This document shows positions 1 through 64,000 of a DNA stretch of 64,000 bases, in pieces; position 1 is the first letter of the stretch; each line of letters starts with the position of its first letter. Position numbers and translations under genes: made by a program. This DNA comes from a virus: IMG/VR virus record IMGVR_UViG_3300028173_000003, positions 58,709 to 122,708 of that record; one strand, written 5' to 3'. The notes beneath the pieces were generated by a model. That model ran no database searches. It had not been told where the DNA came from and worked only from the letters and a program-made list of their open reading frames with translations.

Positions 1-141
1 AAAGAAGAGAAATTCTATAATCGTGTAGTTGAACTTCTTGATGAGGAATTGATTTACAAGTTTGCTCACAAGACGGGGAAGGCGTCAGACTTTTATGATG
101 TCGAAGGCAACAATAATGGTATTCCTATAAAAGATGAATAG
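1..141 (+). CDS. C-terminal end of an unidentified protein, cut by window edge
   Basis: The frame is open from base 1 to the TAG at 139-141 and gives the last 46 residues of a charged protein that ends in I-P-I-K-D-E. The next gene's Shine-Dalgarno site abuts the stop. No family is recognisable from this fragment. Confidence 0.6.
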   Translation, partial: KEEKFYNRVVELLDEELIYKFAHKTGKASDFYDVEGNNNGIPIKDE

Positions 142-152
142 AGGAGAATAAA

Positions 153-404
153 ATGTTGGATATCGAAAGAGAAACAGAAGAGTATATCAAGAATTTGGAG
201 AATGCAATTGAAGCATTGTGTTTAAAATTGGATAAGAAACCCAATCCAGTATGGTATGATAGTGCTTTTTGGTGTTCGAGGGAATGTCCGTATGCAACAG
301 TAACCTCAAGAAGTGATGAGTGGAAGATTGTGTGTGGTGTTGACAATGAAACAAAACACCAAGAAGATAGTAACTGTTACTACGGTTCTTTTGACGATGA
401 GTAA
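153..404 (+). CDS. Small hypothetical protein with several cysteines
   Basis: 83 aa, starting at an ATG 6 nt after a strong GAGGAG site (141-146). The N-terminal third is helical and acidic (E-R-E-T-E-E-Y). The rest holds four cysteines in a C-x3-C pair plus two single ones, so metal binding is possible but not shown. The stop overlaps the next gene by 8 nt, indicating translational coupling. No homologue recognised. Confidence 0.6.
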   Translation: MLDIERETEEYIKNLENAIEALCLKLDKKPNPVWYDSAFWCSRECPYATVTSRSDEWKIVCGVDNETKHQEDSNCYYGSFDDE

Positions 405-687
405 TGATGAGTTTATTCCTCCATGTAAATTAATTAACGTATCTCCAAGAGTTTGGTGGTATGGCAAATTGTATGAAGAGGATGGTCAACATTTTAAAAT
501 CTGTCCAATTTGTTCTTGCAATTCTATTACGGATAAGGTAAAATGGTATACAAGATGGAGAAGGAAGAGACAGGGTATTGAAAACATTGAAGAACTAAGA
601 TGTTCAAAATGTAAAACGAGATTCCTTGTCATCTCAAACACATGTAATAGTAAAGGAACTTGGATTTGGTGCAGATATGGAACTTAA
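397..687 (+). CDS. Small zinc-ribbon protein
   Basis: 96 aa from the ATG at 397; longer in-frame extensions would overlap the upstream gene more deeply. Two knuckles, C-P-I-C and C-S-K-C, about 40 residues apart fit a four-cysteine zinc ribbon. The stretch between them is basic (R-W-R-R-K-R), so nucleic-acid binding is plausible. It overlaps genes on both sides. Specific function unknown. Confidence 0.6.
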   Translation: MSNDEFIPPCKLINVSPRVWWYGKLYEEDGQHFKICPICSCNSITDKVKWYTRWRRKRQGIENIEELRCSKCKTRFLVISNTCNSKGTWIWCRYGT

Positions 688-868
688 ATTTGGTACAATT
701 TATTACTATAAAGAGTATAAACGATACGAAATGATACTTGAAATTCGAAAGACTCATTATCTTGTAATGGCTCTGAACGGGACAGAAGGAGGAAGAACAT
801 TCACAGAAGACTTAGCTTGGTATAAGCACGACCGCATTGTGCCGTTATTAGTCCATATTATAGGATAA
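677..868 (+). CDS. VGD-family tiny protein
   Basis: 63 aa from the internal ATG at 677, because the longer frame from 626 lies inside the preceding zinc-ribbon gene. The head is M-E-L-K-F-G-T-I-Y-Y-Y, followed by an M-I-L-E-I strand, and it ends in a hydrophobic tail. First of five tandem relatives up to 1690. Confidence 0.7.
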   Translation: MELKFGTIYYYKEYKRYEMILEIRKTHYLVMALNGTEGGRTFTEDLAWYKHDRIVPLLVHIIG

Positions 869-869
869 A

Positions 870-1067
870 ATGAATATGAAAGTAGGTGACATTTACCGTT
901 ATAATGATGTTGTAGAAATTATAACAAAGATAGATAAGGACGTAAATGACTCGTATTGTGTCGGATTTGTGGCAAAAGGTGGAATCCAAAAGAATAGGTT
1001 TATCCTTGAGACTGAGAGTTGGTATGAAGAAAATAAAAATGAAATCACTTGGATTGTAAAGCAATGA
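870..1067 (+). CDS. VGD-family tiny protein
   Basis: 65 aa with the textbook head M-K-V-G-D-I-Y and then V-V-E-I-I-T-K-I. The tail E-I-T-W-I-V-K-Q nearly matches that of the next gene (Y-I-T-W-V-V-K-Q), so the pair looks like a tandem duplication. The start follows the previous stop by 1 nt and the stop overlaps the next ATG. Confidence 0.75.
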   Translation: MNMKVGDIYRYNDVVEIITKIDKDVNDSYCVGFVAKGGIQKNRFILETESWYEENKNEITWIVKQ

Positions 1068-1261
1068 ATATTAAAGTAGGGGACGTTTACTATTTTCATG
1101 AAGGAACACTTAAGAGATGGGAAGTTGTAACAAAGATTATCTCTTCGTCAACAGTGGAAATGACAGTGTTGAATGGAAAATTAAAAGATAAAACATTTAC
1201 AGAACACAAGTATTGGTTTAAATCGAATGAAAAGTACATTACTTGGGTTGTAAAGCAATGA
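1064..1261 (+). CDS. VGD-family tiny protein
   Basis: 65 aa; ATG at 1064 in an ATGA overlap with the upstream stop. Head N-I-K-V-G-D-V-Y-Y-F, second strand W-E-V-V-T-K-I-I, tail W-V-V-K-Q. Closest relative is the gene just upstream. Confidence 0.75.
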   Translation: MNIKVGDVYYFHEGTLKRWEVVTKIISSSTVEMTVLNGKLKDKTFTEHKYWFKSNEKYITWVVKQ

Positions 1262-1485
1262 ATCTTCGACAATATAGTATTTGGTATGATGATGATTGTG
1301 GAGAATATGCATATCTCGATTCTTATCATGAAGATAGTGCAAGTAGATGGATGAAAGTAGTCTACTTTAGTGACAAAAAGATGATTTCAATAAGTCTTTG
1401 GGGATTTAACGAGGCATTTCACCTTGTCTGGGAAGATAAAACTAGACCAATTATCGGATACAGTGGAGAGCACCATGAAGATTAG
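1258..1485 (+). CDS. VGD-like tiny protein, IWYD subtype
   Basis: 75 aa; ATG at 1258 in an ATGA overlap. The head is L-R-Q-Y-S-I-W-Y-D-D-D rather than K-V-G-D, but spacing, size and tandem position match the family. It pairs with the next gene, which starts K-I-R-K-H-S-I-W-Y-D. Confidence 0.65.
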   Translation: MNLRQYSIWYDDDCGEYAYLDSYHEDSASRWMKVVYFSDKKMISISLWGFNEAFHLVWEDKTRPIIGYSGEHHED

Positions 1486-1690
1486 AAAACACAGTATCTG
1501 GTATGATAAAGAATATGAAGAATATGTGACAATTTTGGAAGACAGAACGTACAGAGAGGTGATGTATTCTCGTTTTCTGGTATATTCTTCACTACAATAT
1601 TTAACATTTACATATGATTTAGAATATATACGAGAAAATTGTATACTCATTTTTGAGAACAGAGAAGAGGAAATTTTATATGACAATTAG
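1475..1690 (+). CDS. VGD-like tiny protein, IWYD subtype
   Basis: 71 aa from the ATG at 1475, overlapping the previous gene by 11 nt. Head K-I-R-K-H-S-I-W-Y-D-K-E-Y-E-E-Y-V; the tail is rich in E and L. Its stop overlaps the start of the exonuclease gene by 11 nt, so the small genes and the exonuclease are probably co-translated. Confidence 0.65.
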   Translation: MKIRKHSIWYDKEYEEYVTILEDRTYREVMYSRFLVYSSLQYLTFTYDLEYIRENCILIFENREEEILYDN

Positions 1691-2675
1691 AAAGAAAAGA
1701 ATTATCGTTTGGGATACAACTATGGCATTTTTAAAGTCATATATTGTGGTACCAAATATCAGTTCAACGACAGGACATCCAATTGGGGGAATTGTAGGGA
1801 CATTGAAGTCGTTACAATTCCTTTGTGACAAGGTTAAGCCAGATATGATAGTAGCTGTCTATGACGGCCCAGGAGGGTCAAAGAAGCGTCGTACTATCAT
1901 GAAGGAGTACAAGGAGGGTAGAAAACCCATTCGTCGAAATTATGAGACAGAGGGGATGTCAGAGGAAGACCTTAGAGAGAACAAGTATTGGCAGATGGAC
2001 AGATTTGTAGAGTTTTTATCACACCTTCCAATCCATCAATTTATGTTCCCGGAGACCGAAGCAGATGATGTTATTTCGTACATTTCATCCTTGACAAGTC
2101 TGGAAGAATATGGTAAGATTATTGTGTCCTCGGATAAGGATTTCATGCAACTTTGCAATGGTTCAACATTGTTGATGAGACCTACTCAAAATGAACTATT
2201 AAATGTAGGGAACATAATTGAGCAGTATAAGGTACATCCAAGGAATATGGCATTGGCCAGGGCAATCATTGGTGATGCATCAGATAATTTACATGGAGTT
2301 CGTGGTGTTGGTTTTAAGACTTTGACAAAGAAGGTTCCATTTCTTCATGAAGATCGTGATATCTATATGAGCGATATTTACGATTACTGTTCTGACATGA
2401 TTGACAAAGAAGAGAGCAAATTAAAGATCTATAACGATATCCTTGAAGGTAAAGACATCATTGAAAGAAACTATAAGATGATGCAGCTATCATCTCCAAT
2501 GATGACTATTAATGACAAGGACAAAGTAAGACTTACTCTCGAAGAGCAAAAGATGGAACTTCACGAACAAAAGTTTCAAAGGATGATGGGAGAAGATGGA
2601 TTCATGGACTTGAATCTTGTAGGGTTATTTAAACACATGAGACGAATTGTAAGAGATTCGCAATTGGAGGATTGA
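1680..2675 (+). CDS. 5'-3' exonuclease / flap endonuclease (PIN/FEN family)
   Basis: 331 aa. Visible acidic metal-site residues of the FEN family are D12 (I-V-W-D), D62 (V-Y-D-G), the E125-A-D-D130 cluster, D152/D154 (S-S-D-K-D) and D199/D202 (I-G-D-A-S-D-N), followed by a G-V-R-G-V-G helix-hairpin-helix. Length is close to T4 RNase H (about 305 aa) and to the 5' nuclease domain of Pol I. Family members remove RNA primers and 5' flaps during lagging-strand synthesis. ATG 1680 is chosen over an upstream in-frame start at 1653 because AGAGG lies about 9 nt before it. The short cysteine gene follows 1 nt later. Confidence 0.9.
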   Translation: MTIRKKRIIVWDTTMAFLKSYIVVPNISSTTGHPIGGIVGTLKSLQFLCDKVKPDMIVAVYDGPGGSKKRRTIMKEYKEGRKPIRRNYETEGMSEEDLRENKYWQMDRFVEFLSHLPIHQFMFPETEADDVISYISSLTSLEEYGKIIVSSDKDFMQLCNGSTLLMRPTQNELLNVGNIIEQYKVHPRNMALARAIIGDASDNLHGVRGVGFKTLTKKVPFLHEDRDIYMSDIYDYCSDMIDKEESKLKIYNDILEGKDIIERNYKMMQLSSPMMTINDKDKVRLTLEEQKMELHEQKFQRMMGEDGFMDLNLVGLFKHMRRIVRDSQLED

Positions 2676-2676
2676 G

Positions 2677-2883
2677 ATGGCAAATCGATGGGAAGTGAAT
2701 GACAATGGAGTAATCACAGTAACAACTTGTAGTAAGTGCCCCTTGAGAGATAGGGTGCAAGATTTTTGTGGAGTAAGCAAGACAGCCATTAATGCGGCAA
2801 GATACTTTAAGAATGATATTCCAGAAGAATGTCCTTTGAAGAAGAGGATGTCAATCCAAGTTGTTGTTGGAGATAGAACCTGA
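2677..2883 (+). CDS. Small cysteine-rich hypothetical protein
   Basis: 68 aa, starting 1 nt after the exonuclease stop with GGAGG inside the exonuclease end. Four cysteines (C-S-K-C-P-L early, then F-C-G and E-C-P-L) could bind one metal ion. Probably translated with the exonuclease; function unknown. Confidence 0.6.
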   Translation: MANRWEVNDNGVITVTTCSKCPLRDRVQDFCGVSKTAINAARYFKNDIPEECPLKKRMSIQVVVGDRT

Positions 2884-3179
2884 TGTCTTATGTAATTCTT
2901 GAAAGAAAAGATAAAATGGTGGCAAAGTCTGATGATGATAAACCTCCAATTATGACTGAAATCAAGAAGAATGTGATTGTAGAGATTGCAATCTTCAATA
3001 AGAAAGAAAAGATCCCAGAACGAGTTTGGGGCAAGGTTACATACAGAAAGGGAGATCAGTTAAAAGTAGCAATTGATGATACCTTATTTCAACCAGATCT
3101 GTATGGCCTAAAGGCAGGGGATAAGTTAGATTTGACAAAGAAGCAAGTAATTAACATTTGGAGGAAAAATAATGGCTGA
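2883..3179 (+). CDS. Hypothetical protein
   Basis: 98 aa, lysine-rich; ATG shares its first base with the upstream stop. The middle (V-I-V-E-I-A-I-F through V-W-G-K-V-T-Y) and the K-A-G-D-K-L-D-L turn look like beta strands, perhaps a distant barrel relative of the VGD genes, though I would not class it there. No homologue recognised. Confidence 0.6.
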   Translation: MSYVILERKDKMVAKSDDDKPPIMTEIKKNVIVEIAIFNKKEKIPERVWGKVTYRKGDQLKVAIDDTLFQPDLYGLKAGDKLDLTKKQVINIWRKNNG

Positions 3180-3426
3180 TAAGAAACTAAGGGAAGCAAG
3201 ATATCTTGAAGTTGTGATTGGAGAACATAGTTTTATTGACACAAAGGATCGACAAGAGTATCGTATTCTTGAGATTAAGTTGCCAATGAGAGAAGTTGCT
3301 CAGTCTATGGGTAGTCGTGGTGCAGACTATGCCTACGAAGAGCTTGGGGAAAAGATTAAGCAGGAATTTATCAAGGCAATGAGGCTTAAGCTTAGAGAAG
3401 AAACTCAGAAACGAAAAGTACGATAA
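3172..3426 (+). CDS. Hypothetical basic helical protein
   Basis: 84 aa; ATG at 3172 follows GGAGG and overlaps the previous gene by 8 nt. An N-terminal beta part (Y-L-E-V-V-I-G) is followed by a long charged helix ending in R-K-V-R. No recognisable domain. Confidence 0.6.
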   Translation: MADKKLREARYLEVVIGEHSFIDTKDRQEYRILEIKLPMREVAQSMGSRGADYAYEELGEKIKQEFIKAMRLKLREETQKRKVR

Positions 3427-3448
3427 ACAAACAAAAGGAGAAAATAAA

Positions 3449-3991
3449 ATGAACATTACAGACATGCAGACAATGATGAATATGTGTAAGAAGCTTAACA
3501 TTTGCTTTAAATATACATACGGAGACCGAGGAATTACTATTGACACTGATGATTTTACGCGAGAGGTATCTTTTTACTTTGATGAGGAAGAAAAGTTTGT
3601 CAATGCTTATTCTTGTTCGGCAGAGGATGAGGATGAAGTTGAAGGTCTTTGGCCTGGACTTTGGGACGATAGTGATATTGACGACGATGAAGATGAGTAC
3701 GACGATGACGAGTTTGATGACGAGTCAGAACCTGTTCATGGTGAAGATTTGGAAGTCCGTGAAGGTGGGTTTGTAGTCCGTGTCAAGCTCATTTCTGTTA
3801 AAGACAGTGAAAATGATCGTACATTTATCGTTGTTGATGAATTTGCTGACACTACAAATCAGGCCATCACTAATGCCAAGGTTGAATTTCATGAGGTAGC
3901 AGATGCAACGTCCTCCATCATGTTGGTTGAAGCCTTTACAAAGAAGGGTTGGGAATGGGCCAAAGACAATACTAATGGATATAACTGGTAA
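3449..3991 (+). CDS. Acidic hypothetical protein, paralogue of the next gene
   Basis: 180 aa behind AAAGGAG. Residues 1-50 form a module (N-I-C-F-K-Y, then I-T-I-D, then F-Y-F-D-E-E-E-K-F-V) shared with the genes at 4026 and 7237. A middle segment around residues 60-95 is almost all D and E. The C-terminal half (G-G-F-V-V-R-V-K-L) ends in G-W-E-W-A, matching E-W-E-W-I in the next gene. DNA mimicry is a thought prompted only by the charge. Confidence 0.7.
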   Translation: MNITDMQTMMNMCKKLNICFKYTYGDRGITIDTDDFTREVSFYFDEEEKFVNAYSCSAEDEDEVEGLWPGLWDDSDIDDDEDEYDDDEFDDESEPVHGEDLEVREGGFVVRVKLISVKDSENDRTFIVVDEFADTTNQAITNAKVEFHEVADATSSIMLVEAFTKKGWEWAKDNTNGYNW

Positions 3992-4025
3992 GATCAAATA
4001 ACTATAACAACAAAAGGAGAAAAAA

Positions 4026-4589
4026 ATGAATGATCTAAAAACGGCTAAGGATATGTTTGACAATTATGGTGCCCCTTCTGGACTATTTCGGAATGGGCCA
4101 TACGATAAGACTCTTCGTGTGGAGAGCGATGAGGGAGATATTGTTCTTTTTACTTTCGATGATGATGGTGTACTAATTGAACTTAATGTCGAAAAGCAGA
4201 TTGAAGAAAATGAAATCGAAGAAGATGATGTCAATGAAGATCTTGAACCAGAAGGTAGTTGGTCATACGAACAAGATGCTTCAGGCAGAGATGTCAATGG
4301 AGGATTGCATCAAGACGTTATCAACGTTCCTTATGCGCAAGTGACAACTCACAGTGATCCGGTAACACCAAGAGGGTTTGTCTGTCGTGGACGATTCGCA
4401 ACTGGGGGAGATGATACTTGGGTTTCTTCGAATACTCTATTTGACACCGTGCGTCCAACAAAAGAGCTTGCATATGAATATGCAATTGCAACATTTAAAG
4501 TACAGGCAGAAGTAATGCACACTACTCTACTGACCGTAGAGGTCCATACATCATCCGAATGGGAATGGATTAACAAGCATCGGGTATAA
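4026..4589 (+). CDS. Acidic hypothetical protein, paralogue of the previous gene
   Basis: 187 aa behind AAAGGAG. Same order as its upstream neighbour: an N-terminal module with F-D-D-D-G-V-L, an acidic linker (about residues 55-75), a C-terminal part starting G-F-V-C-R-G-R-F and a W-E-W near the end. The pair probably arose by duplication. Function unknown. Confidence 0.7.
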   Translation: MNDLKTAKDMFDNYGAPSGLFRNGPYDKTLRVESDEGDIVLFTFDDDGVLIELNVEKQIEENEIEEDDVNEDLEPEGSWSYEQDASGRDVNGGLHQDVINVPYAQVTTHSDPVTPRGFVCRGRFATGGDDTWVSSNTLFDTVRPTKELAYEYAIATFKVQAEVMHTTLLTVEVHTSSEWEWINKHRV

Positions 4590-4591
4590 TC

Positions 4592-4885
4592 ATGACAACT
4601 CTCGAAGAGCCAAGCCGTAAGTTCAAATTTGCAAAAGGTGCAGCAAGATTCCCGATTTTGGAAGAATACCCAGACGATTGGGATCGTGATCAGTTATTTC
4701 TTTTCATGAAAGAAGAAAAGGCCCCAATTGATGGAAGTCCTTCTGCAAATCTTGACTTGAAACTATTTTACAGTATGGAAGCTCTTCGAGAGTTTATGTC
4801 ATACAGACAGTATGAAGAGTTCAAAAAGTTTATGATCGCGAAGAGAACAAGTAAGAAGAAATTAGACGAATTTTACAAGAATTAA
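4592..4885 (+). CDS. Hypothetical protein
   Basis: 97 aa, starting 2 nt after the previous stop. Mixed-charge and mostly helical by composition, with P-D-D-W-D-R-D-Q and a lysine-rich end. An AAGGAG site for the peptidase gene lies just after it. No family recognised. Confidence 0.6.
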   Translation: MTTLEEPSRKFKFAKGAARFPILEEYPDDWDRDQLFLFMKEEKAPIDGSPSANLDLKLFYSMEALREFMSYRQYEEFKKFMIAKRTSKKKLDEFYKN

Positions 4886-4895
4886 GGAGACAATA

Positions 4896-5321
4896 ATGCA
4901 ACTAACACGTAATTTTTCAATGCATGAATTTGATTGCAAAGATGGAACAAAGGTAATCACAGAAGGACGAGACATCAAAGCAGAGATCCGAACATTGGCA
5001 TTGACCTTACAATTCATTCGAGATGAATGGGGTGGAGGATTGACAGTACTTAGTGGGTTTCGTACCTTAACCTATAATACGAGTGTAGGAGGGGAAACGA
5101 CAAGTCAGCATGTTCGGGCAAGAGCGGCAGACATTCGTCCTAACGATTGGACAGAGGATACTACCCTCGAAGAGAAGCAAGAAGACTTGAACAGACTGTA
5201 TGATACGATCAACGTCATGCAGACAAATGGAGACATTTTGAAGGGTGGATTATCTGTCTATCTTGATGAGCATAATCTGTTTGTTCATGTGGATACAAGA
5301 GGCAAAGAGGCTCGCTGGTAA
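4896..5321 (+). CDS. M15-family peptidase, endolysin-like
   Basis: 141 aa. It shows the M15 zinc site: S-Q-H72 then A-A-D79-I, and a second ligand region F-V-H131-V-D-T-R-G, with the family's L-S-G-F-R-T near residue 55. Phage M15 enzymes cut the peptide part of peptidoglycan (L-Ala-D-Glu or D-Ala-D-Ala type) during lysis; the exact bond cannot be read here. There is no signal peptide, so a holin or virion route would be needed. It is preceded by AAGGAG and followed 3 nt later by thyX. Confidence 0.8.
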   Translation: MQLTRNFSMHEFDCKDGTKVITEGRDIKAEIRTLALTLQFIRDEWGGGLTVLSGFRTLTYNTSVGGETTSQHVRARAADIRPNDWTEDTTLEEKQEDLNRLYDTINVMQTNGDILKGGLSVYLDEHNLFVHVDTRGKEARW

Positions 5322-5324
5322 TTT

Positions 5325-6161
5325 ATGAGCGAGTATAAAGAAGTTAAAGTATTAGATAAGGGATTTGTGCAGCTAATTGACACGATGGGGGATGATCGCT
5401 CCATCTGTCAATCTGCACGAGTTTCCTACAGCGGAGGGAAGTTGAAAAACAAATCTTCGGACGAAAAGCTTATTCGATACTTAATGAGAAATTCTCATTG
5501 GTCTCCTTTCGAAATGTGTCAAATAAAGTTGCACATGAAGATGCCGATTTTTGTTGCAAGACAATTTTATACTTATCGGGCAAGTTCTCGAAACGAAATC
5601 TCTGGGAGATATTCAAAATTGGAAAGCAACTTTTTCATTCCCGAAGAGAGTCGTATTTTTGGGCAAGGAGTTTTAAATAAACAAGGTAGCGAGAAACCCC
5701 TTGAGGAAGAAATTCAAAAGCAAAGTGTTGAATTAATACAAAAAAGCGTTAACGATTCGGCAAAAGCGTACGAAGCTTTATTGGAAAGCGGAGTTTCAAG
5801 AGAGATTTCGAGAGTGGTACTCCCGACCTCTATTTATACAGAATTCTATTGGAGCATGAATCTTCGTAATATATTCAATTTTTTGAGTCAAAGACTTGAC
5901 GAACATGCCCAAATTGAAATTCGAGAGTATGCAAAAGTAATTTACGAAATTGTTAAAGAATGGGTTCCAATTGCTTTGAGTGCGTTTGAAGATTATAATC
6001 TAAATGCAACTACTTTCTCTGCACAAGAAATTGAGATTTTGAGAAGCGTGTTACAGTCACACATCATGGCAGAAACATTCAGTTCTGCCATCAATAAAGA
6101 AAATAACTTAAAAGGTTCTGAAAAAGTTGAATTTTTGAAAAAAATAAACAAAATGGTGTAA
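5325..6161 (+). CDS. thyX: Flavin-dependent thymidylate synthase ThyX
   Basis: 278 aa. ThyX makes dTMP from dUMP using methylene-tetrahydrofolate, NADPH and FAD. Visible features are the N-terminal S-A-R-V-S-Y, the H-W-S-P-F-E segment, the signature region followed by N-E-I-S-G-R-Y-S, and S-R-E-I-S-R-V-V-L-P. The usual R-H-R before the seven-residue gap and serine reads T-Y-R here, an odd substitution in a flavin/dUMP-binding motif. Length is typical (about 220-300). It forms part of the nucleotide pool set with the reductase, dUTPase and deaminase genes. Confidence 0.9.
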   Translation: MSEYKEVKVLDKGFVQLIDTMGDDRSICQSARVSYSGGKLKNKSSDEKLIRYLMRNSHWSPFEMCQIKLHMKMPIFVARQFYTYRASSRNEISGRYSKLESNFFIPEESRIFGQGVLNKQGSEKPLEEEIQKQSVELIQKSVNDSAKAYEALLESGVSREISRVVLPTSIYTEFYWSMNLRNIFNFLSQRLDEHAQIEIREYAKVIYEIVKEWVPIALSAFEDYNLNATTFSAQEIEILRSVLQSHIMAETFSSAINKENNLKGSEKVEFLKKINKMV

Positions 6162-6209
6162 AGATTCCCATCTTCGTTACTACTTAATGGTATAAGGGAG
6201 GAAGAGAAA

Positions 6210-7250
6210 ATGGAATATTATGTTTATTTATTGATCGACCCAAGAGACGAAACTGTATTTTACGTTGGGAAGGGAAGCGGAAATAGAATGAGGCACCATA
6301 TCAATGCTGTGAAGAGAGGACAGTACCCAAACGGGACAAATGCTAAACTATATTCAAAAATTAAGAAAATATTAAATGAAGGATATGAGGATGTTGAATA
6401 TAAAAAGGAGTTTGAATGTTTGGATGAACAGACCGTGTATGACAGAGAAAAGGAAGAGATTGAAAAATATGGGTTAGGGAATTTGTGTAACCTCGAAGGT
6501 GGTGGAGGAAAAGCATATGAAGTTTCTAAAGAAACAAGAGAGAAATTAAGTCAAGCAACCAAAAATTACTACAAAAATCATCCAAATGAAAAGAGAAATC
6601 GAGATCCCCTCAAAGAGGATGAATGCAGGAAAAAAATTAGTGAATCATTAAAGAAGCATTACAAAGAACATCCAGAAGCAATCGAAAATCTTAGGAAGAA
6701 AGCAACAGGTAGACGACACAGCGAAGAGACGAAAGAAAAGATTTCAAAAAACTCAAGAAGGCCAGAAAATATAAAGATTTCTAGTGAAAATTTGAAAAAA
6801 GCTCGGGCAACTCCACAGACAAAGGAGCAAAGGGAACGAGCAACAGAGACGAAGAGAAATAACGGAAAACCCTGGCATTCGGAAGCGACTCTCGAAAAAC
6901 TTAGAAAGCCCAGAAGCGAAGAGTTTAGAGAAAGTTGTCGAGGGAAAAACAATCACTTTTTTGGAAAAAAACATACAAAAGAAACTACAGACAAAGCATC
7001 AGAAAAATTAAAGTTAGTTTATTATGTTCTAGATCCTTTGGGGAATTTGTATACGATTATAGGGACAAAAGGAATGAGAGATTTTTTTTACGGAGATGAT
7101 GGAATAAACAAGAACGTAAAGAGTTGGAAAGATAAAGTTAATTTACAAGAGATAAAAAGAGTTGGAAATTATAAGGGTTGGGTAATTGAAAAAAAGATAA
7201 GCCTTTATGAACACAACTTGTTAACAAAAGGACAATATGACACATTTTGA
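6210..7250 (+). CDS. GIY-YIG homing endonuclease with NUMOD3-like repeats
   Basis: 346 aa behind GGGAGG. The N-terminus has Y-V-Y-L-L and F-Y-V-G-K-G, the GIY-YIG catalytic core, with a conserved E in the following helix region. Residues about 100-270 hold repeated H-S-E-E-T-K-E-K-I / H-T-K-E-T-T-D-K-A segments and G-K-N-N-H-F-F-G-K, typical NUMOD3 DNA-binding modules. Free-standing phage genes of this kind (T4 Seg type) spread by cutting unoccupied alleles. It separates thyX from the helicase block; its end overlaps the next small gene. Confidence 0.88.
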   Translation: MEYYVYLLIDPRDETVFYVGKGSGNRMRHHINAVKRGQYPNGTNAKLYSKIKKILNEGYEDVEYKKEFECLDEQTVYDREKEEIEKYGLGNLCNLEGGGGKAYEVSKETREKLSQATKNYYKNHPNEKRNRDPLKEDECRKKISESLKKHYKEHPEAIENLRKKATGRRHSEETKEKISKNSRRPENIKISSENLKKARATPQTKEQRERATETKRNNGKPWHSEATLEKLRKPRSEEFRESCRGKNNHFFGKKHTKETTDKASEKLKLVYYVLDPLGNLYTIIGTKGMRDFFYGDDGINKNVKSWKDKVNLQEIKRVGNYKGWVIEKKISLYEHNLLTKGQYDTF

Positions 7251-7416
7251 GCAATTTATCGATATGCTAGAATGGGCAGAAATTAAATATACAACAACTA
7301 CAAGATATGATTCTGTTTATGTTGTGTTTACAAAGGCAGATGCAGAGGCGTGTTTTACATTTGATGGTGATGGTAATTTAAATTATGTAGATACAGAATC
7401 ATTAGTAGAAGACTAA
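7237..7416 (+). CDS. Small protein with the acidic-paralogue module
   Basis: 59 aa from ATG 7237, preceded by AAAAGGA and overlapping the homing endonuclease by 14 nt. M-T-H-F-E-Q-F-I-D-M-L, then V-Y-V-V-F and F-T-F-D-G-D-G-N-L, match the N-terminal module of the proteins at 3449 and 4026. It looks like a stand-alone copy without the acidic linker. Confidence 0.6.
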   Translation: MTHFEQFIDMLEWAEIKYTTTTRYDSVYVVFTKADAEACFTFDGDGNLNYVDTESLVED

Positions 7417-7437
7417 CATTAATAAGGAAAAACATAT

Positions 7438-9387
7438 ATGACAAATAATGAAACATTTTCAAGATTTGGGAAGGGCTTTCAAGAGAATGTAGTACACTTG
7501 CTGTTACTTGACAGGGCCTTTGCGGATCAATTTGGGGAGTTGTTAGAGTATAGTTTTTTTGAGTATGAATATCTAAGAACATTTATTCATCTCATTTTTG
7601 ACTATCGACATAAATACAAGACTCACCCAACATATAAAATTATTGAAGTTCTATTGAGAACAGAGTTGGATAAAGAAATTGAACTTGTTCAAGAACAGGT
7701 TAGGGGATTCTATGCCAAAATTAAGTTATCTGTAGAGATTGAGGGGGCAGAATATACAAAAGAGAAAGCTATTGACTTTGCCAAGGGGCAGAAGTTAAAG
7801 GCAGCTATTTTACAATCTGTTCCGTTGATTGAAGAGGCCAATGAGGCATCGTATGATAAGATTAAGAAGATTGTTAATGATGCTCTAAAGTTAGGTGTCG
7901 ATAACAATCTGGGTCAAGATCTCATCATCGATTTCGAGAAGAGATACGAAGATAAGATGAGAAAAGAGATCCCTACTGGTTGGGAAGAAGTTGACAAGAT
8001 TACTCAAGGTGGCCTTGGTAAGGGCGAAATGGGAGTGGTAATTTCGACCAGTGGGGGCGGAAAATGTCAATTTTACGATACAAATGTTGACATTAAATGG
8101 AACAATACCAACAAGTTAGAAACAATCCAAATTGGTGAATTATTCAAAAAACTTGATATCAAAATTGAAGAAGATAATACAATTAAGAATGACTTTGTCG
8201 ATATTAGTGTAAGAACTCTCAATGGATATCGAAAGATTGAAGCGTTTTATAATTCTCCAAAATTAGCAAGTAGAGAGATCTTTCTTGAAAATGGTATGAG
8301 TTTGAGAGGATCGTATGAACATCGAGTAATGTGTAAACTTAAAATTAACTTAAGAAAAGGTTTAGTTGCAAAAGATCAAGGAGGATATGTTCACGTCCGA
8401 GCGGAAGATTTGACAATGGAAGATATCGCTTGTTCAGAAACTTTGACTACATATAATTACGTTCATATGAAGAATTTAAGTGTCGGGAGTCTTGTTGAAA
8501 CAATTTCTGGCCTTTCGAGAATAAAAGAAATAAAAGATCACGAAGAAGAACACATCCTGTACGACTTTCAGGTAGAAGAAGTACATTGCTTATATACTAA
8601 TGGCATTTTAAGTCATAACTCAATGGCGATGGTTCACTTGGCCGCAACAGCACTTCAAGATGGGAAGAATGTAATTTATTATACATTAGAATTGTCAGAG
8701 GAAGTTGTCGATTTGAGATTCGACAGTTTTTTTTCAGGAGTTCCTCTTAACGATTTGAAGACATTTAAGGATCTTGTATTTGAGGAGGTAAAAAAGAAAT
8801 ATAAGGGAAAGTTGCTGACAAAATATTACCCTCCAATGAGTGCAACTCTTAATACTTTACGTAATCATCTTGAAAAGGTTAAGCAAAGAGGAGTTAAAAT
8901 TGATTTAATTATTGTAGATTATGCAGATCGAATCAAGCCAATGGGGAATAGAAATGGTGGAGAGAAAAGACACGAACTAGAAGAGATTTATGAAGAGTTG
9001 CGAGGTATTGCAGGGGAGAACGAGTGTACTCTTTATACCTGTTCACAGACAAATCGTGGAGGATTAAATGCCGAAGTCATTACAATGGACAGTATTAGCG
9101 AGGCATATAACAAGTGTTTCCCTGCCGACTTGATTGTCACTATTTCAAGAACTATTGAAGACAGAGCATCAAATAGTGGGAAGATGTTCATTGCAAAGAA
9201 CAGATTTGGTGTTGATTCGATTGTCTACGATATGGAAATTGATACATCTCTTGTCAAATTGAAGGTTCTTGATAAGATTGATAAGTCAATTAAAGACATC
9301 AACAAGAAGAGCGAAGAAGAAGAAAAAGTAGCTTTGCTAGAGAAGTATAGAAAATTCAAAGAAGGAAGAGCAAAGAATGGCAGTTAA
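7438..9387 (+). CDS. DnaB/gp41-like replicative helicase precursor containing an intein
   Basis: 649-aa precursor; about 464 aa after intein removal, close to T4 gp41 (475 aa). Helicase signs are T-G-W-E-E-V-D-K-I, a Walker A loop S-G-G-G-K that is interrupted after K and resumes with S-M-A-M, a Walker B strand L-I-I-V-D-Y, and C-S-Q-T-N-R. DnaB-type hexamers unwind the replication fork 5'-3' on the lagging strand. The N-terminal 200 residues are helical, as expected for the DnaB N domain. The gene starts after AAGGAA; the end overlaps the next gene by 11 nt. Confidence 0.92.
   Translation: MTNNETFSRFGKGFQENVVHLLLLDRAFADQFGELLEYSFFEYEYLRTFIHLIFDYRHKYKTHPTYKIIEVLLRTELDKEIELVQEQVRGFYAKIKLSVEIEGAEYTKEKAIDFAKGQKLKAAILQSVPLIEEANEASYDKIKKIVNDALKLGVDNNLGQDLIIDFEKRYEDKMRKEIPTGWEEVDKITQGGLGKGEMGVVISTSGGGKCQFYDTNVDIKWNNTNKLETIQIGELFKKLDIKIEEDNTIKNDFVDISVRTLNGYRKIEAFYNSPKLASREIFLENGMSLRGSYEHRVMCKLKINLRKGLVAKDQGGYVHVRAEDLTMEDIACSETLTTYNYVHMKNLSVGSLVETISGLSRIKEIKDHEEEHILYDFQVEEVHCLYTNGILSHNSMAMVHLAATALQDGKNVIYYTLELSEEVVDLRFDSFFSGVPLNDLKTFKDLVFEEVKKKYKGKLLTKYYPPMSATLNTLRNHLEKVKQRGVKIDLIIVDYADRIKPMGNRNGGEKRHELEEIYEELRGIAGENECTLYTCSQTNRGGLNAEVITMDSISEAYNKCFPADLIVTISRTIEDRASNSGKMFIAKNRFGVDSIVYDMEIDTSLVKLKVLDKIDKSIKDINKKSEEEEKVALLEKYRKFKEGRAKNGS
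8065..8619 (+). mobile_element. Mini-intein in the helicase P-loop
   Basis: 185 codons in frame inside the helicase. It begins with C (C-Q-F-Y-D-T-N-V-D-I, block A), has S-Y-E-H-R-V-M (block B-like) and ends Y-D-F-Q-V-E-E-V-H-C-L-Y and S-H-N just before S (blocks F and G). N-terminal Cys, terminal His-Asn and a +1 Ser fit standard protein splicing. At this length there is no room for a LAGLIDADG nuclease domain. The insertion splits the Walker A motif between K and S. Confidence 0.9.
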
Positions 9388-9730
9388 TTTCAAAGTAGGT
9401 GATATTGTCAAATTTGAAAAGATATTGGATGCATATGAAAAAGTTGTAAGTGATATGTCTCGTCAACTTGCAGAAGAAATTGATAAGATGATTCTTGAAG
9501 ATTTGCTTAGAATGTCTGGAGTAGACGAAACATTCTTAAATGACGAAAAGTTTACTACAGTAGAAGAAAAAGAGGAGACCCCTGACAACGTAGTCAAACA
9601 ATATCAATATGGGATTATTGTAAAGATAAAGGAAGAATGGTATTGTGAAGTTAGAGTATTTGGTGAAAAGAAAATTGAGAATATTAGATTTGATGAATTA
9701 ACAAAAGCCAAGTGGATAAATTCTCCTTGA
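9377..9730 (+). CDS. Long VGD-family protein with helical insert
   Basis: 117 aa. It starts F-K-V-G-D-I-V-K-F, then carries an extra helical, acidic stretch of about 50 residues (M-S-R-Q-L-A-E-E-I), and resumes the barrel pattern with Y-G-I-I-V-K-I and C-E-V-R-V-F-G. The insert makes it one of the largest simple members. It overlaps the helicase end by 11 nt. Confidence 0.7.
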   Translation: MAVNFKVGDIVKFEKILDAYEKVVSDMSRQLAEEIDKMILEDLLRMSGVDETFLNDEKFTTVEEKEETPDNVVKQYQYGIIVKIKEEWYCEVRVFGEKKIENIRFDELTKAKWINSP

Positions 9731-9755
9731 CCTTTTGTTATAAATATATTATAAT
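9727..9755 (+). promoter_or_regulatory. Sigma70-like promoter, apparently leaderless
   Basis: TTGACC at 9727-9732, 17-nt spacer, perfect TATAAT at 9750-9755. The next ATG (9762) lies 7 nt after the -10 box, about where transcription should begin, so the mRNA would have almost no leader. Confidence 0.8.
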
Positions 9756-9761
9756 GTATGT

Positions 9762-9980
9762 ATGGAAAACAAATATCTATTAAAGACTGGAGATTTTATT
9801 GTCATAAGTGGGTATGATCAGTATGAAGATGAAAACCCACATTTGCAATACGGAATTGTGGTAGATAGGGAATGCGATCTTTTGAGAGTTAGGATTCTCG
9901 GGGAAAGTCGAGTGAAGAATATATATCTTGCGTTTCACAATTTTGAATATTGGAACATCTTGGAGGATAAGGATGATTGA
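9762..9980 (+). CDS. VGD-family tiny protein
   Basis: 72 aa, the first gene after the promoter, without room for a Shine-Dalgarno site. Head L-L-K-T-G-D-F-I-V-I, middle Y-G-I-V-V-D-R. Its tail Y-W-N-I-L-E-D is repeated in the next gene, also at DNA level, so the two are a recent tandem pair. Confidence 0.75.
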   Translation: MENKYLLKTGDFIVISGYDQYEDENPHLQYGIVVDRECDLLRVRILGESRVKNIYLAFHNFEYWNILEDKDD

Positions 9981-10173
9981 CAAACCAAAGATCGGAGATT
10001 TTATTGTTGCAGAATACAATTCTTTAAAATGGTATGGAATTATCACAGAGATAAGTAATACCAATGATTGGCATCATGTAAATTATTGTTGTAAACGTAT
10101 TGGGAGTAAGAAAATATATAATTTGGGATGTAGAGAAAGTCTTTCATATTGGAACATCTTGGAGGACAAATGA
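9973..10173 (+). CDS. VGD-family tiny protein
   Basis: 66 aa from the ATG at 9973, which sits just after the GGAGGA that also encodes the upstream tail. Head K-P-K-I-G-D-F-I-V-A, then W-Y-G-I-I-T-E-I, tail S-Y-W-N-I-L-E-D. Confidence 0.75.
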   Translation: MIDKPKIGDFIVAEYNSLKWYGIITEISNTNDWHHVNYCCKRIGSKKIYNLGCRESLSYWNILEDK

Positions 10174-10385
10174 GATCACTGTATAATGTAGGAGATTTTG
10201 TTAAGAGAGTTTCAACTTCGTCCTATTGGTCTTGGCACGGAGTCATAGTTGAGAAATATAGCTCAGAGTATTATGGGACTACTTACAAAGTAAGACAGCT
10301 CTTCCCATCAAATACAGAGATAGTTGTTTCAGACACTTATAATATGACGATTTGGTTTGACACAAAAGGAGAGCAAAATGATTAA
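10170..10385 (+). CDS. VGD-family tiny protein
   Basis: 71 aa; ATG 10170 in an ATGA overlap and preceded by GGAGGA. Head L-Y-N-V-G-D-F-V-K-R-V, then W-H-G-V-I-V-E-K, tail T-I-W-F-D-T-K-G. Third of a tandem trio. Confidence 0.7.
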   Translation: MRSLYNVGDFVKRVSTSSYWSWHGVIVEKYSSEYYGTTYKVRQLFPSNTEIVVSDTYNMTIWFDTKGEQND

Positions 10386-10725
10386 AAGAGAATTAGAAGA
10401 AGCAATTAAACATATTGCAAATTATATTGAGAGTGAAGATTTGATATGGGACGAACAAGAGTTAGAAAATCTTACAAAATATAGAATCGAGATCGAAACA
10501 TTTGAAGAGAAGAAGTATGTAGTAATGGTAACATACCTAAACGATCAGTTATCAAGTTTAACAATCTCTGACAACAGAGGGGAAAGGATTATTCATCAAC
10601 CCACGTTTACCTTGGATGATGGGAACTTTATTCAAGACAGATTTGAAATTAAGACCAGAAATAAAAGACACCTTGCCTTTCTGGCATTCAATGATGAAAT
10701 GAAAGAATTGGCAAAATTATCATGA
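10378..10725 (+). CDS. Hypothetical protein
   Basis: 115 aa behind AAAGGAG, overlapping the previous gene by 8 nt. A helical N-terminus (E-L-E-E-A-I-K-H-I) is followed by alternating strands (Y-V-V-M-V-T-Y-L) and a charged C-terminus. It overlaps the next VGD gene by 4 nt. No family recognised. Confidence 0.6.
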   Translation: MIKRELEEAIKHIANYIESEDLIWDEQELENLTKYRIEIETFEEKKYVVMVTYLNDQLSSLTISDNRGERIIHQPTFTLDDGNFIQDRFEIKTRNKRHLAFLAFNDEMKELAKLS

Positions 10726-10931
10726 ATAGGGGCGATTTTGTTATTGCTTACAGCGAATCTGTCGGATACGCTAAACAGTTTTATGGAATAAACACTACAG
10801 AACAAAATGGGGCTTTACGCCATCAAGTGATGTACTGTAGAGTGTGGGACTTAAAAGGCAGAATCCACAGATATATTCTACGTAAAGAAGTTAAGGTTTT
10901 GATTAAATATGAAAAGGGAGAAAATATATGA
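10722..10931 (+). CDS. VGD-family tiny protein
   Basis: 69 aa with a very short start, M-N-R-G-D-F-V-I-A-Y, then strands V-M-Y-C-R-V-W and Y-I-L-R-K-E-V-K-V-L-I. The ATGA overlap with the reductase gene suggests coupled translation. Confidence 0.7.
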   Translation: MNRGDFVIAYSESVGYAKQFYGINTTEQNGALRHQVMYCRVWDLKGRIHRYILRKEVKVLIKYEKGENI

Positions 10932-13363
10932 ATCAAGAAGAAGTATATAATAAAACATTAGAGTATTATGAAGGAGATATTTTAGCGACAGAATCATGGA
11001 TTAATAAATATGCATTAAGGGATAATGATAGCAACCTTGTAGAATCAACTCCTGACAACATGCACCGAAGACTTGCCAAAGAGTTTGCGAGAATTGAACA
11101 GAATTATTCAAATCCTTTGACAGAAGAAGAGATCTATAGTTACTTTAAGGATTTCAATTCAATTGTTCCTCAAGGTTCTCCAATGTATGGAATTGGGAAC
11201 AATACGAGTTTGATGAGTTTGTCAAACTGTGTGGTTGTTGCTCCTCCAAAAGATAGTGTATCTGGGATCATCAATACTTCGAGAGACTTGGCAAACCTAT
11301 ACAAGAACAGATGTGGCGTTGGAACAGACATTTCAACATTAAGGCCAGAAGGAGAGAGGGTAAATAACTCGGCAGGAACTACAACTGGTGCTTGGAGTTT
11401 TGCAGATTTCTATTCGTATGTAACAAACATGATTGGGCAGAATGGTAGACGATCAGCGTTGATGCTTACAATGGATGTTTCTCACCCAGATATTGAGAAG
11501 TTCATCACAATGAAGACAGATCTGTCAAAAGTGACAGGTGCCAATATTACTGTTAAACTATCAGACAAATTCATGAATGCCGTTTTTGCAGACAAAATGT
11601 TTGATCTTGTATTCGATGGTAAAGTTTATAAGACAGTTAATGCCAGGAGTTTGTTTAAGTTAATTGGAGAGACTGCGACAACAACAGGCGAACCTGGAGT
11701 TTCATTTTGGGATCGTATTCTTGAAGATAATCCTCTACAATGCTATAAGGATGATGGATTTAATCATGTTGGTTTAAATCCATGTGGAGAATTATCCTTA
11801 TCTCCTGACGATAGTTGTCGCTTAATTGCTATCAATCTTGTTAACTTTGTTCTTAATGCCTTTAGTGTCAAAGATGCAGTATTCGACATGACATCGTTCG
11901 AAAGAACTATCAGAGTTGCAACAAGACTGTCAGATGATCTTATCGACCTTGAGGTAGAAAAGCTTAACAAGATCATCAATCATGCAAGTGAACAAGATGT
12001 AAAAGATGTCTTTATTCGCTTACGAGATACGGCACTGAAAGGTAGAAGAACAGGACTGGGTGTCTTTGGTTTGGCAGACATGCTTGCTAAACTGACTCTC
12101 AAATATGATAGTCAAGAAGCCATTGATTTCGTAGAACATATGATGAACAGCTTCAAAAACACTGCCTATAGTGAAAGTACGAGACTTGCTAAAGAAAGAG
12201 GACCATTCCCAATTTGGAATTGGGAGAAGGAGAAGAACAATAAATTCATTAATAGCCTTGACAACGACGTTATTGAAGAGATTAAGACGTATGGCAGGAG
12301 AAGTGGGGCTTCACTCACATGTGCCCCAAATGGCACCTCTGCCATCGTCTCAAGGGTATCTTCTGGTATTGAGCCAATGTTTAGATTCTCTTATACGAGA
12401 AGACGTAAACTAAACGAAAATGAAAAAGATATTAGAGCAGACTTTGTTGATGATAGTGGTATTCGTTGGAAGGAGCATAAATACGTGCATCCTCTGATCG
12501 AAAAGTATATGAGAGATTTCGGCATCAAGGAAGAGAAAGATCTCCCAGAGTTCTTTACAACTTCAGATAAGATTGATTATACTCAAAGAATCAAGATGCA
12601 AGAGGCATTACAGAAGGGAATTGATCATCAAATTTCAAGTACGATCAATCTTCCAAAAGGAACCAAATCAGATGTTGTGTGTGACATCTATGAGAAGGCT
12701 TATGAGCACAACCTAAAGGGATTGACAGTATATGTTGATGGTTCAAGAGCAAACGTTCTTGTTGATAACACAACAGCAAGTGATGTAAACCAAGATAGAT
12801 TTTCTCCCGACAGGCCAAAGGAGTTGCCGTGTAATATCTTTCAAACTGTCGTGTCTGGTAAGCCTTATATCTTCTTTGTTGGGTTATATGATGGAAAGCC
12901 ATTCGAGTTGTTTGGCGGAGAGCAGAAAAAAATTAGGTTGCCAAAGCGTTATGAATCTGGTACAATTATAAAGCATGAGAGGAAGACGGTAAGGAACAAG
13001 TATGATCTTGTTTTGACAGAAAAGAATTGTAAAGAGAATGGTACTGACTGTGATGAGATGGTTATTTCAGACATCGTTAATCAGTTCGACAATGGGATTA
13101 ATTTAGCTTTTGCGAGGATCATTTCGACGAGTTTGAGACACAAAGTACCAGTGAAGTTTATTGTTGAGCAGTTACAGAAGGAAACTGGCAACATGGATAA
13201 TGATGGCTTGCACTCTTTTAATAAGGGTGCAGCAAGGGCATTAAAGCCTTATATTCTTGACAACGAGGGAGCAAATGGAGTCTGTGAAGAGTGTGGATCA
13301 ACCAATCTCAGATATGAGGGAGGATGCATTATTTGTGAATGCGGAAGCAGTAAATGTGGGTGA
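10928..13363 (+). CDS. nrdJ: Class II (B12-dependent type) ribonucleotide reductase
   Basis: 811 aa. The active-site strand N284-P-C286-G-E288 carries the thiyl-radical cysteine with its Asn and Glu, and S-L-S-N-C101 holds a redox cysteine. A C-terminal cysteine-rich tail (C-E-E-C-G, then C-I-I-C-E-C-G and S-K-C-G) resembles the zinc-ribbon end of NrdJ enzymes. Together with the absence of any small-subunit (NrdB) gene here, this favours class II over class I. It would make dNTP precursors independently of oxygen, using adenosylcobalamin from the host. GGGAG precedes the start; the end overlaps the next small gene. Confidence 0.85.
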   Translation: MNQEEVYNKTLEYYEGDILATESWINKYALRDNDSNLVESTPDNMHRRLAKEFARIEQNYSNPLTEEEIYSYFKDFNSIVPQGSPMYGIGNNTSLMSLSNCVVVAPPKDSVSGIINTSRDLANLYKNRCGVGTDISTLRPEGERVNNSAGTTTGAWSFADFYSYVTNMIGQNGRRSALMLTMDVSHPDIEKFITMKTDLSKVTGANITVKLSDKFMNAVFADKMFDLVFDGKVYKTVNARSLFKLIGETATTTGEPGVSFWDRILEDNPLQCYKDDGFNHVGLNPCGELSLSPDDSCRLIAINLVNFVLNAFSVKDAVFDMTSFERTIRVATRLSDDLIDLEVEKLNKIINHASEQDVKDVFIRLRDTALKGRRTGLGVFGLADMLAKLTLKYDSQEAIDFVEHMMNSFKNTAYSESTRLAKERGPFPIWNWEKEKNNKFINSLDNDVIEEIKTYGRRSGASLTCAPNGTSAIVSRVSSGIEPMFRFSYTRRRKLNENEKDIRADFVDDSGIRWKEHKYVHPLIEKYMRDFGIKEEKDLPEFFTTSDKIDYTQRIKMQEALQKGIDHQISSTINLPKGTKSDVVCDIYEKAYEHNLKGLTVYVDGSRANVLVDNTTASDVNQDRFSPDRPKELPCNIFQTVVSGKPYIFFVGLYDGKPFELFGGEQKKIRLPKRYESGTIIKHERKTVRNKYDLVLTEKNCKENGTDCDEMVISDIVNQFDNGINLAFARIISTSLRHKVPVKFIVEQLQKETGNMDNDGLHSFNKGAARALKPYILDNEGANGVCEECGSTNLRYEGGCIICECGSSKCG

Positions 13364-13517
13364 TCTCTTTATTGAGAAAAATTTAAACATATATGCTGTT
13401 TTGATTGGAGAGGATGAATTAAGCTATGAATTCAAAGAGTATTATGGAAATGGGAAGACTGACATCTTCTTTGTTGGAAAGCGAAATGTTTTTCATTATT
13501 ATAAAAAAATCGTATAG
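13335..13517 (+). CDS. VGD-family tiny protein, probable GTG start
   Basis: 60 aa if it begins at GTG 13335, placed about 10 nt after GAGGGAGGA; an in-frame ATG at 13314 is the alternative. Head A-V-N-V-G-D-L-F, then I-Y-A-V-L-I-G, tail V-F-H-Y-Y-K-K-I. It overlaps the reductase end, and the Shine-Dalgarno site lies within the reductase zinc tail. Confidence 0.6.
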   Translation: MNAEAVNVGDLFIEKNLNIYAVLIGEDELSYEFKEYYGNGKTDIFFVGKRNVFHYYKKIV

Positions 13518-13527
13518 TTGGTAACTA

Positions 13528-13731
13528 ATGGATACAGTAAATGTTGGAGATATCTTGAGAGAAAATGAAACAGGGAGAATTGCAGTAGTTGTTGGTGTTA
13601 TTTATGAAAGACAGAAAAAGTACCTCATTGAAGAACACCGTTCATCTTATGGCATTTTTAAATTTCAATTTGTACAAGATGATGTTTGGTATTTTTATGA
13701 TAGGATTGTAGAATACAAAGTTGGCAATTGA
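13528..13731 (+). CDS. VGD-family tiny protein
   Basis: 67 aa. Head T-V-N-V-G-D-I-L-R-E-N-E-T-G-R-I-A-V-V-V, tail W-Y-F-Y-D-R-I-V. The shared L-R-E...G-R-I-A element ties it to the next genes as a subfamily. Confidence 0.75.
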   Translation: MDTVNVGDILRENETGRIAVVVGVIYERQKKYLIEEHRSSYGIFKFQFVQDDVWYFYDRIVEYKVGN

Positions 13732-13928
13732 TGATTGACAAAACCAAGGTAAGAGTGGGTTCGATCTTGAGAGAAAAGACAAGTGGAAGAATTGCTTTCG
13801 TTTATAAAATGGAATCTTGTACTTATTCGAAAATTGCTCATGTAAAAGAACTCTCTGCTCTTGGGAAACCTAATTGGTCCTTTTTTATAGACAATTTACA
13901 ATATTACTATTCACCAATTATGTATTGA
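13731..13928 (+). CDS. VGD-family tiny protein
   Basis: 65 aa; ATG 13731 shares one base with the upstream TGA. Head V-R-V-G-S-I-L-R-E-K-T-S-G-R-I-A-F-V, tail Q-Y-Y-Y-S-P-I. Here the Asp of G-D is Ser. Confidence 0.72.
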   Translation: MIDKTKVRVGSILREKTSGRIAFVYKMESCTYSKIAHVKELSALGKPNWSFFIDNLQYYYSPIMY

Positions 13929-13935
13929 GGGCAAT

Positions 13936-14133
13936 GTGGAAGGTAAATACAAAATAGGGGACATCTTTCGAGAAAGAGAAAGTGAAAACATTGCCATAAT
14001 TGTAGGTCGAGTTCTTGAGTGGGATGAATATTGGGTTGACGAGTATCGTAAAGATGGGGGCATAAGTGAACTTTTATTTACAGAATATGGGATAGAAAAA
14101 TATTATTACAAGATAGAGATCGAAGATGTTTAA
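13936..14133 (+). CDS. VGD-family tiny protein, GTG start
   Basis: 65 aa from GTG 13936, with GAGGG 5 nt upstream; an out-of-frame ATG lies 2 nt before it. Head Y-K-I-G-D-I-F-R-E-R-E-S-E-N-I-A-I-I-V, tail E-K-Y-Y-Y-K-I-E-I. Overlaps the next gene by 8 nt. Confidence 0.7.
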   Translation: MEGKYKIGDIFRERESENIAIIVGRVLEWDEYWVDEYRKDGGISELLFTEYGIEKYYYKIEIEDV

Positions 14134-14320
14134 TGATGGAATAAAAATGCACACATTACTAAAAGATAAGATGAATCGCAATCATTTGGCAATCATTATT
14201 AATGATAATGCTTCTTTTTCTGGGTATTATAGAGTATTAGGATATGATATTACAGTAAAGCGATGGATACAGTATAGTCTGCATTGGCAAGCGATTAACA
14301 ATTATTACGAGGCTTGGTAG
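14126..14320 (+). CDS. Divergent VGD-like tiny protein
   Basis: 64 aa. The head (D-G-I-K-M-H-T-L-L-K-D-K) has lost G-D, but N-H-L-A-I-I-I and the tail A-I-N-N-Y-Y-E-A-W keep the subfamily spacing. It lies in the same tandem run. Confidence 0.6.
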   Translation: MFNDGIKMHTLLKDKMNRNHLAIIINDNASFSGYYRVLGYDITVKRWIQYSLHWQAINNYYEAW

Positions 14321-14321
14321 T

Positions 14322-14471
14322 ATGAAAAATAAATATAAAGTAGGGGATGTTTTACTCGATCCTGAAAGAAAGAATTTTGCTGTAGTTTTATCTGTAGTTA
14401 GACTTTCGGGTGGAGGATTTGCAGCCAAGATTAAAGAGTACAATCGTAGTATAAAACGGATAGAATTCTAA
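14322..14471 (+). CDS. VGD-family tiny protein, short form
   Basis: 49 aa, starting 1 nt after the previous stop. Head Y-K-V-G-D-V-L-L-D-P-E-R-K-N-F-A-V-V-L, but it stops at R-I-E-F before the usual tail. The following 67 nt hold no gene, so this may be a truncated copy. Confidence 0.6.
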   Translation: MKNKYKVGDVLLDPERKNFAVVLSVVRLSGGGFAAKIKEYNRSIKRIEF

Positions 14472-14538
14472 GAATTCTTTACCTTGACGTTTGCATATCT
14501 TGTTGGTCACTTTTCAAAAGTGGATATTAATTATTAAG

Positions 14539-14742
14539 ATGGATACTAACAAACTAAGAGTAGGATCGATCTTGCGTGAAGATATTTCTAAATGCAATTG
14601 TGTTATAGTGAAAATTGACTTTTCAAAAAAGGATCAAGATGTCGATCTTGTCCGTATTAAAGAATCTGAGGAAGCTACAAGAGAATTCTGGAATTTCACC
14701 AGAATAAGAGTAGAAAATTATTACACTATCCTTATTTATTAA
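14539..14742 (+). CDS. VGD-family tiny protein
   Basis: 67 aa from ATG 14539; the longer frame from 14491 lacks a ribosome site. Head L-R-V-G-S-I-L-R-E-D, then C-V-I-V-K-I, tail V-E-N-Y-Y-T-I-L-I-Y. Last of this seven-gene run. Confidence 0.72.
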   Translation: MDTNKLRVGSILREDISKCNCVIVKIDFSKKDQDVDLVRIKESEEATREFWNFTRIRVENYYTILIY

Positions 14743-14767
14743 GGATAAAAACAAAAAGGGGATCAAA

Positions 14768-14968
14768 ATGGCGAGAGTAACTAGCATGAAGACATTCTAT
14801 TTAACAGAGGAAGAGATGAAAACAATTGTTGTCGAACACCTAAAACATACGGTGTTGAGAAGGGATACCAAAACGTTAAGTCATCTATACGACAATTGGG
14901 AAACAATTAATATGGAATGGGTAGATGGAGAGTTTGCAATTTCAGTAGATGGAGAAATGGAGGCATAA
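14768..14968 (+). CDS. Hypothetical protein
   Basis: 66 aa behind AAAAGGGG. Helical (L-T-E-E-E-M-K-T-I-V-V-E-H-L) with an acidic end; no VGD features. It lies 2 nt before the next start region. Function unknown. Confidence 0.55.
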   Translation: MARVTSMKTFYLTEEEMKTIVVEHLKHTVLRRDTKTLSHLYDNWETINMEWVDGEFAISVDGEMEA

Positions 14969-14969
14969 A

Positions 14970-15245
14970 ATGAAAAAAGAAGCAAAGACACTAACTTACA
15001 ACAAAGAGAAGACCGAAGAGTTTGCAAAGCGATTATTCGCGATTCGTAGAGAAAAGAAGATTCTACAAGAGGATGAGAAGGAACTAAAGGCAGAGTTTAA
15101 AGAACACGTTCCGGTAAAGCTCGTAAACAAGATTATCAGAGTAGTTAAGCTGAAGATTGATATGCAGTATGAGGCAGCATCAGAAGAAACTATTGAAGAG
15201 ATTGAGGATATCATTGCGGATAGTATTGGCGCAATTATTGAATAA
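14970..15245 (+). CDS. Hypothetical coiled-coil-like protein
   Basis: 91 aa from ATG 14970, with GGAGG upstream. Residues about 8-45 are K/E-rich heptad-like helix (F-A-K-R-L-F-A-I-R-R-E-K-K-I-L). The C-terminal end is acidic and hydrophobic (I-E-D-I-I-A-D-S-I). It precedes the GroES-like gene. Confidence 0.6.
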   Translation: MKKEAKTLTYNKEKTEEFAKRLFAIRREKKILQEDEKELKAEFKEHVPVKLVNKIIRVVKLKIDMQYEAASEETIEEIEDIIADSIGAIIE

Positions 15246-15258
15246 ATAAGGAGAAATT

Positions 15259-15576
15259 ATGATTAACAATAAGTTGTGGCCTGCTGGAAAATATGTCCTA
15301 CTGGAGCCATACAAAGAAACTGGAGATATCGAAAGAGAAGCTGATCTTATTTATCTTCCAAAAGATCCAGATAAAGAAGAAGAAAGATATCAAACATTTG
15401 TCATTGACAGTTCTGGAGATAAGTGTGATAATGTTGTGTCTGGCGATAATGGCAAGATTGCAATTATTGACGTTTCAGGATTAGAACAGATGACGATATT
15501 TGGGGAAACTATTCATTTTTGTTTGGAAGGGTCTGTTGTGGCGATGTTCGATCATGACGCGGCAGAAGAAGAGTAA
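15259..15576 (+). CDS. Putative GroES/gp31-like co-chaperonin
   Basis: 105 aa, near the size of GroES (97) and T4 gp31 (111). The order fits the Cpn10 fold: K-Y-V-L-L-E-P-Y-K-E first strand, a charged flexible segment (about residues 20-40) where the mobile loop sits, a strand around Y-Q-T-F-V-I-D, V-S-G-D-N-G-K-I-A-I-I, and a final G-S-V-V-A-M-F. Such proteins cap GroEL rings. The phage's own GroEL gene lies at 27499, which supports the call. Sequence similarity is architectural rather than obvious. The start follows AAGGAG; the end overlaps the next ATG by 1 nt. Confidence 0.55.
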   Translation: MINNKLWPAGKYVLLEPYKETGDIEREADLIYLPKDPDKEEERYQTFVIDSSGDKCDNVVSGDNGKIAIIDVSGLEQMTIFGETIHFCLEGSVVAMFDHDAAEEE

Positions 15577-16385
15577 TGTTACCTTCTGTTTGTATTGGCT
15601 CAACTATGGGAGTGTTGATGCATTCTGTATTAACTGACATTCCTTTGATTTACACAAATGATAAGCCATTCACATTTCTCGACAGAATGCCTCCTCAATA
15701 TTCAGAATTACTTGAGGAACATTTAGGAATTCCTTTTAAAAACGGAATACTCAGAACTCCACAAGGAGATGAAATTGTTGGTCCTCTTGAAGAAGATGCT
15801 GAAGAAGATTTATTATTAAAACTTAGTTTAAATGGTGCCAACCTTTCAGGAACAGGAGTTGAAATCGTTTTCGTAAATGGAACAAATAATGTCATAAAAG
15901 TTAATTACAAAAACAAGACAAGAACCACATTTTCCCCAAATAGAATGTTTATTTATGATGACTACAAGGTTCATGGATTAACAAATCGGATCATCAGGAT
16001 ACAAGATCAGAAAAATAATGACGAAGTGGTGGATACATTTGAAGTCAGAACTTCATATGACTTGTTGAAGGAAGGCAAGTTTGACAGGTTCAACATCCAA
16101 GGGGATGTTGAGACAAAAGCGTACGTTTTTGACAATAATATTGTCAAAGTGTATGGGGCATATAAAGATATTGAAGATTTCCCAATGCACTTCATTTCAA
16201 GAAGATTAAGATTTGCCATCAATTATGTGTATGGCATTAAGTCTGAAGATATGGACATTCTTCCAATTGATAGACAATCTTGGAATAGATCGAAAAACAT
16301 TTATGAGAATTCAAAGTACATTAAATTTAAAAACAACATGAGGACAACAAAATCAATCAATGAGTATTTCAAGACGAAGTGTTAA
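15576..16385 (+). CDS. Hypothetical protein, partner of the nucleotidyltransferase-like gene
   Basis: 269 aa. The N-terminus (V-C-I-G-S-T-M-G-V-L-M-H-S) resembles a nucleotide-binding beta-turn-helix, but no family is identifiable. The middle is acidic (P-L-E-E-D-A-E-E-D); the C-terminus is basic and aromatic. It overlaps the next gene by 26 nt and touches the GroES-like gene, so it is likely co-translated. A role with the neighbouring transferase is only inferred. Confidence 0.6.
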   Translation: MLPSVCIGSTMGVLMHSVLTDIPLIYTNDKPFTFLDRMPPQYSELLEEHLGIPFKNGILRTPQGDEIVGPLEEDAEEDLLLKLSLNGANLSGTGVEIVFVNGTNNVIKVNYKNKTRTTFSPNRMFIYDDYKVHGLTNRIIRIQDQKNNDEVVDTFEVRTSYDLLKEGKFDRFNIQGDVETKAYVFDNNIVKVYGAYKDIEDFPMHFISRRLRFAINYVYGIKSEDMDILPIDRQSWNRSKNIYENSKYIKFKNNMRTTKSINEYFKTKC

Positions 16386-17253
16386 ACAGAGAAGAAACAC
16401 CTATTTACGCAATATTTATCGAGACCTTAAAAATAACAGTATTGGGTACGATCATGTTGCAGGGATCATTCCTGTATCAAATTTGCTATTTGATTACGAA
16501 TTTCCTTGGCACGGATGTATGATGCCAATTGGAGATGGTAAATATCTTATAGACAGATCCATAACAGAGTGTTTGGCAGCGGGAGCAAAGAATATCTGGA
16601 TTGTTGCAGATGAAGATATTCAGCCTTTCATTAGAAAACATGTTGGCGAGAAAACAAAGAACGGTGTAAAAATATTTTATATTTCATTCAAACCAGAAGA
16701 CTATATCAGCAAAAGGGCAGGAAGTTTAAATTGGACAATTATTTCTGGCATGTTTGAGGCTCGCAAATTGACAAGACCAGTTGGAGAAGCACTCGGACCA
16801 GCCTATTTTTATGTTTCATTCCCAAATGTAGTTCACAATTATCCAACAAAGATAGTTCTTGGAAAGGAGAGTAACTTCATTTTTGAGACAAAAGATGGGA
16901 AATCAATTTATGACAACCAACTGTTAGGATGTGGATTTGATGTTCAATCAATGGGAAGGTTTTGGAATTATGTATTTGGAGAGGCTCAAAAGCCTATCGA
17001 AGAACAAACACTAGAAGATATGTTGAAAGTGAGGAAGAAAGAGTTTGCAATTTTTGAAAAAGTAAGATATTATTATGATGTGTCTACTTGGGAAGGGTAT
17101 ACTGCATTTATAGGTTCTGGGGATGATTTGAAAGATGTGATGAGTAATGAAAATTGGGAGAACATCACTCACGAAGAAGATTGGACAGAACCGCCAAAAA
17201 GAAATAAGAATAAGTATGTTAAAAAGTGGAAGGTCAAAGATGACAGCAAATAA
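16360..17253 (+). CDS. Nucleotidyltransferase-like protein (GT-A fold)
   Basis: 297 aa. Residues about 34-80 look like the start of sugar-phosphate nucleotidyltransferases: a first strand A-G-I-I-P-V, then M-M-P-I-G-D-G-K-Y-L-I-D-R-S-I and C-L-A-A-G-A-K-N-I-W-I-V. The usual G-x-G-T-R loop after the first strand is not present, so catalytic activity is uncertain. A later L-G-P-A-Y-F-Y-V segment would be the core strand. Possible roles are sugar activation or DNA/protein decoration; the adjacent MT-A70 gene hints at nucleic-acid modification. Confidence 0.6.
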   Translation: MSISRRSVKQRRNTYLRNIYRDLKNNSIGYDHVAGIIPVSNLLFDYEFPWHGCMMPIGDGKYLIDRSITECLAAGAKNIWIVADEDIQPFIRKHVGEKTKNGVKIFYISFKPEDYISKRAGSLNWTIISGMFEARKLTRPVGEALGPAYFYVSFPNVVHNYPTKIVLGKESNFIFETKDGKSIYDNQLLGCGFDVQSMGRFWNYVFGEAQKPIEEQTLEDMLKVRKKEFAIFEKVRYYYDVSTWEGYTAFIGSGDDLKDVMSNENWENITHEEDWTEPPKRNKNKYVKKWKVKDDSK

Positions 17254-17809
17254 AAAGTATAATATCATATATGCAGATCCTCCTTGGAGCTTTGGTAATA
17301 AGAAAACTGGAGGGAGTTTAATATCTGGAGCATCATCACAATATGATGTTATGTCTGTTACAGATATTAAAGAGTTACCACTAATTAAAGAAATCACAGA
17401 AGATGATTGTTTTCTATTTATGTGGTGGGTAGCATCAATGCCAAAAGAGGCGTTGGATGTAGTAGATGCTTGGGGATTTACTTTAAAGACTATGACTGCC
17501 TTTAGTTGGATCAAGAAGACAAAGAAGTTGAAAGATCATTTTGGTATGGGATTCTACACAAGACAACAACAAGAACATTGTCTCATTGCGGTCAAAGGAA
17601 AACCAAAAGTATTATCCCACTCAGTAAGACAAAATGTGAGAGAAGTAAACATTAAACATTCAAAGAAACCAATCATTGTAAGAGATAATATTATCGAGTT
17701 ATGTGGAGATATCCCAAGAATTGAACTGTTTGCCAGAGAGACGGCGAAAGGATGGGATTCTTGGGGGAACGAGGTGAACAACAAGGAGGAAGAAAATAAT
17801 GACAAATAA
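17240..17809 (+). CDS. MT-A70 family adenine-N6 methyltransferase
   Basis: 189 aa from ATG 17240. The catalytic D13-P-P-W16 motif lies in I-I-Y-A-D-P-P-W, followed by F-L-F-M-W-W and later R-D-N-I-I-E-L-C-G-D and E-L-F-A-R. In phages these enzymes methylate adenine in DNA, often as protection from host restriction; RNA cannot be excluded. The start overlaps the nucleotidyltransferase-like gene by 14 nt and the end overlaps the next small gene. Confidence 0.88.
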   Translation: MTANKKYNIIYADPPWSFGNKKTGGSLISGASSQYDVMSVTDIKELPLIKEITEDDCFLFMWWVASMPKEALDVVDAWGFTLKTMTAFSWIKKTKKLKDHFGMGFYTRQQQEHCLIAVKGKPKVLSHSVRQNVREVNIKHSKKPIIVRDNIIELCGDIPRIELFARETAKGWDSWGNEVNNKEEENNDK

Positions 17810-18074
17810 TGACAACTATTCAAACATTAGCCCGAGTCTGAAAGAAAGTTTAGGAATGCCAGTAGGATACGAAGAACTTTCTTTAGAGCAAAAAGAATTC
17901 ATTAATGCGATCACGGTTCAAGAACGAACATCAATTTCGTTAGATGATATCCTCGATCAGATTAAAGAAATCAAATATGAATGTCACCATCTTGAAAGTG
18001 ACGATGCAATACAAATCGAAGATAGTCTTCAAGATCTCGAAGATGAAGTCCGATACTTAATGAATAACAAATAA
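17799..18074 (+). CDS. Hypothetical acidic helical protein
   Basis: 91 aa behind AAGGAGG. Helical throughout (I-L-D-Q-I-K-E-I-K and L-Q-D-L-E-D-E-V-R-Y-L); no known domain. It is the last gene before a promoter. Confidence 0.6.
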   Translation: MTNNDNYSNISPSLKESLGMPVGYEELSLEQKEFINAITVQERTSISLDDILDQIKEIKYECHHLESDDAIQIEDSLQDLEDEVRYLMNNK

Positions 18075-18086
18075 TCCACATTTTCA

Positions 18087-18115
18087 TTGCGTAACCATTC
18101 AAAGAGTGCTATAAT
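18087..18115 (+). promoter_or_regulatory. Sigma70-like promoter, apparently leaderless
   Basis: TTGCGT (18087-18092), 17-nt spacer, perfect TATAAT (18110-18115). The ATG at 18122 lies 7 nt after the -10 box. Confidence 0.7.
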
Positions 18116-18121
18116 CTTAGC

Positions 18122-18331
18122 ATGGGTAAAGAAACTTACAAAAAATTTCACCAACATGACATCTGGTATTATCCAAGATGGAAATTGTTTTACCTTGTTA
18201 CAAAGGTTGAAGGGGATCTTTGTCGATTTGTGCCGATTATGAAACTATGGCTGACAATGCGCTCTTTTCATGTTCTCGGAGAACTTTCTCACAATAGCAT
18301 TTTTATTTCGAGGGTAGATGAAAGCTTTTAA
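18122..18331 (+). CDS. VGD-like tiny protein, DIWY subtype
   Basis: 69 aa, first gene after the promoter with no leader for a ribosome site. Head K-F-H-Q-H-D-I-W-Y, then F-Y-L-V-T-K-V, tail S-I-F-I-S-R-V-D-E-S. First of five overlapping relatives that lead into dnaE. Confidence 0.7.
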   Translation: MGKETYKKFHQHDIWYYPRWKLFYLVTKVEGDLCRFVPIMKLWLTMRSFHVLGELSHNSIFISRVDESF

Positions 18332-18524
18332 AAAATATGACATTTTTCATCATACATTTGCGAATTGTGGAAGCAGGGAAGGATATATTTTGATATTAGA
18401 TGTGGAAAGGGATCGTGTTGAATATCTTCAATTAACTGGGAATAAAAAAACACATGTTTTTAGAAATTATAGCATATTTGCTTCTCGTTGCATTCTCATC
18501 TCAAGGATAGATAATGAAGTTTAA
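18318..18524 (+). CDS. VGD-like tiny protein
   Basis: 68 aa, overlapping the previous gene by 14 nt. Head F-K-K-Y-D-I-F-H-H, tail C-I-L-I-S-R-I-D-N-E, clearly a sibling of its upstream neighbour. Confidence 0.7.
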   Translation: MKAFKKYDIFHHTFANCGSREGYILILDVERDRVEYLQLTGNKKTHVFRNYSIFASRCILISRIDNEV

Positions 18525-18687
18525 AGTAGGTGACATTTATTATAATTATTATCACGGATACATTGTCATACTGGAAGTAAGATTTCATACCAGTATCGTA
18601 TTTTACAAAGGAACAAAAACTCTTAGGGATTGGTTTAGCATTTACGGGTCACTTGCAGAAGACTTAACCCTTGTTTATGGTGGATAA
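18514..18687 (+). CDS. VGD-family tiny protein
   Basis: 57 aa from ATG 18514, inside the previous gene's end. Head F-K-V-G-D-I-Y-Y-N-Y-Y, then Y-I-V-I-L-E-V, tail A-E-D-L-T-L-V-Y. AAGGAT precedes the start. Confidence 0.7.
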   Translation: MKFKVGDIYYNYYHGYIVILEVRFHTSIVFYKGTKTLRDWFSIYGSLAEDLTLVYGG

Positions 18688-18917
18688 TGAACAGTTTTAA
18701 AACAAATGATTTCGTATGGATACAGTACTATGGAAGTTATGCTCTTGTCAAAGAGGTTGAGATGTATAAGGCTTGGAGTGCTCAAAAGATAAAAGTAAGG
18801 ACTTGTAGGTATAAGTGCATCTTACTTCCAATAAGAAGCAGTTTGAGTGCCCACTTTGAACAAGGCTCTGCTGTTGCAAATAGTTGCATCTTGATTGCTA
18901 GGGATTATAATGAATAA
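18687..18917 (+). CDS. VGD-like tiny protein
   Basis: 76 aa; ATG shares one base with the upstream TAA. Head F-K-T-N-D-F-V-W-I, then Y-A-L-V-K-E-V, tail A-N-S-C-I-L-I-A-R. The middle is basic (K-I-K-V-R-T-C-R-Y-K). Confidence 0.7.
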   Translation: MNSFKTNDFVWIQYYGSYALVKEVEMYKAWSAQKIKVRTCRYKCILLPIRSSLSAHFEQGSAVANSCILIARDYNE

Positions 18918-19128
18918 CTTTAAAGTAGGAAACATCTATTATCATAAAAACGAATACGTTAGTGAAGGATTTGTTGTAATAATCAAGATCGAGGACAGTT
19001 ATGAGGACAGTTATAATGTAAATCATCGATTTTGTACTTACTACTCTTCTGTTGAGAGGAGAACAGTTCCTTTTGAAACTGGTAGTAGATTTGCAAATCA
19101 ATTACAATTAATTTACGAGGAGAAATAA
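18910..19128 (+). CDS. VGD-family tiny protein
   Basis: 72 aa from ATG 18910, overlapping its neighbour by 8 nt. Head F-K-V-G-N-I-Y-Y-H, then F-V-V-I-I-K-I, tail F-A-N-Q-L-Q-L-I-Y. Its end (GAGGAGAAATAA) supplies the ribosome site for dnaE, which starts immediately after. Confidence 0.72.
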   Translation: MNNFKVGNIYYHKNEYVSEGFVVIIKIEDSYEDSYNVNHRFCTYYSSVERRTVPFETGSRFANQLQLIYEEK

Positions 19129-22100
19129 ATGACATTAAAGAACTATGTAAACCTACACGGACATACGAATGACAGTATTGGTGATGCTATCGGCTCGCCA
19201 GTTGAGCATATTGATTTTGCCATTAGTAACGGAGCAAAGGCCATTGCTCTAACAGATCATGGGAACATGATTAACTTTTCTGCTGCCTACCTATACTCAC
19301 AAAAACTACAAGAGCAAGGACAAGATTTCAAGGTTATTTACGGCACAGAAGCATATTTTATTGACGATTTGGAGGAATGGCATGATGAGTATCAAGAGTA
19401 TAAGAAATCTCTTAAAAACAAGAAAACCAAAAAAGAAGAAAAAGGAATTGAAGATGATCGAACCAGAGGCAAGGTTGGCAGAAATCCCATCAATCGACGT
19501 TATCATCTCGTTCTGCTAGCAAAAAACGAGACAGGTTTGAAGAATCTATTCAAACTGATCTCTCAATCTAACAGCGACTACAATTACTATAGATATCCTC
19601 GTATTGATTATAAGATGCTTGAAGAGCATAGTGAGGGATTGATCTGTCTTTCTGCGTGTATGGGAAGTAGAATGGCAAATGTCTATTTCAAGTACAAAGA
19701 TAAGAAGAACAAAGAAGAACAAATCATTAAAGAAATGACAGAAGTCGCAGAGAAGCACAGGTCTATCTTTGGAAAGGATTATTATCTTGAATTGCAGTGG
19801 AATGCTTTTGAAGATCAACATACAATTAATCAATACATCATTCAGGTAGCACAAAAGTTGGACATCAAATTGGTATCAACAACGGATGCTCACTACCATA
19901 AACCAGAGTTATGGCAGAGCAGAGAGATGTATAAAAGATTGGCATGGCTATCAAAAGGAAAGGGAGAACCACTTCCAGAGAGTATTGAAGAGTTGGGTAT
20001 GGAATTGTACCCAAAGAATGGGGAACAAATGTGGGATTCCTATCTCAATTATGGGAATGGATACACATATGATGATAATACAATTGAAGATTCGATCACA
20101 AGGACAAAAGAAATTGCAGATGAGATTGAAGTAATTAAGGTCAAAACGGATGTAGAGTTTCCTGATTTCGTATCCCCAGAAGGGAAGGACGCAGGAGAAT
20201 ACTTGAAAGAATTGTGCTACAGTTCGATGATTGAAAAGAACCTTGATAATGACAAGTATTCAAGCAGACTTGAGTATGAACTTGATGTAATTATCAAGAG
20301 AGGATTTGCAGAGTATTTCTTATTGATGAATGAAATTATCGAAGAAGCAAAGAGAACACAACTTGTCGGTCCTGGAAGAGGGAGTTGTGGAGGAAGTTTG
20401 ATTGCCTATCTTCTTGAAATCACACAGATTGATCCAATTAGGTGGGGAATGCAGTTTGAAAGATTCCTCGACATTGAGGGGAACAGTTTTCCTGATATTG
20501 ATGTAGACTTTGAAGATCGTGCAGGGTTAAGAGAGATCATCGAGAAGAAGTGGAAAGAAAAGTATGGAGTAGATGTAGTACAGATCTCAAACTTTACAAC
20601 ATTAAAGTTGAAGTCTCTTATTAAAGATCTTTCAAAGTATCACGAAATTCCATACAAGGAAGTTAATATCGTAACTACAGCAATGTTTGAAGAATCAGAA
20701 TCATCAATTAAAGAAGAAAGAGGAATTACAGCAGGTATTCTTGACAATCCAACTCTAGATGAGGTAAAGAAGCACAGCCCATCATTGAGGGAGTTCCTTG
20801 ATAATCACCCAGAAGTGTCAAAACATATGGGGGCATTAGAAGGACAAAAACGTTCAATTGGCAAGCACGCAGCAGGGATCGTAATTGGGTCAAACATCAC
20901 AGAGAAAATGCCTTTAGTCAGAAGTAAGGGAACATTGCAAACCCCTTGGACAGAAGGAATCTCCGCAAGACATCTTGAACCACTAGGTTTCTTGAAGTTT
21001 GACCTTCTTGGTCTTGAAACTTTGGGGATGATCAGAGGAGCTATTGAACATACTCTCAAAAGGCATTACAACATGCCAAACCCAGAATTCAAAGACATTC
21101 AGGATTATTATAACAAAAATTTGCATCCAGACGTTCTTGACTTTTCAGACAAGATGGTATATAATAATGTATATCAAGGTGGCAATTTTGTAGGAATCTT
21201 CCAGTTTGCCAGAGATAATGTCCAACAGTTTTGTATGGATGTTAACCCAAAAGGATTGAGAGATGTTTCTGCAGTTACTGCAATTCACAGACCAGGACCA
21301 CTGATCGCAGGAGTACATAGAAAATTCATTAAGAACAGGGCGAACTCTAACTCTATTGGGTATCAACATCCAATCACAAAGGAAGTTCTTAAAGACAATG
21401 CAGGATTGGTTATCTATCAAGAAGATATTGCCAATTTGACTCATAAGCTTGGGAAAGACCTGTCATTAGCTGAAGGCAACAAACTACGAAAGTTGTTGAT
21501 GAAGAAGGGATTGGGGGAGACTGGAGGGAAGAAGGAACAAATTTACAAGAAGTTCTTGGCAGGCTGTCTTGAAAAGGGAATCACGAAGAAAGAAGCAGAG
21601 AAAATGTGGAAAGAGTTTGAGGGGCACTCAAAGTACAGTTTCAACTTTTCTCACAGTTTGATGTATTCGGCAATTTCGTACCAATGCTCTTGGTTGTTGA
21701 CTCATTACCCTGCCGAATGGATTGCAAGTTATCTGCAAAGAGAGAAGCCCGCAAACAAAGAACAAGCCATTTCGTCGGCAAAGAAGGCTGGGTTCAAGAT
21801 TGAAGATGTAAATATCAACACTTCTGGCAAGGTTTGGGAAATCTCTGAGGACGGAAAAACACTGATTCAGCCACTAAACTCCTTAAAAGGAGTTGGAGAT
21901 GCTGCAGTTGAAGAGATCCTTAAATTCAGGCCGTTTAATACCGTCGAAGAACTACTTTTCAATAAAGAGATTAGGTATGGAAAGCTAAATAAAAAGGTGA
22001 TGGATGCTTTTGCAAGAGTTGGAGCATTGAAAGATCTTTATAAAGATGACAGTAGATTCAATCACTTGAGGCATTTTTGGTCATCAACTATCCTTGTAAG

Positions 22101-22545
22101 ACCAACGTCACTTAAAAAGATGTTGGAGGCAGTAGACGCATTCAAGGATGAAGATGACTTTTCTCAAGATGATATGATTACGATGAAGTCAGAATTGACA
22201 GGGATGTACCCAATTGAATTGATCATGTCAGATGAACTTGACACAAGATTAAAAAATAAAGAGATTCAATCATTAGGTTCGATCTCCAAGAAGGAGAATG
22301 GAGTACATCTTTGTTGGACAATCCCTAAAGAGATCAAGACATTAAGAACAACAAGAGGATCTCAATACCTTATTGTTACATGTATTGATGATACGTTTGA
22401 AATTGTAAAGATCAAGTGTTGGAACGTTAACCCCAAATCGGATACGATTGCATTGAATAGAGTATATGCGGTGAAGTTAAAATACGATAAGAAGTGGGGA
22501 TATTCTTGCGATGACTTTGGCAAATGTTTTAAGAGGCTAACATGA
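19129..22545 (+). CDS. dnaE: DNA polymerase III alpha subunit (DnaE type)
   Basis: 1138 aa, about the length of bacterial DnaE (1160). N-terminal PHP domain with H10-G-H12 and T-D43-H-G; palm motifs G-P-G-R-G-S (about 414-419) and P-D-I-D-V-D (455-460) that hold catalytic aspartates; fingers region K-H-A-A-G-I-V-I; and a helix-hairpin-helix-like L-K-G-V-G-D-A-A. A C-family replicase in a phage is uncommon; it would replace a T4-type B-family polymerase and work with the helicase at 7438. The PHP metal residues look mostly kept, so proofreading by PHP is possible. It starts right after a GAGGAG site. Confidence 0.95.
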   Translation: MTLKNYVNLHGHTNDSIGDAIGSPVEHIDFAISNGAKAIALTDHGNMINFSAAYLYSQKLQEQGQDFKVIYGTEAYFIDDLEEWHDEYQEYKKSLKNKKTKKEEKGIEDDRTRGKVGRNPINRRYHLVLLAKNETGLKNLFKLISQSNSDYNYYRYPRIDYKMLEEHSEGLICLSACMGSRMANVYFKYKDKKNKEEQIIKEMTEVAEKHRSIFGKDYYLELQWNAFEDQHTINQYIIQVAQKLDIKLVSTTDAHYHKPELWQSREMYKRLAWLSKGKGEPLPESIEELGMELYPKNGEQMWDSYLNYGNGYTYDDNTIEDSITRTKEIADEIEVIKVKTDVEFPDFVSPEGKDAGEYLKELCYSSMIEKNLDNDKYSSRLEYELDVIIKRGFAEYFLLMNEIIEEAKRTQLVGPGRGSCGGSLIAYLLEITQIDPIRWGMQFERFLDIEGNSFPDIDVDFEDRAGLREIIEKKWKEKYGVDVVQISNFTTLKLKSLIKDLSKYHEIPYKEVNIVTTAMFEESESSIKEERGITAGILDNPTLDEVKKHSPSLREFLDNHPEVSKHMGALEGQKRSIGKHAAGIVIGSNITEKMPLVRSKGTLQTPWTEGISARHLEPLGFLKFDLLGLETLGMIRGAIEHTLKRHYNMPNPEFKDIQDYYNKNLHPDVLDFSDKMVYNNVYQGGNFVGIFQFARDNVQQFCMDVNPKGLRDVSAVTAIHRPGPLIAGVHRKFIKNRANSNSIGYQHPITKEVLKDNAGLVIYQEDIANLTHKLGKDLSLAEGNKLRKLLMKKGLGETGGKKEQIYKKFLAGCLEKGITKKEAEKMWKEFEGHSKYSFNFSHSLMYSAISYQCSWLLTHYPAEWIASYLQREKPANKEQAISSAKKAGFKIEDVNINTSGKVWEISEDGKTLIQPLNSLKGVGDAAVEEILKFRPFNTVEELLFNKEIRYGKLNKKVMDAFARVGALKDLYKDDSRFNHLRHFWSSTILVRPTSLKKMLEAVDAFKDEDDFSQDDMITMKSELTGMYPIELIMSDELDTRLKNKEIQSLGSISKKENGVHLCWTIPKEIKTLRTTRGSQYLIVTCIDDTFEIVKIKCWNVNPKSDTIALNRVYAVKLKYDKKWGYSCDDFGKCFKRLT

Positions 22546-22745
22546 AAAGTGAAGGGTATAAAGTTGGGGATATTTACTATCATACCGAATGTCGAGAGTA
22601 TGTGGTGATTGTTGGGCATCTTAAGAGCGGGAAGGTTAGAGCGCGTTGTTGGACAAGAAAAGGTATAGGTGAGAACACAGTTTTTAAGCCAAATTTGAAC
22701 ATGTATGCAAGATGTCTTATCCCAATTGTGGAGCGTAAAGAGTGA
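22542..22745 (+). CDS. VGD-family tiny protein
   Basis: 67 aa, ATGA overlap with dnaE. Head Y-K-V-G-D-I-Y-Y-H-T-E, then E-Y-V-V-I-V-G, a basic middle (K-V-R-A-R-C-W-T-R-K), tail A-R-C-L-I-P-I-V. Confidence 0.72.
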   Translation: MKSEGYKVGDIYYHTECREYVVIVGHLKSGKVRARCWTRKGIGENTVFKPNLNMYARCLIPIVERKE

Positions 22746-22945
22746 GATATAGAAAAGACATCATCTCTATTGGAGATATTCGTAGGTCACTAAACTCAGG
22801 TATATTCTATTATGTTTATGGAACATGTAGACACAGTGTTAAGACTTATACTCTTCTTATTTTGAGTGGGTTATCTAAAGGAAGATATGTCCACATCTTG
22901 AAAGGATCAATGTTCGCACAGGATTTGAGGCTTGTTTCGAAATGA
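22742..22945 (+). CDS. VGD-family tiny protein, GTG start
   Basis: 67 aa from GTG 22742, overlapping the upstream TGA. Head I-I-S-I-G-D-I-R-R-S, tail F-A-Q-D-L-R-L-V-S-K. No ATG lies near the head, which supports the GTG. Confidence 0.62.
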   Translation: MRYRKDIISIGDIRRSLNSGIFYYVYGTCRHSVKTYTLLILSGLSKGRYVHILKGSMFAQDLRLVSK

Positions 22946-22969
22946 AGGCAAAGATTATGGAGAGTAAAG

Positions 22970-23143
22970 ATGGATAAGAAACAATTACTTAAGATCATCA
23001 AGAATTTAACAAACTCATATGAATGTCATTTGGCAAAGGAAAAAGATATCAATAATTGGGATGAGTATGATTATATGATGATCCCATATTGGAGAGAGGC
23101 ATTGATGGCATTGCAAATTTGTGAGCGAGAAGAAAAATTATAA
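22970..23143 (+). CDS. Small hypothetical protein
   Basis: 57 aa from ATG 22970, with GGAGAGTAAAG upstream. Helical: M-D-K-K-Q-L-L-K-I-I-K-N-L, then a Y/M-rich middle and A-L-M-A-L-Q-I-C. Not VGD. Last gene before a promoter. Confidence 0.5.
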   Translation: MDKKQLLKIIKNLTNSYECHLAKEKDINNWDEYDYMMIPYWREALMALQICEREEKL

Positions 23144-23154
23144 TCATTTTTATG

Positions 23155-23183
23155 TTGCAAATCATTCCTGATCGGGGTATAAT
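23155..23183 (+). promoter_or_regulatory. Sigma70-like promoter
   Basis: TTGCAA (23155-23160), 17 nt, TATAAT (23178-23183). The mRNA would have a leader of about 20 nt carrying AAAGGA before the ATG at 23211. Confidence 0.72.
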
Positions 23184-23210
23184 GTATTAAACAATAAAGG
23201 ATAAGACACG

Positions 23211-23432
23211 ATGTTTAAAGTAAACGACCTCCTTTATACCTCGATATATCGAGAATATTGGTTGGTTTTGGAGGTTTTGAGTGACTGTGATTTGTATGTT
23301 GTCTTAATCATAAACGGGCCTTTAAAAGGCAAAATTCACAATTTATATGCATTAAAAAATGCAACAAGCTTAATTAGCAGGGAGAATAAAAATGGACATG
23401 ACAATTGGAGCGTTCATCTTGGCAGCAAGTAG
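23211..23432 (+). CDS. VGD-like tiny protein
   Basis: 73 aa. Head F-K-V-N-D-L-L-Y-T, then Y-W-L-V-L-E-V, tail A-T-S-L-I-S-R-E-N. The frame runs on 41 nt into the next gene. Confidence 0.68.
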   Translation: MFKVNDLLYTSIYREYWLVLEVLSDCDLYVVLIINGPLKGKIHNLYALKNATSLISRENKNGHDNWSVHLGSK

Positions 23433-23601
23433 TATCTTTTGGTTCTACAAAGGAAAGAGAGAAGGAGTACGAGAGGCAATCTCAACAGTGACAGCTTTGT
23501 CAATGGAGCAGGATAAGTATCGAGAAGATAATGATGGAGAAGTAAGCGAAGAAACTCAAGAAGAATTGACACAATATATCCAGTCAGCGTTGAAGGATTA
23601 A
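23392..23601 (+). CDS. Small membrane-anchored protein
   Basis: 69 aa behind GGGAG. One N-terminal hydrophobic segment (I-G-A-F-I-L-A-A-S-S-I-F-W-F), followed by K-G-K-R and an acidic cytoplasmic-like tail. It resembles the next gene in layout. Function unknown. Confidence 0.6.
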   Translation: MDMTIGAFILAASSIFWFYKGKREGVREAISTVTALSMEQDKYREDNDGEVSEETQEELTQYIQSALKD

Positions 23602-23603
23602 AT

Positions 23604-23792
23604 ATGCTAGAACTTATTCTTATTGTAACTGCTATTTTCTTGAGTTTCGTTGGATGGATTTTTGGTTATAAGACAGGATACAACGCGGCAATTGAGGTTT
23701 GCGAGGAATTAACAAAAAAGGAAAGAGAAAGACTGAGCATAACACCCGTATTGGATGGTTGGAAAGAAGGAAAGAATAAAAAGGAGAATTAA
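23604..23792 (+). CDS. Small membrane-anchored protein
   Basis: 62 aa; N-terminal membrane segment L-E-L-I-L-I-V-T-A-I-F-L-S-F-V-G-W, then a basic tail ending K-N-K-K-E-N. It starts 2 nt after its neighbour and shares one base with the dUTPase start, whose AAGGAG lies inside this gene. Confidence 0.6.
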   Translation: MLELILIVTAIFLSFVGWIFGYKTGYNAAIEVCEELTKKERERLSITPVLDGWKEGKNKKEN

Positions 23793-24244
23793 TGTATATT
23801 AAGTTTTATAGTTTGAGACTAGGAGTCAAGACACCAGAGAAAGGACACCCAGGGGATGCGGGAATCGATCTGTTTTATAACCCCGAGAAAGAAGAGGTAA
23901 AATATATTGATGCACATAGTACAGTTCTACTTAAGACAGGAATTAAGGTAGAAGTTCCATTAGGGCATGTGTTAAAGATTCAGAACAGATCAAGTATGTC
24001 CTTAAAGAAAGGGTGTATTGTTGGAGCAGGAATTGTAGATCCCCTATACGAAGGGGAAATTGGAGTAGTTCTTCACAACATTAGTGGTAAGAGCATCCAG
24101 ATCAATCCAAAAGATAAGATTGCTCAAATGATTTTGTTTCCAATTGTATCTTGTGAACCTATTGAAGCACTAGATGACGACCTTTACGAGAATACTCCAA
24201 CAAGGGAAAGAAAGGATAGCGGTTTTGGAAGTACAGGACGTTAA
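23792..24244 (+). CDS. dut: dUTPase
   Basis: 150 aa, the usual trimeric dUTPase length. All five motifs are visible: G-D-A-G-I-D-L, N-R-S-S-M-S, G-I-V-D-P-L-Y-E-G-E-I-G, D-K-I-A-Q-M-I-L, and R-K-D-S-G-F-G-S-T-G at the C-terminus. It hydrolyses dUTP to dUMP, which feeds ThyX and keeps uracil out of DNA. Overlaps the next VGD gene. Confidence 0.93.
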   Translation: MYIKFYSLRLGVKTPEKGHPGDAGIDLFYNPEKEEVKYIDAHSTVLLKTGIKVEVPLGHVLKIQNRSSMSLKKGCIVGAGIVDPLYEGEIGVVLHNISGKSIQINPKDKIAQMILFPIVSCEPIEALDDDLYENTPTRERKDSGFGSTGR

Positions 24245-24470
24245 ATTATTAAACATTGGAGATATCTTTCACCATAACGGAAGGGGAAGGGGTACAAGTC
24301 CGTTTTTGGGAATTATTGTTGGAGACAGTGGAGGATATTATGATATAAAATGGAGATTTACCAAAAGGCAGAACCATAATGAGTGGACAATCGGATTTTG
24401 TTCCAATTCGGATATGGAAGGATGGCTTTATAACGACAATTTAACATTTCTTTCAGAAAAGCATTTATAA
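24225..24470 (+). CDS. VGD-family tiny protein, uncertain start
   Basis: About 81 aa if it starts at TTG 24225 (AAAGGAT upstream); no ATG or GTG lies close to the head. L-L-N-I-G-D-I-F-H-H-N, then F-L-G-I-I-V-G, Y-D-I-K-W-R and a W-L-Y tail. The W-I-G-F-C-S-N-S-D-M-E-G-W block matches the C-terminal half of the next four genes. Confidence 0.6.
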   Translation: MEVQDVKLLNIGDIFHHNGRGRGTSPFLGIIVGDSGGYYDIKWRFTKRQNHNEWTIGFCSNSDMEGWLYNDNLTFLSEKHL

Positions 24471-24471
24471 A

Positions 24472-24693
24472 ATGAAGAAACTTAAAGTAGGTGACATATT
24501 CTTTCTCAAATCATCGGATATTTCCTATTCAAAATCTCGTCACTTTGGTATAATTACAAAAATCAAGAATGGAAGTTACAGTCTTTTTTGGGTTCGTTTG
24601 GCAGAAAGTAGAAAGTTTTCTGCCACAATTTGCGCTTCTTCTTTAGAAAGGTGGGAGAGGGAAGGTCGTTTAAAAGTCGTTATTCGAGGATAG
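24472..24693 (+). CDS. VGD-family tiny protein
   Basis: 73 aa. Head K-L-K-V-G-D-I-F-F-L, then F-G-I-I-T-K-I, S-L-F-W-V-R and C-A-S-S-L-E-R-W. Second of a six-gene subfamily. Confidence 0.72.
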   Translation: MKKLKVGDIFFLKSSDISYSKSRHFGIITKIKNGSYSLFWVRLAESRKFSATICASSLERWEREGRLKVVIRG

Positions 24694-24694
24694 T

Positions 24695-24907
24695 ATGAAG
24701 TACCCAATTGGAACGATATTTTGTTATCACGGAATCAATTGCCCACCAACTTATTGGAAGTTTTGCATAATTATTGGACATAAAAGTAATTCGTATAGTG
24801 TAAAGTGGATTCGATATAACGGATCAACTGCGAAGTATCTCTTAGAAGTGAACAGTGTAAATCGTTGGACAGAAGATTGCAAAGGAATAATACTTAAAAT
24901 AGCATGA
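24695..24907 (+). CDS. VGD-family tiny protein, MKYPIGTIF subtype
   Basis: 70 aa. Head K-Y-P-I-G-T-I-F-C-Y-H. The first about 100 bp are nearly identical to those of the gene at 25125, with only a few scattered changes, so one arose from the other recently. Overlaps the next gene by 4 nt. Confidence 0.75.
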   Translation: MKYPIGTIFCYHGINCPPTYWKFCIIIGHKSNSYSVKWIRYNGSTAKYLLEVNSVNRWTEDCKGIILKIA

Positions 24908-25122
24908 AGTACTCAATTGGAACGATATTTTATCACAAACCCTACACCAAAGAAGATGAGCCATTCCTTATTGTTGTTACAAGAGATAGTGGGGAATTTT
25001 GCTTATGCAACGTAAATTGGGCCTTTATTAGGAAAAATATAGAATGGGTATCTGGGACAATGAACAAGGATTGGGCAAGAAGAGAATTTAATAATAATAA
25101 TATGTACTGTATTGTAGAGTGA
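24904..25122 (+). CDS. VGD-family tiny protein, MKYSIGTIF subtype
   Basis: 72 aa. Head K-Y-S-I-G-T-I-F-Y-H, then F-L-I-V-V-T-R, C-N-V-N-W-A, ending M-Y-C-I-V-E. It sits between the two near-identical copies. Confidence 0.75.
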   Translation: MKYSIGTIFYHKPYTKEDEPFLIVVTRDSGEFCLCNVNWAFIRKNIEWVSGTMNKDWARREFNNNNMYCIVE

Positions 25123-25124
25123 AC

Positions 25125-25337
25125 ATGAAGTACCCAATTGGAACAGTATTTTGTTATCACGAAATCAATTGCCCACCAAATTATTGGAAGTTTTGCATAA
25201 TTATTGGACATAAAGATGGAACGTACTCTACAAAAATGATTCGTTATGATGGAAAAGCATACGCTGATTATGGATTTTGTTGTAATATAGACCTGTGGGA
25301 AACGAACAACAAAGGAACAATATTTAAAATAACATGA
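25125..25337 (+). CDS. VGD-family tiny protein, near-copy of the gene at 24695
   Basis: 70 aa from ATG 25125 (GTG 25119 is an unneeded extension). N-terminal half almost identical to 24695 in protein and DNA; the second half has diverged (G-F-C-C-N-I-D-L-W). Confidence 0.75.
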   Translation: MKYPIGTVFCYHEINCPPNYWKFCIIIGHKDGTYSTKMIRYDGKAYADYGFCCNIDLWETNNKGTIFKIT

Positions 25338-25495
25338 AGTACCCAATTGGAACGATTATAGGAATTCCTTTTAATAAAATGTATTTTCCAGAACACCAGT
25401 GGAAATACTTGATCATCATTTCTCAAAATTATTTCAACTTTGCGCCTCGTTATGAAGGAATCGTTATCTCGCATAGTGGCAAAAAGAAGTATTAA
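25334..25495 (+). CDS. VGD-family tiny protein, short form
   Basis: 53 aa; ATGA overlap upstream. It begins K-Y-P-I-G-T-I-I-G like its neighbours, then diverges (Y-L-I-I-I-S) and ends early, without the W-containing block. Probably a shortened copy. Confidence 0.62.
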   Translation: MKYPIGTIIGIPFNKMYFPEHQWKYLIIISQNYFNFAPRYEGIVISHSGKKKY

Positions 25496-25519
25496 AAACA
25501 TGGGAGGAAAAATATTAAT

Positions 25520-25819
25520 ATGAGCATTTTAAGAAAATTTAAAAGAAAGAAACAAATCAAGGAAAAGAACATCAAACGAAAGGCAGCAGAGAAAAAGTTG
25601 CAAGAGCAAGCAACAATGTTTGATAAATTACCAGAAGGATGTTCAATTTGCAAGACACCCTTCGACAAGCAAAATAGAGAACACGCTATGACATGGCGAG
25701 TTTTTATTAACAACAAAGAAAAAAGAGTATCTCTGTTTTGCCCAAATTGCTATCAGGAGGCAGAGGAAAAAAATGAAAAAAGGGATTCAAACACCGGACA
25801 AACACAAACCAAGAATTGA
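25520..25819 (+). CDS. Basic zinc-finger protein
   Basis: 99 aa behind GGGAGG. The N-terminal 30 residues are K/R/Q-rich helix; C-S-I-C and C-P-N-C pairs about 35 residues apart form a likely zinc site. The next gene starts inside its end in another frame (47-nt overlap), with AGAGG in this gene as ribosome site. Nucleic-acid binding is likely; target unknown. Confidence 0.65.
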   Translation: MSILRKFKRKKQIKEKNIKRKAAEKKLQEQATMFDKLPEGCSICKTPFDKQNREHAMTWRVFINNKEKRVSLFCPNCYQEAEEKNEKRDSNTGQTQTKN

Positions 25820-26159
25820 TTTTAGTTTTGGACAAGAAGAATCAAGAGTAAGATGGGGCCACGTTACTTTTGTAGAAAAAAGACAATTACAAGAATTTGA
25901 TATTTGTCTCTCCAGAGACAAAATGACTAGAGGTGAATTTGTAAGGAACTGCATTGATCTTTACATTTCAAGGGATAAATCTTTTAACGATGTCTTAGAC
26001 AAAATGTTGATAAGAATGAATCGAAACATGGATCCAGATGAAACCAAAATCTCAAGAGAGATTTTAAAGAAGAGAGAGAAGCAGGCAGAACTTGATGATG
26101 AGATTTTAGGGGAAGGTGATATTAAAAGTTTCTTTGACAATGTTGAAGAGAATAGTTAA
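25773..26159 (+). CDS. Hypothetical protein with a possible ribbon-helix-helix segment
   Basis: 128 aa. L-Q-E-F-D-I-C-L-S-R-D-K-M-T-R followed by G-E-F-V-R-N-C-I-D-L-Y-I resembles the strand-helix of phage ribbon-helix-helix DNA-binding proteins, but this is weak. The C-terminus is charged and helical, ending acidic. The pairing with the zinc-finger gene suggests a joint role. Confidence 0.6.
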   Translation: MKKGIQTPDKHKPRIDFSFGQEESRVRWGHVTFVEKRQLQEFDICLSRDKMTRGEFVRNCIDLYISRDKSFNDVLDKMLIRMNRNMDPDETKISREILKKREKQAELDDEILGEGDIKSFFDNVEENS

Positions 26160-26174
26160 TCTCTTTCTGTCTTT

Positions 26175-26202
26175 TTGCATATTGAATACTATTTATTACA
26201 AT
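26175..26202 (+). promoter_or_regulatory. Possible sigma70-like promoter
   Basis: TTGCAT (26175-26180), 16-nt spacer, TACAAT (26197-26202), in the 85-nt gap before the acidic gene. Its spacer differs from the otherwise constant 17 nt, so I rate it lower. Confidence 0.45.
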
Positions 26203-26244
26203 AAAGCAAGTTTTATCTGCTATTAAAAAGGAGAAAGTACAACA

Positions 26245-26841
26245 ATGAGTAAGAAACTATTACTAACAGAGGCAACCACAAAGTCGTTTATGCGATTAGC
26301 TGGTTTGAAGTCTGGAGCATTCCTGACAGAGATGGCAGATGAAGGTTCTGACGTTGGCGAAGCACCAGAAGAGGGTGTTGTAGAGGAAGAAGTAATCCCA
26401 GGAGAAGATGAGGAGATTGACATCGAGGCCGATCTTGAAGGTGAGGCTCCTATGGACACTCCTGTTGAAGCTCCTGTTGAGGGTGGAGATATGGCTCCAA
26501 TTGACGATGTCCCTGTTGAGGATGGAAGTGCGGTCCCTAATGCGGAGGCTATCGCAGCAGCAGTAGCTACAGCAGTTGCTCAAGTAATTCAGGATGAGTT
26601 AGGTATTGAAGCTTCCGTAGAAGGTGGTGATGAGATGGGACTAGAAGGTGAGTTAGGAGAGGAACTTCCTGTAGAAGACGATCTTGGGCTAGATACCGAA
26701 GTTCCTGTCGAAAGTGAAGAAATGCCTCCAATGGATGATGAACTTGTCAACGAAGTTACAGAGCGAGTATTTAAACGACTCAAAGGGATGCAAAGAAAGG
26801 CTCCTGCAAAACAGAAGCGAGTTATTCGACAAAAGAAGTAA
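26245..26841 (+). CDS. Very acidic protein, possible internal virion or scaffold-like protein
   Basis: 198 aa behind AAAGGAG. The N-terminus (M-S-K-K-L-L-L-T-E-A-T-T, then F-M-R-L-A-G-L-K) resembles small T4-like phage proteins of unknown function. Residues 30-170 are rich in E, D, P, G and V with repeated P-V-E. It ends in a basic tail (K-R-L-K-G-M-Q-R-K, then V-I-R-Q-K-K). Acidic body with basic tail fits a scaffold or packaged protein, but this is inference. Confidence 0.65.
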   Translation: MSKKLLLTEATTKSFMRLAGLKSGAFLTEMADEGSDVGEAPEEGVVEEEVIPGEDEEIDIEADLEGEAPMDTPVEAPVEGGDMAPIDDVPVEDGSAVPNAEAIAAAVATAVAQVIQDELGIEASVEGGDEMGLEGELGEELPVEDDLGLDTEVPVESEEMPPMDDELVNEVTERVFKRLKGMQRKAPAKQKRVIRQKK

Positions 26842-26890
26842 GACATTCGTTCTTATTTCGACATAATAAAAACAACAAAAAGAGGCTTAA

Positions 26891-27478
26891 ATGAACTATA
26901 GATGCAATCGAGAGCAAGAAAATCTCGAAGACGTACAGGAATGTCATTCTTCTGTCATTATTGTAGAAGAGGCACGCATTATTGGGATGTATGGCGATAT
27001 TGATTTTGAAAAGACGGCAGAAGTTATTCACGCCCTTGACCATTTTGGAATGGACGAAGATAATAAACAACCTGTTAGGTTTAACATTTCAACTCCAGGT
27101 GGAGATCTTGTAAATGCTCTTGCGATTTATGACGCAATGATGGAACTAAGATCGAAAGGTGTTGAGATTCATACTAAAGGAGTGGGAGAAGTGTCTTCGG
27201 CAGGGGTTTGTTTAATAGCTGCTGGATCAAAGAGAGTGATGGGTCCAAATTGTCGCTTAATGATCCACGGTCTTTATTCTACTTTTAACGGAACAATTGC
27301 AGAAATTGAAGACGAGATCAGAGAAACAAAGATCAGAGAAAAACAATATATTAAGATTCTAAAAGATCATAGCGAACTAACCGAAGAACAATATCAGCAC
27401 TTTATTGATTCTGGCAAGAATGTGTTCATTTCTGCAGAATCTGCTTTAAAGTTCGGTTTAATTGACGAAATTCTATAA
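26891..27478 (+). CDS. clpP: ClpP-family serine protease
   Basis: 195 aa, the size of bacterial ClpP. Predicted triad: S103 in V-S-S-A-G, H125 in L-M-I-H-G, and D173 in F-I-D-S-G. Also N-I-S-T-P-G-G-D and G-L-I-D-E-I-L at the end. ClpP rings degrade unfolded proteins with AAA partners. In phages ClpP-like enzymes may act as prohead proteases, and the acidic gene before it could be a scaffold target. It is followed 20 nt later by groEL. Confidence 0.88.
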   Translation: MNYRCNREQENLEDVQECHSSVIIVEEARIIGMYGDIDFEKTAEVIHALDHFGMDEDNKQPVRFNISTPGGDLVNALAIYDAMMELRSKGVEIHTKGVGEVSSAGVCLIAAGSKRVMGPNCRLMIHGLYSTFNGTIAEIEDEIRETKIREKQYIKILKDHSELTEEQYQHFIDSGKNVFISAESALKFGLIDEIL

Positions 27479-27498
27479 AACAACAACAAGAGGAAGAA

Positions 27499-29058
27499 AT
27501 GAAACTATATTCAAGAGAAGAAGAGTTAAAGGCATCCTTGATTAAGGGTGCAGAACAAATTGCAAGCATTGTATCAAGCACTTTGGGTCCAAATGGTTGT
27601 CCTGTCATTTTAAAAGCAAAGGGAGAAAAACCTTTAATTACGAAAGATGGAGTAACTGTTGCAAGATTTACAACATACGAAGACCCTTTTGAGAATGTCG
27701 CTGCATCAATCATCAAACAAGCATCAGAAGAAACAAATACCACTTGTGGAGATGGAACAACAACTACAACAATCTTGGCTAGTGCTATCTTTAAAGAGTC
27801 ACAAAAATATATCTCTCTTGGTATTTCTCCTTACAAGTTAAAGAGGGAGATTGATGTAGTTGTAGAAAAGATCGTTACTCAAATTGCAGAACTTGCAAAA
27901 CCAATTGGTTCATTAAAAGAGATTCGAGATATTGCAAGGATTTCTGCAAACAACGATTCAAAGATTGGAGATCTTGTTGCAGATGCTATCGATCAGATCG
28001 GTAGAGATGGAGCAATCACTATTGAAGAGGCCAGATCATTAGAGACAACGCTAGAGATTGCTGAAGGGTATAGATTCGATTCAGGATATGTTGCAAAAGA
28101 TTTTATTACAGACACAAAGAATGGCTTGGCAAAGTTAGACAATCCTTACATTCTTGTCACTGATGAATCAATTGACAACATCAAATCAATTGCAAAGATT
28201 TTAGAGACTGTTGCAAGAGATGAATCGTCAATTGTTCTTATTGCAAACGATTTTGGGAAAGAAGTGTTGTCAACATTATTGATTAACCATATTCGAGGAA
28301 CAATCAAGAATGTAGCAATTAAGGCTCCAAGATACGGAGAAGAAAGAAGAGCAATTCTAGAAGATATTGCATTGGCAACTGGTTCAACGTTTATTAACAA
28401 ATTGGCAGGACTTAAAGTATCTGCCGTAGAGTTGAAGGATCTTGGAAGGGCAAAATCTATTGAGATTTCAAGTACAGAAACGATCATTGCCGAAGCTAAT
28501 GGAGAACAAGGAAAGATCGAAGAACAGGTAGAGAAGTTAAAGTCATTGATTAAGCAGACAAATAATATGAAGGAAGCAGAGCGGATTCAAGACAGAATTA
28601 ATCAATTGTCTGCTGCTGTTGGGATCATCAAGGTAGGTGGTAGAACTGAAGTAGAAGTGACAGAGAAGAAATTTAGAATTGAAGATGCCTTAGAAGCTGC
28701 AAAATCTGCCATCGAAGAAGGAATTGTCCCTGGTGGTGGTACAACATATTTAAGAGCGATTTTAGACATTAATGACCATTCCGATGTAGAGTATGGATAC
28801 AAAATTGTTTACAATGCAGTAATGGAACCGCTGAAGATCATGGCTGCAAGAACAAAAGACACATCAGAAAGACAAATTTTTAACAAGTTGACCAACGATG
28901 ACACGAGCGGATATGACTTTGCAAATGAAGAATTTGTAGATGACATGTTTGAAATTGGAATTGTGGATCCTGCAAAAGTATTGAAATATGCATTAAGAAA
29001 TGCAGCAAGTGCAGCAACTACATTACTCATTACAAATCATGCCGCGATAGAAGAATAA
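27499..29058 (+). CDS. groEL: Phage-encoded chaperonin GroEL
   Basis: 519 aa (bacterial GroEL about 548). T-L-G-P-N-G, I-T-K-D-G-V-T-V, G-D-G-T-T-T-T-T and F-R-I-E-D-A-L-E-A-A hold the three catalytic aspartates for ATP hydrolysis, and G-I-V-P-G-G-G-T is kept. The apical domain is divergent, and the C-terminal G-G-M tail is absent. It folds proteins in a ring chamber; the GroES-like product of 15259 may be its cap. GAGGAAG precedes the start. Confidence 0.93.
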   Translation: MKLYSREEELKASLIKGAEQIASIVSSTLGPNGCPVILKAKGEKPLITKDGVTVARFTTYEDPFENVAASIIKQASEETNTTCGDGTTTTTILASAIFKESQKYISLGISPYKLKREIDVVVEKIVTQIAELAKPIGSLKEIRDIARISANNDSKIGDLVADAIDQIGRDGAITIEEARSLETTLEIAEGYRFDSGYVAKDFITDTKNGLAKLDNPYILVTDESIDNIKSIAKILETVARDESSIVLIANDFGKEVLSTLLINHIRGTIKNVAIKAPRYGEERRAILEDIALATGSTFINKLAGLKVSAVELKDLGRAKSIEISSTETIIAEANGEQGKIEEQVEKLKSLIKQTNNMKEAERIQDRINQLSAAVGIIKVGGRTEVEVTEKKFRIEDALEAAKSAIEEGIVPGGGTTYLRAILDINDHSDVEYGYKIVYNAVMEPLKIMAARTKDTSERQIFNKLTNDDTSGYDFANEEFVDDMFEIGIVDPAKVLKYALRNAASAATTLLITNHAAIEE

Positions 29059-29099
29059 TTAATATAACTATATAGTATATAACTGAAGGGTAAAGATGT

Positions 29100-30284
29100 A
29101 TGGCAAATATTGAAGAAATGATAAAAAATATAATGAATGCTGCCGAGGTGTTTGACAGGATCCCAATTACATTAGGGAAACCAATGTTAAAAGAAGAATA
29201 TAGAGATGTTCAAGGGAAATCTGAAAAGTCTGGAGGAGATCTTGGTATTCGTTTACCCGTTATTGGATGGTCAGAGGCAAGGTTGGGAACTCTTGGGACA
29301 AAAGAAAGGGATGTCTTTAAGAAGTACCTTGATAACATTGGAAAAGGTGGAGATTCTGCAAAAGAGATCATCAAGAATAAGTTCAATGCTTTAAATAAGT
29401 TTGTTCAAAGAGGACCAATTCCAGGGGCCAGTGCTGGAGAAAAGTTATCACACTTGTTGTTCATTGATTTATTTATGACATTATTGAATGAATTTAGTGC
29501 TGGTGCATCTGGCATGTTGACAGAAGCTTTTGTTGCTGCCATGATTGACGGGATTCAAAAGGCAGGTAGAACAATTGTTGATATTGTCGGACCAAATGGG
29601 GAACCCTTGTCATTAAAAGTAATTGAACCAAAGACTCCAATTAGAGGTAGTGCAGCAAACTTGTCAGTTGGAATTCTCGCAAGTGGGAAGGGAAGTATTG
29701 ATTACCTCATCTTCGAGAAATCAGGAACACAAGGAAATATCAACGCAATTGAAGCATATTATCTTCCAATTACAAGAGAAAACTTTTTAAGAACAACAAC
29801 CGCAAAGGTGAATCAAAAGTATATCAATTTGACAAGTGAAAAGTTGTTTGCAGAAATTGAGAGGTTTGTTGATCAGAATGTTACGCCCGAGGATAGTGAT
29901 GACGAGATTGACAGAGATGTATCACGACCTCCAAGACAGGAAAGATTGTTACAAGAGGGATATGAAGAAAAGATTGGCAGAAGTATTGCCAAAGAGTTTT
30001 TTGTAAAGTCTCAATTGCTGATCAAGAAAGCAGAAGTAAAGAGAAATTTACCGTTTGCTGTTCTTAACCTCGGAGAAAAAGAAGAATATTTAAATAACAT
30101 CCAATCATATACTGCCTCAATCGAGAAAGATGTTAAAACAATTTATGATGGAGTATATTGGTTAGGAGTTTATATCAGCAGATACTTCATTGACAACAAA
30201 ACAGAAGCAGTGAACGAAGCCTCAAAAGAATTAGACAAGCTAAAAGATGCTGTTGACTCCGTTGTTCAAGGTACGGTAGAATAA
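29100..30284 (+). CDS. Hypothetical protein, possible PD-(D/E)xK-like fold
   Basis: 394 aa behind GAAGGG. The segment L-T-E-A-F-V-A-A-M-I-D-G, then I-V-D-I-V and L-S-L-K-V around residues 140-180 has the E...D...xLK spacing of PD-(D/E)xK nucleases, but this could be chance. Residues about 265-290 are acidic and proline-containing (a likely linker), and the C-terminal third is helical. No clear homologue; a promoter follows 7 nt after its stop. Confidence 0.65.
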   Translation: MANIEEMIKNIMNAAEVFDRIPITLGKPMLKEEYRDVQGKSEKSGGDLGIRLPVIGWSEARLGTLGTKERDVFKKYLDNIGKGGDSAKEIIKNKFNALNKFVQRGPIPGASAGEKLSHLLFIDLFMTLLNEFSAGASGMLTEAFVAAMIDGIQKAGRTIVDIVGPNGEPLSLKVIEPKTPIRGSAANLSVGILASGKGSIDYLIFEKSGTQGNINAIEAYYLPITRENFLRTTTAKVNQKYINLTSEKLFAEIERFVDQNVTPEDSDDEIDRDVSRPPRQERLLQEGYEEKIGRSIAKEFFVKSQLLIKKAEVKRNLPFAVLNLGEKEEYLNNIQSYTASIEKDVKTIYDGVYWLGVYISRYFIDNKTEAVNEASKELDKLKDAVDSVVQGTVE

Positions 30285-30290
30285 AAGTCC

Positions 30291-30319
30291 TTGACAATCC
30301 CCTCCATTCGTATTATAAT
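30291..30319 (+). promoter_or_regulatory. Sigma70 consensus promoter
   Basis: TTGACA, 17 nt, TATAAT. It is followed by a leader with TAGGTAGGT before the ATG at 30350. The leader matches the one after the promoter at 33350 nearly base for base. Confidence 0.85.
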
Positions 30320-30349
30320 ATGACATAACTTGATATAGGTAGGTCCAAA

Positions 30350-30604
30350 ATGATTCAATTCCTTCTCGCTTGTTTGGGTCTTTTTCTGATCATATTCCTC
30401 ATTTTGGTAAGTCGTTATTATGAGGAAAAATTGGAGGAAGAAGTCCATAAAACAAGATGCCCAAAATGTGGTGGAATGTGGAAGATACACAACTGGTTTC
30501 GCGGTATGGTGGTTCTTTCTTGCCCCAAATATCACGAGTTAAACCATGTCAGCCTTTCCTCATTTGAACAATTTGAAAAATATTGCAACAACAAGGAAGG
30601 ATAA
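30350..30604 (+). CDS. Membrane-anchored zinc-ribbon protein
   Basis: 84 aa. N-terminal membrane helix (L-L-A-C-L-G-L-F-L-I-I-F-L-I-L-V), then a charged linker and C-P-K-C-G-G with a further S-C-P near residue 63 as a partial zinc ribbon. Paralogue of 33409; both are first genes after matching promoters and both overlap a repeat-protein gene. Confidence 0.7.
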   Translation: MIQFLLACLGLFLIIFLILVSRYYEEKLEEEVHKTRCPKCGGMWKIHNWFRGMVVLSCPKYHELNHVSLSSFEQFEKYCNNKEG

Positions 30605-31122
30605 TGATCAAGCCATATCAAATTTGGGCAGATGGCACCGTCATTTATAATCGCGATCACTATACTCCAAGACCTGATGGTTGTGCCATTAGTATCCCAG
30701 AGAAGATAATCATTTGGTATCAAAATAACAAGTATCACCGCACTGATGGTCCTGCCATTGAATATGCCAATGGTGGCAAAGAATGGTATCAAAATAACAA
30801 GCGTCACCGCTTTGACGGCCCTGCCATTGAATTTGCCAATGGCGACAAATCTTGGTACATTGATGGCAAGTGTCACCGCATTGACGGCCCTGCCATTGAA
30901 TATGCCAATGGTACCAAATTTTGGTTTCAAAATGGCAAATATCACCGCATTGACGGCCCTGCCATTGAATATGCCAATGGTGACAAATTTTGGTATCAAA
31001 ATGGCAAACATCACCACATTGACGGCCCTGCCGTTGAATATGCCAATGGTACCAAATTTTGGTATATTGATGGTGTCGAATATTCCGAGCATGACTATAA
31101 AATTGAGATGAGCAACAAATGA
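30604..31122 (+). CDS. DGPA-repeat protein, 5 units
   Basis: 172 aa. Head [11 protein letters not shown] (about 40 residues), then five 23-residue units of the form W-Y-Q-N-G-K[16 protein letters not shown], and a cap W-Y-I-D-G-x-x-Y-S-E-H-D-Y. The units look like MORN-type hairpins, suggesting a beta-solenoid. The 69-bp DNA unit is highly conserved, beyond what the protein needs. No enzyme motif is present; binding or decoy roles are possible. The start overlaps the zinc-ribbon gene by 1 nt. Confidence 0.8.
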   Translation: MIKPYQIWADGTVIYNRDHYTPRPDGCAISIPEKIIIWYQNNKYHRTDGPAIEYANGGKEWYQNNKRHRFDGPAIEFANGDKSWYIDGKCHRIDGPAIEYANGTKFWFQNGKYHRIDGPAIEYANGDKFWYQNGKHHHIDGPAVEYANGTKFWYIDGVEYSEHDYKIEMSNK

Positions 31123-31742
31123 AAAATAAAAATAAAAATAACAGCAGCAGTAACAATCATTTAGATCGAATTAATGCACTTCTTATTGATAAGCTTGAAT
31201 ATCTTGATGACAAAACAAAAGAAGTATTGACATCTTTTGAGAATCATGTTACAAATAGAGGGAGCTTAACGATGAATCAAGAAAAATGGTTCATCAAGAT
31301 GGAAGAAGAATATAGTGATGAGAATATCGCTATTATGGATGAATGGGAATATGGAGACGAAGAAAAAGAAAACGCTACAATTGCTGCACATTACAATTCT
31401 GCGGGAAGATGGCACACAGATCTGTCAGCTAAGATTCTGATCGATTATGTTCCAACATACACGGAATATAGAAGCTTGACAGAGAATTCTTATGCCAAGA
31501 AAGTAATTGAAGAAACAAAGAAGACTCCTAGATTTGCAGTTGGTAATTTGGTTCAAGCAAGGGCAACAGCAAGCTTGGGATATAAAAATAAACCAGGGAT
31601 GATTGTAAAGATAGTTAATGATCCTATTCTTGTTTCTGCTCGTGGAGCAAAAGAATATATGGTAAAGTTTTATCATGGCCCTCTTTTGACAGTTCAAGAG
31701 AGGTGGCTAAAATTTCAAAAGGGAGAAAAGAAGGGGAAATAA
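31119..31742 (+). CDS. Hypothetical protein with a barrel-like C-terminus
   Basis: 207 aa. Asn/Lys/Ser-rich start, a helical middle with W-F-I-K-M-E-E-E-Y and D-E-W-E-Y-G, and a C-terminal R-F-A-V-G-N-L-V-Q-A-R then G-M-I-V-K-I-V that resembles a VGD-type barrel attached to a longer protein. Overlaps the repeat gene by 4 nt; the next gene starts right after the stop. Confidence 0.6.
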   Translation: MKNKNKNNSSSNNHLDRINALLIDKLEYLDDKTKEVLTSFENHVTNRGSLTMNQEKWFIKMEEEYSDENIAIMDEWEYGDEEKENATIAAHYNSAGRWHTDLSAKILIDYVPTYTEYRSLTENSYAKKVIEETKKTPRFAVGNLVQARATASLGYKNKPGMIVKIVNDPILVSARGAKEYMVKFYHGPLLTVQERWLKFQKGEKKGK

Positions 31743-31964
31743 ATGAATTTAATAACAATACAAGAAGAAGAAAATCCACCAGAAACAGTGTATCTGCCAG
31801 CGAACACATTGGTTCTAAATAAGGACAATAGCCTTGAATTTTATACAGAAGGGGAACCACAAACGGCAATTATGATCAATTGGATGGAAAATTATAGAAA
31901 GTGTTTGGTAATGATAAAACACAACAGATTAGTTTACGTAGACAAAAATAAAATATATAAATAA
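31743..31964 (+). CDS. Hypothetical protein
   Basis: 73 aa starting directly after the previous TAA, with GGGG upstream. Acidic start, later strands T-L-V-L-N and L-V-M-I-K-H. No family recognised. Confidence 0.55.
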   Translation: MNLITIQEEENPPETVYLPANTLVLNKDNSLEFYTEGEPQTAIMINWMENYRKCLVMIKHNRLVYVDKNKIYK

Positions 31965-31976
31965 AAAGGAGATATA

Positions 31977-32243
31977 ATGGTCAATTTAACAAGAGTAGTA
32001 AAAATTACAACGTACGATTGTTCTGGAGAAAGTTGCTATAGATTAAGCTCGATTGATGTGAACCCGAAAAATGTAGAAACAATTGAAGAAGATGTGTCGA
32101 TGACTAATCTTCATAGTAAAACTCCGATTAGTAAAGAGATTGATAAGTATGCAAGGTTTACCAAAATTGCATTAACAAGCGGAAAAGAAATCACAGTAAT
32201 CGGGGAAAATGGCAAAATTTTAAGCAAAATCAAACTAGGATAA
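31977..32243 (+). CDS. Hypothetical protein
   Basis: 88 aa behind AAAAGGAG. Strand-rich: R-V-V-K-I-T-T-Y, a C-x4-C pair (D-C-S-G-E-S-C), T-K-I-A-L-T-S-G-K-E-I-T-V-I. Function unknown. Confidence 0.58.
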   Translation: MVNLTRVVKITTYDCSGESCYRLSSIDVNPKNVETIEEDVSMTNLHSKTPISKEIDKYARFTKIALTSGKEITVIGENGKILSKIKLG

Positions 32244-32250
32244 TCAAAAG

Positions 32251-32661
32251 ATGAAATGGTATCAGATCTTCTCAGATGGAACCGTTATTTATGATGATGA
32301 TTTAAAACAGGATACGATATACCCTGACGGTTGTTCCATTGAAATTCCAACAAAATCTTTGAGATGGTTTAAGAACAACAAGCTTCATCGAGATGGTGGT
32401 CCTGCCGCCGTTTATACCGATGGTACCAAACATTGGTTTCAAAATGGCAAACATCACCGCATTGACGGCCCTGCCATTGAACGTGCCAATGGTGACAAAT
32501 TTTGGTATCAAAATGGCAAACATCACCGCATTGACGGCCCTGCCTGTGAATATGCCAATGGTGGCAAATATTGGTACATCGAAGGGATCAAATACACAAA
32601 GGAAGGACATCAAATTGTTGTCGATTCAATGACAAAGGAGAATGAGAATGAAAACACCTGA
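32251..32661 (+). CDS. DGPA-repeat protein, 3 units
   Basis: 136 aa. Diverged head ([16 protein letters not shown]), first unit degenerate (L-H-R-D-G-G-P-A), two typical units, cap W-Y-I-E-G-I-K-Y, then a charged tail. The head and first unit are the most diverged of the family, so this copy may be older. Confidence 0.75.
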   Translation: MKWYQIFSDGTVIYDDDLKQDTIYPDGCSIEIPTKSLRWFKNNKLHRDGGPAAVYTDGTKHWFQNGKHHRIDGPAIERANGDKFWYQNGKHHRIDGPACEYANGGKYWYIEGIKYTKEGHQIVVDSMTKENENENT

Positions 32662-32857
32662 TTACAGTACGTATATTGTTTTTGCAGATGGTGTAGTTGT
32701 TTTCCCTAGAAATTGTAGTTCACTTTCTAGGATCAATCCTTCTTCGTGGAATATTGTCAATTCAAAGTACGAAGTGTTTATTTATTGTGTAGATGGGAAG
32801 ACAGTGACAAAAAAGGTGTGGATAAAGTCTAACCTTTCTTGTGATGAAGAAACGTAA
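32648..32857 (+). CDS. Hypothetical protein
   Basis: 69 aa from ATG 32648, 7 nt after AAGGAG; the ATG at 32642 is too close. I-V-F-A-D-G-V-V-V-F-P-R resembles the D-G-T-V-I-Y head of the repeat proteins, so it may be a head without repeats. Ends in an acidic tail. Confidence 0.55.
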   Translation: MKTPDYSTYIVFADGVVVFPRNCSSLSRINPSSWNIVNSKYEVFIYCVDGKTVTKKVWIKSNLSCDEET

Positions 32858-32913
32858 TTCAAAACTATTTATATCGTATGAATAAGCATTCAAAATAAGG
32901 ATGAACATGCGAT

Positions 32914-33174
32914 ATGAACGAACATGACTTTGATGAAAAAGAATTATATGAATGGATTGGTTCTGTAAAAGAATCTTTGTCAACATTAAAAGAAAATTCA
33001 TTAGATGTAAAAGATCAGATAACAAAGTTGGCAACCAGTGTCAGCGTATTGTGTACCAAACATGCTACTTTAGAAAATGACGTTAAGAACAAGGCAAGAT
33101 TTTGGGGAGCGATTGCTTCGGGTGTTGTAAGTGTTGGAATGGGTCTCATTTTCGTCCTAATAAAAATCGTATAA
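32914..33174 (+). CDS. Coiled-coil protein with C-terminal membrane anchor (holin/XhlA-like)
   Basis: 86 aa. An acidic start, a heptad-like helix (V-K-E-S-L-S-T-L, then I-T-K-L-A-T-S-V-S-V-L), and one C-terminal membrane helix (G-A-I-A-S-G-V-V-S-V-G-M-G-L-I-F-V-L). This layout matches XhlA-type and other phage tail-anchored lysis accessory proteins; sequence identity is not evident. Lysis function is inferred. Confidence 0.6.
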   Translation: MNEHDFDEKELYEWIGSVKESLSTLKENSLDVKDQITKLATSVSVLCTKHATLENDVKNKARFWGAIASGVVSVGMGLIFVLIKIV

Positions 33175-33201
33175 AAACAGCAGCATAAGGAGTATAACGA
33201 T

Positions 33202-33342
33202 ATGGATATATTATTCATTATTGTATTTATTATTGCATTGACACATATAGAACAAGAACGAAATAACAACAAATATAAAGAAGAATGTAAAACATCAAGA
33301 GCGGCAAGATTACTTAACAGACACTACCCAGATCGTCAATAG
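33202..33342 (+). CDS. Tiny membrane peptide
   Basis: 46 aa behind AAGGAG. M-D-I-L-F-I-I-V-F-I-I-A-L is a membrane segment, followed by a basic tail (R-A-A-R-L-L-N-R-H). Right after the coiled-coil membrane gene; together they might form a holin-like pair. Confidence 0.55.
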   Translation: MDILFIIVFIIALTHIEQERNNNKYKEECKTSRAARLLNRHYPDRQ

Positions 33343-33349
33343 AACTACC

Positions 33350-33378
33350 TTGACAACCCTTTCAGTTTGAGATATAAT
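33350..33378 (+). promoter_or_regulatory. Sigma70 consensus promoter
   Basis: TTGACA, 17 nt, TATAAT; leader with TAGGTAGGT as at 30291. Drives the second zinc-ribbon plus repeat-protein cassette. Confidence 0.85.
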
Positions 33379-33408
33379 AAGACATAAATTGATACAGGTA
33401 GGTCTAAA

Positions 33409-33651
33409 ATGTTAGGTTATTTTCTTATTGGTTTGATTATCTTTTCGTTAATTTATGCAATTTGGGGAGAAATCGATCTAAATAAAAGAATTGAAGAATG
33501 CAAATGTCCAGAATGTAACGTAAACTTTATGATCTTTGCAAAAATTCATAGTGTTGCGTTTGTGCAGTGTCCAAAGTGTGGATTGCATAATCAGTATGTT
33601 AGTAGGTATACCATCAAAGATTTTGAAAAGCGTTACAACAATGGCATTTAA
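33409..33651 (+). CDS. Membrane-anchored zinc-ribbon protein, paralogue of 30350
   Basis: 80 aa. Membrane helix (Y-F-L-I-G-L-I-I-F-S-L-I-Y-A-I), then a full zinc ribbon C-K-C-P-E-C and C-P-K-C-G. It keeps all four cysteines, unlike the 30350 copy. Overlaps the repeat gene that follows. Confidence 0.7.
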   Translation: MLGYFLIGLIIFSLIYAIWGEIDLNKRIEECKCPECNVNFMIFAKIHSVAFVQCPKCGLHNQYVSRYTIKDFEKRYNNGI

Positions 33652-34048
33652 TTCTTACCAAATATGGGCAGATGGCACCGTCATTTATGATGGCGATTAT
33701 GATACTCCAAAGCCTGACGGTTGTGCCATTGGTATCCCAGACAAGGCAATTGCTTGGTATCAAAATAACAAGTATCACCGCATTGACGGCCCTGCCGTTG
33801 AATGTGCCAGTGGTGACAAATTTTGGTATCAAAATGGCGAGTATCACCGCATTGACGGCCCTGCCATTGAATATATCAATGGTACCAAATATTGGTTTCA
33901 AAATGGCAAACATCACCGCATTGACGGCCCTGCCCGCGAATATGCCAATGGTGAAAAATATTGGTACATTGAAGGTGTCTGTTATTTCGAGCACAAATAC
34001 AACATCAAGATGAAAACTTATCACAATGAAAAAGAAAAAGAAGCATAA
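33641..34048 (+). CDS. DGPA-repeat protein, 3 units
   Basis: 135 aa from ATG 33641, with the head [10 protein letters not shown]. Its first two units (V-E-C-A-S-G-D-K-F and Y-I-N-G-T-K) are shared letter for letter with the gene at 63592, 30 kb away. Basic tail with K-E-K-E-A. Confidence 0.8.
   Translation: MAFNSYQIWADGTVIYDGDYDTPKPDGCAIGIPDKAIAWYQNNKYHRIDGPAVECASGDKFWYQNGEYHRIDGPAIEYINGTKYWFQNGKHHRIDGPAREYANGEKYWYIEGVCYFEHKYNIKMKTYHNEKEKEA
33775..33889 (+). repeat. 115-bp block identical to 63666-63780
   Basis: Reading both loci base by base gives 115 matching positions with mismatches at each flank. It lies inside DGPA-repeat genes about 30 kb apart. Confidence 0.9.
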
Positions 34049-34205
34049 CCCATACAACGTCTTGAAAGGGAAGATTAGAGAGGATCACTTCAAAGATGGT
34101 GGAACTTTGGCAGAATGGCGAGGAAAAGCAGCAACATTCCCAGATAAAAAGAAAAAGGAGAGTAAAAACAAATGCAGAGGAAAATTACGTATTCCTTCAA
34201 AATAG
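34026..34205 (+). CDS. Small basic hypothetical protein
   Basis: 59 aa, overlapping the repeat gene by 23 nt. It starts M-K-K-K-K-K-H-N-P-Y, has D-G-G-T-L-A-E-W-R-G-K and ends basic. Ribosome site unclear, but it fills the gap and overlaps the next gene. Possible nucleic-acid binder. Confidence 0.5.
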   Translation: MKKKKKHNPYNVLKGKIREDHFKDGGTLAEWRGKAATFPDKKKKESKNKCRGKLRIPSK

Positions 34206-34375
34206 GTGACATCATCTTTGACCAACTTAGTGGATGTCATCTTGTCGTGGTCAAAAAAGATGAATATGGAAATTTTATCCTACAGTCATTAACGACAAAA
34301 TATAGATTACCGATGCCTCCTACAGATTGGTTTGATGAATTCATTCTTATTTTTGAGACAAAAGATGAAGAATAA
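34172..34375 (+). CDS. VGD-family tiny protein
   Basis: 67 aa behind AAGGAG. Head S-F-K-I-G-D-I-I-F-D, then H-L-V-V-V-K-K, tail W-F-D-E-F-I-L-I-F. First of four overlapping relatives. Confidence 0.72.
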   Translation: MQRKITYSFKIGDIIFDQLSGCHLVVVKKDEYGNFILQSLTTKYRLPMPPTDWFDEFILIFETKDEE

Positions 34376-34577
34376 AAAAGTCAGTCACTACAATCTACAT
34401 GACATCATTTGGGATGATTATCTTGGTGGATATTACTTCGTTGTCAAAATGATTAATAAAAATGCTATACTTGGAGAAAGAATTTCAAACAGATTAGATG
34501 AGGGTGATAATCAAATATCTGTCCTTCTTAGCGAATGGCTTGAGGAATTTACATTAATATCGAGGATCCCAAAATGA
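34365..34577 (+). CDS. VGD-like tiny protein
   Basis: 70 aa from ATG 34365. Head H-Y-N-L-H-D-I-I-W-D, then Y-F-V-V-K-M-I, tail W-L-E-E-F-T-L-I-S-R-I, mirroring its neighbour's W-F-D-E-F-I-L-I. Confidence 0.7.
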   Translation: MKNKKVSHYNLHDIIWDDYLGGYYFVVKMINKNAILGERISNRLDEGDNQISVLLSEWLEEFTLISRIPK

Positions 34578-34843
34578 AATTTCCAAGATTACAAAAAGAT
34601 GATATTATTCTATGGTATAACGTTAATAAAAGCTTTCACAAAACGTATCTTGTCAATACTATATGTGTGGTTTCTTCCGTTTGTGGTGAGGAACAGTATG
34701 AGACAAACAGAGGAGGGACTCTTTATCGCAGAGATCTGATCGATTATGTAAACTTAACAAACCAAAAAACAAATTGGCGCATTTTGTTTATCTTTTCAAA
34801 AGAGAAGGGGATCGTTTGGCAAAGCGATTGGAGAGTAACATGA
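34574..34843 (+). CDS. VGD-like tiny protein
   Basis: 89 aa; ATGA overlap. Head L-Q-K-D-D-I-I-L-W-Y; the C-terminal K-T-N-W-R-I-L-F-I-F-S element reappears in a fragment at 35369. Longer basic tail. Confidence 0.65.
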   Translation: MKFPRLQKDDIILWYNVNKSFHKTYLVNTICVVSSVCGEEQYETNRGGTLYRRDLIDYVNLTNQKTNWRILFIFSKEKGIVWQSDWRVT

Positions 34844-35064
34844 ATACTGATGAAGTAGCGACCCTTTTTTGTGAAGAAGGAGACATCCTTAGATATTCGT
34901 ATTTAAATGGCGAGACCTATTATTGCTATATAACTTCTGTCAAAGATGGCTATGCAAGAGGAATTCGTTGTGGTGGTAGAGTTGGTGGACCTTACATGTT
35001 TTATGAGAATTGTATTTCGATTGGTAAATGGAAATTGGTGGCAAGATTGTCTGATGGAGAATAA
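34840..35064 (+). CDS. VGD-like tiny protein
   Basis: 74 aa from ATG 34840. Head C-E-E-G-D-I-L-R-Y-S-Y, then Y-C-Y-I-T-S-V, a Gly/Arg-rich middle and tail W-K-L-V-A-R-L. Confidence 0.68.
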   Translation: MNTDEVATLFCEEGDILRYSYLNGETYYCYITSVKDGYARGIRCGGRVGGPYMFYENCISIGKWKLVARLSDGE

Positions 35065-35065
35065 G

Positions 35066-35194
35066 ATGTATCATTCCGTTATTCTAAAAAAGTACAAACA
35101 CTTGAGACAAAAAGTAAGACAGAATATTCACAAATATGTTCCAAAGAAGTATCATAAACATATTCAGTATTTGATCAATAAGAAGATTCTATAA
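35066..35194 (+). CDS. Tiny basic protein
   Basis: 42 aa, starting 1 nt after the previous stop. Very rich in K, H and Y (K-Y-K-H-L-R-Q-K-V-R-Q, then V-P-K-K-Y-H-K-H); pI must be very high. Nucleic-acid binding is plausible. Confidence 0.5.
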   Translation: MYHSVILKKYKHLRQKVRQNIHKYVPKKYHKHIQYLINKKIL

Positions 35195-35215
35195 CAACAA
35201 AAGGAGGTAACAAGC

Positions 35216-35308
35216 ATGAAGCGATTTATGATTCCAAGAATTGCAAACTGTTGCAACGGTTCTATAATTTGGGCTGGCATCCCATCAACTGCCAAATTCT
35301 TCCATTGA
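35216..35308 (+). CDS. Micropeptide with strong ribosome site
   Basis: 30 codons from ATG 35216, 8 nt after a strong AAGGAGG. M-K-R-F-M-I-P-R start, a C-C pair, hydrophobic C-terminus. Its stop lies inside the -35 box of the next promoter. Short, but the ribosome site is among the best in the region. Confidence 0.45.
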   Translation: MKRFMIPRIANCCNGSIIWAGIPSTAKFFH

Positions 35309-35333
35309 CCATCCGTTCAGAATGGGTTATAAT
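35305..35333 (+). promoter_or_regulatory. Sigma70-like promoter, apparently leaderless
   Basis: TTGACC, 17 nt, TATAAT ending at 35333. An ATG lies exactly 7 nt later at 35340, as after the promoters at 9727 and 18087. Confidence 0.75.
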
Positions 35334-35339
35334 CTACCT

Positions 35340-35366
35340 ATGAAAGACAAAAAAGTACACATTTAA
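35340..35366 (+). CDS. Possible leaderless 8-codon leader peptide
   Basis: Reads M-K-D-K-K-V-H-I then TAA, beginning at the predicted transcription start. It may be a leader peptide, or the degraded start of a VGD gene whose end survives at 35369. Confidence 0.3.
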   Translation: MKDKKVHI

Positions 35367-35368
35367 AG

Positions 35369-35419
35369 ATGTTGCTTAGTAAAACTGATTGGAGAATCTT
35401 GGTCAAATATGAAAACTGA
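35369..35419 (+). pseudogene. Remnant of a VGD-family C-terminus
   Basis: A 16-codon frame from ATG 35369 reads K-T-D-W-R-I-L-V-K-Y, close to the K-T-N-W-R-I-L-F-I-F tail of the gene at 34574. It looks like what is left of an inactivated copy. It overlaps the start of the next gene. Confidence 0.4.
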
Positions 35420-35666
35420 TTACAAAATGAAGTTCAAAGATGTGGCAATTGGTGATATCTTTTATACCAAGTTTTTTGGACCTTTTTTTATTGTAGAAGT
35501 TATCAAACAAGAGAGAGGATATTATAAAAATAAATATGTCATTCGCACTCCAAAAGGGATTGATTACGCATATGCCAATGATGACGAAAGGGTAAATTGG
35601 TTTAAGATTAAGACATCAGACTACTATGCAAAAGTGAAATCTGACAAAGAACAGGATACGAAATAA
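35409..35666 (+). CDS. VGD-family tiny protein
   Basis: 85 aa. Head F-K-D-V-A-I-G-D-I-F-Y-T, then F-F-I-V-E-V-I, Y-V-I-R-T-P, W-F-K-I-K and a charged tail. Start ATG 35409; the in-frame M-K-F six codons later is an alternative. Confidence 0.7.
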   Translation: MKTDYKMKFKDVAIGDIFYTKFFGPFFIVEVIKQERGYYKNKYVIRTPKGIDYAYANDDERVNWFKIKTSDYYAKVKSDKEQDTK

Positions 35667-35667
35667 A

Positions 35668-35970
35668 ATGTCATCATTTATTCCAAAAAAACATTCAATT
35701 CTTAAGATCCAAGATTCTCTTTTTCACAACCCATCCACGCATAGTCTTATCTTTGTTCTTGAACGTTATGAGGATGGATTATGCAAAAGACAAAATTGTG
35801 AAACTCCATGTAATCGAAACGTGTCTCCTTTAGAAAGTGATGACCCTATTACTATTGTCTATATAATGTCTGGGAAGGATAAGGGTACTACAAAATGTTG
35901 GTCATCTTATGCCTTCAATCATGTAGAGAAAGTTACAACTATTTTTGAGATAGATCAAGATGAAGTATAA
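35668..35970 (+). CDS. VGD-like small protein with cysteines
   Basis: 100 aa. Head K-H-S-I-L-K-I-Q-D-S-L-F-H, then L-I-F-V-L-E-R; an insert with C-x4-C-x3-C and a T-I-V-Y-I-M-S-G strand. Long member; could bind metal through the cysteines. Confidence 0.6.
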   Translation: MSSFIPKKHSILKIQDSLFHNPSTHSLIFVLERYEDGLCKRQNCETPCNRNVSPLESDDPITIVYIMSGKDKGTTKCWSSYAFNHVEKVTTIFEIDQDEV

Positions 35971-36481
35971 AGACATCAAGGTAGGAGATATATTTCGTGT
36001 CATTAATAATGATAAGACTTTTTCTACGACTCCTTTTCTAATTAATTTTGTCATGGAGACTTCGGCACCTTATTTCGAAATTGGATACATATTGGTTGGT
36101 TCTCATCTTGGCAGATTAAGTCTTAATAAAGAAGATGGTGTACGGTGGCACAGAGTTGCAACATCATATGACAGAGAGAGGAATAGGATGAGTCGTAGTG
36201 TAAAAAAGAATGCCGTTCATTCTTTTACAACTAGAGGTTCGAGAGCAGGAGCACAAAAAAAGTGGAAAAAGGGAAATAACAAGAAAAGTAGGCGTGATGT
36301 AAATGAAATCACCAAACTTGTTTCTTTGTTGACGGAAGAGGGAATCGACGAAGTTGAAGATAAACTTGATCTGCCATTGACAAGAAAGAAAAAGACTGGA
36401 GACATTTGGGATTCTCCTTGTGATGGAAAGACACGAGTATATCAAGATGAAGATTATTACGAAGAGGCACTAAGAAAGTGA
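35960..36481 (+). CDS. VGD domain fused to a basic C-terminal region
   Basis: 173 aa. Residues 1-70 are a normal member (D-I-K-V-G-D-I-F-R-V, tail W-H-R-V-A). Residues 75-115 are strongly basic (R-S-V-K-K-N, K-K-W-K-K-G-N-N-K-K-S), and the end is acidic with D-E-D-Y-Y-E-E. The extension suggests a nucleic-acid- or ribosome-related target for at least this member. Confidence 0.68.
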   Translation: MKYKDIKVGDIFRVINNDKTFSTTPFLINFVMETSAPYFEIGYILVGSHLGRLSLNKEDGVRWHRVATSYDRERNRMSRSVKKNAVHSFTTRGSRAGAQKKWKKGNNKKSRRDVNEITKLVSLLTEEGIDEVEDKLDLPLTRKKKTGDIWDSPCDGKTRVYQDEDYYEEALRK

Positions 36482-37278
36482 TCAAGCTATATCAAATTTG
36501 GGCAGATGGCACCGTTATTTACGATGACGATCATGATACTCCAAAGCCTGACGGTTGTGCCATTGGTATCCCAGACAAGACAATCACTTGGTATCAAAAT
36601 GGCAAACTTCACCGCACTGACGGCCCTGCCATTGAATATGCCAATGGTGACAAATCTTGGTATCAAAATAGCAAACTTTACCGCATTGACGGCCCTGCCA
36701 TTGAATATGCCAATGGTGACAAACATTGGTATCAAAATGGCAAGCGTCACCGCATTGACGGCCCTGCCGTTGAACATGCCAATGGTGACAAATCTTGGTG
36801 TCAAAATGACAAGTGTCACCGCATTGACGGCCCTGCCGTTGAATTTGCCAATGGCGACAAATCTTGGTACATTGATGGCAAGTGTCACCGCATTGACGGC
36901 CCTGCCATTGAACATGCCAATGGTGCCAAATATTGGTATCAAAATGACACACTTCACCGCATTGACGGCCCTGCCGCCATTTATGTCAATGGTACCAAAC
37001 ATTGGTTTCAAAATGGCAAATATCACCGCATTGACGGCCCTGCCCGCGAATATGCCAATGGTGGCAAAGAATGGTATCAAAATAACAAGCGTCACCGCAT
37101 TGACGGCCCTGCCATTGAATCTGCCAATGGTGCCAAATTTTGGTATCAAAATAACAAGCGTCACCGCATTGACGGCCCTGCCATTGAACATGTCAATGGT
37201 GACAAATCTTGGTACATTGATGGGAAGCGCTATTCCGAGCATGACTACAACATCAAAATAAGGAAACTAAATGATTAA
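36478..37278 (+). CDS. DGPA-repeat protein, 9 units, GTG start
   Basis: 266 aa, the largest copy. GTG 36478 overlaps the upstream stop; from there the head I-K-L-Y-Q-I-W-A-D-G matches its relatives. Nine 23-residue units follow, then a cap and the tail K-I-R-K-L-N-D. The near-identical 69-bp units make all six frames look open here, but only this frame keeps the head and cap. Confidence 0.82.
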   Translation: MIKLYQIWADGTVIYDDDHDTPKPDGCAIGIPDKTITWYQNGKLHRTDGPAIEYANGDKSWYQNSKLYRIDGPAIEYANGDKHWYQNGKRHRIDGPAVEHANGDKSWCQNDKCHRIDGPAVEFANGDKSWYIDGKCHRIDGPAIEHANGAKYWYQNDTLHRIDGPAAIYVNGTKHWFQNGKYHRIDGPAREYANGGKEWYQNNKRHRIDGPAIESANGAKFWYQNNKRHRIDGPAIEHVNGDKSWYIDGKRYSEHDYNIKIRKLND

Positions 37279-37678
37279 TAATGAAGTAAAATGTTCTTTT
37301 AACCCAATTCCAAAGAGGAAGAGAGGGAAAGATCAAGAAACAAAAAAAGCAGGAAGGTACTTTCGTTCCATAATCCGTGTAAAAGGACTACAAGACAGCA
37401 AGTGGGCAATTCTTGCAAATCTTGATATTCCAGAGTTTAATAGCCTTCTTGAAGAAGGGCACACAAAGGAAGATATTGTCAAAGCAGGACTAAAATATCT
37501 TAACGAAGAGCAAATTCCAAAAACGAAGGATGGAACTCCAAAAAAGGGTGGCAAACTTCCTTATGGAAAAATCCAATTTTACAAGATGGTTCCAAATGAT
37601 CAGGACAAAATTCAGTGTCTATTGACGACAAATAACAGAAGCAGTTCTCACTTTTGGGGAGAAGGGGTCAAATTGTAA
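37271..37678 (+). CDS. Hypothetical basic protein
   Basis: 135 aa, overlapping the repeat gene by 8 nt. Basic start (K-R-K-R-G-K-D), a folded middle with W-A-I-L-A-N-L-D, and a lysine-rich loop (K-T-K-D-G-T-P-K-K-G-G-K). Unrecognised. Its stop overlaps the next repeat gene by 1 nt. Confidence 0.6.
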   Translation: MINNEVKCSFNPIPKRKRGKDQETKKAGRYFRSIIRVKGLQDSKWAILANLDIPEFNSLLEEGHTKEDIVKAGLKYLNEEQIPKTKDGTPKKGGKLPYGKIQFYKMVPNDQDKIQCLLTTNNRSSSHFWGEGVKL

Positions 37679-38154
37679 TGATTGAGTCTTACCAAATATG
37701 GGCAGATGGCACCGTCATTTATGATGACAATAATGACATTCCAAAGCCTGACGGTTGTGCCATTAGTATCCCAAGCAAGACAATCATTTGGTATCAAAAT
37801 GGCAAACATCACCGCATTGACGGCCCTGCCATTGAACATGCCAATGGTACCAAATATTGGTTTCAAAATGGCAAACTTCACCGCATTGACGGCCCTGCCC
37901 GCGAATATGCCAATGGTGACGAACTTTGGTATCAAAATGGCAAGCGTCACCGCATTGACGGCCCTGCCGTTGAATATGTCAATGGTGACAAACATTGGTA
38001 TCAAAATGGCAAGCGTCACCGCATTGACGGCCCTGCCGTTGAACGTGCCAATGGTGGCAAATATTGGTACATCGAAGGGATCAAATATTCCGAGCATGAC
38101 TACAATATTAAAATCATTAATTTAAGCAAGGGCAAAAATAATGACTCACTATGA
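37678..38154 (+). CDS. DGPA-repeat protein, 4 units
   Basis: 158 aa from ATG 37678. Head [10 protein letters not shown], four units, cap [13 protein letters not shown] (as in 32251), tail L-S-K-G-K-N-N. Overlaps the dnaJ-like gene by 14 nt. Confidence 0.8.
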
Positions 38155-38737
38155 CACTTTAGAGATTAATGAAAACTCTTCCAAAAAAGAGATCAAAAGT
38201 TCATACAAGAGACTTGCAAAGATCTATCATCCCGACAAAGATACCGGAGATGAAGAGACATTCAAAGAGATCAATGTTGCCTACACTATCTTGTCTGATG
38301 AGGAAAAGAGAAAACAATATGACAACCAACTGAATGTTGAGAAGTATCATGACTACCAAGAGCAAATGTTTCGAGAGAGAATTCAGAGAAACAATAAACC
38401 GAAAGAGTGGAAACCCTCAACAGAAAAAGATGTCAAAATCAATTTAAGGACAGATGTTAAAGCTATTCAAGAAGGGTTTGAAGGAGAAGTTGAATACGTA
38501 TTAAGAGTAATTTGTAAAGATTGTAATGGTGAAGGTGGAGAAGGAAAGAAAGACTGTGCTGATTGTAATGGAAGCGGAGTTGTCGTAAACTCTAATGGAC
38601 CTTTCTTCCAAGCTTCAATGTGTCGCAAATGTGATGGCAAAGGGAAAACGTTTGACAATCCGTGCGATACCTGTTATACTACAGGAGTAACAATGGAAAA
38701 ACATACAATCAAATTTGATGTCAAAGAAAGGAAATAA
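38141..38737 (+). CDS. dnaJ: DnaJ-like co-chaperone, J domain plus zinc domain only
   Basis: 198 aa versus about 375 for full DnaJ. J domain with H30-P-D32; then four C-x2-C-x-G-type knuckles: [24 protein letters not shown] and C-D-T-C-Y-T-T. It ends right after the zinc domain, so the C-terminal client and dimer domains are missing. It could recruit host DnaK to phage targets. It lies between two DGPA-repeat genes. Confidence 0.88.
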
Positions 38738-39187
38738 ATGATCAAGCCATATCAAATTTGGGTAGATGGCACCGTCATTTACGATGACAATAAAGACATT
38801 CCAAAGCCTGACGGATGTGCCATTAGTATCCCAGACAAGACAATTAAATGGTATCAAAATGACAAACTTCACCGCACTGACGGCCCTGCCATTGAATGTG
38901 CCAATGGTACCAAAATTTGGTATCAAAATGGCAAGTGTCACCGCATTGACGGCCCTGCCATTGAACATGCCAATGGTACCAAATATTGGTATCAAAATGG
39001 CAAGTGTCACCGCATTGACGGCCCTGCCATTGAATATACCAATGGTGCCAAATTTTGGTATCAAAATAACAAGCGTCACCGCATTGACGGCCCTGCCATT
39101 GAATCTGCCAATGGTGACAAATCTTGGTACATTGATGGGAAGCGCTATTCCAAGCATGACTACAAAATTAAGATAAGTAACAAATGA
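38738..39187 (+). CDS. DGPA-repeat protein, 4 units
   Basis: 149 aa, starting directly after the dnaJ-like stop, with GAAAGGAAATAA upstream. Head K-P-Y-Q-I-W-V-D-G (V for A, as in 53803), four units, cap W-Y-I-D-G-K-R-Y-S-K-H. Confidence 0.8.
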   Translation: MIKPYQIWVDGTVIYDDNKDIPKPDGCAISIPDKTIKWYQNDKLHRTDGPAIECANGTKIWYQNGKCHRIDGPAIEHANGTKYWYQNGKCHRIDGPAIEYTNGAKFWYQNNKRHRIDGPAIESANGDKSWYIDGKRYSKHDYKIKISNK

Positions 39188-39654
39188 ACATAGTTAATAT
39201 TCGTCAACATTATCATTGTAGGGCAATTTTGTCAAAGGATTATACAATTGTTGATGCCTTTGGAGAAGGAAAAGGAGGGAAAGAAGAGGAACACTTTGAC
39301 TTTTCAGATATTCAAAGAGAATACAATGACTTCCTAAATATTGTAAATGCAGCAGTTCCTTATGGATATGATTCATTTGATCTTCCAACTTTTCAGTTAT
39401 TTTGGGAAGATCTGATCGGCACTGTTGGGTTTCATGTTGATGATTTTTTATATATTCTTGCAAGAAAGATGGGTGGGGATCTTACAATTTTAGTTCAAGA
39501 TAAAGAGAAAGGAAGGTTGGAAACAATTGACAAATTCATTGAGCTAAATAAAGAGTTACGATATAATATTGATTCATTTGTCAATTATTTTGATATTTGT
39601 GAAAAGACAAAAACAGAAAACACAACACTAAGAATGGGTTGGGATGAGCTTTAA
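39184..39654 (+). CDS. Hypothetical protein
   Basis: 156 aa, ATGA overlap. Helical, with F-D-L-P-T-F-Q-L-F-W-E-D and F-L-Y-I-L-A-R-K-M; acidic near residue 30 (E-G-K-G-G-K-E-E-E). No family recognised. Confidence 0.6.
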   Translation: MNIVNIRQHYHCRAILSKDYTIVDAFGEGKGGKEEEHFDFSDIQREYNDFLNIVNAAVPYGYDSFDLPTFQLFWEDLIGTVGFHVDDFLYILARKMGGDLTILVQDKEKGRLETIDKFIELNKELRYNIDSFVNYFDICEKTKTENTTLRMGWDEL

Positions 39655-39889
39655 TAAAGTAAAGGAAGGATGTTTATATCGCTTTGCAGGAACTAATCAT
39701 ACTTACTATTATTATGTTGTAAAACGAGAAGAAGCACGGTCTTTTCCCAATTCCAACATTCATGTTATTATCATTCATCCTAAAAAACATGGGTTGCTGA
39801 GTAGAGAATGCACCATTAAAGGATGTCCTTGTACGTCTACAATTGGAAAAGGTTCGCTATTTGAAATTGACAGTGTTTTAATGGCATGA
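39644..39889 (+). CDS. VGD-like small protein with cysteines
   Basis: 81 aa. K-V-K-E-G-C-L-Y-R-F, Y-Y-Y-V-V-K-R, a C-T-I-K-G-C-P-C cluster and tail L-F-E-I-D-S-V-L. Similar plan to the 35668 protein. Overlaps the previous gene by 11 nt. Confidence 0.6.
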   Translation: MSFNKVKEGCLYRFAGTNHTYYYYVVKREEARSFPNSNIHVIIIHPKKHGLLSRECTIKGCPCTSTIGKGSLFEIDSVLMA

Positions 39890-39931
39890 TATGATACAAG
39901 CAAGAAGAGAAAAAGAAGGAGAAAATAAATA

Positions 39932-40624
39932 ATGGCATGTAGTATTTGTGGTCAGAAAGGTCATAACAAAACAAAATGCCCACACGTTTCAGAAGAACAA
40001 AGAAAGGAATTGTCAATTCGTAGGTGTGGATATTGCAGAGAAGAAGGACATACAAGACTAAAGTGTAAGGCTTTAAAAGAAGATCTAAAAGGCTTACACG
40101 ATTACGAAAGATTAGCAAGAAGTGCAATGAAAAGTTTGATGATCGAAAAAGGGGTTGGAGCGGGGACAATCGTGTCATTGACAAAGCAATGGCCAAATCA
40201 AGATCCCAACTTAAGGGATAACTATATCATTTCCCATATCGAATGGAGCAAAATCTTATTTAAAGATGCTTCAAGAAGTTGGGGATCAGTAAACTCAATC
40301 ATTTTGAAGAAATTTGAGGATAAATCTATAAGAAGAGTTGCACTTCGTTTGTTTTTTGGCACTTCAGATTTTTTAAGAATTATTGTGCCTTTGTCTGAAA
40401 GACAGGTAGAGATTCAAATTCCGAGTAATTGGGAAAGTATCGTTCAGATTGAAGACAGATATTTTGAAACATATTTTAATTACAAGAAGAGAGAAAGAAA
40501 TACACTTTATAAGTGGTGGGAATCTGTGCAGTTTTCGTCAGAAATGCAAAGGAGAACTCATATTGTAGAGGGGCTTTTGTCTGTCGAAAATTATCCTTGC
40601 AAGTTCCTCAAGACTAATGTATAA
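39932..40624 (+). CDS. Protein with two CCHC zinc knuckles
   Basis: 230 aa behind AAGGAG. Two retroviral-type knuckles: C-x2-C-x4-H-x4-C at residues 3-16 (C-S-I-C-G-Q-K-G-H-N-K-T-K-C) and again at about 32-45. CCHC knuckles bind single-stranded nucleic acid and are rare in phages. The C-terminal 150 residues are basic and of unknown fold. A promoter lies within the last codons. Confidence 0.75.
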   Translation: MACSICGQKGHNKTKCPHVSEEQRKELSIRRCGYCREEGHTRLKCKALKEDLKGLHDYERLARSAMKSLMIEKGVGAGTIVSLTKQWPNQDPNLRDNYIISHIEWSKILFKDASRSWGSVNSIILKKFEDKSIRRVALRLFFGTSDFLRIIVPLSERQVEIQIPSNWESIVQIEDRYFETYFNYKKRERNTLYKWWESVQFSSEMQRRTHIVEGLLSVENYPCKFLKTNV

Positions 40625-40625
40625 T
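40597..40625 (+). promoter_or_regulatory. Sigma70-like promoter inside a gene end
   Basis: TTGCAA, 17 nt, TATAAT, overlapping the zinc-knuckle stop. Followed by GTATCTAGAAGTCGAG and a GAGGGGG ribosome site before ATG 40652. Confidence 0.72.
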
Positions 40626-40651
40626 GTATCTAGAAGTCGAGGGGGTTTAAA

Positions 40652-40699
40652 ATGGTAGCTGCAGCGTTGCTGTTACTTCTCATTGTTGTTGTTTATTAG
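40652..40699 (+). CDS. 15-residue hydrophobic micropeptide
   Basis: M-V-A-A-A-L-L-L-L-L-I-V-V-V-Y, then stop. It has its own promoter and a GAGGGGG site about 6-8 nt upstream, which argues it is translated. A single membrane span at most. Confidence 0.45.
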   Translation: MVAAALLLLLIVVVY

Positions 40700-40716
40700 G
40701 TGGTGGAATTTTTCCC

Positions 40717-40745
40717 TTGACCATCTGGCAAGGATGGGGTATAAT
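40717..40745 (+). promoter_or_regulatory. Sigma70-like promoter
   Basis: TTGACC, 17 nt, TATAAT, then GGGGTACACCAA as in the 44126/44543 promoters. Leads to the micro-ORF at 40777. Confidence 0.8.
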
Positions 40746-40776
40746 GGGGTACACCAAATGAGGGAAGGGGTTGAAA

Positions 40777-40866
40777 ATGATTGAGAATTTGATGTTGCGA
40801 TGTTGGTTTGGATGCCCGGCAATTTTACGTTGTACGTATCTTCATCTCATGGTATCATGTATCTAG
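40777..40866 (+). CDS. 29-residue micro-ORF
   Basis: Reads M-I-E-N-L-M-L-R-C-W-F-G-C, then hydrophobic with two more cysteines, ending in S-C-I. AAGGGG lies 6 nt upstream. The stop overlaps the next promoter's -10 region. Either a leader peptide or a small membrane peptide. Confidence 0.4.
   Translation: MIENLMLRCWFGCPAILRCTYLHLMVSCI
40830..40858 (+). promoter_or_regulatory. Sigma70-like promoter before moxR
   Basis: TTGTAC, 17 nt, TATCAT; followed by GTATCTAGAAG, as at 55874 and 57917. The leader to ATG 40942 is about 75 nt and carries no clear gene. Confidence 0.6.
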
Positions 40867-40941
40867 AAGTTGAGGGGATGGGTTGACAGGGTGTTGACTC
40901 GTTGTGGTTGATTGGTTCAAGAAAGAAAAGGAAGAATAAAA

Positions 40942-42162
40942 ATGGCTGGTATTAGTTTCAAGGCATTTCATGCAAGCGTTCGTGACGTGATTGAGTTCCC
41001 CGTACTTATCCGTGGTGCTCACGGAATCGGTAAGTCTGAGGTTGTCTATGCGTTTGCCCGAGATACAGCATATGACGAAGAGACGGGGCGACCTGTCGTT
41101 TTGGTTGACGGGATGACTCCGTACTCTGTGGTGGAGCGACGAGCGTCACAAATGACGGAAGGTGACTTGATTGGTATGCCAGATGCCAATCCTGATCTTT
41201 CTCCAATCCTCCAGTACAAGACTACTGCGTGGTGTGCTCCCGACTGGCTCGTCGAGGCTTGTGAGAAGCCTGTCCTACTCTTCCTTGACGAGGTTGACCG
41301 AGCGACGACAGAGGTACGGCAGGGCTTGTTCGAGCTTGCCGACTCTCGGAAGATCTATGGCAAAAAGTTGCACAAAGGAACGATGATCTTTGCAGCAGTC
41401 AATGGCGGGCAGAATGGCGACGCCTATCAGGTGAATGACATGGACCCTGCCGAGCTTGACCGTTGGACCGTGTTTGATGTCGATCCTACCGTTGAGGACT
41501 GGCTCAACTGGGCGAAGGATGATGGAAAGGGTAATCGTCGGATTAGTCCTGTCATCTACGACTTCATCGTTCACAACAACGGACACTTGGAGCACAATGG
41601 GGCTTATGATCCGAAGAATGTGTATCCTTCTCGCCGGTCTTGGGATCGGCTTGACAGGGCACTGAAGTTGAACGGGCTCATTGACGATGTTCTCGAAAAC
41701 AAGGACGCTCATATCGTGCGTGTCGTCAACATCGCCACCGGCTTTGTTGGATTCGAGGCTGCGATGTCCTTCTCGGACCATATCCGAAAGTACAAGTCGG
41801 TTGTCAAGTTCGAGGATATTCTTGATAGGGGCAAGTTCGAGTTGACCAAGGATTTCCTCTTGAACGATCACTTGGCGATGATTGACAAGATGGATGCGGC
41901 CAAAGTCTTCGAGAGTAACATCCCCGAGGCTCGGATGAAGAACTTGTGCGAGTACTTTGTCAGCCTTCCTTCCGAGATCGGAATGAAGCTCACCGACTTG
42001 TTGATGGCCAAGGATACCTTGGATGTCAGCGGGAAGGATGGGGATGGAAACATTCGGAGGTTCATGAACACCGAGACGAGCAAGGGGCTTACCCACAAGA
42101 TCTTCGTCGAAGTGCTCCTTGGAGAACAGTCCAAGAAGGAGAATGAAGATAAGAGCGAGTAG
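40942..42162 (+). CDS. MoxR-type AAA+ ATPase
   Basis: 406 aa from ATG 40942 (AGGAAG upstream; a TTG at 40912 is rejected). Walker A G25-A-H-G-I-G-K31-S, Walker B L-L-F-L-D-E-V-D, sensor region A-A-V-N-G-G. MoxR ATPases act with VWA-domain proteins as chaperones that activate or remodel complexes; a VWA partner is at 44602. Codons are visibly richer in G/C than neighbouring genes (many GAG, CTC, GTC), suggesting high expression or a different origin. A strong hairpin follows. Confidence 0.85.
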   Translation: MAGISFKAFHASVRDVIEFPVLIRGAHGIGKSEVVYAFARDTAYDEETGRPVVLVDGMTPYSVVERRASQMTEGDLIGMPDANPDLSPILQYKTTAWCAPDWLVEACEKPVLLFLDEVDRATTEVRQGLFELADSRKIYGKKLHKGTMIFAAVNGGQNGDAYQVNDMDPAELDRWTVFDVDPTVEDWLNWAKDDGKGNRRISPVIYDFIVHNNGHLEHNGAYDPKNVYPSRRSWDRLDRALKLNGLIDDVLENKDAHIVRVVNIATGFVGFEAAMSFSDHIRKYKSVVKFEDILDRGKFELTKDFLLNDHLAMIDKMDAAKVFESNIPEARMKNLCEYFVSLPSEIGMKLTDLLMAKDTLDVSGKDGDGNIRRFMNTETSKGLTHKIFVEVLLGEQSKKENEDKSE

Positions 42163-42172
42163 TAACTATTTC

Positions 42173-42223
42173 CCCGTACAGATGGAAAGGGCAACATTAT
42201 AGTGCAACATTCATCTGTACGGG
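42173..42223 (+). terminator. Perfect 12-bp hairpin after moxR
   Basis: CCCGTACAGATG at 42173-42184 pairs fully with CATCTGTACGGG at 42212-42223; loop of 27 nt. The T tract after it is short (CATTTTC). Terminator or processing stem between moxR and the tRNA. Confidence 0.6.
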
Positions 42224-42230
42224 CATTTTC

Positions 42231-42303
42231 TGATCCATATCCCAATTGGCAGGGAGCTTCACTGTTAATGAAGAGGTTGTTAGTTCGAGTCTAACTGGAT
42301 CAG
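42231..42303 (+). tRNA. tRNA-Asn (GTT)
   Basis: Seven-bp acceptor TGATCCA/TGGATCA, D stem TCCC/GGGA, anticodon stem CTTCA/TGAAG with loop CTGTTAA (anticodon GTT), T arm GTTAG-TTCGAGT-CTAAC. Discriminator G; the CCA end is not encoded. Confidence 0.92.
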
Positions 42304-42305
42304 CC

Positions 42306-43007
42306 TTAAATTCTTTTTGGGATTTCTTTTAAAGAGATAAGTTCGTGATCGAATTCCCAATGACAATTACGACACAAGACTAATAAATTTGAAGGATCGT
42401 TTACTTCTTTTATAAGGGCCTCGTCAGGATATGAAGAAACTGGCTTGATGTGACACAATTCGATGTGTTTATCATACCCACAATTTTGACAAGGTTGTTT
42501 TGTAAGTGACTTGTTCCAAGATCGACAAAAGGCCCTGACATGAGCGTGAGCCCAAGAAGGATGTTTGTCTTTAACAGATGATGTTTCTCTATATTTTTTG
42601 ATAGGAGTGTTCTTTGTTTTTTCTTTTGTGCTATTATGAGTACAATCGATGCAAATTCCGCTCTTATTTCTAGAAGGGTCTCTTGAGATTTCTTTGTTAC
42701 ATTGAGTACAATATCTCTTTGGTAAGTTTGGTCCTCTTTTTCTTGTTTGTCTAATTGTTCTTTGGTCTAGCTCTTCCTTTTGTTTGGACTTGCACGAAGA
42801 ACATACGATTCTTTGGTCTTTGTAGTTTTTTCTATCAACAGGATTCCCGCAATGAGTGCATGTAATTGTTTTTAATTTGCACTTTGGATATTTTTTGTTA
42901 TTATAGGAGGCAGCACAACTACGGTTACAAAAGTGATTGGGGGATTTTCTAATTTCAGTATCGCTTTTATCAAATTCGGTTCCACAATGAAGACAGGTTA
43001 CTAACAT
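42306..43007 (-). CDS. HNH endonuclease with zinc fingers, the only clear minus-strand gene
   Basis: 233 aa on the reverse strand, from ATG 43005-43007 with AAGGAAAA upstream. Four or more C-x2-C pairs (C-L-H-C-G, C-T-H-C-G, C-S-S-C, C-T-Q-C), then the HNH core C-Q-N-C-G, E-L-C-H-I-K, N-L-L-V-L-C-R-N-C-H. It ends 3 nt from tRNA-Asn and starts 73 nt from tRNA-Arg. Opposite strand, low GC and tRNA flanks mark it as an inserted homing endonuclease. Confidence 0.85.
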   Translation of the reverse strand: MLVTCLHCGTEFDKSDTEIRKSPNHFCNRSCAASYNNKKYPKCKLKTITCTHCGNPVDRKNYKDQRIVCSSCKSKQKEELDQRTIRQTRKRGPNLPKRYCTQCNKEISRDPSRNKSGICIDCTHNSTKEKTKNTPIKKYRETSSVKDKHPSWAHAHVRAFCRSWNKSLTKQPCQNCGYDKHIELCHIKPVSSYPDEALIKEVNDPSNLLVLCRNCHWEFDHELISLKEIPKRI

Positions 43008-43079
43008 ATTATATTTTCCTTTTGTTGTTATATAGTAAATAGTTTGCAATAAAGGAAACGACCTAACATTTTTACTTAT

Positions 43080-43152
43080 GCCCTCGTTGTCTAATGGATA
43101 AGGCCCTGCGCTTCTATCGCAGTTTTTGAAGGTTCGAGTCCTTCCGAGGGTA
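43080..43152 (+). tRNA. tRNA-Arg (TCT)
   Basis: Acceptor GCCCTCG/CGAGGGT (one G-U), anticodon stem CTGCG/CGCAG with loop CTTCTAT (TCT), T arm GAAGG-TTCGAGT-CCTTC. Reads AGA, a frequent codon in this AT-rich genome. Confidence 0.92.
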
Positions 43153-43186
43153 CTCTAAGTCGTTGATATCATTACACATTTTCCCA

Positions 43187-43215
43187 TTGACAATTGGTTC
43201 CACTCGTGGTAAGAT
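43187..43215 (+). promoter_or_regulatory. Sigma70-like promoter
   Basis: TTGACA, 17 nt, TAAGAT, upstream of the three small membrane genes; the leader has CCGAGGA before ATG 43254. Confidence 0.7.
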
Positions 43216-43253
43216 GTGTATACCAAGTGAGGGACAACATCACCGAGGACAAA

Positions 43254-43442
43254 ATGAAAAGTATCTTATCATATCTATTAGGAGCAGCAACGACTTCTTC
43301 TGTGTTTCTGGCGGTAATGTTTGGAGTGCTTGGACAACTTACGACACTTTTATGGATATTAGCAGCAATGTTTGTAATACTTTCGTTCTCATTTCTGGTA
43401 AAGTATATCGACAAGAAGTATCAAGAAGAAGAAGGTAATTAA
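43254..43442 (+). CDS. Small membrane protein, two spans
   Basis: 62 aa from ATG 43254. Two hydrophobic segments (Y-L-L-G-A-A-T-T-S-S-V-F-L-A and T-L-L-W-I-L-A-A-M-F-V-I-L), then a basic/acidic tail Y-I-D-K-K-Y-Q-E-E-E. First of three membrane genes under one promoter. Confidence 0.62.
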   Translation: MKSILSYLLGAATTSSVFLAVMFGVLGQLTTLLWILAAMFVILSFSFLVKYIDKKYQEEEGN

Positions 43443-43628
43443 ATGTTGAACAAGGTTGTGTGTGCATTTACACTAGTTTTCATCGCACTAATTGCTCTCA
43501 ATTTTGGAATCGCCTTATTGTGGTATGCATTCCCCGCAGTAAAGACGCTTCCATATAGTGTTGCGGTCTCTAGTATCTCGGCGGGATTTCTGGTATCACT
43601 TGCTGTAGATTCTCCTTTCAGGAGGTAA
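43443..43628 (+). CDS. Small membrane protein
   Basis: 61 aa starting directly after the previous stop. M-L-N-K-V-V start, two spans, and P-Y-S-V-A-V between them; the start and P-Y-S motif recur in the next gene. Confidence 0.62.
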   Translation: MLNKVVCAFTLVFIALIALNFGIALLWYAFPAVKTLPYSVAVSSISAGFLVSLAVDSPFRR

Positions 43629-43632
43629 TTAA

Positions 43633-43815
43633 ATGTTGAACAAGGTTGTCTTCGTTATCGCACTTTTGGTAATTTGTCTTTGTGCGTTTATATTTGGGTT
43701 GATGATATTGGTTATGGTATTCCCAGTAATTGAAACAATACCATATTCAAGTCTGGTGGTTGGATTTTTAATTGGAACAATGTTGTCAATGGTAGTTCCT
43801 TGGCATCGAGAATAG
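43633..43815 (+). CDS. Small membrane protein, paralogue of the previous gene
   Basis: 60 aa behind AGGAGG. Same M-L-N-K-V-V start, and F-P-V-I-E-T-I-P-Y-S where the neighbour has F-P-A-V-K-T-L-P-Y-S. A tandem duplicate. Possibly holin-like or membrane-modifying; not determined. Confidence 0.62.
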   Translation: MLNKVVFVIALLVICLCAFIFGLMILVMVFPVIETIPYSSLVVGFLIGTMLSMVVPWHRE

Positions 43816-43882
43816 AGATCATATTAAATGAAGTTACCCTTATTGTATGGGGTGGGCGAGGTATATATAAGGTGCCTTGCAC

Positions 43883-43904
43883 GATAGATGGGTGGTTATC
43901 TATC
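43883..43904 (+). promoter_or_regulatory. Short hairpin in the leader of the next gene
   Basis: GATAGAT at 43883-43889 pairs with ATCTATC at 43898-43904 (8-nt loop). It lies between an AT-rich box (TATATATAA) and ATG 43930. No good -35 is seen. Confidence 0.35.
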
Positions 43905-43929
43905 ACATTTTCATCATCGAGAACAAAAA

Positions 43930-44118
43930 ATGGAACAAAACATCAGAGTAGGAACAATCATCTATCACAAAACAAATAAACAATATGGTGTTGTTTATAA
44001 GATAGATAATTACAGTCGTACTGTGCGGATTTTGTGGGGAAAATCCAAATTCTTGGTAGGGCATTCTATTAGGTGTCTTTACGAGTATCATAACTATTAT
44101 CAAATCATCATCGAATAA
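43930..44118 (+). CDS. VGD-family tiny protein
   Basis: 62 aa from ATG 43930. Head N-I-R-V-G-T-I-I-Y-H, then Y-G-V-V-Y-K-I, V-R-I-L-W-G, tail Y-Y-Q-I-I-I-E. Its last codons lie inside a 67-bp repeat shared with 44522-44588. Confidence 0.7.
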   Translation: MEQNIRVGTIIYHKTNKQYGVVYKIDNYSRTVRILWGKSKFLVGHSIRCLYEYHNYYQIIIE

Positions 44119-44171
44119 TTTTCCATTGACCATCCAGGTAGGATGTGCTATTATAGGGTACACCAATTGAG
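44105..44171 (+). repeat. 67-bp promoter repeat, first copy
   Basis: Matches 44522-44588 except at two positions. It spans the upstream gene's last codons, the whole promoter and the start of the leader (GGGTACACCAATTGAG). Confidence 0.9.
44126..44154 (+). promoter_or_regulatory. Sigma70-like promoter
   Basis: TTGACC, 17 nt, TATTAT, inside the 67-bp repeat. Drives the gene at 44185. Confidence 0.78.
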
Positions 44172-44184
44172 GAGTATTTTCAAG

Positions 44185-44535
44185 ATGAAGTATGAAAAGG
44201 AAATCCATGAAGCTATGGATAATGAAAAGTTTGGATTTCTTAGCGGGCTTTCGTTAAAAGAACAAGAAGAAGTTGTCAATGATTTTATTGATCTAAAGAT
44301 TTCGAGCCGAAAAGACTTGACAGACAAGCAGTTTGTCAATCTTGCAGAACTATATGTTCGTTTGACAAAAGATCTTTCAATCAAATTTATGGACAGCTTT
44401 TTGCAAACTCCTTCTCTTACTTTTAAAGAAATTGTTCATAATGTTTCTCGACTCATGAGGGTTCAAACTACCCTCGGTATTTGCCATACAATTTATGTCG
44501 AGAGAACTTTCGATCCGAAATTCATCATCGAATAG
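44185..44535 (+). CDS. Hypothetical helical protein
   Basis: 116 aa from ATG 44185. All-helical composition with L-S-L-K-E-Q-E-E-V-V-N-D and L-A-E-L-Y-V-R-L-T-K-D. It ends F-I-I-E like the VGD gene upstream, because both ends lie in the repeat. Unrecognised. Confidence 0.6.
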   Translation: MKYEKEIHEAMDNEKFGFLSGLSLKEQEEVVNDFIDLKISSRKDLTDKQFVNLAELYVRLTKDLSIKFMDSFLQTPSLTFKEIVHNVSRLMRVQTTLGICHTIYVERTFDPKFIIE

Positions 44536-44588
44536 TTTCCCATTGACCATCCAGGTAGGATGTGCTATTATAGGGTACACCAATTGAG
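44522..44588 (+). repeat. 67-bp promoter repeat, second copy
   Basis: Second copy, 417 bp after the first. Conservation through coding end, promoter and leader suggests a recent duplication. Confidence 0.9.
44543..44571 (+). promoter_or_regulatory. Sigma70-like promoter
   Basis: TTGACC, 17 nt, TATTAT; drives the VWA metallopeptidase gene at 44602. Confidence 0.78.
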
Positions 44589-44601
44589 ACAGAGGCAGAA
44601 C

Positions 44602-45852
44602 ATGGCTTACGATCTTCAGAAAAGCATTTACTCTTTACTTAGGGACCAGCCCTTTTTTAGTGTCTTCTCTCGCATGGTCGAGAAGAAGGCAACCAAAGGG
44701 ATCCCAACGGCAGGAGTACGAGTAACTAATGATGGTTATTTCGAGATGGCATACAATCCCGACTTCTTTGAGAACATTGGGGGAGAAGGGGTTAGTGAGG
44801 AAGTTCGTGATCGATATCGCAAGGGCGTTTTGATGCACGAATTCTATCACATCATTCTTGGTCACATTACAACTCGCAGGCCAGGAGAGAAGGATGATGC
44901 TCATACTGCCAAGTTGTGGAATTATGCCACAGACATGGCAATCAACTCCCACATCCCTAATGAGCTACCTGATTTTGCGCTTCTTCCTGGGCGTGGTCCG
45001 TTTGCGGACTTCCCAACTATGCAAAGTTCCGAGTTCTACTACAACAAGATTCGAGAGATGTCAGACGAAGAGCAGAAGAACAAGATGGGAGAAGGTGAAG
45101 AAGGCCAGATGGACGATCATGGCGAGTGGGGAGAAGGAAATGGGAATGGAGAAGGAGAAGGAAAAGAAGGTAATGGGCCTGTTACTGACGGGAGCACTTT
45201 GAAGGAAATGGCAGAAAATCGCCTGAAGGAGATGTTGAAGAAGTCCACTCAGGAAGTATCACAGTCTTCGCAGGGTTGGGGAAATATCAGTCAGGAAATC
45301 CAGAAGCACATTATGGATATGATTCGTCCTGCCGTTGTTGATTGGGCTCGCTATCTTCGATACTTTGTCAAGAAGTCGCAAAGGACAAGTAGGCGAAGCA
45401 CTGTAAGGCGATTGAGTAGGCGAACGCCTTACATCCATCCTGGAAAGGTCGTCAAGCGACAGGCAAAGATCGCTGTTAGCATTGATCAGTCTGGCTCTGT
45501 TGATGATCTGTTGCTTGCCAAGTTCTTCAATGAACTCAACGGCTTGGCAGAACACGCAGACTTCACCGTAGTTCCTTTCGATCATGTTGTCCAGACGGAT
45601 GAGGTTTTTGAGTGGAAGCAGGGGAAAAAGATGATGCCGAAGCGCGTTAGTTGTGGAGGTACAGATTTTGACGCTCCTACAGATTATGTCAATGGTCTTG
45701 TCTTTGATGGGCATATCGTCTTGACAGATATGTATGCGCCTAAGCCTGGGCCGTCAAAATGTCAGAGAATGTGGATTGTACCAATGGAACAGAAGGAGCG
45801 TCCTTTCTTTGATACCAATGAAGTAAAGATTTATATTCCACACGATATGTAG
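44602..45852 (+). CDS. Putative metallopeptidase with VWA-like domain (DUF2201 type)
   Basis: 416 aa. N-terminal zinc motif H79-E-F-Y-H83 followed by L-G-H88; a Gly/Glu/Asn-rich linker at about 165-200; C-terminal VWA domain with the MIDAS start D295-Q-S-G-S299 and a later T-D. This layout is that of VWA-like metallopeptidase proteins paired with MoxR ATPases, matching the ATPase at 40942. Both share the higher-GC codon style. The target is unknown; phage assembly or host-complex remodelling is possible. Confidence 0.82.
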   Translation: MAYDLQKSIYSLLRDQPFFSVFSRMVEKKATKGIPTAGVRVTNDGYFEMAYNPDFFENIGGEGVSEEVRDRYRKGVLMHEFYHIILGHITTRRPGEKDDAHTAKLWNYATDMAINSHIPNELPDFALLPGRGPFADFPTMQSSEFYYNKIREMSDEEQKNKMGEGEEGQMDDHGEWGEGNGNGEGEGKEGNGPVTDGSTLKEMAENRLKEMLKKSTQEVSQSSQGWGNISQEIQKHIMDMIRPAVVDWARYLRYFVKKSQRTSRRSTVRRLSRRTPYIHPGKVVKRQAKIAVSIDQSGSVDDLLLAKFFNELNGLAEHADFTVVPFDHVVQTDEVFEWKQGKKMMPKRVSCGGTDFDAPTDYVNGLVFDGHIVLTDMYAPKPGPSKCQRMWIVPMEQKERPFFDTNEVKIYIPHDM

Positions 45853-45858
45853 GGAAAG

Positions 45859-46071
45859 ATGAAATCTGCAGGAAATGTCAAGGCTGGCGATATTATTGTC
45901 TGGAAAAGTGGTAATAATATCGCCAACTCTGTGGTAATTAAAGTTGAACTAGACCGTTTTGCATTAAGTGAAGTTATAGAAATCAAAAACTATGGAGAGA
46001 AGCGAAGTGGATTTTTAAATAAAGAGAAAACAAAAATTAGTATAAAAACTTTGAAGACTACAAAAGACTAA
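45859..46071 (+). CDS. VGD-family tiny protein
   Basis: 70 aa behind GGGAAAG. Head N-V-K-A-G-D-I-I-V-W-K, then N-S-V-V-I-K-V, a basic tail ending L-K-T-T-K-D. Confidence 0.7.
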   Translation: MKSAGNVKAGDIIVWKSGNNIANSVVIKVELDRFALSEVIEIKNYGEKRSGFLNKEKTKISIKTLKTTKD

Positions 46072-46083
46072 AGTGGAACGACT

Positions 46084-46140
46084 ATGCCTCCAATTTTTGG
46101 CAAGTTATTGACGTATATGGACCCAAAGAATAATGAATAA
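46084..46140 (+). CDS. Possible 18-residue peptide
   Basis: ATG 46084 to TAA 46140; proline-rich start and acidic end. The ribosome site is weak and no promoter is visible, so it may be spacer. It overlaps the next start. Confidence 0.22.
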   Translation: MPPIFGKLLTYMDPKNNE

Positions 46141-46423
46141 AAGAGTTAGACAATTGGTTCATGACATAAAGTCTCTTAAAGTTGGAGATGTCGTTATCTA
46201 CAGGAGAGGTTCAGATAGGTGTATTGGGTATACAATTATAACAGAAGTTGGAGAACTTATTCGTTGGAAGACCAACATTATATCGAATAGAAACGACTTC
46301 TTCCTTGGAAAAGGTTGTGAAGAAAAGTATCGTTTGATCAGTTATGCCAAAAGACAAAACAGTTCTACTCCTGGATTAGTTTGGGATCCTATTTATGTGA
46401 TTAAAGTTGATGAAGATGTTTGA
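46133..46423 (+). CDS. VGD-family small protein
   Basis: 96 aa. Basic helix first (K-R-V-R-Q-L-V-H), then L-K-V-G-D-V-V-I-Y-R-R-G and Y-T-I-I-T-E-V; ends V-I-K-V-D-E-D. Overlaps the next gene by 14 nt. Confidence 0.68.
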   Translation: MNKRVRQLVHDIKSLKVGDVVIYRRGSDRCIGYTIITEVGELIRWKTNIISNRNDFFLGKGCEEKYRLISYAKRQNSSTPGLVWDPIYVIKVDEDV

Positions 46424-46685
46424 TGTCAAAAACTTAAATGTAGGAGACATCCTCGTTTGGAAAACCATAGGTGGAAAAGTTACTTACACCACAATTTTAG
46501 GCATGTACGGAGAAGACCTCTCCAAAAAATATGTAGCTAGGAGTTTTTTAATTAATGTTGGCATGTTCGATGAAGTGGATAAGATATTCTCCATAATAAA
46601 CTTAGAAGAGTGGCAAGAAAAAAGAGTAGACTTGGAAGATTATTGGCAGTTAGTTGACATTATCACTTCGGAGAAGAAGCAATGA
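46410..46685 (+). CDS. VGD-family small protein
   Basis: 91 aa from ATG 46410 (ATG 46416 is equally possible). N-L-N-V-G-D-I-L-V-W-K, then Y-T-T-I-L-G-M, and a longer acidic second half ending W-Q-L-V-D-I-I. Sister of the 46133 and 45859 genes by the V-W-K strand. Confidence 0.65.
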   Translation: MKMFDVKNLNVGDILVWKTIGGKVTYTTILGMYGEDLSKKYVARSFLINVGMFDEVDKIFSIINLEEWQEKRVDLEDYWQLVDIITSEKKQ

Positions 46686-46858
46686 ATCAAACATTACGAC
46701 AATTTGCAATCGTGAACCTATCCCTCATCTTGTCAAAGCTTTCGGTTGCAGAAGAAAAGGCATCAGCCCCAACAACCGAATTGTCAGGATCTGTTGAACA
46801 ACCGGCACAACAGACAGAACCTCCAAAGAAGAGTAATCCTATCGGGTTTTGCAGGTAA
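46682..46858 (+). CDS. Small hypothetical protein, possibly exported
   Basis: 58 aa, ATGA overlap. A moderately hydrophobic N-terminus (F-A-I-V-N-L-S-L-I-L-S) followed by a Pro/Gln/Glu-rich tail. A signal-like start is possible but weak. Not VGD. Confidence 0.45.
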   Translation: MNQTLRQFAIVNLSLILSKLSVAEEKASAPTTELSGSVEQPAQQTEPPKKSNPIGFCR

Positions 46859-46862
46859 AACC

Positions 46863-47075
46863 ATGAATCATCGAGATATTATGTTAAAGGTAGGAGATAT
46901 TATTTGCTTCCATGTCGAAAGTTTCGACACTAAAGAACAAGAGACATATGAAACATATATTGTCATCTTTGCAGATGAAAAAAAGGTCAAGACAAGGTGT
47001 GTGCAAACTGAGAAAATTGACATAGATAGTCAAGGTCTTCACGAGGGTGAAATTTTAATTAAAATTGCTCATTGA
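46863..47075 (+). CDS. VGD-family tiny protein
   Basis: 70 aa from ATG 46863 (ATG 46881 gives M-L-K-V-G-D directly). Head L-K-V-G-D-I-I-C-F-H, then Y-I-V-I-F-A-D, V-K-T-R-C-V. The -35 of the next promoter overlaps its last codons. Confidence 0.68.
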   Translation: MNHRDIMLKVGDIICFHVESFDTKEQETYETYIVIFADEKKVKTRCVQTEKIDIDSQGLHEGEILIKIAH

Positions 47076-47100
47076 CAATCGGTCTCTGCCATGGTATGAT
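47072..47100 (+). promoter_or_regulatory. Sigma70-like promoter
   Basis: TTGACA, 17 nt, TATGAT, then a 43-nt leader with TAAGGA before the deaminase gene. Confidence 0.75.
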
Positions 47101-47143
47101 GTTCTTGATTGGTAAGGGAAATAAACAATAAGGACATCAAAAA

Positions 47144-47551
47144 ATGAAGATAAAGCATCTTTCCAATAAGCAGAGAGCATACATAGAGCTTTGTAAGCGG
47201 GTTGCACTACAGAGTGATCATCCATTTCAGAAGCACGGAGCAGCACTCGTCAAGGGAGGAAAAGTAATTAACACTTCCTTTAATCGAAATCAGTTCAACA
47301 AGTTTGCACAGAGGTTTTGGTACAAAGATAATGGACATGGGACAATCCATGCAGAGATTGGAGCAATCTTGAATGTTGATCGTTCCATCACAGAAGGGGC
47401 AACCATCTATGTTGTAAGAATTGGTAGAGCAGATGGGATTATGAAAAACAGTAAGCCATGCGATATGTGTGCTGCCGTAATGAAGTTTGCAGGGATCAAG
47501 AGAGTTATTTATTCCTACAAGGATGGTGTGTTTTGTCAGAACAAGATCTAA
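47144..47551 (+). CDS. Cytidine/dCMP deaminase-family enzyme
   Basis: 135 aa. Zinc site H69-A-E71 and P-C106-x2-C109; E71 is the catalytic glutamate. The size fits phage dCMP deaminases (about 130-190 aa), which make dUMP for thymidylate synthase, here ThyX. The substrate (dCMP versus cytidine or an RNA base) cannot be read from the motifs. The next gene begins within its end. Confidence 0.82.
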   Translation: MKIKHLSNKQRAYIELCKRVALQSDHPFQKHGAALVKGGKVINTSFNRNQFNKFAQRFWYKDNGHGTIHAEIGAILNVDRSITEGATIYVVRIGRADGIMKNSKPCDMCAAVMKFAGIKRVIYSYKDGVFCQNKI

Positions 47552-47745
47552 AATTCAAAGTAGGAGATATCATATGGGACATTGACATAAAATGTTATGG
47601 GTATATCTTCAAAATTGACAGTGACAAGGAATACAGAAGATTTCCTCTCTATTGTTGTCGTTATTTCCCTAAGATTAGACATTCCAATTTCTCTCATACC
47701 TCCATCAGAGAGAAAGAATCAATTCTCATTTCAAGGTTGAATTGA
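47533..47745 (+). CDS. VGD-family tiny protein, TTG start
   Basis: 70 aa from TTG 47533, with AAGGATGG 8 nt upstream; no ATG is nearby. Head L-K-F-K-V-G-D-I-I-W-D, then Y-G-Y-I-F-K-I-D-S, tail E-S-I-L-I-S-R-L-N. Confidence 0.65.
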   Translation: MSEQDLKFKVGDIIWDIDIKCYGYIFKIDSDKEYRRFPLYCCRYFPKIRHSNFSHTSIREKESILISRLN

Positions 47746-47746
47746 C

Positions 47747-47962
47747 ATGGATGATATGAAGTTCAAAGTAGGAGATTTAATATGGAATGACAATCATGAA
47801 TGTTATTGTTACATCCTCGATATTGATTCAGTAAGATTTCGCTTTGTCTATTATCACAATACTCTTTTCACTAAAACAGGAAATGTCGATAATTATTTCT
47901 CAAAAGGCTCTCCAACAGAAAAAGAAAGCTTTCTTATTTCAAGGTTGAATCGATATGAATGA
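47747..47962 (+). CDS. VGD-family tiny protein
   Basis: 71 aa. Head M-K-F-K-V-G-D-L-I-W-N, then Y-C-Y-I-L-D-I-D-S, tail E-S-F-L-I-S-R-L-N. Clearly duplicated from the 47533 gene; starts 1 nt after its stop. Confidence 0.78.
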   Translation: MDDMKFKVGDLIWNDNHECYCYILDIDSVRFRFVYYHNTLFTKTGNVDNYFSKGSPTEKESFLISRLNRYE

Positions 47963-48185
47963 TTTGAAGTTCAAAATAGGAGACATTATATGCGATTCTT
48001 ATGATGGTTCTCTATATTATATTCGAGGATTTACCCCGCGTGCTGGCAGTGGGTCTGGGGAATATAATATTGTCTTCATTGTTTCAAATTCGATTGGTAT
48101 GGTTAATTCGTGTAATTATGATCATCTTGTAGTTGGAGGAACAGCATATGAAGAGTCATTTTTGGTCTTAAGGATTGGCAAGTAA
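47955..48185 (+). CDS. VGD-family tiny protein
   Basis: 76 aa. Head L-K-F-K-I-G-D-I-I-C-D, then Y-Y-I-R-G-F, Y-N-I-V-F-I-V, tail E-E-S-F-L-V-L-R-I. Third of the same run. Confidence 0.75.
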   Translation: MNDLKFKIGDIICDSYDGSLYYIRGFTPRAGSGSGEYNIVFIVSNSIGMVNSCNYDHLVVGGTAYEESFLVLRIGK

Positions 48186-48472
48186 TGCGTTGCGAAGAAC
48201 TAAAACTACACGACTTTGTCATATCAACAGATAATAAAGGAGAATTTAATGAAGAAAGTCATTATGAGATAGTTGTGATGGTTTCGACTGACGGGACACA
48301 CATCTCTCACGATGGCAAGGTAAAAAATTACGCTCAAAATAAAATAAAAAACTATTGCTATGTGACATTTTATAGGTTCTCTGATAAAAGATACTATCTT
48401 GATGTTTACAAAGAAGAAAGTAGGAACAAAGAGAATCAAGATATGTATATTTTAATTTCGAGAGCACAATAG
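48185..48472 (+). CDS. VGD-like small protein
   Basis: 95 aa, sharing one base with the previous stop. Head L-K-L-H-D-F-V-I-S, then Y-E-I-V-V-M-V, a long basic middle and the tail M-Y-I-L-I-S-R-A. Fourth of the run before a promoter. Confidence 0.68.
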   Translation: MRCEELKLHDFVISTDNKGEFNEESHYEIVVMVSTDGTHISHDGKVKNYAQNKIKNYCYVTFYRFSDKRYYLDVYKEESRNKENQDMYILISRAQ

Positions 48473-48479
48473 AAACATC

Positions 48480-48508
48480 TTGACAACCTGTTCAAGATGG
48501 GTTATGAT
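48480..48508 (+). promoter_or_regulatory. Sigma70-like promoter
   Basis: TTGACA, 17 nt, TATGAT; leader with TGAGGAG before ATG 48558. Confidence 0.75.
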
Positions 48509-48557
48509 ACTATATACAAATGGTGCGATACAAAACAACGTGAGGAGAATCACAACA

Positions 48558-48821
48558 ATGGCGAGTAACAAGAAGACCAATCCAAATCAGATCACTGTAC
48601 GCAACTTCGAGAAGGACAGTAGGCACGACACCTATGACAAGGCAGAACTTCGTCTTGTCGAACTAAAGACGAAGAGTCCCTTCGCTAATGTCAAGATTCG
48701 ACGACGTACAGATGGATATCGAGTAATGGTGCAGAACGGAAAAAAGAACATCCCAGCACCAAAGGAACGGTTCAACATCCTTCCAGACGTTCCAACACTT
48801 GAAGAGATCCTTAATACATGA
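48558..48821 (+). CDS. Hypothetical basic protein
   Basis: 87 aa from ATG 48558. Basic start (A-S-N-K-K-T-N-P-N-Q), then V-K-I-R-R-R-T-D-G-Y-R-V-M-V, which looks like a beta hairpin, and an acidic end. Codons are somewhat G/C-richer than the neighbours. No family recognised. Confidence 0.62.
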   Translation: MASNKKTNPNQITVRNFEKDSRHDTYDKAELRLVELKTKSPFANVKIRRRTDGYRVMVQNGKKNIPAPKERFNILPDVPTLEEILNT

Positions 48822-49003
48822 TGTTCCCGACATCAAACAGAGAAAGGAAGCAAAAAGCAGAACAAAAAATTGATGATGAGTTATATCGAGGATTTGATTT
48901 ACATTCATTATTGGTAGAAGCTTATCAAAGAATCGAAATTCTTGAAAGAAAAAATAAATCATTAATGAGTTCGTCAGATCACCTTGTAGACCAAATTAGT
49001 TAA
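48818..49003 (+). CDS. Hypothetical helical protein
   Basis: 61 aa, ATGA overlap. Charged helix with E-A-Y-Q-R-I-E-I-L-E-R-K, a likely short coiled coil. Function unknown. Confidence 0.55.
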   Translation: MMFPTSNRERKQKAEQKIDDELYRGFDLHSLLVEAYQRIEILERKNKSLMSSSDHLVDQIS

Positions 49004-49004
49004 G

Positions 49005-49244
49005 ATGACAATACAAAAACTAGGATATAACTTAAAAGTTGGTTCTGTAATTTACTATTATGACGAAAGTAATTACAGAACCAATTCTCAATATGGGGTA
49101 GTTATCAAAGCTTTTGAAGTATCTGATCTTTATTCCAATTGTGTGATTGTATCGTGGGAAAAAGGCGCTCAATACAAATATACTGTAAGGGATTTGAATA
49201 GATTTTTCCTAGAAGATAAATCCTTTATAATTATCATTTCTTGA
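49005..49244 (+). CDS. VGD-family tiny protein
   Basis: 79 aa. Head N-L-K-V-G-S-V-I-Y-Y, then Y-G-V-V-I-K-A, C-V-I-V-S-W-E, tail F-I-I-I-I-S. Starts 1 nt after the previous stop. Confidence 0.72.
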   Translation: MTIQKLGYNLKVGSVIYYYDESNYRTNSQYGVVIKAFEVSDLYSNCVIVSWEKGAQYKYTVRDLNRFFLEDKSFIIIIS

Positions 49245-49256
49245 CATCCTTTTCTC

Positions 49257-49285
49257 TTGACAATCCATACCTTCCATGTTACAAT
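49257..49285 (+). promoter_or_regulatory. Sigma70-like promoter
   Basis: TTGACA, 17 nt, TACAAT; leader with CAAGGA before ATG 49312. Confidence 0.75.
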
Positions 49286-49311
49286 ATCTCATAACCAATC
49301 AAGGAACTGCC

Positions 49312-50049
49312 ATGCTTATCCATTATATGAGCGATCTACATTTCGAGCACATGACGGGTGAACAGACAATCCAGTTTATCAAGTATCTTCCGTATGGCGA
49401 AACTGTTGTAATTGCTGGAGATATCTGTGCAGAGCATGATAGGTTGCCAATGTGTATTACTGGCATCGCGACACACTTTGAGAACACCATCTTCGTTCTT
49501 GGTAATCATGAATATTACAGCATCGATAAGCCTTTGTTGTATTCGATTGCCAATAAAATTGACAAAATTGATGGCATTCATTGGTTGCAGAAGTATCGAC
49601 CAGTCACTATCAATGGTGTAACTTTTATTGGTGATACCATGTGGTTTTCTGACGATCCGTTGAACTCTATTTATCGTGGATGGATGAATGATTTTAAGTA
49701 TATTCCCAAATTCACCAGTTGGGTATATGACGAGAATGCAAACACAATCGACAGAATCAAGCAACTATCAAACAATGAGACGATTGTTGTTTCTCACCAT
49801 GCCCCTTCGACACTGAGCATCTCCGAGAATTATAAGACATCGAATCTTAATAGGTATTACTACACAGATATGACAGGCTTGATGTTGAGCGATAATGCTC
49901 CAAAGTTGTGGATTCATGGACACATGCACGATCCTATTGATTACAAAATTGGAGGAACACGAGTAGTTGCCAATCCTTTTGGATACATTCATCACGCAGA
50001 AACTGGCAGCTTTGATGGGAATCGATATTGTGATACGAATCAAGTTTAA
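49312..50049 (+). CDS. Calcineurin-like metallophosphoesterase
   Basis: 245 aa. Motifs in order: S-D-L-H (D-x-H), G-D-I (G-D), G-N-H-E, H-H-A-P, and W-I-H-G-H-M-H (G-H-x-H). These bind two metals and cleave phosphoesters. The substrate is not evident; RNA-end processing is one option given the two RNA ligases nearby. A shorter phosphoesterase lies at 58638. Confidence 0.85.
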   Translation: MLIHYMSDLHFEHMTGEQTIQFIKYLPYGETVVIAGDICAEHDRLPMCITGIATHFENTIFVLGNHEYYSIDKPLLYSIANKIDKIDGIHWLQKYRPVTINGVTFIGDTMWFSDDPLNSIYRGWMNDFKYIPKFTSWVYDENANTIDRIKQLSNNETIVVSHHAPSTLSISENYKTSNLNRYYYTDMTGLMLSDNAPKLWIHGHMHDPIDYKIGGTRVVANPFGYIHHAETGSFDGNRYCDTNQV

Positions 50050-50236
50050 GGTAGGCGATCTGATCAGGTTCGGCTTTGCCAATAATATTGATATATTATA
50101 TTATGCCATTATTGTTAGAGTTGATAAACATAGAAAAATGTATCGAGTTAGGTTTTTTGGGAATAGAAGAGGTGAGCCCAAAGAAAGAGATATTTATGTA
50201 GGATTAAAAATCACAAAGCTTAATTGGGGACTTTAG
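50015..50236 (+). CDS. VGD-family tiny protein
   Basis: 73 aa from ATG 50015, or 68 from GTG 50030; both lie within the phosphoesterase end. Head I-K-F-K-V-G-D-L-I-R-F, then Y-Y-A-I-I-V-R-V, Y-R-V-R-F-F. Confidence 0.65.
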   Translation: MGIDIVIRIKFKVGDLIRFGFANNIDILYYAIIVRVDKHRKMYRVRFFGNRRGEPKERDIYVGLKITKLNWGL

Positions 50237-50238
50237 AT

Positions 50239-50460
50239 ATGACTCCTAAATTACTTAAAGTGGGAGATGTTGTCAGATCTCTGTACAAACACGGTCTTGA
50301 TAAAGTTAAGATTGGAACCATCATTAAAGCATCATTAATAGAGAGTTTAAGCTCTAATTACAACCTTTATTGGGTAGTCTATCCTAATCAAAACCAAGAA
50401 CTTATCAACACTATTGGTTGGAATATTGAACTCGTTTATTCCAAGGACGACAACGAATGA
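50239..50460 (+). CDS. VGD-family tiny protein
   Basis: 73 aa from ATG 50239. Head L-L-K-V-G-D-V-V-R-S-L, then I-G-T-I-I-K-A, Y-W-V-V-Y, tail I-E-L-V-Y-S. ATGA overlap with the HNH gene. Confidence 0.7.
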   Translation: MTPKLLKVGDVVRSLYKHGLDKVKIGTIIKASLIESLSSNYNLYWVVYPNQNQELINTIGWNIELVYSKDDNE

Positions 50461-50825
50461 TCTACCTACATCAAGTAATGCCATATGTCCGAGGAGCACA
50501 AAAGAAAAAAAAGCCCTTTATCACAATTGAAGGACATCAAGTATCTACAGCAACGCTACCATTAAGGTTGTTTGTCAAGAAGGGAACAACTTGTTATGAA
50601 TGTGGAGCACAAGGGACACATTTTGAATTAGTTAAGAGTAATCCAACACAAGAGAAGATCGTGTATTCTGTCAAGCTTATAATCAATTCGACAGAAAAGA
50701 AAGATATCTTTATGACAGTTGATCATATTAGACCAAAGAGCAAGGGTGGAAAGAACGGAATGTATAATCTTCAGCCAATGTGTAACATCTGCAATCTAAG
50801 AAAAGGTAATTCAAGATGTCACTAA
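50457..50825 (+). CDS. HNH endonuclease
   Basis: 122 aa. C-Y-E-C-G and C-N-I-C zinc pairs around the core V-D-H-I-R-P-K-S-K-G-G and N-L-Q-P-M-C-N-I-C-N-L-R-K. Short stand-alone HNH of the kind that acts as a homing or packaging nuclease; no other domain is visible. Confidence 0.85.
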   Translation: MIYLHQVMPYVRGAQKKKKPFITIEGHQVSTATLPLRLFVKKGTTCYECGAQGTHFELVKSNPTQEKIVYSVKLIINSTEKKDIFMTVDHIRPKSKGGKNGMYNLQPMCNICNLRKGNSRCH

Positions 50826-50852
50826 AGGTCGAAGTTTTAATAAGGGAAAACA

Positions 50853-51050
50853 ATGAACTTTAAAGTAGGAACAATATTTCTCTATACAACTATTGGGAAG
50901 AAATATAACGGATTGGCCTTGATCGAAGAGAAGTGTGATAAAAATTGCATCGTTAGGATTCGGTGGAAAGAGGACAATAATCTATACAATTATAGTTTTG
51001 AGTATTTTCAAAGAATTATTGATAACGGTACGATCAGAATCGTTGTTTAA
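50853..51050 (+). CDS. VGD-family tiny protein
   Basis: 65 aa behind AAGGG. Head F-K-V-G-T-I-F-L-Y-T, then L-A-L-I-E-E-K, C-I-V-R-I-R-W, tail G-T-I-R-I-V-V. Confidence 0.72.
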   Translation: MNFKVGTIFLYTTIGKKYNGLALIEEKCDKNCIVRIRWKEDNNLYNYSFEYFQRIIDNGTIRIVV

Positions 51051-51058
51051 TTTTTCCC

Positions 51059-51087
51059 TTGACTGCCACGCCATCTTGTGGTATCAT
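51059..51087 (+). promoter_or_regulatory. Sigma70-like promoter, GCCACG spacer class
   Basis: TTGACT, 17 nt starting GCCACG, TATCAT; leader ACAAATCGACAGGAG, also used at 52841. Confidence 0.8.
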
Positions 51088-51118
51088 ATACTTACAAATC
51101 GACAGGAGAAAATACAAC

Positions 51119-51766
51119 ATGGGAAAGGGATTAGTTTTTTTAGGATCATTATTTTTGATATTTATGTGTCTTGGAGGATTTTCAAAAAATAAACATGTTA
51201 GTAATATTAAATTGGTACAAACAAATAAAAAGATTGTAGCGACAAAGGTTAAAAAAGAATGTAATGGATATAAAAATGATGGAACTTATTTGGCAATATC
51301 AAATACGAATTCCAATTTTGCAGATTGGCAAAAGGAAAATTCAATCTTACAGTCAGGGAAGTGGATTGTGAACAAAGGAGATCATTGCTATATGAGTTCT
51401 GCGGGAGAAGACGACCATAATATTAATTTAACAAGCGTATCTGTTCGAAAAGATAAAATCACATTATATTTGTCAAAGCATAACGTAGTTGAACAATTTC
51501 ATTTGTCAGTAGATGATGGGGATTATGGTAAACAGTTTTCAAAAGAAGATTTGGTTAAGATTAAAGAAGACGACAAATATGGAAACTATACCCTTCCCAA
51601 CGATCTACTTCCTTTCCTAAAGTCTGGGTCTAAATTGCAAATAACAGTGATGGTAATGTATCATTATCCTTTGTGTGCCTATGAAACACACAACTACGAA
51701 TTGGACTTGAAGGGATTTACCAGAGCATTTAAAGCATTGTCCTCTTCAAAATGTCTGTCACATTGA
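51119..51766 (+). CDS. Exported hypothetical protein
   Basis: 215 aa from ATG 51119. Signal-peptide-like start: M-G-K-G, a hydrophobic core (L-V-F-L-G-S-L-F-L-I-F-M-C-L-G-G), then polar sequence; the cysteine is not in a good lipobox. The rest is soluble with D-D-G-D-Y-G-K-Q-F and a few cysteines. Likely periplasmic or surface; possibly superinfection exclusion, which is a guess. A hairpin terminator follows. Confidence 0.65.
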   Translation: MGKGLVFLGSLFLIFMCLGGFSKNKHVSNIKLVQTNKKIVATKVKKECNGYKNDGTYLAISNTNSNFADWQKENSILQSGKWIVNKGDHCYMSSAGEDDHNINLTSVSVRKDKITLYLSKHNVVEQFHLSVDDGDYGKQFSKEDLVKIKEDDKYGNYTLPNDLLPFLKSGSKLQITVMVMYHYPLCAYETHNYELDLKGFTRAFKALSSSKCLSH

Positions 51767-51779
51767 AATTATTTTACTG

Positions 51780-51806
51780 GAAAAGTTCAAGTTGATGGAC
51801 TTTTTC
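51780..51806 (+). terminator. Rho-independent-type hairpin
   Basis: GAAAAGTTC pairs with GGACTTTTT (one G-U), 8-nt loop, with the T run partly in the stem. Ends the exported-protein unit and overlaps the next promoter. Confidence 0.6.
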
Positions 51807-51821
51807 TTATCTCGGTACTAT
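51792..51821 (+). promoter_or_regulatory. Possible promoter overlapping the terminator
   Basis: TTGATG, 18 nt, TACTAT; the ATG at 51829 is 8 nt after the -10 box, close to the leaderless pattern. The -35 lies in the hairpin loop. Confidence 0.4.
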
Positions 51822-51828
51822 TTACTAT

Positions 51829-52830
51829 ATGAAGAAAATAAACTATTGCCCATTTTGTAATCAAGAAATGCAGATGCCAAAAGATTCTCGTCATCATTTC
51901 TATTGCAAATCAAAACCAAAAGAGATAACAGAATCCAAAGAAGTTAGATACTCATTTTTGACACACAACTTTCCAGAACTTGACGAAGAAACTGTCAAAA
52001 GGTTGTACCTTGAGGAGTTTTATTCATTACCAGATTTCAAGAGAGAACACGGAATTGGGTATACTCAAACCAAGTTTCTTTTGGAGTATTATGACATCAA
52101 AACGAGGAACATCTCTCAATCAACCCTTCTCGACAAAACGAGAAATAAATATAAAGCAACATGTCTGAAGAACTTTGGAGCAGAGCACAATCTTGCCAAA
52201 GGAACTGAAGGGTACGAGAAGAGGAACAGAACAGTAAGAGAAAGATATGGTGTCGATAATATTTTCCAGACGGAGAAGGTAAAGAAACAAATTGCAGATG
52301 ATTCTTTATGGATTGAAAAGTACGGACATACACTAAGAGAGCACAGAGGATTAAAATCAAAAGAAGTGTGGACAGCATTAAATGACGAACAAAAGACGAA
52401 ATGGTTAGATAATAGTATTAGATCTGATTCTTGTCGAACCAATTGTAAAGGACCACATTCTAAATTAGAAACAAGAGTAGCTCAAGTTCTCGATTCACAA
52501 TCAATTCAGTATGAACGTAACTTTGTCATTAAATACAACAAAGGAAAGAATCATTATCACTATGATTTCATGATCAAATCTCTTAACGTGATTATCGAAG
52601 TTAATGGAGATTTCTGGCACGCTAACTCAAAGAAATACAACAAAGAACAAGAAGTCAATTACCCAGCAGGATTCGTTAAAGCAAGGGATATTTGGAAGAA
52701 GGATTTCAAGAAGACAAAGAAAGCAGTAAACAATGGGCACAAGATCGTTTTCATTTGGGAAGATGAAATGAAATATATGAGCGAAGATCAGTTAAGGAGC
52801 CTGTTGTTTGAAAGGTTGGGAATCTCTTGA
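51829..52830 (+). CDS. Vsr-like (EDxHD-type) homing endonuclease
   Basis: 333 aa. N-terminal zinc finger C-P-F-C then H-H-F-Y-C; helical DNA-binding middle with N-F-G-A-E-H-N and E-R-Y-G-V-D-N repeats; C-terminal nuclease with H-Y-D-F, I-I-E-V-N-G-D-F-W-H and K-I-V-F-I-W-E-D-E. This matches Vsr-fold phage homing endonucleases such as I-Bth0305I. It has its own terminator and promoter, as expected of an inserted selfish gene. Confidence 0.8.
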   Translation: MKKINYCPFCNQEMQMPKDSRHHFYCKSKPKEITESKEVRYSFLTHNFPELDEETVKRLYLEEFYSLPDFKREHGIGYTQTKFLLEYYDIKTRNISQSTLLDKTRNKYKATCLKNFGAEHNLAKGTEGYEKRNRTVRERYGVDNIFQTEKVKKQIADDSLWIEKYGHTLREHRGLKSKEVWTALNDEQKTKWLDNSIRSDSCRTNCKGPHSKLETRVAQVLDSQSIQYERNFVIKYNKGKNHYHYDFMIKSLNVIIEVNGDFWHANSKKYNKEQEVNYPAGFVKARDIWKKDFKKTKKAVNNGHKIVFIWEDEMKYMSEDQLRSLLFERLGIS

Positions 52831-52840
52831 AACTTCCCCC

Positions 52841-52869
52841 TTGACAAGGCAATATGTTCGTGATAGAAT
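52841..52869 (+). promoter_or_regulatory. Sigma70-like promoter
   Basis: TTGACA, 17 nt, TAGAAT; leader ACAAATCGACAGGAGTTACAAC before ATG 52898. Confidence 0.78.
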
Positions 52870-52897
52870 GTAATTACAAATCGACAGGAGTTACAAC

Positions 52898-53803
52898 ATG
52901 GGATACATGCATATTGACAATCTTGAGAAGCCGAGGGCACAAAGGATTTTAGACTTTAAAGAGGTTTACGTAGTTGAGAAAATTCACGGCACGAGTTCAA
53001 ATTTATCCTTTAAAATCAATGAGTTAGGAGAAGAAGAATTGAGGTTCTTTTCTGGAGGGATGAGTCATCAACTCTTCATTAACATTTTTGATCAGGATGC
53101 TCTTCTTGCCAATTTCCGCAATCTTGGTGTGCAAGCGATTACCATCTATGGCGAAGCGTATGGCGGAAGTATGCAAAAGATGTCGCATTCATATGGCAAG
53201 GAGGCCAAGTTCATTGCATTTGATGTCAAAATTGTTGATCATTGGCTCGATTTCGACAAGGCCCATAAACTAGTGACAGACGACATGAATCTTGAATTCG
53301 TATGGTTTACCAAGTCGAGTACAGACATTGAAGAGTTGATCAAGTGGCGTAATCAGGAATGTCAGCAGGCAATCCGTAATGGTATGGGTCACGGGCATAA
53401 GAGTGAAGGGATCGTAATTCGACCATTGTGGGAATGTGCTACCAACAATGGAAAGCGAATGCTTGTCAAGTTCAAGAATGCCGATTTCCAAGAAAGAAAG
53501 AACCCTCCATCGGTTGAGGATATGCTCAAGAAAGAAGAGAAGCTCAAAGTTCTTGCAGATGCGAGAAAGATTGCAGATGAGTGGGTAACAGAAATGAGGC
53601 TCACTCACGTACTTGACAAGATTGTGGGTGAAATTGATATGACTCGTACTGGCGAAATTATCAAGGCAATGCAAGAAGATGTTCTCCGAGAGGCAGAGGG
53701 AGAAATTATTGTATCAAAGAATACGTTAGGGCAGATTGCCGCAACAACGGCAAAGATGCTCAAGCGTCGATTGAATGACAATTTGATGAATAAAGAAAGA
53801 TAA
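52898..53803 (+). CDS. Rnl2-type RNA ligase
   Basis: 301 aa (T4 Rnl2 is 334). Nucleotidyltransferase motifs: I E-K28-I-H-G, III G-E-A-Y-G-G, IV E-G-I-V-I-R-P, V V-K-F-K. K28 should carry AMP. The C-terminal 90 residues are helical, as in Rnl2. It seals nicks in RNA duplexes or mends cut RNAs. A second, Rnl1-type ligase is at 56459. Confidence 0.88.
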   Translation: MGYMHIDNLEKPRAQRILDFKEVYVVEKIHGTSSNLSFKINELGEEELRFFSGGMSHQLFINIFDQDALLANFRNLGVQAITIYGEAYGGSMQKMSHSYGKEAKFIAFDVKIVDHWLDFDKAHKLVTDDMNLEFVWFTKSSTDIEELIKWRNQECQQAIRNGMGHGHKSEGIVIRPLWECATNNGKRMLVKFKNADFQERKNPPSVEDMLKKEEKLKVLADARKIADEWVTEMRLTHVLDKIVGEIDMTRTGEIIKAMQEDVLREAEGEIIVSKNTLGQIAATTAKMLKRRLNDNLMNKER

Positions 53804-54189
53804 TGATCAAGCCATATCAAATTTGGGTAGATGGCACCGTTATTTACGATGACGATTATGATACTCCAAAGCCTGACGGATGTGCCATTAGTATCCCAGA
53901 CAAGACAATTAAATGGTATCAAAATGGCAAACTTCACCGCATTGACGGCCCTGCCATCGAATATGCCGATGGTGGCAAATCTTGGTATCAAAATGGCAAA
54001 CATCACCGCATTGACGGCCCTGCCATTGAATATGTCAATGGTGACAAATGTTGGTATCAAAATGGCAAGTGTCACCGCATTGGCGGCCCTGCTCTTGAAT
54101 ATATTGATAGTTACAAATTTTGGTATATTGATGGTATCAAATATTCCGAGCAAGACTATAGTATTGAAATTGCTAGGAGAAGTAAATGA
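53803..54189 (+). CDS. DGPA-repeat protein, 3 units
   Basis: 128 aa, sharing one base with the ligase stop. Head K-P-Y-Q-I-W-V-D-G, three units (the last decayed: I-G-G-P-A-L-E-Y-I-D-S), cap W-Y-I-D-G-I-K-Y. Overlaps the next gene by 4 nt. Confidence 0.78.
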   Translation: MIKPYQIWVDGTVIYDDDYDTPKPDGCAISIPDKTIKWYQNGKLHRIDGPAIEYADGGKSWYQNGKHHRIDGPAIEYVNGDKCWYQNGKCHRIGGPALEYIDSYKFWYIDGIKYSEQDYSIEIARRSK

Positions 54190-54470
54190 AAAAGAGAACT
54201 AAAACAATATTGGGAACATTGAGCACAATTGGAAGTTTTATCTTCTTAGTTTGGTTTATCGGAACATGCAACAGGTCATGTGAACGATATGCAGAATATC
54301 AGAGGTGCGAAATTTCTGTAGTCTCGGAATTCTGTAAAACACAAGGATATTTGACAGGGAACGGAGATATTTATCGTGAGCAATTCCAATGTGTAAATAA
54401 AGATGGAACTATAAGTAAAAATCTGTCTGCAAAAGTTCTTGTTAATCTTAAATCTCGATGTCCTAGATAA
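54186..54470 (+). CDS. Small cysteine-containing membrane or exported protein
   Basis: 94 aa. Basic start, hydrophobic span (T-I-G-S-F-I-F-L-V-W-F-I-G-T), then six cysteines in the rest, consistent with an oxidised, exported domain. tRNA-Ile starts 9 nt after its stop. Confidence 0.6.
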   Translation: MKKRTKTILGTLSTIGSFIFLVWFIGTCNRSCERYAEYQRCEISVVSEFCKTQGYLTGNGDIYREQFQCVNKDGTISKNLSAKVLVNLKSRCPR

Positions 54471-54479
54471 AATAACTAT

Positions 54480-54553
54480 TCTCCGATAACTTAGTTGGTC
54501 AAAGTATTCTCCTTATAAGAGAAAAATCGTCGGTTCGATCCCGACTCGGAGAA
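54480..54553 (+). tRNA. tRNA-Ile (TAT)
   Basis: Acceptor TCTCCGA/TCGGAGA, D stem ACTT/AAGT, anticodon stem TTCTC/GAGAA with loop CTTATAA (TAT), T arm GTCGG-TTCGATC-CCGAC. Reads ATA, common in AT-rich phages and rare in many hosts. Confidence 0.9.
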
Positions 54554-54563
54554 CCTTTCCACC

Positions 54564-54592
54564 TTGACAACTCGTTTCCCTCGTGATATCAT
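54564..54592 (+). promoter_or_regulatory. Sigma70-like promoter
   Basis: TTGACA, 17 nt, TATCAT. An ATG at 54603 is only 11 nt downstream, but ATG 54630 in the same frame has a better ribosome site. Confidence 0.75.
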
Positions 54593-54629
54593 GTACTTGT
54601 GAATGGGAACCTCCATCATCGAGAACGAT

Positions 54630-54920
54630 ATGTACAATGAACTAGAAAAAATAAAAAGTTACAAAAGAATGTTGTTCTTTGATACCCACTCAGAACAGTA
54701 CTTTGTTGTAAAAGATGTTGTTTTGTTCCCTAAATTGTATTGTCGAAATGTGTCATGCAGAGACAACAAGAACGAGAATTGTCATTCTTGGAATTCAAGT
54801 GGAATCAGGATGTTCTGCTTTTACAAAAATAACTCAGCTAGTACAACTTGCATTTCGTCAACAAGTTTCTTAAACAAAGTTGAAATTGGAGAATACGATG
54901 TCATCTCAAGAAATGAATAA
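54630..54920 (+). CDS. Hypothetical small protein, distant VGD relative
   Basis: 96 aa from ATG 54630 (or 105 from 54603). K-S-Y-K-R-M-L-F-F-D, then Y-F-V-V-K-D-V and several cysteines (V-S-C-R-D-N); tail Y-D-V-I-S-R-N. The ISR-like tail recalls VGD proteins. Confidence 0.55.
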   Translation: MYNELEKIKSYKRMLFFDTHSEQYFVVKDVVLFPKLYCRNVSCRDNKNENCHSWNSSGIRMFCFYKNNSASTTCISSTSFLNKVEIGEYDVISRNE

Positions 54921-55377
54921 TCATGTCAAAAAGCTGTATCTAGAGATTCAACAGGCAGAGGAAATGAAGAAACTTCTTAACGTTATTTCTGGAGGGATTT
55001 CTTATCAAAATGGATATCACCAAGACCAATCGGAAGAGACAACTCGTGCCTTCTCTGTTTTGAGCGCAGAACTTAACAAAAAGCAGAATCGTTTATGGGC
55101 GTATCTTGCTCAAGTTTCCTTTGTTAGTGGAGAACTCGAAAAAGAAACAAGAGATAAGGTGACAGAGAAGTTTGTCAAAATTGCTTTAAAGACAGGGACA
55201 GACATCCCAGGTTATCTCGGATATGACAGATATAACAAAGATGGCAAATTGTTTCGTAAAGAAGTAAACGACAAGTTTGAAGAATTTGTTGAAGAAAACG
55301 ATATTCAAGAAGAGGAAGAGGATTCTAATTCCTATAGAGTTTGGCAAGATTTGGATGATGAAGAGAAAAAAGAATGA
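54898..55377 (+). CDS. Hypothetical helical acidic protein
   Basis: 159 aa from ATG 54898 (GGAGAAT upstream). Long helices (Y-L-E-I-Q-Q-A-E-E-M-K-K-L-L), V-T-E-K-F-V-K-I-A, and an acidic tail (E-E-E-E-D). Overlaps both neighbours. Unrecognised. Confidence 0.6.
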   Translation: MSSQEMNNHVKKLYLEIQQAEEMKKLLNVISGGISYQNGYHQDQSEETTRAFSVLSAELNKKQNRLWAYLAQVSFVSGELEKETRDKVTEKFVKIALKTGTDIPGYLGYDRYNKDGKLFRKEVNDKFEEFVEENDIQEEEEDSNSYRVWQDLDDEEKKE

Positions 55378-55571
55378 AATATCCAATAGGAACAATCTTT
55401 TACTACAACAATAATGGAGTTTCTGACTATTGCTATGCGGTGAGTTATAACTCCTTTACACTTTCATATAAAATAAAGTGGAATAAGATACTTTGTGGGG
55501 CATATTTTGATTATAGTGAGACATCTATCACTGGAGGAATTAAGAGGAAATGTTGGGAGATAATCATATGA
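55374..55571 (+). CDS. VGD-family tiny protein, MKYPIGTIF subtype
   Basis: 65 aa, ATGA overlap. K-Y-P-I-G-T-I-F-Y-Y is the head of the 24695-25334 cluster, 30 kb away, showing that subtypes move around the genome. Ends C-W-E-I-I-I. Confidence 0.75.
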   Translation: MKYPIGTIFYYNNNGVSDYCYAVSYNSFTLSYKIKWNKILCGAYFDYSETSITGGIKRKCWEIII

Positions 55572-55837
55572 AAGTAAATATTATCGGAATGATCTTGTAT
55601 GATCCTAACTTTAAGGGTGGGGAGTTTGGAGTAGTTATAGAAGGAAGTCGCGATATGGAAGGAGAGGTTTCGATTCTTTGGCAAAAATATGGCAATCAAT
55701 CTGGAGTTTCAAGATCGGGCATTATTGACTCTATTGCTGATAAAGGTTTTATTATTATTTCTCCGTTAAGTGAAAAGGAAAAAGAAAGTATCCATCTAGA
55801 GATTTATGAAACAACAGACCTTTCGGAGCACCTTTAG
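55568..55837 (+). CDS. VGD-family small protein
   Basis: 89 aa, ATGA overlap. V-N-I-I-G-M-I-L-Y-D, then F-G-V-V-I-E-G, V-S-I-L-W-Q, G-F-I-I-I-S, then a charged extension. Probably co-translated with its sister upstream. Confidence 0.68.
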   Translation: MKVNIIGMILYDPNFKGGEFGVVIEGSRDMEGEVSILWQKYGNQSGVSRSGIIDSIADKGFIIISPLSEKEKESIHLEIYETTDLSEHL

Positions 55838-55850
55838 CCAATCTTTTTCC

Positions 55851-55879
55851 TTGACTGCCACGTCATCCTGTGGTATCAT
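55851..55879 (+). promoter_or_regulatory. Sigma70-like promoter, GCCACG spacer class
   Basis: TTGACT, spacer GCCACGTCATCCTGTGG, TATCAT, then GTATCTAGAAACGGTCGA. The 29-bp core is identical to that at 57894. Confidence 0.85.
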
Positions 55880-55912
55880 GTATCTAGAAACGGTCGAAAG
55901 AGTGGAGAGAAA

Positions 55913-56308
55913 ATGAAGCGTCAATACAAAAGATTAAGCCTTAAAGAACATTTTTGTCTTGGACACTTTTATTATGTTGAGGAACTTCTTGATGAAGGAA
56001 GCATCAAACCTTGTACTCCTATCTTTAATAAAAATGGATGGTTTTACGATAGGTTTGAAGATGTTTCTTGGATTGAATTTGATGGGAAAGCCTATGTTGA
56101 CGAAAATTCTGATCGTTTTAAAAGGAAGGTCTACTCTTTTAAACTTCTTCGCAAGTGCGAACTAGATTCGATTAAGGTCTTGGTTGATAATAAGATTCTC
56201 AAGAATGAGAATCCTTTATGGAAGTGTTATTGCGATAACCATGAGTACCTTTACCACAGAAGTCTAATGGTAGAGACGAGGATTTCTGTCAATAGGATGA
56301 GAAAGTAA
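55913..56308 (+). CDS. Hypothetical protein
   Basis: 131 aa behind GTGGAG. Aromatic and basic: H-F-C-L-G-H-F-Y-Y-V-E-E, W-I-E-F-D-G-K-A-Y and C-Y-C-D-N-H. No known family. Confidence 0.6.
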   Translation: MKRQYKRLSLKEHFCLGHFYYVEELLDEGSIKPCTPIFNKNGWFYDRFEDVSWIEFDGKAYVDENSDRFKRKVYSFKLLRKCELDSIKVLVDNKILKNENPLWKCYCDNHEYLYHRSLMVETRISVNRMRK

Positions 56309-56324
56309 ATGAAAAGGTTATGAG

Positions 56325-56462
56325 ATGAAGCGCCAAAAGAACGACAAGAGAAAGAGTAAGCGTAAAAAGAAAAAGATAGACAAAGCCTTTGAAGATTGTA
56401 GGAAAAGAGAAGAAGGGCAAGACGCTCAGTGGAGAGAATTGAGGAAGTGGGGAGAAAAATGA
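56325..56462 (+). CDS. Tiny highly basic protein
   Basis: 45 aa from ATG 56325; residues 1-18 are nearly all K and R (K-N-D-K-R-K-S-K-R-K-K-K-K), then an acidic/aromatic end W-R-E-L-R-K-W. ATGA overlap with the ligase gene, so it may bind RNA alongside it. Confidence 0.5.
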   Translation: MKRQKNDKRKSKRKKKKIDKAFEDCRKREEGQDAQWRELRKWGEK

Positions 56463-57610
56463 TTCCAACATATAATGAATGTCTCGAAATCGTGAAAGCC
56501 AACGATTCCTTCTTTATGTCGATTGTAGAAGTGCAAGGATATAAGGTTGTGATGTTCAATTATCGTATTGCATCGTACGGAGATTTCAATTGTCCGATCA
56601 AGGACAAACCAGAGATCAAGGCTTACGAGTTGAGAGGTCTTACATTCGTCCAACAGAATGATGGTAGCATGAAACGATTTATCATGCTTCACAAGTTTTT
56701 CAATATGGGCGAGACAGAAGGATATCTTCTTAAAGATGTGAAGGACAAGAAGATTGTCTCTGTTCAAAATAAGTTTGATGGCAGTCTTATTCGATTCATT
56801 CGACTTCCTAATGGAAATGTCGTTGCCAAGACAAAGATGAGTTTTGACAACGATCAGAGTCGTATGGCACAAGAGATTTACGACAATGATGAGAAACTAC
56901 AGGAATTCATTAACACATCCTTGAAACTTAATCGTTCTGCCTTGTTCGAGTTTGTTGGACCTTCTAACAGGATTGTGTTGAGATACAAAGAGCACAAACT
57001 TGTACTACTCCAAGAAAGGAGTGAGAACGGAAAGTATAGAAACATTGAATTGGTGAACAAGATTTATGGTATCAACATTGCCGAGGCAGAAGAATATCCT
57101 GATTATACTGTAGAGGATCTGAAGGAGAGGGCAAAGACAGAAGAAAATATTGAAGGATGGGTTGTTACTCTTGATGATGGACAGATCCTAAAGATCAAGA
57201 CAGCGCAGTATTTTCAACTACACCATCTTCGTACCAATTGTATGGACAAAGAGAACTACATCATTCAGGCCATTATTGACGAGAATGTAGACGACATCTT
57301 TGCCCAGCTTGATGAAAATGATGATGATGTTCGTGATAATATCCGAGACATCGAAAAGAAAATCAGTCAGTATTACAACACTACTGCATCTAAAATATAC
57401 GATACGGTATTCTACGAGTTCGATCCAAACAAGCGAAAGAAGTTTGCATTGAAATACAAGGACACTCCAGAATTCCCTATGATGATGGCCCTTGTTGCCA
57501 AAGGAGAGGTTACTGTTCAGAATGCAACAGATGTTGTAAAGGAGCACATCTTGAAAAGGACAAAGAAGCTCATTGGTGCAGTCAAGTTCCTTAATGACCT
57601 TGACAAGTAA
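56459..57610 (+). CDS. T4 Rnl1-type RNA ligase
   Basis: 383 aa (T4 RnlA is 374). L-R-G-L-T-F before the active site, motif I N-K105-F-D-G-S, motif IV E-G-W-V-V, motif V L-K-I-K-T-A-Q-Y. In T4 this enzyme reseals tRNAs cut by the host anticodon nuclease. The tRNA set and phosphoesterases here fit an RNA-repair role, though no polynucleotide kinase is in the window. Confidence 0.88.
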   Translation: MIPTYNECLEIVKANDSFFMSIVEVQGYKVVMFNYRIASYGDFNCPIKDKPEIKAYELRGLTFVQQNDGSMKRFIMLHKFFNMGETEGYLLKDVKDKKIVSVQNKFDGSLIRFIRLPNGNVVAKTKMSFDNDQSRMAQEIYDNDEKLQEFINTSLKLNRSALFEFVGPSNRIVLRYKEHKLVLLQERSENGKYRNIELVNKIYGINIAEAEEYPDYTVEDLKERAKTEENIEGWVVTLDDGQILKIKTAQYFQLHHLRTNCMDKENYIIQAIIDENVDDIFAQLDENDDDVRDNIRDIEKKISQYYNTTASKIYDTVFYEFDPNKRKKFALKYKDTPEFPMMMALVAKGEVTVQNATDVVKEHILKRTKKLIGAVKFLNDLDK

Positions 57611-57885
57611 TGGTGGCACATTTGTTAACAACATTTGATGAAATGCGAAGCAAAGTGATCGGAACAATAATTTACGACTACAAGTCAAGAGAATACGGAA
57701 CAGTTTATGGATTGAAAAAGGTAAAAGGACATTTCTTTTTCGAGATTGATTGGGTTGATTATTATTATGATGAATTTTATGCAAGCGATCTTAAGTTTGA
57801 AATGATAGATGATAGACATTGGGTTATGGTTGCATCAAGTATCAAAGAAGAAGAGTTTCTATCAATTGTAATCGACTTGCTATAA
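57610..57885 (+). CDS. VGD-family small protein
   Basis: 91 aa, sharing one base with the ligase stop. A helical start (L-L-T-T-F-D-E-M-R), then V-I-G-T-I-I-Y-D-Y, Y-G-T-V-Y-G-L, E-I-D-W-V and W-V-M-V-A. Confidence 0.68.
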   Translation: MVAHLLTTFDEMRSKVIGTIIYDYKSREYGTVYGLKKVKGHFFFEIDWVDYYYDEFYASDLKFEMIDDRHWVMVASSIKEEEFLSIVIDLL

Positions 57886-57893
57886 CTTTCTCC

Positions 57894-57922
57894 TTGACTG
57901 CCACGTCATCCTGTGGTATCAT
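57894..57922 (+). promoter_or_regulatory. Sigma70-like promoter, GCCACG spacer class
   Basis: Same 29-bp core and GTATCTAGAAACGGTCGA leader as at 55851. Drives 57958. Confidence 0.85.
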
Positions 57923-57957
57923 GTATCTAGAAACGGTCGAGAACAAGAGAGGAAAGA

Positions 57958-58290
57958 ATGAGTAATACTATCCGAAAGGTTCCTCTTTGGGTCAAAAACG
58001 CCAAACCAGAAGATTTTCTTAGCATTGAAGCGTATCGTAAGTGTAAGTGTGGAGATTATTCCCACAGTTACGTTAGTGCTGTTCACCGTAGGGATGATTG
58101 GAGGGATACTAATTCTCCCAAAGGGAAGGTTGTTGCCAAAAAGAGTGTTCGTCGTCTTGAGCGTCGGATCGATAAGGTCGTTATTGCCGAAAATGTCAAC
58201 ATCAAGGCTGATGACGATCATCTCGACTATGTAGAATTTTGTGAGATGATGGAACACATGGAGCAAGAAATGAGCGAATACGACTTCTAG
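57958..58290 (+). CDS. Hypothetical basic protein
   Basis: 110 aa behind GAGAGGAAAG. K-C-K-C-G-D-Y-S-H, then a basic helix (K-K-S-V-R-R-L-E-R-R-I-D-K-V) and an acidic end. Unrecognised. Confidence 0.6.
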   Translation: MSNTIRKVPLWVKNAKPEDFLSIEAYRKCKCGDYSHSYVSAVHRRDDWRDTNSPKGKVVAKKSVRRLERRIDKVVIAENVNIKADDDHLDYVEFCEMMEHMEQEMSEYDF

Positions 58291-58299
58291 GAGAAAGAA

Positions 58300-58383
58300 A
58301 TGAATAGAGAAAAGAACCATGCAATCTTTGGAGTCATGATGATCATTGGATCCTTTGGTTTTACTTTTTATTTGCAATTTTGA
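58300..58383 (+). CDS. 27-residue membrane peptide
   Basis: ATG 58300 with GGAGAAAG upstream. Charged start (N-R-E-K-N-H), then one hydrophobic span (I-F-G-V-M-M-I-I-G-S-F-G-F-T-F). Good ribosome site for so short a frame. Confidence 0.45.
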   Translation: MNREKNHAIFGVMMIIGSFGFTFYLQF

Positions 58384-58437
58384 CAAAACTATCTGTTGGA
58401 ACCAAAACTCACCTATCTTTCACAAGTTGTATAGAAA

Positions 58438-58641
58438 ATGCCACCAGAAGATAAATCAATTCAATATAAAATAGGAGATATCCTGTGTTTAGGAGGAGAG
58501 ATCCTTCTAGTGGTAGACATTTCAATTTCCTATTCAAGGAAAAAGGTTAAAATCAGAAATATAAAAAACAAAATGACAGATTGGTATCAAACAAGTTTTG
58601 TTCGATCTTTCCCTAGCATTGTAATTATTATATCATCATGA
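58438..58641 (+). CDS. VGD-family tiny protein
   Basis: 67 aa. Head Q-Y-K-I-G-D-I-L-C-L-G, then I-L-L-V-V-D-I, K-V-K-I-R-N, tail S-I-V-I-I-I-S-S. ATGA overlap with the phosphoesterase. No clear promoter in the 54 nt before it. Confidence 0.7.
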   Translation: MPPEDKSIQYKIGDILCLGGEILLVVDISISYSRKKVKIRNIKNKMTDWYQTSFVRSFPSIVIIISS

Positions 58642-59246
58642 CAAGTACTTGGTTTACATCGGATAATCATTTTTGCCACTATAACATTATAAAACTATGC
58701 AATCGACCTTTCTCTTCTCTAGAAGAAATGAATGAGACAATGATTGAAAGGTGGAACGAACTTGTCAAGGATGGAGATACAATCTATCATCTTGGAGATT
58801 TTGGCTGGACAAGGTATCAAGAAGAGTTATCTGATATCGTCAGAAACAGGCTAAATGGCCACATCATTTTGATTAAGGGCAACCACGACCTATCTCTGAG
58901 AAAGATGGCCAATATGGGCATTCCCGAGACATACAGATCATTCGTATTCGAGAACAGATACATGTTGAATCATTATCCTGCTCATAATCACACAATGACG
59001 GTAGATGATGTACTCAATCGTAAGGTGGGATTTCTTCTTCAAGATATCGAAGACAAAGCTTTGAGAAGAAGGATGAAAACCATGCAATTGCTAATTCAGC
59101 ATAACTGTGATCGAGTTATCCATGGTCACATTCATAACTCGAATGAGAATAACTATCCAAAGCATTTTAACGTGGGAGTTGATGTAAATGATTTCTATCC
59201 CTTCTCTTGGGAAGAAGTAAAGAAACAACTTAATCAAGAAGGATAA
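58638..59246 (+). CDS. Calcineurin-like metallophosphoesterase
   Basis: 202 aa. F-T-S-D-N-H-F, L-G-D-F, G-N-H-D and I-H-G-H-I-H are the metal-binding motifs. The N-terminal F-x-S-D-x-H-F-x-H-x-N-I-I is typical of small phage phosphoesterases. Substrate unknown; shorter and distinct from the enzyme at 49312. Confidence 0.85.
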   Translation: MTSTWFTSDNHFCHYNIIKLCNRPFSSLEEMNETMIERWNELVKDGDTIYHLGDFGWTRYQEELSDIVRNRLNGHIILIKGNHDLSLRKMANMGIPETYRSFVFENRYMLNHYPAHNHTMTVDDVLNRKVGFLLQDIEDKALRRRMKTMQLLIQHNCDRVIHGHIHNSNENNYPKHFNVGVDVNDFYPFSWEEVKKQLNQEG

Positions 59247-59277
59247 GCTTTGTAATTTTATGGTAATTTTTTCCCCC

Positions 59278-59306
59278 TTGACTTGACGGTCAAGCCGTGG
59301 TATGAT
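59278..59306 (+). promoter_or_regulatory. Sigma70-like promoter
   Basis: TTGACT, 17 nt, TATGAT; leader with GGTGAGG before ATG 59343. Confidence 0.78.
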
Positions 59307-59342
59307 GTAGCATAACCAGTTGAGAACAGGTGAGGTTATAAT

Positions 59343-59537
59343 ATGGCGTTTTATTTTATCTTTGGATGCTTTTTTGCTTTGATTGCAGGGATCATGTATC
59401 TTGTCAAGACCGACGAGGACACACCAACGAAGGCATTGACACTTTTTATTATGTTTCTGTGTTTACCATTTGCTTGGCCTATTGTTAGTTTAATCCTTAT
59501 TCTGATTAGGGTAGTAGACTACTTTAAAAATCGATAA
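59343..59537 (+). CDS. Small membrane protein, two spans
   Basis: 64 aa. Spans F-Y-F-I-F-G-C-F-F-A-L-I-A-G-I and L-F-I-M-F-L-C-L-P-F-A-W-P-I-V, joined by T-D-E-D-T-P; basic end F-K-N-R. Single-gene unit. Possibly holin-like or superinfection-related. Confidence 0.6.
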   Translation: MAFYFIFGCFFALIAGIMYLVKTDEDTPTKALTLFIMFLCLPFAWPIVSLILILIRVVDYFKNR

Positions 59538-59547
59538 TTTTTTCTCC

Positions 59548-59576
59548 TTGACTGCCACGTCATCCTGTGGTACTAT
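59548..59576 (+). promoter_or_regulatory. Sigma70-like promoter, GCCACG spacer class
   Basis: TTGACT, GCCACGTCATCCTGTGG, TACTAT, then AGGGCATGAGGTTGAGG, the second common leader. Confidence 0.85.
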
Positions 59577-59621
59577 AGGGCATGAGGTTGAGGAATTGAG
59601 TCAAGGTTTGGAGGAAAGAGA

Positions 59622-59780
59622 ATGAAGTTCAAATGTAACAAGTGTAAGAGAACCTTGACCGTGAAATCGGACAACATCTTTGAAGACGAGGAAACAGTTT
59701 TCTTTGTCGAACCTTGCGAGTGTGTTGAAGATCGAGTAGACGAAGCCTTTGAGGATGGGAATCTTTCTGCGTTTTTGTGA
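59622..59780 (+). CDS. Small zinc-ribbon protein
   Basis: 52 aa behind GGAGGAAAG. M-K-F-K-C-N-K-C-K-R, then C-E-C: a compact zinc ribbon. The C-terminus is acidic (V-D-E-A-F-E-D). Single-gene unit with its own promoter. Confidence 0.62.
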   Translation: MKFKCNKCKRTLTVKSDNIFEDEETVFFVEPCECVEDRVDEAFEDGNLSAFL

Positions 59781-59793
59781 TTAAATTTTCTCC

Positions 59794-59822
59794 TTGACTG
59801 CCACGTCATCCTGTGGTACTAT
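59794..59822 (+). promoter_or_regulatory. Sigma70-like promoter, GCCACG spacer class
   Basis: Same core as 59548, 246 bp further on, with the GGGCATGAGGTTG leader. Confidence 0.85.
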
Positions 59823-59883
59823 AGGGCATGAGGTTGGGGATGAAGGGTCATTCTTGGATAAGGTTGAGACAAAGGAGTTAATG

Positions 59884-60066
59884 ATGTTTGTACTTCAAAA
59901 TAGGCAAGATGGTCTTTACCTTGCACAGAATTATTGTGGTTGGACCGAAGACCTCAATTGTGCCAAGATTTTCGATACTGTCAAAGATGCAGGACTAAGG
60001 CGTGGAGAGGATTTTACCCTTGAGATCTTTTCTGTCAAGATCGAGAAGGTCAAGCAAGTCGGTTAA
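59884..60066 (+). CDS. Small hypothetical protein
   Basis: 60 aa from ATG 59884, 5 nt after AAAGGAG (ATG 59881 is too close). F-V-L-Q-N-R-Q-D-G-L-Y-L, W-T-E-D-L-N-C-A-K-I-F, F-T-L-E-I-F-S-V-K-I. Single-gene unit; family unknown. Confidence 0.6.
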   Translation: MFVLQNRQDGLYLAQNYCGWTEDLNCAKIFDTVKDAGLRRGEDFTLEIFSVKIEKVKQVG

Positions 60067-60075
60067 ACTTTTTCG

Positions 60076-60104
60076 TTGACAGGGCCTTCGGGCTGTGGTA
60101 CGAT
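60076..60104 (+). promoter_or_regulatory. Tandem promoter 1 before the GC-rich gene
   Basis: TTGACA, 17 nt (GGGCCTTCGGGCTGTGG), TACGAT. Confidence 0.8.
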
Positions 60105-60153
60105 GTGCTTGTCCTGGTGAGGGAAGGCCGTTGAAACGACGAAAACTTTTTCG

Positions 60154-60182
60154 TTGACAGGGCCTTCGGGCTGTGGTACGAT
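60154..60182 (+). promoter_or_regulatory. Tandem promoter 2
   Basis: Same hexamers and spacer as promoter 1, 78 bp downstream. Confidence 0.8.
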
Positions 60183-60231
60183 GTACTTGTCCTGGTGAGG
60201 GAAGGTCGTTGAAACGATGAAAACTTTCTCC

Positions 60232-60260
60232 TTGACAGGGCGGTAGGTTCGTGGTACTAT
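60232..60260 (+). promoter_or_regulatory. Tandem promoter 3
   Basis: TTGACA, 17 nt (GGGCGGTAGGTTCGTGG), TACTAT, again 78 bp after the previous one. Confidence 0.8.
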
Positions 60261-60306
60261 GTTCTTGGAAGTTAGGGGCCGTCAAAGAGGCGGTTGATTT
60301 TTCCCC

Positions 60307-60335
60307 TTGACAAGCGGCCCTGTTTGATGTAGAAT
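60307..60335 (+). promoter_or_regulatory. Tandem promoter 4
   Basis: TTGACA, 17 nt, TAGAAT, 75 bp after promoter 3. The leader to ATG 60408 is about 65 nt and carries TTGGAGG. Confidence 0.78.
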
Positions 60336-60407
60336 GGGTCATGAAGTTGGTGGAGCGGGTGCTTTGCCGACACGAAATGTTCGTTTAGGTTCTTTGGAGG
60401 TTCTGTT

Positions 60408-60893
60408 ATGACGTTTACTGGTTTTGATTCGGTCAAGGCGTTTCGTGAGGCTCACACCACTGCCGAGGGTACTTTCTTCAATAAGGAGGATTTCGCCGCT
60501 CGCAAGGTTGCGCTCGGTCGCAAGGTTTTTGCGGATCGGTTCTTCATGTCGAGCGTTCCTGTTGATGTGTCGCGAGAAGAGGCGGGTGGGAATCGTCTGT
60601 TTACCCTGCTTTTCATCGAGGATGACCTTTCGGTGACTGTCCTCGGTACGCCCGATGGCCTGGAGAGTCGCTATAAGGCGAACAAGGGCAAGGATCTGGC
60701 GATTAAGGCGTTCTCGAAGGATGGCACGCTGGATCGCTTCGTCGAGACGGATGCGGATTCCGACCTTGACGTGGAGGTCGAGCTTGAGGCGGATTCCACC
60801 GATGGCGAGCCTGTCGAGATTCTCGACGCTGACGATGCTATCTCGGAGTTCTCGGATGAGGTCGCGGAGCAGATCACCAATCTGAACGGTTAG
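60408..60893 (+). CDS. GC-rich hypothetical protein, probably very highly expressed
   Basis: 161 aa. N-terminal part F-D-S-V-K-A-F-R-E-A-H, a folded core with L-F-T-L-L-F-I-E-D-D, then an acidic C-terminal third (D-A-D-S-D-L-D-V-E-V-E-L-E). Third codon positions are mostly G or C, unlike nearly every other gene here. Four tandem promoters and a strong ribosome site precede it. It may be an abundant early protein or a DNA-mimic type inhibitor; function is not recognisable. Confidence 0.75.
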   Translation: MTFTGFDSVKAFREAHTTAEGTFFNKEDFAARKVALGRKVFADRFFMSSVPVDVSREEAGGNRLFTLLFIEDDLSVTVLGTPDGLESRYKANKGKDLAIKAFSKDGTLDRFVETDADSDLDVEVELEADSTDGEPVEILDADDAISEFSDEVAEQITNLNG

Positions 60894-60902
60894 TATCTGA
60901 CC

Positions 60903-60926
60903 TGGGCATTGTCGCTAAACTGCCCA
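60903..60926 (+). terminator. Hairpin after the GC-rich gene
   Basis: TGGGCA (60903-60908) pairs with TGCCCA (60921-60926). No T run follows, so it may be an attenuator or a 3' end stem. The same stem sequence recurs at 61318, there with a T run. Confidence 0.4.
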
Positions 60927-61560
60927 TCATCGACTGTTGACCTGCATTATTATTTAGGGGTTAGATTGTGGACAGTCTTGGTTTAGTTTAGACCTCAAAC
61001 AAGTCTCAAAACTGTTTGAAATTGTTTGTAGTATCAATTTGTGTCGTGGTTATAAAGGTTGACGAAAAATGCATTGTTCACTATGTAATAGATAGACCTA
61101 AGTAAGTCCTCTTAAACTACTTCGTCCATGTGACGTTAAATGGGTCAAGAGCCCCATTGGTTATTACGGTCAAAGATCTCCGATCAACAATCTTCACTCT
61201 ATTGACCTTTCGCGCTTTTGATAAAGGCATTAATAATTACTAGGCTTAGGTAGGATTATGGAACCATTTCGTTAGCTACTGCAAGTTTAATTTTAATTTT
61301 GAGATGCTGATTATGCCTGGGCAAGCTTTAACTGCCCATTTTTATTGCTGGTTAGGGAAATGCCACATCCCGCCTGGGGCAACATTTCAGGAGATAGCTG
61401 GTTGGATTCCAGCACCAGCAACTTCATTCATATTGGGTATTTTTTGCTTTTGGGGTTCAATTCCCCTTTGGCTCGTGGAGAGCCAGTCTGAACCTAGAAT
61501 GACAAGTGATAATATAGAGTTGGCCGCTCGAAGAACTGCATAATGTCTAGAAGCAGTTTA
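60927..61560 (+). ncRNA. Long stretch without a convincing gene; candidate structured RNA
   Basis: About 630 nt with no well-supported frame in a genome that otherwise has hardly any gaps. Local stems include GACTGT/ACAGTC (60932/60972), CAAACA/TGTTTG (60996/61013), AATGGG/CCCATT near 61140, GGTCAA/TTGACC (near 61168/61203), GCTGGT/ACCAGC near 61400, GGGG-TTCAATT-CCCC (61452-61466, T-loop-like), GGCTC/GAGCC and ACTGC/GCAGT. It lies downstream of four promoters. A decayed region is the alternative. Confidence 0.35.
61318..61343 (+). terminator. Rho-independent-type terminator
   Basis: TGGGCA, 9-nt loop, TGCCCA, then TTTTTATT. Probably the stop of the strong tandem-promoter unit. Confidence 0.6.
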
Positions 61561-61577
61561 CCGATATTTCTTTTCCC

Positions 61578-61606
61578 TTGACAGTGGGACGATCTTGTGT
61601 TACCAT
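61578..61606 (+). promoter_or_regulatory. Sigma70-like promoter
   Basis: TTGACA, 17 nt, TACCAT, with GTGCATGAGGTTGAGG leader and AAGGAGAAAGG before ATG 61645. Confidence 0.75.
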
Positions 61607-61644
61607 AGTGCATGAGGTTGAGGAAATAACGAAGGAGAAAGGAA

Positions 61645-61848
61645 ATGGAACTTAAAATAGGTTCGGTCATATGCTATAGATTTTCGGGCAGAAAATCTAC
61701 AGGTGTCATCGTCGGGAAATCTCGTAAGAAGTTCTATATTGAGTGGAAGATCTTAAATGATCAGATCGTTTTATTCCCAGATAAGCCTAAAACTTTCTCC
61801 ATTGGATTCCTGCAAAACAACGTAAATGTGACAAAACTTTTCCCTTGA
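61645..61848 (+). CDS. VGD-family tiny protein
   Basis: 67 aa. Head L-K-I-G-S-V-I-C-Y, then S-T-G-V-I-V-G-K, F-Y-I-E-W-K, tail N-V-T-K-L-F-P. It has a promoter to itself. Confidence 0.72.
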   Translation: MELKIGSVICYRFSGRKSTGVIVGKSRKKFYIEWKILNDQIVLFPDKPKTFSIGFLQNNVNVTKLFP

Positions 61849-61873
61849 CTCCCAGCCCGATTTGGGTTATGAT
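61845..61873 (+). promoter_or_regulatory. Sigma70-like promoter
   Basis: TTGACT, 17 nt, TATGAT, overlapping the previous stop; leader TTGTCCTGGTGAGGGAAG as in the tandem promoters at 60 kb. Confidence 0.78.
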
Positions 61874-61925
61874 GTACTTGTCCTGGTGAGGGAAGCAACA
61901 AAAACTGAGTGATCGAGGTAACATT

Positions 61926-62243
61926 ATGAGCGCAGACCGAATTCTCCTTGACAAGTGCCGCGATATGTTCAACGACATTCTTGAGGATCCTTTTGATACT
62001 GAAGATGGTATGCGAGACCTTCGAAACGAGATCGATCTCTATTTGGAGATGACCGCCAACGTCATTGAGCTTGGCGATACTGTCATCTTCGGGACAAAGA
62101 CGGGAGAGAAGACAAAGGGAAAGGTTGTCAAGATCAATCAGAAGACCTACAATCTGGAGCTTCTTGAGATTCGCGGCAAGAACGGTCGTTATCCGATTGG
62201 CACACCTTGGCGCGTAGCCAAGGCCATGTGCGAGAAGTGCTAG
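61926..62243 (+). CDS. Protein with helical N-terminus and VGD-like domain
   Basis: 105 aa. Residues 1-45 helical and acidic; residues 46-105 I-E-L-G-D-T-V-I-F-G, G-K-V-V-K-I-N, then R-G-K-N-G-R-Y-P-I-G-T-P-W. Paralogue of 63229. Codons are richer in G/C than most VGD genes. It shows the VGD turn built into a larger, well-conserved domain. Confidence 0.72.
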   Translation: MSADRILLDKCRDMFNDILEDPFDTEDGMRDLRNEIDLYLEMTANVIELGDTVIFGTKTGEKTKGKVVKINQKTYNLELLEIRGKNGRYPIGTPWRVAKAMCEKC

Positions 62244-62256
62244 AGAGGAAGTAAAA

Positions 62257-62660
62257 ACAATACCCTTGGTGAGATGCCCAAGTTCGTATTGTAGATAAGA
62301 TACCAACTAGAATAGATGATGATGACTTTAGTTGGAACCATTCATCACGGCTCTTATAGAAGAATAGATTAAAATCCTGTCTATCGACCATTTGGTTGAT
62401 TGTGTGATGTTGCCCCAAAGGCCAAGAGTAATCCTTGAATCACATGAAACTACACCAAATCGTCACGAGTAAAGGTTATCTTTGAATCGGGGTAAGGTTG
62501 TCAAGCGCGCTTTGTATTGTTATGAAGCAGTTTCGTAAGTGACAACCCGTTGTTAGGCGTGTTTGGGGCCATAACAGCAGAGAAGGAAAGATCATCTATT
62601 ATACTCTATAGTGGGATGATCAGTTTAAAGGCGATGTGGGGGCCATTTAAGCAAATTTGA
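62257..62660 (+). ncRNA. Gene-free structured stretch before the tRNA cluster; candidate RNA
   Basis: About 400 nt with no credible frame. Clear stems: ACAATAC/GTATTGT enclosing CTTGG/CCAAG (62257-62292), CCAACTA/TAGTTGG (62303/62329), TGTGAT/ATCACA (about 62402/62438), GGTTGTCA/TGACAACC (62496/62540) and GATCATC/GATGATC (62590/62615). GGGGCCAT occurs twice. Large phage RNAs such as GOLLD and ROOL often sit next to tRNA genes, but I cannot match a family by eye. Confidence 0.4.
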
Positions 62661-62679
62661 TACTATGTAGGGGATATAA

Positions 62680-62764
62680 GGCGCAGTGGTGGAAATGGAA
62701 ATACACGAGAGACTCAAAATCTCTTGCCTTTAGCGGATTGAGAGTTCAAGTCTCTCCTGCGTCA
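62680..62764 (+). tRNA. tRNA-Leu (CAA)
   Basis: Acceptor GGCGCAG/CTGCGTC (one G-U), anticodon stem AGAGA/TCTCT with loop CTCAAAA (CAA), a long variable arm typical of Leu, and T arm GAGAG-TTCAAGT-CTCTC. 85 nt. Confidence 0.9.
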
Positions 62765-62778
62765 CTATTGACAATTAT

Positions 62779-62862
62779 GGCCCGTTGGTGGAATTTTGGT
62801 ATACGCAGTGGTCTTAGAAACCACCGGAGAAATCCATGAAGGTTCGATCCCTTCACGGGCCA
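62779..62862 (+). tRNA. tRNA-Leu (TAG)
   Basis: Acceptor GGCCCGT/ACGGGCC, anticodon stem GTGGT/ACCAC with loop CTTAGAA (TAG), long variable arm, T arm GAAGG-TTCGATC-CCTTC. CCA follows directly (62863-62865), so the end is encoded here. Confidence 0.92.
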
Positions 62863-62872
62863 CCATTTTTGT

Positions 62873-62945
62873 TCTTCCTTAGCTCAGTTGGCTAGAGCGC
62901 AGGACTCTGAATCCTGATAGGTTGATTCAAATTCAACAGGAAGAT
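62873..62945 (+). tRNA. tRNA-Gln (CTG)
   Basis: Acceptor TCTTCCT/AGGAAGA, D stem GCTC/GAGC, anticodon stem CAGGA/TCCTG with loop CTCTGAA (CTG), T arm GTTGA-TTCAAAT-TCAAC. No encoded CCA. Confidence 0.9.
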
Positions 62946-62955
62946 CTATTTTTAT

Positions 62956-63029
62956 GCCTGTTCAAGTTCATTAGGCTGAACGCTAGACTGTGAATCTAGA
63001 GGTAGTTGATTCGATTTCAACGGCAGGTA
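62956..63029 (+). tRNA. tRNA-His (GTG)
   Basis: Anticodon stem CTAGA/TCTAG with loop CTGTGAA (GTG), T arm GTTGA-TTCGATT-TCAAC, D stem GTTC/GAAC. The acceptor GCCTGTT/GGCAGGT has three G-U pairs and there is one extra base before the D stem. The base before position 1 (T) can pair with the discriminator A. Confidence 0.75.
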
Positions 63030-63040
63030 CTTTAATTTAT

Positions 63041-63112
63041 CAGAACATGATGTAATTGGGAACATCTCACGTCTGGATCGTGATTTTTTAGGTTCGAGTC
63101 CTAATGTTCTGA
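63041..63112 (+). tRNA. tRNA-Pro (TGG) with C33
   Basis: Acceptor CAGAACA/TGTTCTG with C1-G72 and A73, as in bacterial tRNA-Pro. D stem ATGT/ACAT, anticodon stem TCACG/CGTGA with loop TCTGGAT (TGG), T arm TTAGG-TTCGAGT-CCTAA. Position 33 is C where nearly all tRNAs have T. Confidence 0.82.
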
Positions 63113-63158
63113 CTTGGAAGGTAGTTCAAAACTTGTTTGTCTCGCCAATTCTTTTCCC

Positions 63159-63187
63159 TTGACTTGTGGACTGCCTTGTGATACTAT
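63159..63187 (+). promoter_or_regulatory. Sigma70-like promoter
   Basis: TTGACT, 17 nt, TACTAT, with GGGCATGAGGTTGAGG leader and TTGGAG before ATG 63229. Confidence 0.82.
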
Positions 63188-63228
63188 AGGGCATGAGGTT
63201 GAGGGATTGAACGAGTTTGGAGAATAAG

Positions 63229-63564
63229 ATGACTAACGAAATGGCTTTGATGATTCGAGCAACTGGATTGCTTGACGCTCTTTGTGAAAGACCTGCCGAA
63301 GCCAATCACATGATGGAAATTATCAAATCTCTCAAAGAGGAGATTGATATCTACATCGGGATGATGGCCAAAACCATTAATGTCGGAGATATCGTTCGCT
63401 TCGGAACAGAGAATGGGGAAAAGACAAGAGCCAAAGTTCTCAAGATTAACGTCAAAACGTTCAGAGTCGAACTACTTGAGAAGCGCGGTAAGAATGGTCG
63501 TTATCCTATTGGCGACATTTGGAATGCCAGAAAGGAAGGTTGTGTCAAGATTGGCAATAAATGA
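63229..63564 (+). CDS. Protein with helical N-terminus and VGD-like domain
   Basis: 111 aa from ATG 63229. Helical first half (M-M-E-I-I-K-S-L-K-E-E-I), then I-N-V-G-D-I-V-R-F-G, A-K-V-L-K-I-N and R-G-K-N-G-R-Y-P-I-G-D-I-W. The shared R-G-K-N-G-R-Y-P-I-G with 61926 marks the most conserved face of this subgroup. Confidence 0.75.
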   Translation: MTNEMALMIRATGLLDALCERPAEANHMMEIIKSLKEEIDIYIGMMAKTINVGDIVRFGTENGEKTRAKVLKINVKTFRVELLEKRGKNGRYPIGDIWNARKEGCVKIGNK

Positions 63565-63591
63565 TAACAGATAGAAGAGCAAGAGGCAATG

Positions 63592-63984
63592 ATGGCGAAT
63601 TTCGAGACATATGAAGTGAGAGTGTATGCCAATGGTACCAAATGTTGGTATCAAAATGGCAATTGTCACCGCATTGACGGCCCTGCCGTTGAATGTGCCA
63701 GTGGTGACAAATTTTGGTATCAAAATGGCGAGTATCACCGCATTGACGGCCCTGCCATTGAATATATCAATGGTACCAAAGTTTGGTATCAAAATGGCAA
63801 GTTTCACCGCATTGACGGCCCTGCCATTGAATATGTCAATGGTGACAAATATTGGTATCTTGATGGAGAATGCTATACCGAGCATGACTATAACACCGAG
63901 ATTGCCAAGCGAAATGCCAATACTTGCGAAGATCGCCTTGTCGAGATTGACGGTATCAAGTACAAGCTGATCAAGGCTTGCTAA
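63592..63984 (+). CDS. DGPA-repeat protein, 3 units, different head
   Basis: 130 aa from ATG 63592 (ATG 63589 also possible). The usual Y-Q-I-W-A-D-G head is replaced by a short F-E-T-Y-E-V-R-V-Y-A-N-G-T; three units and cap W-Y-L-D-G follow, then a unique tail E-D-R-L-V-E-I-D-G-I-K-Y-K. Units 1-2 are identical in DNA to those of 33641. The 16 nt after it look like the start of another promoter region. Confidence 0.78.
   Translation: MANFETYEVRVYANGTKCWYQNGNCHRIDGPAVECASGDKFWYQNGEYHRIDGPAIEYINGTKVWYQNGKFHRIDGPAIEYVNGDKYWYLDGECYTEHDYNTEIAKRNANTCEDRLVEIDGIKYKLIKAC
63666..63780 (+). repeat. 115-bp block identical to 33775-33889
   Basis: Partner of the block in the repeat gene at 33641; differing bases flank it on both sides. 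Confidence 0.9.
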
Positions 63985-64000
63985 TCCTGCCAAAACTTTC

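Follow-up and report, generated by a model that had tools for sequence, protein, structure and literature searches.

The stretch of DNA that we analysed, which we call the window, makes up the final 64 kb of a 122,708-bp virus contig from IMG/VR, and near its end four promoters of the sigma-70 type (TTGACA-N17-TANNNT) follow one another ahead of a single open reading frame that encodes a protein of 161 amino acids (Table 1). All four have the same -35 hexamer and a 17-bp spacer, and three have a TGn before the -10. Their number and their spacing of 78, 78 and 75 bp are as a preliminary description of this DNA had stated. At least three near-consensus promoters in the same direction (four, to be exact) thereby precede one gene. 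The first two units are near-identical 78-bp direct repeats, and because of this, part of the array reads as the outcome of tandem duplication.

Table 1. Features of the promoter array and of the gene behind it (positions are those of the window)
Feature	Position	Strand	Remarks
Promoter unit 1 (P1)	60065..60142	+	-35 TTGACA 60076-60081, TGn 60096-60098, -10 TACGAT 60099-60104, plus leader; 96% identical to unit 2
Promoter unit 2 (P2)	60143..60220	+	-35 TTGACA 60154-60159, -10 TACGAT 60177-60182 with TGn; apparent tandem duplicate of unit 1
Promoter unit 3 (P3)	60221..60298	+	-35 TTGACA 60232-60237, -10 TACTAT 60255-60260 with TGn; first 47 nt 79% identical to unit 1
Weak terminator-like hairpin between P3 and P4	60277..60295	+	7 pairs, 4 of them G-C, then GATTTTTCCC; role uncertain
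Promoter 4 (P4)	60307..60335	+	-35 TTGACA 60307-60312, -10 TAGAAT 60330-60335, no TGn
11-bp stem-loop near expected 5' end of P4 transcript	60346..60371	+	predicted; part of the MFE fold, z -1.5
Shine-Dalgarno GGAGG	60396..60400	+	7 nt ahead of the ATG (ideal spacing); direct sequence reading
161-aa orphan protein	60408..60893	+	pI 4.2; third codon positions nearly A-free
Hairpin just 3' of the gene (TGGGCA/TGCCCA)	60903..60926	+	no U-run; not stronger than shuffles, z -0.6

What kind of virus carries this arrangement? The window encodes a tail sheath, a baseplate hub protein, a UvsX-like recombinase, a gp32-type single-stranded DNA-binding protein (SSB), an ATP-dependent DNA ligase, a polymerase of the DNA polymerase III alpha type, a GroEL-like chaperonin and two RNA ligases, and the closest relatives of the RNA ligases (36-39% identical) lie in uncultured phages of 634-642 kb. 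From this gene content and these ligases, the contig, which is probably incomplete, belongs to a large tailed phage resembling the T4 type. The phage is AT-rich. Megablast of the final 8 kb of the window against phage records gave no match, and a scan of IMG/VR with the promoter sequences did not find close relatives. The phage encodes tRNAs for Arg(TCT), Ile(TAT), Leu(CAA), Leu(TAG) and Pro(TGG); a further ARAGORN call at 61346-61422, a tRNA-Val with the unusual anticodon AAC, is not found by the Rfam tRNA model and is probably false or degenerate. Just ahead of the tRNA cluster, from the end of the 161-aa gene to the next promoter (60894-61560), about 650 bp hold no convincing reading frame and match no Rfam family. 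Elsewhere in the window, five paralogous proteins built of WYQNGxxHRxDGPAxEYxNG repeats (36478-37278, 37654-38154, 38738-39187, 53803-54189 and 63589-63984) have genes that are low in both A and G at third positions.

The promoters of the array belong to a class that the phage uses widely. A strict search of the whole contig for TTGACN-17-TANNNT returned 43 sites on the plus strand and 5 on the minus strand, where a second-order Markov model predicts 2.5, and members of the class precede genes all along the right part of the window. Its consensus, AAATTTTcCCCTTGACA...TGTGGTAt.AT, includes a pyrimidine-rich tract ahead of the -35 (T-tracts are common in the promoters of this phage) and often a TGn before the -10. 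Four such sites within 260 bp occur only at the array; every other 260-bp stretch of the contig has at most two, and simulated sequences never had more. Near-identical copies of promoter plus leader are also dispersed in the early region, in the pairs 44126/44543, 55851/57894, 59548/59794 and 60076/60154 (80-93% identity); over 75 nt, the first three of these pairs and a further one, 61578/63159, are 69-84% identical. We considered a general cassette of promoter and stem-loop and rejected it, as 33 sites showed no enrichment of hairpins ahead of the promoters (mean z 0.1).

The gene itself stands apart in its codons. With a GC content of 0.56 and a GC3 of 0.66, it has the highest GC3 of the contig's 183 open reading frames (mean 0.34, sd 0.066). 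The G/C-rich codons of the preliminary description are thus real, and they can be described more sharply: the gene is nearly free of A at synonymous positions, with T at background. Third-position A is 0.01 against a background of 0.33, and the 85 fourfold sites divide into A1/C26/G32/T26 where the background is A.44/C.12/G.11/T.33, a skew whose nominal P of 3.5e-20 is overstated since it takes the sites to be independent and the gene was chosen for being an outlier. A is common at the first and second codon positions (35/161 and 53/161), and the depletion is therefore a synonymous-site effect. The codons AGA, ATA, TTG, CTA, CCA and TTA are not used at all, the lowest use among 103 genes, and for five of these six the phage carries its own tRNAs.

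Could such a gene simply have been acquired of late from a GC-rich genome, with codons that reflect its origin and nothing else, and with promoters that were added or captured later? Its GC3 rank, the lack of a homologue among phage records and the recent look of the tandem duplication all speak for this idea. Import from a GC-rich genome is, however, expected to lower A and T together at third positions, whereas a gene that shuns the codons read by U34 tRNAs should lose A alone, since T-ending and C-ending codons share a tRNA. Here, A is nearly gone and T has stayed where it was (26/85, or 0.31 against 0.33). In addition, searches of IMG/VR, plasmids and GTDB species genomes, at the sensitivity that we used, brought up no relative, and a similar codon pattern is conserved in a family of other phages whose proteins are 44-53% identical. 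We consider import unlikely, although it is the best of the alternatives; because A is lost, T is kept and the rare codons that the phage's own tRNAs read are avoided, the pattern fits adaptation to the host's tRNA pool better.

Abundance of the product does not by itself explain the effect, as the genes for tail sheath, GroEL-like chaperonin and gp32-type SSB have phage-like codons (third-position A of.31,.40 and.29). Genes directly behind a promoter of the class are mildly poor in third-position A even when the 161-aa gene is left out (Mann-Whitney p 0.02), and the other two high-GC3 genes, for a MoxR-like ATPase (0.11) and a vWA/metallopeptidase protein (0.19), each follow such a promoter. 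This favours a codon effect that tracks early timing, on few genes only. Codon choice can differ between early and late phage genes (PMC5683454). The MoxR-like AAA ATPase and the DUF2201 metallopeptidase-vWA protein, both with raised GC3, lie at 40942-42162 and 44602-45852, and a pair of this type has been proposed to function in the assembly of jumbo-phage virions (PMC7824862). In relatives, too, the MoxR genes are A-poor (third-position A of.06-.17 against means of.21-.32; L005-L009 and L011), and one relative's contig (G005:C1:16299-17132) has a 277-aa open reading frame, sigma-factor-like by eye, with a GC3 of 0.75 against a mean of 0.45.

The GGAGG ahead of the gene is a strong, ideally spaced ribosome-binding site, and the predicted 11-bp stem-loop is placed near the 5' end of the P4 transcript by a start deduced from the position of the -10; it is a possible stabiliser of the mRNA. 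The hairpin between P3 and P4 could make read-through from P1, P2 and P3 less efficient. One might go further and suppose that P1-P3 are tandem small-RNA or attenuator units, which make short RNAs that stop before the next promoter and leave P4 alone to drive the gene. That hairpin, with its T5, a weaker terminator-like one at 60129-60141 and a stretch between P2 and P3 that folds better than shuffles (z -3.1) speak for such units, but the stems are short, the T-tract is general to this phage's promoters, and hairpins ahead of promoters show no general enrichment here. We rate this possibility as improbable, a shade below import.

The protein is an orphan with two unlike parts. Residues 1-112 have a net charge of 0, and the 49 residues of the tail (113-161) have a net charge of -19, which bears out the acidic tail that had been reported for it. 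No credible homologue was found in PHROGs, Pfam, NCBIfam, PDB sequences or tblastn of INPHARED and PLSDB; in scans of IMG/VR and of GTDB species genomes at the sensitivity used; in 13 records reached through related loci; or with phmmer against all open reading frames of 12 contigs. Single-sequence structure models were of low confidence (pLDDT 35 for the full length and 42 for the N-terminal part), a quality that does not allow a fold search.

A DNA-mimic or host-shutoff protein like T7 Ocr comes to mind, given the pI, the charge of the tail and strong stacked early promoters like those ahead of T7's first early genes. The acid excess is confined to residues 113-161, though, whereas a mimic of the Ocr type needs acidity over its entire surface, and there is neither homology nor a reliable structure model. 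The 36 acidic residues are accompanied by 17 basic ones, where the 116 residues of Ocr include 34 acidic and 6 basic ones (PMC4872106), so that acidity across the whole protein with few basic residues is not what we see, and we think this identity very doubtful. The same low standing goes to a single-stranded DNA-binding protein with a beta-rich domain and an acidic C-terminal tail (as in gp32, gp2.5 and SSB), which would suit the neutral body, the acidic tail and the at least five strands that the low-confidence models place in the body, but a gp32-type SSB is already encoded on the contig, no SSB-family sequence matches the protein, and at pLDDT 35-42 the strands are unreliable.

How new is the arrangement? 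In T7, the tandem early promoters A1, A2 and A3 drive gene 0.3 (Ocr), and the two phages share closely stacked, strong promoters for the host polymerase before a small acidic early protein. They differ in that our array has four promoters and not three, which stand 75-78 bp apart and in part duplicate one another almost exactly, and in that the protein is unrelated to Ocr, acidic in its tail only and found in the context of a large phage. The PeSL mobile regulatory cassettes of T4-type phages, which Arbiol et al. reportedly described in 2010, couple a strong promoter to a stem-loop terminator; the dispersed, near-identical copies of promoter plus leader are like them, but a general stem-loop partner is missing, with one weak candidate after P3. 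The early promoters of T4 are "uber" promoters with UP, -35, TGn and -10 elements (PMC2988021). At the level of their elements, ours resemble them in their near-consensus -35, TGn and -10, their conserved flanks and their recurrence before many early-region genes, and are unlike them in standing four in tandem before one gene and in the pyrimidine-rich tract ahead of the -35.

Do other phages place such arrays before A-poor genes? A scan of IMG/VR for three strict tandem promoters returned 114 contigs, among which a recurring group with related products (MREDRHLTYNPYGG and similar) is one that we take to be T7-like. Over 92 open reading frames downstream of such arrays there was no mean loss of third-position A, and with a stricter choice of gene, 22 arrays with a clear downstream gene included 4 that are depleted and 5 that are enriched, and we reject the idea that arrays are a general mark of A-poor genes. 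Even so, at least two other large phages also combine a promoter array with A-poor codons. A 207-kb contig (L070:4652-5589) has seven strict sigma-70 promoters, spaced 74-91 bp, before an orphan gene for a 119-aa product, with a third-position A of 0.07 against 0.28; the product has no relative in IMG/VR beyond itself. In a second case, the L139 family, all 11 loci (L178-L188) are depleted of third-position A (0.01-0.15 against 0.13-0.26), and each has one to three strict promoters; the proteins are small (about 110 aa), winged-helix-like by eye and encoded in large phage contigs. Because the depletion is conserved across proteins that are 44-53% identical, it argues for selection in this family. 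The products of L070, L139 and L099 have no match in PHROGs. Our locus is like the L070 and L139-family arrays in its stacked sigma-70 promoters, its small orphan product and a third-position A within 0.01-0.15, and unlike them in its protein, which is unrelated and has an acidic tail that theirs lack.

We think it likely, because of the four host-type promoters, the predicted 5' stem-loop, the GGAGG at ideal spacing and the codons that shun A-ending triplets, that the gene is immediate-early and very highly expressed; its product would then be synthesised rapidly and abundantly as infection begins. The comparable arrays ahead of small A-poor genes in other large phages point the same way. Of the preliminary interpretation, the abundant early product thus stands as a reading of these signals, and the DNA-mimic or host-shutoff role finds no support, since the protein is acidic in its tail only and no homologue connects it with host shutoff. 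All four promoters would be fired by the host RNA polymerase on entry, the 5' stem-loop would slow mRNA decay, and the codons would suit the tRNA pool of the host, so that the message could be translated at full speed before the phage tRNAs (for AGA, ATA, TTG, CTA, CCA and others) build up. Counting against this high-output reading are the missing TGn of P4, the terminator-like hairpin between P3 and P4, and arrays and A-poor codons that are not always paired.

A protein made in this way would act stoichiometrically. What might it do? In our most likely conjecture, a neutral N-terminal domain would bind a host factor or nucleic acid, with the acidic tail modulating. A host-directed inhibitor or anti-defence protein is a tentative guess, on which we would not wager at even terms, and a DNA- or RNA-coating role is more doubtful still.

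Perhaps, too, the 161-aa protein is one example of a strategy shared by unrelated large phages, in which stacked host promoters drive a small, lineage-specific "first-strike" protein whose gene has been cleared of A-ending codons. Its synthesis would then not depend on those U34 tRNAs that the host has in short supply or that its tRNA-targeting defences cleave. We hold this wider idea to be a long shot. Tandem arrays are a known phage device, and it is the orphan product with its A-free codons that deserves follow-up.

If the high-output reading is true, the sequence of an uncultured phage can by itself, through stacked promoters together with A-free codons, reveal which early protein is made in the largest amount. 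Proteins of this kind often serve host takeover and lack homologues, so that a search that is free of homology would help to find them. The contrast of this gene with the late and replication genes would also directly test whether phage tRNAs serve the late genes while the early genes live off the tRNA pool of the host.
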